Shown here piece by piece: positions 1-13,691 of a DNA stretch of 13,691 bases. Position 1 is the first letter of the stretch; each line of letters begins with the position of its first letter. Source of the DNA: an uncultured cyanobacterium (lineage in GTDB: Bacteria; Cyanobacteriota; Cyanobacteriia; Phormidesmidales; Phormidesmidaceae); assembly GCA_938029995.1 (NCBI GenBank), contig CALHGI010000121.1:1-13691 (forward strand), read 5' to 3'. The position numbers were made by a program, and so were the translations under genes. The notes beneath the pieces are model-generated. The model was given only the letters and a program-made list of their open reading frames with translations. It was not told the origin of the DNA and made no database searches.

Positions 1-832
<832 letters not shown>

Positions 833-2452
833 CTAAACACCTGTGCCAGCGGGTACGGCCATGCGCTGTGAATGGAGAGAGCCTTCCACCTGGGTTGAGC
901 CGTAGAGCCGGTTGAGCGCCTGCATATAGGCATGGGCAGAGGCCACTACAATATCCGTATTGGCGGCATGACCGGAGTAAATATGTTGGTTGTGGCGCAG
1001 ACGAATGGTGACCTCACCAATGGCGTCAATGCCTGCGGTGACTGATTGTACCGAGTACTCAATCAGGTCATTGGGAATATCCACAACGCGGTTGATGGCT
1101 TTGTAAATGGCATCGACGGGACCAGTGCCAATGGAGGCATCCATCAGTTCTTCTCCGTTGGGGGTACGGATGGTGACGGTGGCGGTGGGGCGGGCGTTGC
1201 TGCCGCAGGAAACCTGGACTAGCTCTAGGCGGAAGTGTTCGGCCACCTGCTGGGTCTCGTCGTTAACGATGGCTTCCAGGTCGCGATCGCTAATTTCCTT
1301 TTTCTTATCCGCCAGTTCCTTAAACCGCAAAAATGCCCGGTTCAAATCCTGGTCCGATAGCTCATAGCCCAATTCCTGTAAGCGACTGCGGAAGGCATTA
1401 CGGCCCGAAAGCTTACCTAAAACGATCAGGTTGTCACTGAGACCAATGGTCTGGGCGTCCATAATCTCGTAGGTGAGCTTATTTTTTAGCACACCGTCCT
1501 GGTGGATGCCGGATTCATGGGCAAAGGCATTAGCTCCCACGATGGCCTTATTGGGCTGCACCAGCATGCCGGTGACGCTGGAGATCAGCCGGGAGGTTTT
1601 GTAGATTTCGGTGGTGTTGATGTTGGTCAGGGGGGCTTCGGAGTCCGCTGGACGACCAAAGAAGGGGTTGAAATACTGACGGCGCACATGCATGGCCATC
1701 ACCAGCTCTTCGAGGGCGGCATTTCCCGCCCGCTCGCCAATGCCGTTAATGGTGCATTCCAGCTGCCGGGCGCCGTTTTTAACGGCTTCAAGGAAGTTGG
1801 CCACGGCGAGGCCCAGGTCATTGTGGCCGTGGACGGAAATTACCGCCTGGTCCACATTGGGGACGTTTTCCTTAATCCCTTTGATCAGCCCGCCAAATTC
1901 ACTGGGGGTGAGGTAGCCGACGGTGTCGGGGATGTTGATGGTGGTGGCCCCGGCTGCGATCGCAAGTTCCAACACCTGATACAAAAACGCAGGCTCTGAA
2001 CGCCCCGCATCCTCAGGCGAAAACTCAATATCATCCGTAAAGCCCTTAGCAAAGCGCACCATCTCATCGGTGATGGCCAGCACCTGCTCCCGCGACTTCT
2101 TAAGCTTGTACTTCATGTGGATATCGGACGTGGCCAAAAAGGTATGAATACGACCACTGGCCGCCGGTCCAATGGCCCGCGCCGCCGCTTCAATATCCTT
2201 TTTCGTCGCCCGCGCCAACCCGCAAATGGTGGGACCACCCGCCACACCCACCTCCTGGGCAATGCGTTGGACCGCCTCAAAGTCACCGGGGCTAGCGTAG
2301 GGAAACCCCGCTTCAATAATATCCACCCCTAGCCTGGCCAGTTGACGAGCCACCGCTAGCTTTTCTTCAACATTCATCGTTGCGCCCGGTGACTGTTCGC
2401 CGTCGCGCAGGGTCGTGTCAAAAATTAAAACTCGATCAGGCTGTGTACTCAT
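833..2452 (-). CDS. leuA: 2-isopropylmalate synthase
   Basis: LeuA condenses acetyl-CoA with 2-oxoisovalerate to give 2-isopropylmalate, the committed step of leucine biosynthesis, and is normally feedback-inhibited by leucine. The 539 residues have the full family architecture. The catalytic TIM barrel opens with [13 protein letters not shown] (11-23), in which Arg16 and Asp17 correspond to the catalytic Arg and metal-binding Asp. The metal-site HGHND follows (His208, His210, Asn211), then [11 protein letters not shown] (239-249) and [10 protein letters not shown] (311-320) with the catalytic His. The C-terminal third (about 405-515) is the LeuA allosteric dimerisation domain and ends in [17 protein letters not shown]. 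Length matches cyanobacterial LeuA, and nothing is truncated. The ATG at 2452 gives the canonical N-terminus, but no clear Shine-Dalgarno sequence precedes it. Two HIP1 octamers lie inside the gene. The gene is divergent from the photoreceptor-like gene. Confidence 0.97.
1283..1290. repeat. HIP1 octamer GCGATCGC
   Basis: Highly Iterated Palindrome 1, over-represented in many cyanobacterial genomes. This copy lies within leuA. Confidence 0.9.
1956..1963. repeat. HIP1 octamer GCGATCGC
   Basis: Second HIP1 copy, also inside leuA. Confidence 0.9.
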
Positions 2453-2473
2453 CGCAGGTTATGGCTGGGGGTT

Positions 2474-2487
2474 GTAAGAAATATTAC
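2474..2487. promoter_or_regulatory. NtcA-like site GTAN8TAC upstream of leuA
   Basis: The sequence GTA-AGAAATAT-TAC fits the consensus of NtcA, the cyanobacterial nitrogen-control regulator. It lies 22-35 bases before the leuA ATG. A site that close leaves no room for the class II arrangement, where a -10 box follows by about 22 bases, so any action would more likely be repression or at a different promoter. About three such matches are expected by chance in a window this size, so the call is weak. Confidence 0.25.
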
Positions 2488-2801
2488 CAACTAATTTTCA
2501 TTGTAGTCGTTACCCATAGCTTGCGGTCACCCAAGCCGTCTGCCCATAATTTGAGCCCATGGTTTTACACCTCAGCGATCCAGCCGCCACGGGCAATGGC
2601 CCCATGGACAACAATTTAATCAATGTACCGGCGGCTCCATCTGACTGCATCCAGATGGCTGTAATAACTACTTGAGTATTTACCAACCCATGACAAAACA
2701 TCTCAACAAATCCCACCGCCAATGTTCTACCCCCTAAAACCCACACGTTCCTTTGTAAAAACAACCGCTCCAACGGTGTACCAGCCTAACGGCTTAATAC
2801 G

Positions 2802-2830
2802 TTGATACATATTTTTTGAATTTTTACAAG
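2802..2830 (+). promoter_or_regulatory. Candidate sigma-70-type promoter of the photoreceptor-like gene
   Basis: A TTGATA -35 element (2802-2807, 5 of 6 to consensus) is followed after 17 bases by TACAAG (2825-2830, 4 of 6). The optimal spacing and AT-rich surroundings support it. Transcription would start near 2837 and leave a leader of about 125 bases before the ATG at 2961. Confidence 0.35.
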
Positions 2831-2897
2831 CCAAACATCACATAACTTGTGAAATTAAAATTTAAGCCAAAGCCCATAAATATACTGAAGTTTTCAT

Positions 2898-2956
2898 CAA
2901 GTCTCCCAAAGGGGCTAGAGCGATGCCAATAATTAAACTGACGTCTTTGAGACTTG
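2898..2956 (+). promoter_or_regulatory. Long stem in the 5' leader just before the start codon
   Basis: CAAGTCTC-(CC)-AAAG at 2898-2911 pairs with CTTTGAGACTTG at 2945-2956. This makes a 12-base-pair stem with a two-base bulge and a loop of about 33 bases, ending four bases before the ATG at 2961. A smaller competing hairpin GTCT-TTG-AGAC (2943-2953) uses the same 3' arm. No Shine-Dalgarno sequence is visible in front of the ATG, so the structure could affect translation initiation. It could also be fortuitous. Confidence 0.35.
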
Positions 2957-2960
2957 GCGC

Positions 2961-5900
2961 ATGTCTTCAGATTCCCCCCTAATGACCAATGGGACCTCCC
3001 ATCTTCCTCGTGATAACCGCAACAGTTCTGAGGGGGTACAGTCTGAGTTCGAACAGGTATTAAAGTATCAAAAGATTCTGGCCAAGGTCGTGAACAAGAT
3101 TCGCGCATCATTGCCCATCGAATCCATTTGCTCTTCTACCTGCCAAGAAATTAGTCACCTATTGGATGTGGATCGATTAGCCATCTATCGTTTCCATGAC
3201 GATTGGAGTGGTAGTTTTCTCAATCGATACGGGTTTGCCAGAGCTCCTTGGAACACGATGCAAGCCTTTGGCGAAATCACAGTTTGGGAAGACACTCACC
3301 TACAAGAATCCAAGGGAGGGCGCTACCGAAAAAATGAATCCTATGCCGTTCCAGATATCTATACCGAAGGCCATTCCCGCTGTCATATTGATGTTTTAGA
3401 ACAGTTTCAAATTCGCGCCTACGCCCTCACCCCCATATTTATCGGCCCTCGGCTATGGGGATTATTTGCCGCCTATCAGCACTCAGATGTGCGCCAGTGG
3501 CAGCCCATGGAGGTGGATTTCCTCTCCCAGGTGGCCGGGCACTTGGGGGTGGCACTGCAGCATGTGCAACTCAAGTTACAGGCGAAACTCCAAACCCAAC
3601 ACCTAACTGAAACCCTAGAGCGACAGCGCGCCCTCACCGAGGTGGTGAGCAATATTCGAGCCGCCGTCAGCATGGATCTGGTATTCGAAACCTCCTGCCG
3701 TGAGCTGTGTCAGTTACTCAACCTAGAACGGGCGGCAATCTATCGATTCAACCCCGACTGGAGCGGTGCGTTTATCAGCCAGTACAGCCAGCTAGATAGT
3801 CGTTGGGAAAGTAGTCACCACTTTGGGTCAGAAACCTATTGGGAAGACACCCATCTCCAGGACACCAAGGGAGGGCGCTATCGCACCAACGATCGCCTGG
3901 CAGTGCACGACATCCACGCCATGGGCTACTCCCGCTGCCATGTGGAAGTCCTGGAGCAGTTTAAAATTCGAGCCTATGCCATTGCCCCTATCTTTGTCGG
4001 ACGTCAGCTGTGGGGATTGGCGGCCGCCTATCACCACTCCGCCCCCCGCACCTGGGTTGACTACGAAGTCGATTTTCTAGCCCAGGTGGCGGCCCAATTG
4101 GGAGTGGCCATTCAGCAGGCAGAAACCGTTGCAGAATCAGAGCGACGCACCGTAGCATTGCAAAATTCCATGGCCCGCCAGCGGGCGCTGACCGAGGTGG
4201 TGGGCAAAATTCGCTCCTCCTTAAATACGGATTTGATTTTGCGCACAACGTGTCAAGAAGTCTGCGATTTGCTCAAGGTGGAACGGATCGGCGTCTTTCA
4301 GTTTGATGACAACTGGAACGGCCAATTTGTCAGCCATTTCGGCATTAATGATGACATTGGGACACCGTGGGGCAGTGGTGACGTTAGCACCTTTGGCCAA
4401 CAACTCGTTTGGGAAGACACCCATTTACAAGAGACCAAGGGGGGCCGCTACCGCAACAATGAGACCTTCGCGGTGGCCGACATCTACCAGGCTGGTCATA
4501 CCCGCTGCCATCTCGATATTTTGGAACAGTTTAAAATCCGGGCCTATGCCCTCGCGCCCATTTTTGTGGGAAACCGCCTGTGGGGATTGCTAGCGGCCTA
4601 TCACCATTCGGCTCCACGACAGTGGGATGATGTCGAAGTCGAATTTTTGGCCCAAGTGGCCACCCAGCTAGGGGTGGCCATTAAAAGTGCGGAACTACTG
4701 TCCGAAACTCAAACCCGGGCCGATGAACAGCGCTATTCAGCGGAACAGCGCCAAATTTTATTTGATGTTGTGGTTAAAATCAGAGATTCCCTAGAGCTGC
4801 AAACAATTTTATCCACCGCATCCCAGGAAGTCCGTCGTTCCCTTGGGGCTGATCGGGTGGCCGTCCTAAGTTTCGACCCAGACTCTGATTTTTGTCGCGG
4901 TGAGTTTGTGGCCGAAGATGTGGTGCCATTTTTGCAATCAGCCATGGGGGAGGTGGTGGAAGATCACCACTTTGGTCGCACCTATGCTGAGGCCTATGCC
5001 CAGGGAAAGATGCAGGTATTAGCGGACACACACGCCACAAAACTAGTGGATTGTTATGGGGATTTGTTGAATCGGTTTCAGGTTAGGGCCCACATTGTGG
5101 CACCGTTGATGGCGGGGGAAAGACTGTTGGGATTATTATGTGTCCACCAGTGCAGCCAACCACGGAATTGGAGTGATGCGGATGTATCCTTTGTGTCCCA
5201 GGTGGCGGCCCAGCTCAGTGTGGCCCTGCAACAGGTAGAGCTACTGACCCAAACCAAAAATAAAACAGAGCAGTTAGCGTCTACCATTACCGATTTACAA
5301 AATGCTCAACTGCGGATTATTCAATCGGAAAAAATGGCCAGTTTGGGTCAGTTAATCGCAGGCATTGCCCATGAAATTAATAACCCTGTGGGGTTTATTC
5401 AGGGGAATATAGACCATGCTGACGAGTATGTTCAAGACCTGCTGAAGCTGATTAATCTCTATGGCCGCTGCACGTCAGAGCCCTCCATCGAACTACAAGA
5501 GACTTTGAAACGGCTGGATGTGGGGTTTGTGGCGGAAGATTTTCCCAAGCTTTTATCGTCGATGAGATTGGGGACAGAGCGCATTAGTGAGTTTGTTGAA
5601 TCCCTACGAAATTTCTCCCGTTTAGATGAAACTCAGCATAAAGTTGCTGATCTCCACGAGGGTATCGAGAGTGCCTTAATGATTCTGCAAAACCGTCTAG
5701 ATACGTCCAAACGTCATCCGGCGATTCAGCTACTCAAAGACTACGACGACCTACCGCTGGTTAGCTGCTATCCAGGCCAAATGAACCAGGTATTCATGAA
5801 TTTACTCTCCACCCTAATTGACGAATTAAACGATTATGATCGTTTACGGCCTTTGGATGACATTGCTAGGAATCCCAGCATTCTGCGCGTATCCACACAG

Positions 5901-6179
5901 TTGAAGAATAATCGTTGGGTGGCGATTATTCTGTCTAACAATGGCCCCGGGATGACAGAAGAGGCTAGGGCAAGCCTGTTTAATTCACCATTGATGGACA
6001 GTACTTCCGGACGTATGAACCGGTTAGGATTGCCCATTAGCTACCAAATTGTGACCGAAAACCATGGGGGTAAGCTCATCTGTAAATCGTCCCTGGGTAA
6101 AGGGACGGGATTTGTGATTGAAGTGCCGATTCAACCGCAGGTAACCCTACCTCGCGAACTGGCTAATTCGTTTCATTGA
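2961..6179 (+). CDS. Tandem cyanobacteriochrome GAF sensor with degenerate histidine-kinase output domain
   Basis: A soluble 1072-residue sensor with no membrane segment. GAF1 spans about 52-198, GAF2 237-385, GAF3 421-575 and GAF4 611-757. Then come a coiled coil (about 757-795), a dimerisation/phospho-acceptor domain with His804 in AHEINNP, and an HATPase_c domain (about 920-1060). GAF1-3 each carry Trp-Glu-Asp and a Cys-His exactly 30 residues after the Asp: W109/D111/C141-H142, W294/D296/C326-H327 and W484/D486/C516-H517. From memory, this spacing matches red/green cyanobacteriochromes such as AnPixJ and Slr1393, so each probably binds a bilin through that Cys. GAF4 has D668-H-H-F671 where DXCF-type domains have Cys, and C698-Y699 in place of Cys-His, so it is probably altered or unpigmented. 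In the ATPase domain the N-box Asn is Thr951, the G1 Asp is Asn993, the F-box reads LFNSPL and the G2 box reads GRMNRLGL, so ATP binding is doubtful. The start at 2961 lacks a clear Shine-Dalgarno, and Met8 is an alternative. Confidence 0.93.
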   Translation: MSSDSPLMTNGTSHLPRDNRNSSEGVQSEFEQVLKYQKILAKVVNKIRASLPIESICSSTCQEISHLLDVDRLAIYRFHDDWSGSFLNRYGFARAPWNTMQAFGEITVWEDTHLQESKGGRYRKNESYAVPDIYTEGHSRCHIDVLEQFQIRAYALTPIFIGPRLWGLFAAYQHSDVRQWQPMEVDFLSQVAGHLGVALQHVQLKLQAKLQTQHLTETLERQRALTEVVSNIRAAVSMDLVFETSCRELCQLLNLERAAIYRFNPDWSGAFISQYSQLDSRWESSHHFGSETYWEDTHLQDTKGGRYRTNDRLAVHDIHAMGYSRCHVEVLEQFKIRAYAIAPIFVGRQLWGLAAAYHHSAPRTWVDYEVDFLAQVAAQLGVAIQQAETVAESERRTVALQNSMARQRALTEVVGKIRSSLNTDLILRTTCQEVCDLLKVERIGVFQFDDNWNGQFVSHFGINDDIGTPWGSGDVSTFGQQLVWEDTHLQETKGGRYRNNETFAVADIYQAGHTRCHLDILEQFKIRAYALAPIFVGNRLWGLLAAYHHSAPRQWDDVEVEFLAQVATQLGVAIKSAELLSETQTRADEQRYSAEQRQILFDVVVKIRDSLELQTILSTASQEVRRSLGADRVAVLSFDPDSDFCRGEFVAEDVVPFLQSAMGEVVEDHHFGRTYAEAYAQGKMQVLADTHATKLVDCYGDLLNRFQVRAHIVAPLMAGERLLGLLCVHQCSQPRNWSDADVSFVSQVAAQLSVALQQVELLTQTKNKTEQLASTITDLQNAQLRIIQSEKMASLGQLIAGIAHEINNPVGFIQGNIDHADEYVQDLLKLINLYGRCTSEPSIELQETLKRLDVGFVAEDFPKLLSSMRLGTERISEFVESLRNFSRLDETQHKVADLHEGIESALMILQNRLDTSKRHPAIQLLKDYDDLPLVSCYPGQMNQVFMNLLSTLIDELNDYDRLRPLDDIARNPSILRVSTQLKNNRWVAIILSNNGPGMTEEARASLFNSPLMDSTSGRMNRLGLPISYQIVTENHGGKLICKSSLGKGTGFVIEVPIQPQVTLPRELANSFH
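3282..4560 (+). repeat. Three direct repeats encoding the bilin-binding GAF cores
   Basis: The most conserved blocks begin at the TGGGAAGACAC motifs at 3285, 3840 and 4410, so the period is 555 and then 570 bases. The extra five codons lie in GAF3, just before its Trp. DNA similarity is high through the GGRYR and RCH segments. The pattern indicates internal duplication of one GAF module and is also a potential site for recombination or assembly collapse. Confidence 0.8.
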
Positions 6180-6204
6180 TCCGGTCTGAACCATGGGCAT
6201 CCAA

Positions 6205-6220
6205 CGCCCTAGCCAGGGCG
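6205..6220. terminator. Hairpin between convergent genes, possible bidirectional terminator
   Basis: CGCCCT-AGCC-AGGGCG forms a perfect 6-base-pair GC-rich stem with a four-base loop. It lies 26 bases after the plus-strand stop and overlaps the stop codon of the minus-strand hydrolase. There is no T-run on either side, so intrinsic termination is uncertain. Confidence 0.35.
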
Positions 6221-7216
6221 ACGGGTGCATCTGAGTAGCATCCGATCAATGGCTTCTAGCATGGCGTCGGGCTGATCTACCCAGACAAAGTGACTGCTGT
6301 TTTGTGCTGGCAAACTGAGACTTTGGGACGAGAGTCCCATCAGGGCTTGGTGCATTTGCATCCAAACAGTATCGGTGGTTTCTAGGGGGAGTGGCTTGAG
6401 TAACGGGGAGGGGGTAAAAAAGTGTCGCGCCTTGATGTTAATGACGGGTAACGCCCCTAAATCATTGGCCTTACTCAGTTGCTCATTACTGGTGTTAATG
6501 CCTATGATTTCCCGGGTCATGGTGAACCAGTGTTTGGGGCGCACAAATGACCGTAGCACTGGCGATAGCTGGGGCTGGCTGTAATGTCTGAGTTGGGGAC
6601 TGAGGAGCTGGAATAGCCCCAACTGTTGAAAAATGCGAGTAAACCCTAGGAATGAGCCCAGTATGGATACGACAAAGCCAGCGGTAAAGATTAGTTTCAT
6701 CAGCTGCAGACTGGCTGGTAGATGCCCCATTTTGTCTTCGTGGAGACCGTCCGTTAGAATCAGCCCCGCCACCTTGTCGGGAAAGGTGTGGGCATAGAGG
6801 CGCATGTTATAGCTGCCCAAGGAATCCCCCACCAAAATATAGGGCGGTTGAATTTCTGCCTGCTGCATCAGGGCTTCAAATTCCTGCACCATTTCGCTAC
6901 TGTTGCGGGGATTAGGGCTATGGGAGCTCCAGCCATATCCGGCTCGGTCATAGATACAAACGTCGGCCAATGTGGCGATTTCATCAATCAGCAAATAGCC
7001 TTCTACTCCTCCGAGACTGTGGTCTAAAACCACCGTCGGTTGGTTGGCATGGGGGCGTCCCCGCCGATATAGGTGAAGTTTACAGTCCCCAATGTCGTAA
7101 ATTTTCCCTGGCGGGGGGGGTCTGATCTTCTTGGCGACAACACCAAAGTTGGTAAGCCGTTGTGCAGAGGAGGAGGATATTACGTAGCCACATAGGTTAG
7201 GGGGAACTGCTAGCAT
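6209..7216 (-). CDS. Alpha/beta-fold hydrolase
   Basis: A 335-residue member of the alpha/beta-hydrolase superfamily; the substrate cannot be told from sequence. The oxyanion-hole region reads DHSLGG (65-70), followed by YDRAGYGWS (89-97). The nucleophile elbow GDSLG (130-134) has Ser132, and the C-terminal SSHFVWVDQP (307-316) supplies the catalytic His309. The acid residue is not clear; Asp156 in LILTD is one candidate. A hydrophobic stretch at about 172-192 is probably part of the lid. Related proteins, as I recall them, carry an N-terminal membrane helix before the PPPG segment. Here only about 30 residues precede it and they are not hydrophobic, so the anchor seems absent. The PPPP stretch is encoded by a C8 homopolymer (G8 at 7113-7120 on the plus strand). 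The ATG at 7216 is the only Met start before the core, and no good Shine-Dalgarno is seen. The gene is convergent with the photoreceptor-like gene and divergent from the ABC1 gene with a 30-base gap. Confidence 0.88.
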   Translation of the reverse strand: MLAVPPNLCGYVISSSSAQRLTNFGVVAKKIRPPPPGKIYDIGDCKLHLYRRGRPHANQPTVVLDHSLGGVEGYLLIDEIATLADVCIYDRAGYGWSSHSPNPRNSSEMVQEFEALMQQAEIQPPYILVGDSLGSYNMRLYAHTFPDKVAGLILTDGLHEDKMGHLPASLQLMKLIFTAGFVVSILGSFLGFTRIFQQLGLFQLLSPQLRHYSQPQLSPVLRSFVRPKHWFTMTREIIGINTSNEQLSKANDLGALPVINIKARHFFTPSPLLKPLPLETTDTVWMQMHQALMGLSSQSLSLPAQNSSHFVWVDQPDAMLEAIDRMLLRCTRRPG

Positions 7217-7246
7217 CAGACCGTCACTACTTTACCTAAGGGCTGC

Positions 7247-8878
7247 ATGCTAACGCCAAATCTTATTTCCCGGCAGGGTGAAATCGTGGAGGTGTTTTTA
7301 CGCCACGGTTGGGATTATATGCGGCGGTTGCTGGTGGGGCAGGCTCCGGAAGAACCAAACATTCCACCGCCTGCGGTGCTACGGAATATTTTGACGGACC
7401 TGGGGCCGGTGTATATCAAGTTTGGCCAGTTGCTCAGTACTCGACCTGATCTGCTGCCACCGGCCTATATCGAAGCACTCAGCGCCTTGCAGTCGACGGT
7501 ACCGCCGGTGGATGCGGTGACGATCCAAGGATTTTTGAGGCAGCACTTGGACCCGGATGAGGTGTTTGCAGAGGTGGATTATGGTGCGATCGCATCCGGC
7601 TCCATCGGCCAGGTCCACCGCGCCATCCTCAAAAACGGCCAGCCCGTCGCCCTCAAGATCCAACGCCCCGGCATCGAAGTCCAGGTGCGGCGAGACATGG
7701 CCCTGATTAAAGATATCGCCAAGCTGGTGTCCAGCACCCAGTTTGGCCAACGCTACAACGTGGTCACCCTAGCCGAAGAATTTAGCACCGCCCTCAAAGC
7801 CGAACTGGACTTTACCACCGAAGCCACCTACACCGATCAGCTGCGTCAAAACCTGGGCAATAGCCGATGGTTTGCCACCGATCAGCTCACCATTCCCGAA
7901 ATTATTTGGCCCCTAAGTACCCCCAAGGTCCTGGTGATGCAGTGGTTAGACGGCCAGCCGATTTTGGCCGCCGCCCTAGGCGACCAAGCGGCCCCAACCG
8001 AAAAACGTAACGCCCTCAGCAGTTTGCTATTTCGCGCCTTTTTTCAGCAATACTTCATCGATGGCTTTTTCCACGCCGATCCCCATCCAGGCAATATCTT
8101 CTACCTCAGTGATGGCCGAGTGGCCCTGCTAGACTGTGGCATGATGGGTCGGCTAGACCCCCAAACCCGCACAACCCTAACGGAAATGGTGTTAGCCATT
8201 GTTAGTTCCGACGCCCAACGCTGTGCCCAGCTCACGCTACAGCTAGCAGAACCCCTCCAAACCGTAGACCTAGCCAAACTAGAACACGACTATAGCCGTC
8301 TGCTGTCCCGCTACTACGGCCTGGCCCTCAAAAATTTCAACACCGCCGCCGCCTTTGCAGAGATTTTAGAAGCCGGTACCCGCAACCATCTATGCTGGCC
8401 CGCCAATATTGGCCTATTTGCCAAGTCCCTGGTCAACCTGGAAGGTGTCGCCCGTCAGTTTAATCCCCAAATCAATCTGATTGCCGAGATTCGTCCCCTG
8501 ATGGTAGACCTGTTTCGTCAACAATTAATTGGCGATGATCCGCTCCAAACCCTAATGCGGACGGGGCTCGAATTTCGCAACCTTTCCCTGTCAGCCCCCC
8601 GCCAGTTTGGGTTTCTCCTAGATCGTCTCAGCGAGGAAACCCTCACCTGGAACGTGAATATCCAAGACCTGGACAACCTACAGCAAAGTATTGAACAAGC
8701 CGCCAATCGCCGCTCCTTTAGCACTGTGGTAGCGGCCTTGATCATTGGCGCGGCGATTATTTCCAGCAACCAAACCAACACCCAACTACAGTGGCTCAGC
8801 ACGAGCCTATTTGCGGCGGCCACCCTGCTAGGCATTTGGCTAATTATCAGCATTCTGCGCTCAGGTCGCTGGCGTTAG
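7247..8878 (+). CDS. ABC1/AarF/UbiB family atypical protein kinase-like protein
   Basis: A 543-residue protein of the family that includes UbiB, yeast Coq8 and plant ABC1K. Members support quinone or other isoprenoid-lipid metabolism through ATPase activity at membranes. The target of this paralogue is unknown. The family KxGQ signature lies at 58-61 (IKFGQLLSTRPDLLPP). The glycine/alanine loop reads AIASGSIGQVH (114-124) and the ATP-site Lys is Lys137 in VALKI. Next come ELDFTTEA (186-193), the catalytic HADPHPGN (276-283) and the metal site as LLDCGMMG (294-301), where DCG replaces the DFG of many relatives. Two predicted membrane helices close the protein (about 492-508 and 519-537), as in UbiB. 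Length is normal and nothing is truncated. An AAGGG ribosome-binding site at 7238-7242 supports the ATG at 7247. The N-terminal RQGEIVEVFLRHGWDY resembles one cyanobacterial ABC1 subgroup, as I recall it. The 30-base divergent gap puts promoter elements inside the neighbouring coding sequence. Confidence 0.95.
   Translation: MLTPNLISRQGEIVEVFLRHGWDYMRRLLVGQAPEEPNIPPPAVLRNILTDLGPVYIKFGQLLSTRPDLLPPAYIEALSALQSTVPPVDAVTIQGFLRQHLDPDEVFAEVDYGAIASGSIGQVHRAILKNGQPVALKIQRPGIEVQVRRDMALIKDIAKLVSSTQFGQRYNVVTLAEEFSTALKAELDFTTEATYTDQLRQNLGNSRWFATDQLTIPEIIWPLSTPKVLVMQWLDGQPILAAALGDQAAPTEKRNALSSLLFRAFFQQYFIDGFFHADPHPGNIFYLSDGRVALLDCGMMGRLDPQTRTTLTEMVLAIVSSDAQRCAQLTLQLAEPLQTVDLAKLEHDYSRLLSRYYGLALKNFNTAAAFAEILEAGTRNHLCWPANIGLFAKSLVNLEGVARQFNPQINLIAEIRPLMVDLFRQQLIGDDPLQTLMRTGLEFRNLSLSAPRQFGFLLDRLSEETLTWNVNIQDLDNLQQSIEQAANRRSFSTVVAALIIGAAIISSNQTNTQLQWLSTSLFAAATLLGIWLIISILRSGRWR
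7586..7593. repeat. HIP1 octamer GCGATCGC
   Basis: Third HIP1 copy, inside the ABC1-family gene. It encodes part of the glycine/alanine loop region. Confidence 0.9.
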
Positions 8879-9056
8879 CCCTACCAAAACTTTATCCCCA
8901 CAGCCATCCCCCACCCCGTATCAAGATAATTCGTTACCACAAGACAGGGGGGCTAAGGCTACAGTATTAATACATAGGTTATTTATCAGCTTTGCACACA
9001 TAATTTAAGCCATATGTGATCGTCGGACGCGTTCGGGAGCAATAGCTCTGGATGGC

Positions 9057-9086
9057 GCGAACCGATGCATGCATTTATCGGTTCGC
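9057..9086. repeat. Perfect 10-base inverted repeat (hairpin)
   Basis: GCGAACCGAT and ATCGGTTCGC flank a 10-base loop (GCATGCATTT). This is the strongest hairpin found in the window's non-coding DNA. It lies about 180 bases from the genes on both sides and has no T-run directly after it, so it does not look like a simple terminator of the ABC1-family gene. Confidence 0.75.
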
Positions 9087-9106
9087 CCTATCAGGAGCGT
9101 GACAAA

Positions 9107-9135
9107 CCAGGGGGCACCCCTTGGGTCAAATTTTT
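9107..9135 (+). terminator. Terminator-like hairpin followed by a T-run
   Basis: CCAGGGG pairs with CCCCTTGG around a very small loop, with one G-U position, and TTTTT follows at 9131-9135 after GTCAAA. The T-run is separated from the stem by several bases, which weakens the call. It could end the ABC1-family transcript, end a small RNA, or act as an attenuator upstream of the HAD gene. Confidence 0.35.
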
Positions 9136-9263
9136 GTCCCTAACCATCTTGGCTTAAGATTTTCTTTAGACATGTTTTAGGTTTGGGTATAGATAGATAA
9201 CAGCCATCCTGCTTAACCACTGCTGCCATTTTCCTGATTGATTGTTTTTTATCCCATCCACAC

Positions 9264-9983
9264 GTGACCGTTCTCATTTTTGACTTTGACGGTACGATCG
9301 CTGACACATTGGAAACGATCGTCACCATTACCAACCGTTTAGCCGCCCAATACGGCTATCCCCAAACAACGCCAGAACGGCTGAAGTATTTGCGCACCCT
9401 CAGTACTGGCGAACTGTTGACCCAGTCCAACGTTCCCCTATTTCAGGTGCCCTTCCTGATGCGCCGGGTACGGCGGGAACTGCGACGCGATATGGATTCT
9501 ATTCTGCCGTTTCAGCATTTGGAAGATGTGCTAAAGGCCTTTGCCGCTGACGGGCACAAAATTTTAATCGCGAGTTCCAATGCCCCTTCAAGCATTAATC
9601 CATTTCTCAGACGCCATGGTCTAAACCAGGTGTTTCGCCACGTCTATGGCAACATCGGACTGCTGGGGAAAGCCCGCAGCCTACGGCGTATTATGCGCCA
9701 ACATCGGCTAAGGTCCGAGGAAATTTTATACATTGGCGATGAAACTCGAGATATAGAAGCCGCTCGCTGCCAAGGGTTAGCGGTGGCTGCGGTGAGTTGG
9801 GGATTTAGCGATCGCACGGCCCTCGAAGCCCAAGGTCCCACATTTCTAGTGGATACCCCGGCGGATCTCTATCAAGCCGTTGGTGAATTTCACCGGAGTC
9901 AGCGGCGCCCGTCGATGGTTATGGGGTCCAAGCGGGATGGGATAGCAGAAACTCCATCATGCGTACCCCACGGAGCTGATTAG
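9264..9983 (+). CDS. HAD-family hydrolase, phosphoglycolate-phosphatase-like
   Basis: A 239-residue cytosolic phosphatase of the haloacid dehalogenase superfamily; the substrate is not determined. Motif I is DFDGT (7-11) with nucleophile Asp7 and acid/base Asp9. Motif II is IASSN (102-106) with Ser104 or Ser105. Motif III is Lys136 in GKARSL. Motif IV is GDETRD (158-163) with metal-binding Asp159 and Asp163. Residues 15-95 form a helical cap of the C1 type. All catalytic residues are present, so it should be active. It starts with GTG at 9264, which puts motif I six residues in, as is typical. No ATG lies in frame upstream and no Shine-Dalgarno is visible. The last 21 codons lie over the 3' end of gun4 on the opposite strand. 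This tail is rich in charged and small residues and goes beyond the usual HAD core. Confidence 0.92.
   Translation: MTVLIFDFDGTIADTLETIVTITNRLAAQYGYPQTTPERLKYLRTLSTGELLTQSNVPLFQVPFLMRRVRRELRRDMDSILPFQHLEDVLKAFAADGHKILIASSNAPSSINPFLRRHGLNQVFRHVYGNIGLLGKARSLRRIMRQHRLRSEEILYIGDETRDIEAARCQGLAVAAVSWGFSDRTALEAQGPTFLVDTPADLYQAVGEFHRSQRRPSMVMGSKRDGIAETPSCVPHGAD
9808..9815. repeat. HIP1 octamer GCGATCGC
   Basis: Fourth HIP1 copy, inside the HAD-family gene. Confidence 0.9.
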
Positions 9984-10647
9984 ACAGGGGTAAGTGGCCC
10001 ACCGGAGCCGATAGGTCCCACACAAATTCCCCCGGATAGCGGGTCCAAATGTTGCCCGACTTCCACTCCAGCTTTTCCCACAGACGATCCCAGTTCTGGT
10101 TCAAACCGAGCCACAGCTCCCGCTGTTTAGAAAACCCAAACCGATCCTCTGAATACACCCGCCACAGCTGGTCAATGGTCAGTAGATCCTGGTTTGGAAA
10201 ACTATCCACCTCAGTAAAATAAACCCACTTACGCTGTATCGCAGCCGGTCCGGCTAGTTCACACAGCTTTTGCAACGTAACTCGGTCCGCTTCCTCAAAC
10301 TCTTGGGCAATTAGCAGTCTTTGTAACGGTTGATAGTCAACACTGCTATTAGAGCTGAGGGGCACAATGCCGTTGGGGCAAGCCTCAGCCAAAAACGTTT
10401 GGGCCGCCACCGAGTCGCTAGTACTTAGCAGCTGGTAGGTTTTCCCCGCAGCCACGGTCGGTTCACCCTTGGTGGCCTGCTTAAGAAAATTGATCAGGGC
10501 AGTGACGCCAGGCTCCCCCATACTGGCTAATTCTGTAGCGGCACTCAGCTGACGCTTAAGGGTCTTGGAAAGCAATTGTTCGGCGAGCTCAGACGTTTTG
10601 GAGTCTAGGGAAATAGCCGTTGGAGAGTCAGCGGATACGTTACTCAT
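9919..10647 (-). CDS. gun4: GUN4, porphyrin-binding activator of Mg-chelatase
   Basis: GUN4 (Ycf53 in some plastids) binds protoporphyrin IX and Mg-protoporphyrin and stimulates Mg-chelatase through ChlH at the chlorophyll branch of tetrapyrrole synthesis. The 242 residues match the full-length cyanobacterial form (about 233 in Synechocystis). An N-terminal helical-repeat domain (about 15-90) includes LASMGEPGVTALINFL. A linker reaches DYQPLQRLL (104-112). The GUN4 core (about 115-237) carries KLCELAGPAA, YFTEVDSFP (143-151), DLLTIDQLW, FGFSKQRELW, and the conserved WTRYP and WDLSAPVGHLPL ahead of QLRGVR (224-229). The greasy porphyrin pocket lies in this core, so binding is expected to be intact. 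The protein ends at HPAWTP, slightly shorter than homologues that continue past the HPxW motif. No Shine-Dalgarno is visible before the ATG. The 3' end overlaps the HAD gene by 65 bases. The response-regulator gene lies upstream on the same strand, 145 bases away. Confidence 0.96.
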   Translation of the reverse strand: MSNVSADSPTAISLDSKTSELAEQLLSKTLKRQLSAATELASMGEPGVTALINFLKQATKGEPTVAAGKTYQLLSTSDSVAAQTFLAEACPNGIVPLSSNSSVDYQPLQRLLIAQEFEEADRVTLQKLCELAGPAAIQRKWVYFTEVDSFPNQDLLTIDQLWRVYSEDRFGFSKQRELWLGLNQNWDRLWEKLEWKSGNIWTRYPGEFVWDLSAPVGHLPLSNQLRGVRMMEFLLSHPAWTP

Positions 10648-10765
10648 AGTGACGTTTACAAAACCAGCATCTGGCGTTGCTTAAACTTTGTTTTAATTAA
10701 CGGCCAAATTTCAGGCTACCGCACAATGTCTGAGCAACACAAGATAACGCGCACTGCCCATGGAC

Positions 10766-10781
10766 CTAGTTCACTAACTAG
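10766..10781 (-). terminator. Small hairpin after the response-regulator gene
   Basis: CTAGTT-CACT-AACTAG is a perfect 6-base-pair inverted repeat, 12-27 bases downstream of the response-regulator stop. It is AT-rich and has no T-run, so it is at best a weak terminator or processing site between the regulator and gun4. Confidence 0.25.
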
Positions 10782-10792
10782 ACTCACCACAT

Positions 10793-11467
10793 TTACTTAG
10801 ACTCGTCCTTAGACTCCTCAGCACTCGCGGGTCGATAGCCATTTTCATAGGCATAGCGAATGAGCTGGGAGCGATTTTCCAAGGACAGCTTGCTTAAAAT
10901 GTTGCTGAGGTGGGTCTGAACTGTTCTGGGGCTAATGAATAAATGTTCACCAATCTGCTTGTTGGTAAAGCCCTGGATAACTTCCCAAAACACCTTTTCC
11001 TCGGCGGGGGTGAGGGGCAGGGGCTCTGGCGTGGGAGGCTTAGCCGCTTCTGCAGCAGGCATTTGTTGCACCATGCGAATGATTTCCGCATGCATGCGCC
11101 GAGAGCGTTCCAGCTGAGCGTCAATTTTAGCAATCAGTTCCTTAGGGTGGAATGGCTTAACGATGTAGTCGTCAGCGCCCTTGGAGTGCCCCTGAATGCG
11201 GTCATCTAGCTCGCCACGTCCCGATAGAAAGATGAACGGCACTAGCTGACCTGAGCGAATTTCTCGAAGCTTAGTACAAAACTCGTAACCATCCATTTCT
11301 GGCATCATCACGTCTGAAACCACCAGGTCAGGCTGGTCCTGTTCAAACTGGGCTAACCCTTCAGTTCCAGAGGATGCGTGGCTAACCTGGAACCCCCGCT
11401 CCCTTAGGTAGCGAGTTAATGCCGTCCGTAATGTGATGTCGTCATCAACAATGAGGATTTTTTTCAT
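10793..11467 (-). CDS. NarL/FixJ-type two-component response regulator
   Basis: A 224-residue transcription factor with an N-terminal receiver (1-120) and a C-terminal LuxR-type helix-turn-helix (about 152-210). The receiver has acidic residues Asp8-Asp9-Asp10, phospho-acceptor Asp52 in SDVMMPEMDG, the switch Ser82 and Lys104 in KPF, so phosphorylation should work. The DNA-binding domain starts LTPAEEKVFWEVIQG and contains TNKQIGEHLFISPRTVQTHLSNIL, typical of the family. A helix (about 120-136) and a Pro/Ala/Glu-rich linker (137-151) join the two. The tail ends in a charged SAEESKDESK. The layout recalls the cyanobacterial and plastid Rre1/Ycf29 group, but I cannot assign it to a named member. 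No kinase gene is adjacent. The start at 11467 gives a canonical receiver N-terminus (MKKILIVDDD). The Shine-Dalgarno is weak, and a hairpin lies in the leader. Confidence 0.94.
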   Translation of the reverse strand: MKKILIVDDDITLRTALTRYLRERGFQVSHASSGTEGLAQFEQDQPDLVVSDVMMPEMDGYEFCTKLREIRSGQLVPFIFLSGRGELDDRIQGHSKGADDYIVKPFHPKELIAKIDAQLERSRRMHAEIIRMVQQMPAAEAAKPPTPEPLPLTPAEEKVFWEVIQGFTNKQIGEHLFISPRTVQTHLSNILSKLSLENRSQLIRYAYENGYRPASAEESKDESK

Positions 11468-11490
11468 TCTAATTTCAGTTGCCTCAGAAT

Positions 11491-11514
11491 ATTCATCGAA
11501 TCCTCGAACTGAAT
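11491..11514 (-). promoter_or_regulatory. Hairpin in the response-regulator leader
   Basis: ATTCATCGA and TCGA-(AC)-TGAAT form a 9-base-pair stem with a two-base bulge and a four-base loop (ATCC), 24-47 bases upstream of the regulator ATG. It may influence translation or be incidental. Confidence 0.3.
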
Positions 11515-11737
11515 TTCCACTGATACACGTCTAAACAAGTTATACGTTGTACGCAAGTCAATTGTACCAATCCTACAACTTCAAAGCTCAGTTGTTTTAG
11601 ATATTCTTTGATACAAACTTATTTAGATATGGTCAACATTTTGGGCTGGAATTTCAGCTTGGTCTAGGGATATGGGGGATAGGCAAATGCATTTAGATGG
11701 GTTTGATAGTTTGAAATGGATGGATTGAACACGACGG

Positions 11738-11760
11738 ATGGCCTAGGTGAGATAGGCCAT
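11738..11760. repeat. Perfect 8-base inverted repeat, terminator-like on the plus strand
   Basis: ATGGCCTA-GGTGAGA-TAGGCCAT is followed by TTTGC. No gene ends upstream on the plus strand, so if this is a terminator it would belong to an unannotated short transcript. It could also be an operator for a dimeric regulator. Confidence 0.55.
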
Positions 11761-11927
11761 TTTGCTATCAGCACAAGCTTTCTAGATCATTCTGGATGAA
11801 TCAGGATTAAGTTTTTCTACACATTGTTGAAGACGGATCTTCTCAGGTTTAAGTATTGTGATGGTTTGCCGATTGGATGCCGTTCCTAATGACGTTATTG
11901 TTCCGTTATTACAGGTTGGCTGATACA

Positions 11928-11937
11928 GTGTCGACAC
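11928..11937. promoter_or_regulatory. 10-base palindrome GTGTCGACAC
   Basis: A perfect palindrome 96 bases before the EamA fusion start and about 16 bases before a TATAAA element. Its placement would suit an operator near a promoter. No regulator is assigned. Confidence 0.25.
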
Positions 11938-12021
11938 CCATAGGAAACTTGGGTATAAAGCAGGGTATGGCTTGGTTGAGGTGTCATACAGGGGTCTGAT
12001 GCCGTTGGCGAAGCTTACATC

Positions 12022-12029
12022 GGAAGGAG
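12022..12029 (+). promoter_or_regulatory. Strong Shine-Dalgarno sequence GGAAGGAG
   Basis: This lies four bases before the ATG at 12034. It is the best ribosome-binding site in the window and fixes the start of the coiled-coil/EamA protein. Confidence 0.85.
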
Positions 12030-12033
12030 CAAC

Positions 12034-13691
12034 ATGGCTGAGTCAGGAAGTCAGGACATCAATGACCCACTACTGCAATCGCTGGATGATGATTTCCAGG
12101 CGTTGCAGCGGCATTTTGCCGATCAGCTGGCCAAGGATATTGATTATTTACAGACGGAAAAGCAGCGCTTAATTGGTGATCTGGAGGCGCTGCGGGGGGA
12201 GTATGACCAGCTCTATCTTGAGTATCAGTCCCTGAAAAGTGAGTCGGATGCCACCCTGTCTAAGCAGCAGTTGGCCCAGCAAAATGCTTGGGCTAAGCGG
12301 TTGGCCCAGGTGCTCGCCCACAATCTGCGGGAGGATCTCCATGCCTATGTGACTAATTCGGTGGATTTACCCACCCCCACCCAGGACTGGCTCCATTCCT
12401 TAGATGACACCCTGAATCGTAGTGTCAAATCGCTCCAGCACGACCTCAGTAGCTACCAAAGCGCCATTGCCCAACAGCTGACTCGCATGCAAACCATGGA
12501 GCAGCAGGGGGAGGTGATTTTAGAGAACCTGGTGGAGCGGCTGAGCAACCAGCTGGGGGATCAGCTAGTGCCGCCCCCCAGCCGCAGTGGCACCCCTTTG
12601 GCCAGTGCTTTTGACAACCGGCCCCTGGTGGATGGGAGTCCGGTGGGCGATGGGCGGGCCTATGTGGAACAGCCGCGCCTTGATCAGGTGGGTGGGTCCA
12701 CCCGTCGAGTGGTGCCGCCCTATGATGGGCAAACATTGCAACCGGCTTTGACCAGTGGGCAATTGAGTAAGACGGCCCAGCCCAGGTCCCCTGGCCGCGA
12801 TCGCACCCCTGGCCGTCCCCTTAAGAAAGGCATGGTGCTCTGTGGAATTGCCACCCTGGGGTTTAGTGCCATTACCCTGCTGGTGGGGGGGCTAAGCCTA
12901 GGGACTAATTTATTTGGGGGCACCATGGCCGGTCTCCCTGGGTTTAACTTTTTCGATGCCAATACCCTGCTTTTATTGCAGCTAGTGGTCTTAATTCCGG
13001 CTTTAGCCGTGATTGCGTCCCAGCTGTATCCCTCCGTATGGCGAGATGTGGGCCAGGCATTGCGCGTTCCAACGCGGCTGTTTTCCCTCGGTGGGGGCGC
13101 AGTCTTTTACTTTTTTGCCCAGGTTTTATTATTTCAAGCCGTTGGTAACCTCGGTCCGGCGGCAGCCGCCCCCCTGATGTTTGCCTATCCACTCCTAGCG
13201 GTACCTCTGATGTGGTGGATCAAGGGTGACCGACCGAACCTTTTACGATGGGTGGTAATGCTGGCCATTGCCATGGGGGTGGTGTTAATCTTGCGTCCCC
13301 TATCCGTTACGGCTGCTGGCGCGGCGCTGCTATCGGCGGTGGCCTTTGCCTTATATGTCGTGGTCAATAGCCTGGGCCGTCAGAGCCATCCCATCGTTAC
13401 GGGGATCATTCAGACCTGCATGATGGCCATTCTTAGCGGCCTGATTTTATTGATTCGTCCATTGGTGACGACCCAGCCACTGACGAGCCAATTTGTCGGA
13501 GTCGGCTTGGGCCTAGGCCTGCTAGCTGGCGTTAGCCAATTTTTCCACTACACGGGGTTGCGACTGGTGGGGGGGCTTCGCACAGCCCTAATAGCAGCTG
13601 CCACACCTCTGGTGACGGCGCTCCTAGCCGTGTTGCTATTAACGAATCAGCCCACCATACAGATGATTCAATGGCCCGGCATCATACTCAT
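12034..13691 (+). CDS. Coiled-coil protein fused to an EamA/DMT-type transporter domain (cut by the window edge)
   Basis: The frame is open from the ATG at 12034 to the right edge, giving 552 residues so far. The first 175 or so residues are hydrophilic and helix-forming, with heptad-like Leu/Gln/Glu spacing (for example QLAKDIDYLQTEKQ and EALRGEYDQL), so a cytoplasmic coiled coil is likely. Residues 180-263 are a Pro/Gly/Arg-rich, probably disordered linker. A hydrophobic region begins near 266 with at least eight predicted membrane helices and ends beyond the window. Residues 350-440 (FFAQVLLFQAVGNLGPAAAA, then a Pro-containing helix) and 488-537 (FHYTGLRLVGGLRTALIAA) carry the EamA drug/metabolite-transporter repeat pattern, in which the second half repeats the first. 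EamA exporters are usually about 300 residues, so the 260-residue soluble extension is unusual. The substrate is unknown. The Shine-Dalgarno at 12022-12029 fixes the start, and one HIP1 lies in the linker. Confidence 0.85.
   Translation, partial: MAESGSQDINDPLLQSLDDDFQALQRHFADQLAKDIDYLQTEKQRLIGDLEALRGEYDQLYLEYQSLKSESDATLSKQQLAQQNAWAKRLAQVLAHNLREDLHAYVTNSVDLPTPTQDWLHSLDDTLNRSVKSLQHDLSSYQSAIAQQLTRMQTMEQQGEVILENLVERLSNQLGDQLVPPPSRSGTPLASAFDNRPLVDGSPVGDGRAYVEQPRLDQVGGSTRRVVPPYDGQTLQPALTSGQLSKTAQPRSPGRDRTPGRPLKKGMVLCGIATLGFSAITLLVGGLSLGTNLFGGTMAGLPGFNFFDANTLLLLQLVVLIPALAVIASQLYPSVWRDVGQALRVPTRLFSLGGGAVFYFFAQVLLFQAVGNLGPAAAAPLMFAYPLLAVPLMWWIKGDRPNLLRWVVMLAIAMGVVLILRPLSVTAAGAALLSAVAFALYVVVNSLGRQSHPIVTGIIQTCMMAILSGLILLIRPLVTTQPLTSQFVGVGLGLGLLAGVSQFFHYTGLRLVGGLRTALIAAATPLVTALLAVLLLTNQPTIQMIQWPGIIL
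12797..12804. repeat. HIP1 octamer GCGATCGC
   Basis: Fifth HIP1 copy, in the linker of the coiled-coil/EamA gene. Confidence 0.9.

Follow-up and report, generated by a model that had tools for sequence, protein, structure and literature searches.

The analysed stretch, hereafter the window, comprises 13,691 nucleotides of an uncultured cyanobacterium of the family Phormidesmidaceae, and it bears on its forward strand (2961..6179) an open reading frame for a protein of 1072 aa, with no inner stop. The encoded protein can be parsed into four GAF domains, a DHp region and a degenerate CA domain: Pfam profiles recover the four GAF domains, HATPase_c and a sub-threshold HisKA (24.1 bits, cut-off 26.9; the intact relative P0009 reaches 27.7 bits), and NCBIfam yields nothing above its curated cut-off among the 25 matches listed for the window protein (P0001). 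Elsewhere in the window, a gene on the reverse strand (10793-11467) codes for a response regulator combining a receiver with a LuxR-type DNA-binding domain; lying ~4.6 kb from the pseudokinase gene, it is a candidate partner. A frame for a HAD-type hydrolase (9264-9983, forward) and a GUN4-like gene (9919-10647, reverse) overlap tail-to-tail by 65 bases. A further forward frame (12034-13689) runs out of the window end and, by eye, has a hydrophilic N-terminal part followed by a hydrophobic, transporter-like part.

The DHp region (5283..5750; residues 775-930) contains an H box, AHEINNP (5367..5387), with H804 and an ExxN phosphatase-type motif, E805-N808. In the adjoining CA domain (5751..6140; residues 931-1060) the HATPase_c fold is still recognisable to the profile (47.8 bits, cut-off 26.4), and its boxes have been eroded as follows: the second N-box Asn is replaced by T951 (5811..5813), the G1 Asp by N993 (5937..5939), the F-box and the start of the ATP lid read FNSPLMDS (5979..6002; residues 1007-1014; PFFTTK to SPLMDS), and the G2 box reads GRMNRLGL (6009..6032; residues 1017-1024; GKGTG to GRMNR). 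The lost Asn at 951 is the one we take to coordinate Mg. The motif positions given in the sequence-only reading were reproduced exactly by script: AHEINNP from 803, QVFMN at 943-947, STLID from 950, SNNGPGM from 992, FNSPL from 1007 and GRMNRLGL at 1017-1024, with the flanking SYQIV from 1027 and HGGKL from 1035.

We compared these boxes in an alignment of 142 rows, of which 97 intact relatives of 1000-1110 aa formed the main comparison; set apart from it were five eroded proteins (the window protein and four orthologues, P0002-P0005), three partly eroded ones (P0006-P0008) and 37 rows outside that length range. In the intact relatives, N951, P1009, F1010, F1011, T1012, T1013, K1014, G1019, T1020 and G1021 are each found in 97/97, and D993 in 96 (P0046, the exception, has N); set against these counts, the changes in the window protein are more than chance would produce. 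In the eroded proteins, N951, D993, P1009, F1010, T1012-K1014 and G1019-G1021 are missing from all five and F1011 from four, P0005 retaining it alongside M951 and S993. The remainder of the site has fared differently: of the N-box Asn pair N947 stays while N951 is gone, and N994, G995, G997, G1017, L1022, G1023 and L1024 are likewise kept in 5/5, as are H804, E805, N808 and the whole AHEINNP box. All 37 rows of other lengths have N, D, G and G at 951, 993, 1019 and 1021. Among 14 further rows from a profile search, P0154 is not a histidine kinase and was left out of the counts; the other 13 all carry N951 and D993, the exceptions at other positions being R at 1020 in P0148 and S at 994 in P0156. 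Together, the length-matched, other-length and profile-search rows provide an internal standard of 147 histidine-kinase-type relatives. The HATPase_c scores are 47.8, 48.2, 51.5, 54.4 and 61.6 bits in P0001-P0005, 70.3 and 75.8 in the partly eroded P0006 and P0008, and 82.8 and 91.8 in the intact P0009 and P0014. Thus, the H-box His expected of an active kinase is present and the residue set of the N, G1, F and G2 boxes is broken, and the retention of the His and ExxN with loss of the CA boxes across the orthologues (5/5) is the combination expected of a histidine pseudokinase with a degenerate, MaeK-like CA domain. The suggestion in the sequence-only reading that the protein is catalytically weak or dead gains strong support from the comparison with the 97 intact relatives, and judged by its residues the protein is very probably dead as a kinase.

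The four further eroded proteins are 85, 85, 84 and 72% identical to the window protein (P0002-P0005, respectively), and all five are separate records with full-length frames; P0002 is apparently encoded by genome G002, whose protein is of equal length (1064 aa). They form one clade among intact kinases with SH-aLRT 100 in trees built with and without the CA columns, both of them rapid searches that were not bootstrapped. Each tree gives the clade a long stem (0.51-0.52 changes per column), and since this holds even without the CA columns, the whole protein changed fast at its origin. A profile of the five found no sixth member among 120 listed of 8000 scored candidates, the scores dropping from 2264 to 1835 bits, and the intact length-matched relatives are 52-61% identical to P0001 among the matches listed. 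Because the nearest four orthologues share the erosion, it is a trait of the lineage: the shared loss belongs to the clade and is not strain decay.

The loss is concentrated on the ATP site. Of the positions that are at least 95% invariant in the intact rows, 15/53 in the CA domain are changed in all five eroded proteins against 14/305 elsewhere (Fisher p 8.8e-7, a nominal value since the rows are related), and 12 of 28 otherwise invariant box positions are lost in all five. When ten groups of intact rows and five individual intact rows on long branches were each held out as controls, 0-2 of 28-29 box positions were lost. Even the fast-evolving intact row P0101, which has lost 19/214 invariant GAF and 5/63 DHp positions, has lost 2/28 box positions, and therefore speed alone does not give the eroded pattern. 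Outside the CA domain, the eroded five have lost 7/210 GAF and 5/61 DHp invariant positions; because of the latter, the DHp of the clade is not untouched (DHp losses are 0-3 in 14 controls and 5/63 in P0101). At the same time, the eroded CA domain has acquired residues that are newly fixed throughout the five, among them L952, E955, S1009, P1010, D1013 and P1025, and newly fixed residues are also seen in the DHp (11) and across the four GAF domains (32).

The gene remains constrained. For one gene pair, the window gene compared with L013, the Nei-Gojobori method gives a dN/dS of 0.069 for the whole gene; by domain it is 0.029-0.078 for the GAF domains, 0.043 for the DHp and 0.086 for the CA domain (bootstrap 0.044-0.154), ratios that are rough because dS is 0.74-2.31. 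The CA value is the highest point estimate, with an interval overlapping those of the other domains. Across the eroded boxes and their immediate surroundings, 33 codons were compared; 20 are unchanged, 11 differ synonymously and two nonsynonymously, a pattern that would be improbable if 0.65-0.75 of changes freely altered residues (binomial 3e-4 to 1e-5). The CA identity among P0001-P0004 is 82-91%, close to that of intact pairs with comparable GAF domains (mean CA identities 77.6, 83.3 and 86.3). Pairs involving P0005 are slightly less similar than such intact pairs: they have 68-73% in the CA domain against intact means of 70.8 and 77.6 at equal GAF identity, and 65-72% in the DHp against 70.5 and 78.8. 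By the dN/dS of this one pair, the eroded CA domain is under purifying selection. The earlier argument that the gene is not a decaying pseudogene is thereby borne out by the dN/dS, the codon differences and the loss common to five orthologues, and the accompanying question of whether orthologues carry normal boxes is answered in its favour, such boxes occurring only in more distant relatives (at most 61% identical to P0001 among the matches listed). Strain decay or sequencing error, as a separate candidate, is ruled out by the four additional orthologues and the codon evidence.

The N-terminal part of the protein is of a light-sensing type. Three GAF domains resemble solved cyanobacteriochrome-type domains and possess the Cys-His and Asp motif, by structure-database match and alignment: GAF1 (3123..3560; residues 55-200, with boundaries set by us; W109, D111, C141, H142; best solved match 5dfx), GAF2 (3663..4115; residues 235-385; W294, D296, C326, H327; best solved match 5zoh) and GAF3 (4218..4685; residues 420-575; W484, D486, C516, H517; best solved matches 3w2z and 6bhn), all on the forward strand. 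We take these four structures to be red/green cyanobacteriochromes; in the match table they are labelled merely as chemotaxis or histidine kinase proteins. In the alignment, the bilin-pocket W, D, C and H of GAF1-3 are retained in 5/5 eroded orthologues, and the W, D and C of each in 97/97 intact length-matched rows. GAF4 (4794..5231, forward; residues 612-757; Pfam, solved match 6oap) has a Cys, C698, that is present in all five eroded proteins and in 36/97 intact rows; because it has no WED or CH motif, we are unsure whether it would bind bilin. The description of the protein as light-gated thus gains support from the domain type and from pocket residues conserved in five orthologues, with bilin binding itself standing as a prediction.

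In its occurrence, the eroded form is restricted. Among 63 genomes of the family, E <=1e-200 is reached in three: the genome that the window comes from and G002, both with the eroded form, and G035 with an intact one (55%). At this threshold the eroded form is thus seen in 2/8 genomes of the genus. In the class, a match at 1e-250 is found in 14 out of 388 genomes, and apart from G000 and G002 all of these (12; L094-L105) carry intact boxes. The gene order leuA, pseudokinase gene, alpha/beta hydrolase and ABC1 is conserved in G002 (L106); six loci from intact relatives (L014, L107-L111) did not show the leuA/hydrolase/ABC1 neighbourhood. In the frames inspected at L107, L108 and L109, a simple regulator does not lie adjacent in all three; upstream at L109 there is a receiver-kinase protein. 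No close intact sister was found in G002 (91% complete), where the next-ranking match reaches 41% across residues 580-1058, while absence of a sister from the window's genome is weak evidence because that assembly is 70% complete (733 contigs). A recent duplication beside an intact sister was therefore a candidate without a trace in G002, the window's genome being too incomplete to judge it; and given that the next match in G002 reaches just 41% over those residues, a mixed dimer with a close, recently copied intact sister is not supported. The two carrier genomes contain 30 additional kinase-like loci that were examined; those that are readable (L002 and L011, with no readable H-box frame, were left out of the count) have N951 in 28/28 and the G1 Asp in 25/28. 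Among such loci, L008 (window's genome, C94) and L124 (G002, C180) are a pair of multi-GAF kinases, 75% identical over 809 aa, with the G1 boxes AKNGLTV and SNNGPAV in place of.DNG.G and with their N, F and G2 boxes retained; L010 (window's genome, C38) is a 364-aa kinase frame with the G1 box ENNGPAI, MH for MN in the N-box and otherwise normal boxes.

Since the loss is shared by a small group in which the phosphate-accepting site and the light-sensing domains have been kept, the protein probably still signals by another route. Several known systems offer points of comparison. In MaeK of Lactobacillus casei (PMC5457438, as excerpted), the CA domain is degenerate and binds no nucleotide, and the His and E/DxxT/N motif are retained; its CA-domain deletion abolishes growth on malate, with misfolding a possible cause, and for the N-box the excerpt says 'a conserved Asn', no more specifically. 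As in the Mae1 group so described, the window clade has lost the CA boxes across an orthologue group while retaining the phospho-acceptor His and the E/DxxT/N motif; unlike the window protein, which is of the multi-GAF light-sensor type, MaeK is a membrane citrate-family sensor with its cognate regulator gene adjacent. In the excerpted account of DrBphP (PMC8292422), the N-box Asn is replaced by His, kinase activity is lacking and the protein is a light-activated phosphatase. It resembles the window protein in joining a bilin-type light sensor to a HisKA kinase core with a replaced N-box Asn, and differs in having PAS-GAF-PHY rather than cyanobacteriochrome GAFs, His at H+1 rather than Glu805, and fewer lost boxes. 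The signature of the DrBphP type, as given there, pairs N-box Asn loss with His at H+1, whereas the window clade combines loss of N951 with Glu805 in 5/5; it may thus work in a DrBphP-like manner without the DrBphP signature. DivL of Caulobacter is likewise described as a kinase fold without kinase activity (PMC4211667, as excerpted), an inactivity that the window protein is predicted to share; DivL has lost the His, while the window clade keeps it (H804 in 5/5) and has lost the ATP site. Finally, intact 4-GAF cyanobacterial kinases such as P0009, P0014 and P0152 (Synechococcus sp. PCC 7335) match the window protein in length, architecture and GAF and H-box residues, and differ from it in retaining N951, D993, the F-box and G2.

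Hence, with confidence somewhat short of even, we propose that the protein is a light-regulated histidine pseudokinase that does not autophosphorylate and that most likely acts as a response-regulator phosphatase. Here, the cyanobacteriochrome-type GAF domains would sense light and shift the DHp helices, and the degenerate CA domain, which would not bind Mg-ATP productively and so would not phosphorylate H804, would persist as a folded, conserved part setting the conformation of the DHp. The most likely output would be the light-dependent dephosphorylation of at least one response regulator via the ExxN motif E805-N808, the phosphate on such regulators being supplied by other kinases or small-molecule donors. 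A phosphatase is favoured because of the precedents of MaeK and DrBphP in their excerpted accounts; the first counterpoint is that DrBphP, as there described, joins the N-box loss to a His at H+1, where Glu805 is found in 5/5 here, and the second is that the retained H804 equally suits a phospho-acceptor. The DHp losses of the clade and the slightly lower DHp and CA identity of pairs with P0005 also count against the proposal. At the level of sequence, the three roles named in the sequence-only reading (scaffold, phosphatase and partner phosphorylated in trans) would look alike.

Such a phospho-acceptor subunit, dimerizing with another, active kinase so that H804 is either phosphorylated in trans or drains the partner's phosphate, would graft a light input onto that kinase. 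It would explain why the AHEINNP box, H804 included, is kept in 5/5, could draw on the many other intact-box kinases of both carrier genomes and has a precedent in the phosphate-siphoning heterodimers of RetS-GacS (PMC12189002, as excerpted), but with no close sister in the 91%-complete G002 we regard it as unlikely. A scaffold or sensor that performs no phosphoryl chemistry, and in which the dead core binds a regulator or kinase and light alters the partner's activity, is doubtful too. It fits the CA positions newly fixed in all five and the constraint on the eroded CA domain seen in dN/dS, and in the excerpted account of DivL a kinase core has been turned to sensing a regulator; however, that core has Tyr in place of the His that is here kept with the entire H box in 5/5, and the newly fixed residues extend to the DHp and the GAF domains. 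A weak but real kinase, binding ATP through other residues and autophosphorylating slowly, is quite improbable: the eight CA-box residues retained in 5/5, the above-cut-off HATPase_c score and the change of the G1 Asp alone in the otherwise intact P0046, L008, L010 and L124 speak for it, but N951, D993, the F-box and most of G2 were lost together in 5/5. A pseudogene in decay, or an artefact of sequencing error or frameshift, to which the long stem and the fragmentary 70%-complete assembly might point, can be dismissed as exceedingly improbable given the loss in five full-length proteins from separate records, the low overall dN/dS with box codons differing mainly synonymously, and the gene order conserved in G002.

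The partly eroded proteins P0006-P0008 are 95-97% identical to one another; their boxes read HEISNP, FDPLF and GKGNGLAL, and the G1 Asp is retained. Residue 951 is Q, H or N in them, the H of P0007 recalling DrBphP, and 5/28 box positions are lost. As neither tree places them with the window's clade, they suggest that this loss has begun a second time, and more recently. A dead ATP site with a retained His (MaeK) and a phosphatase-only light sensor (DrBphP) have been described, as excerpted in the sources above, and we recognised no paper on a cyanobacteriochrome pseudokinase in our searches of the open-access full-text literature, subscription journals being outside that scope. In the present case the loss is a whole-clade trait, gauged against an internal standard of 147 further relatives of histidine-kinase type, and a partly eroded group stands alongside, so that the order of loss and the role of the remaining protein can be tested. 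It also follows that the label 'histidine kinase' derived from HATPase_c can mislead. More broadly, we entertain as a tentative possibility, one that we lean against at present, that a lineage of cyanobacteriochrome kinases has turned into ATP-free, light-controlled regulators, in which the dead CA domain has gained a new conserved surface (L952, E955, S1009-P1010, D1013 and P1025) and the protein controls how far regulators that receive their phosphate from other kinases are phosphorylated, with P0006-P0008 seemingly starting on the same path. If true, multi-GAF light kinases would have become pseudokinases recurrently.
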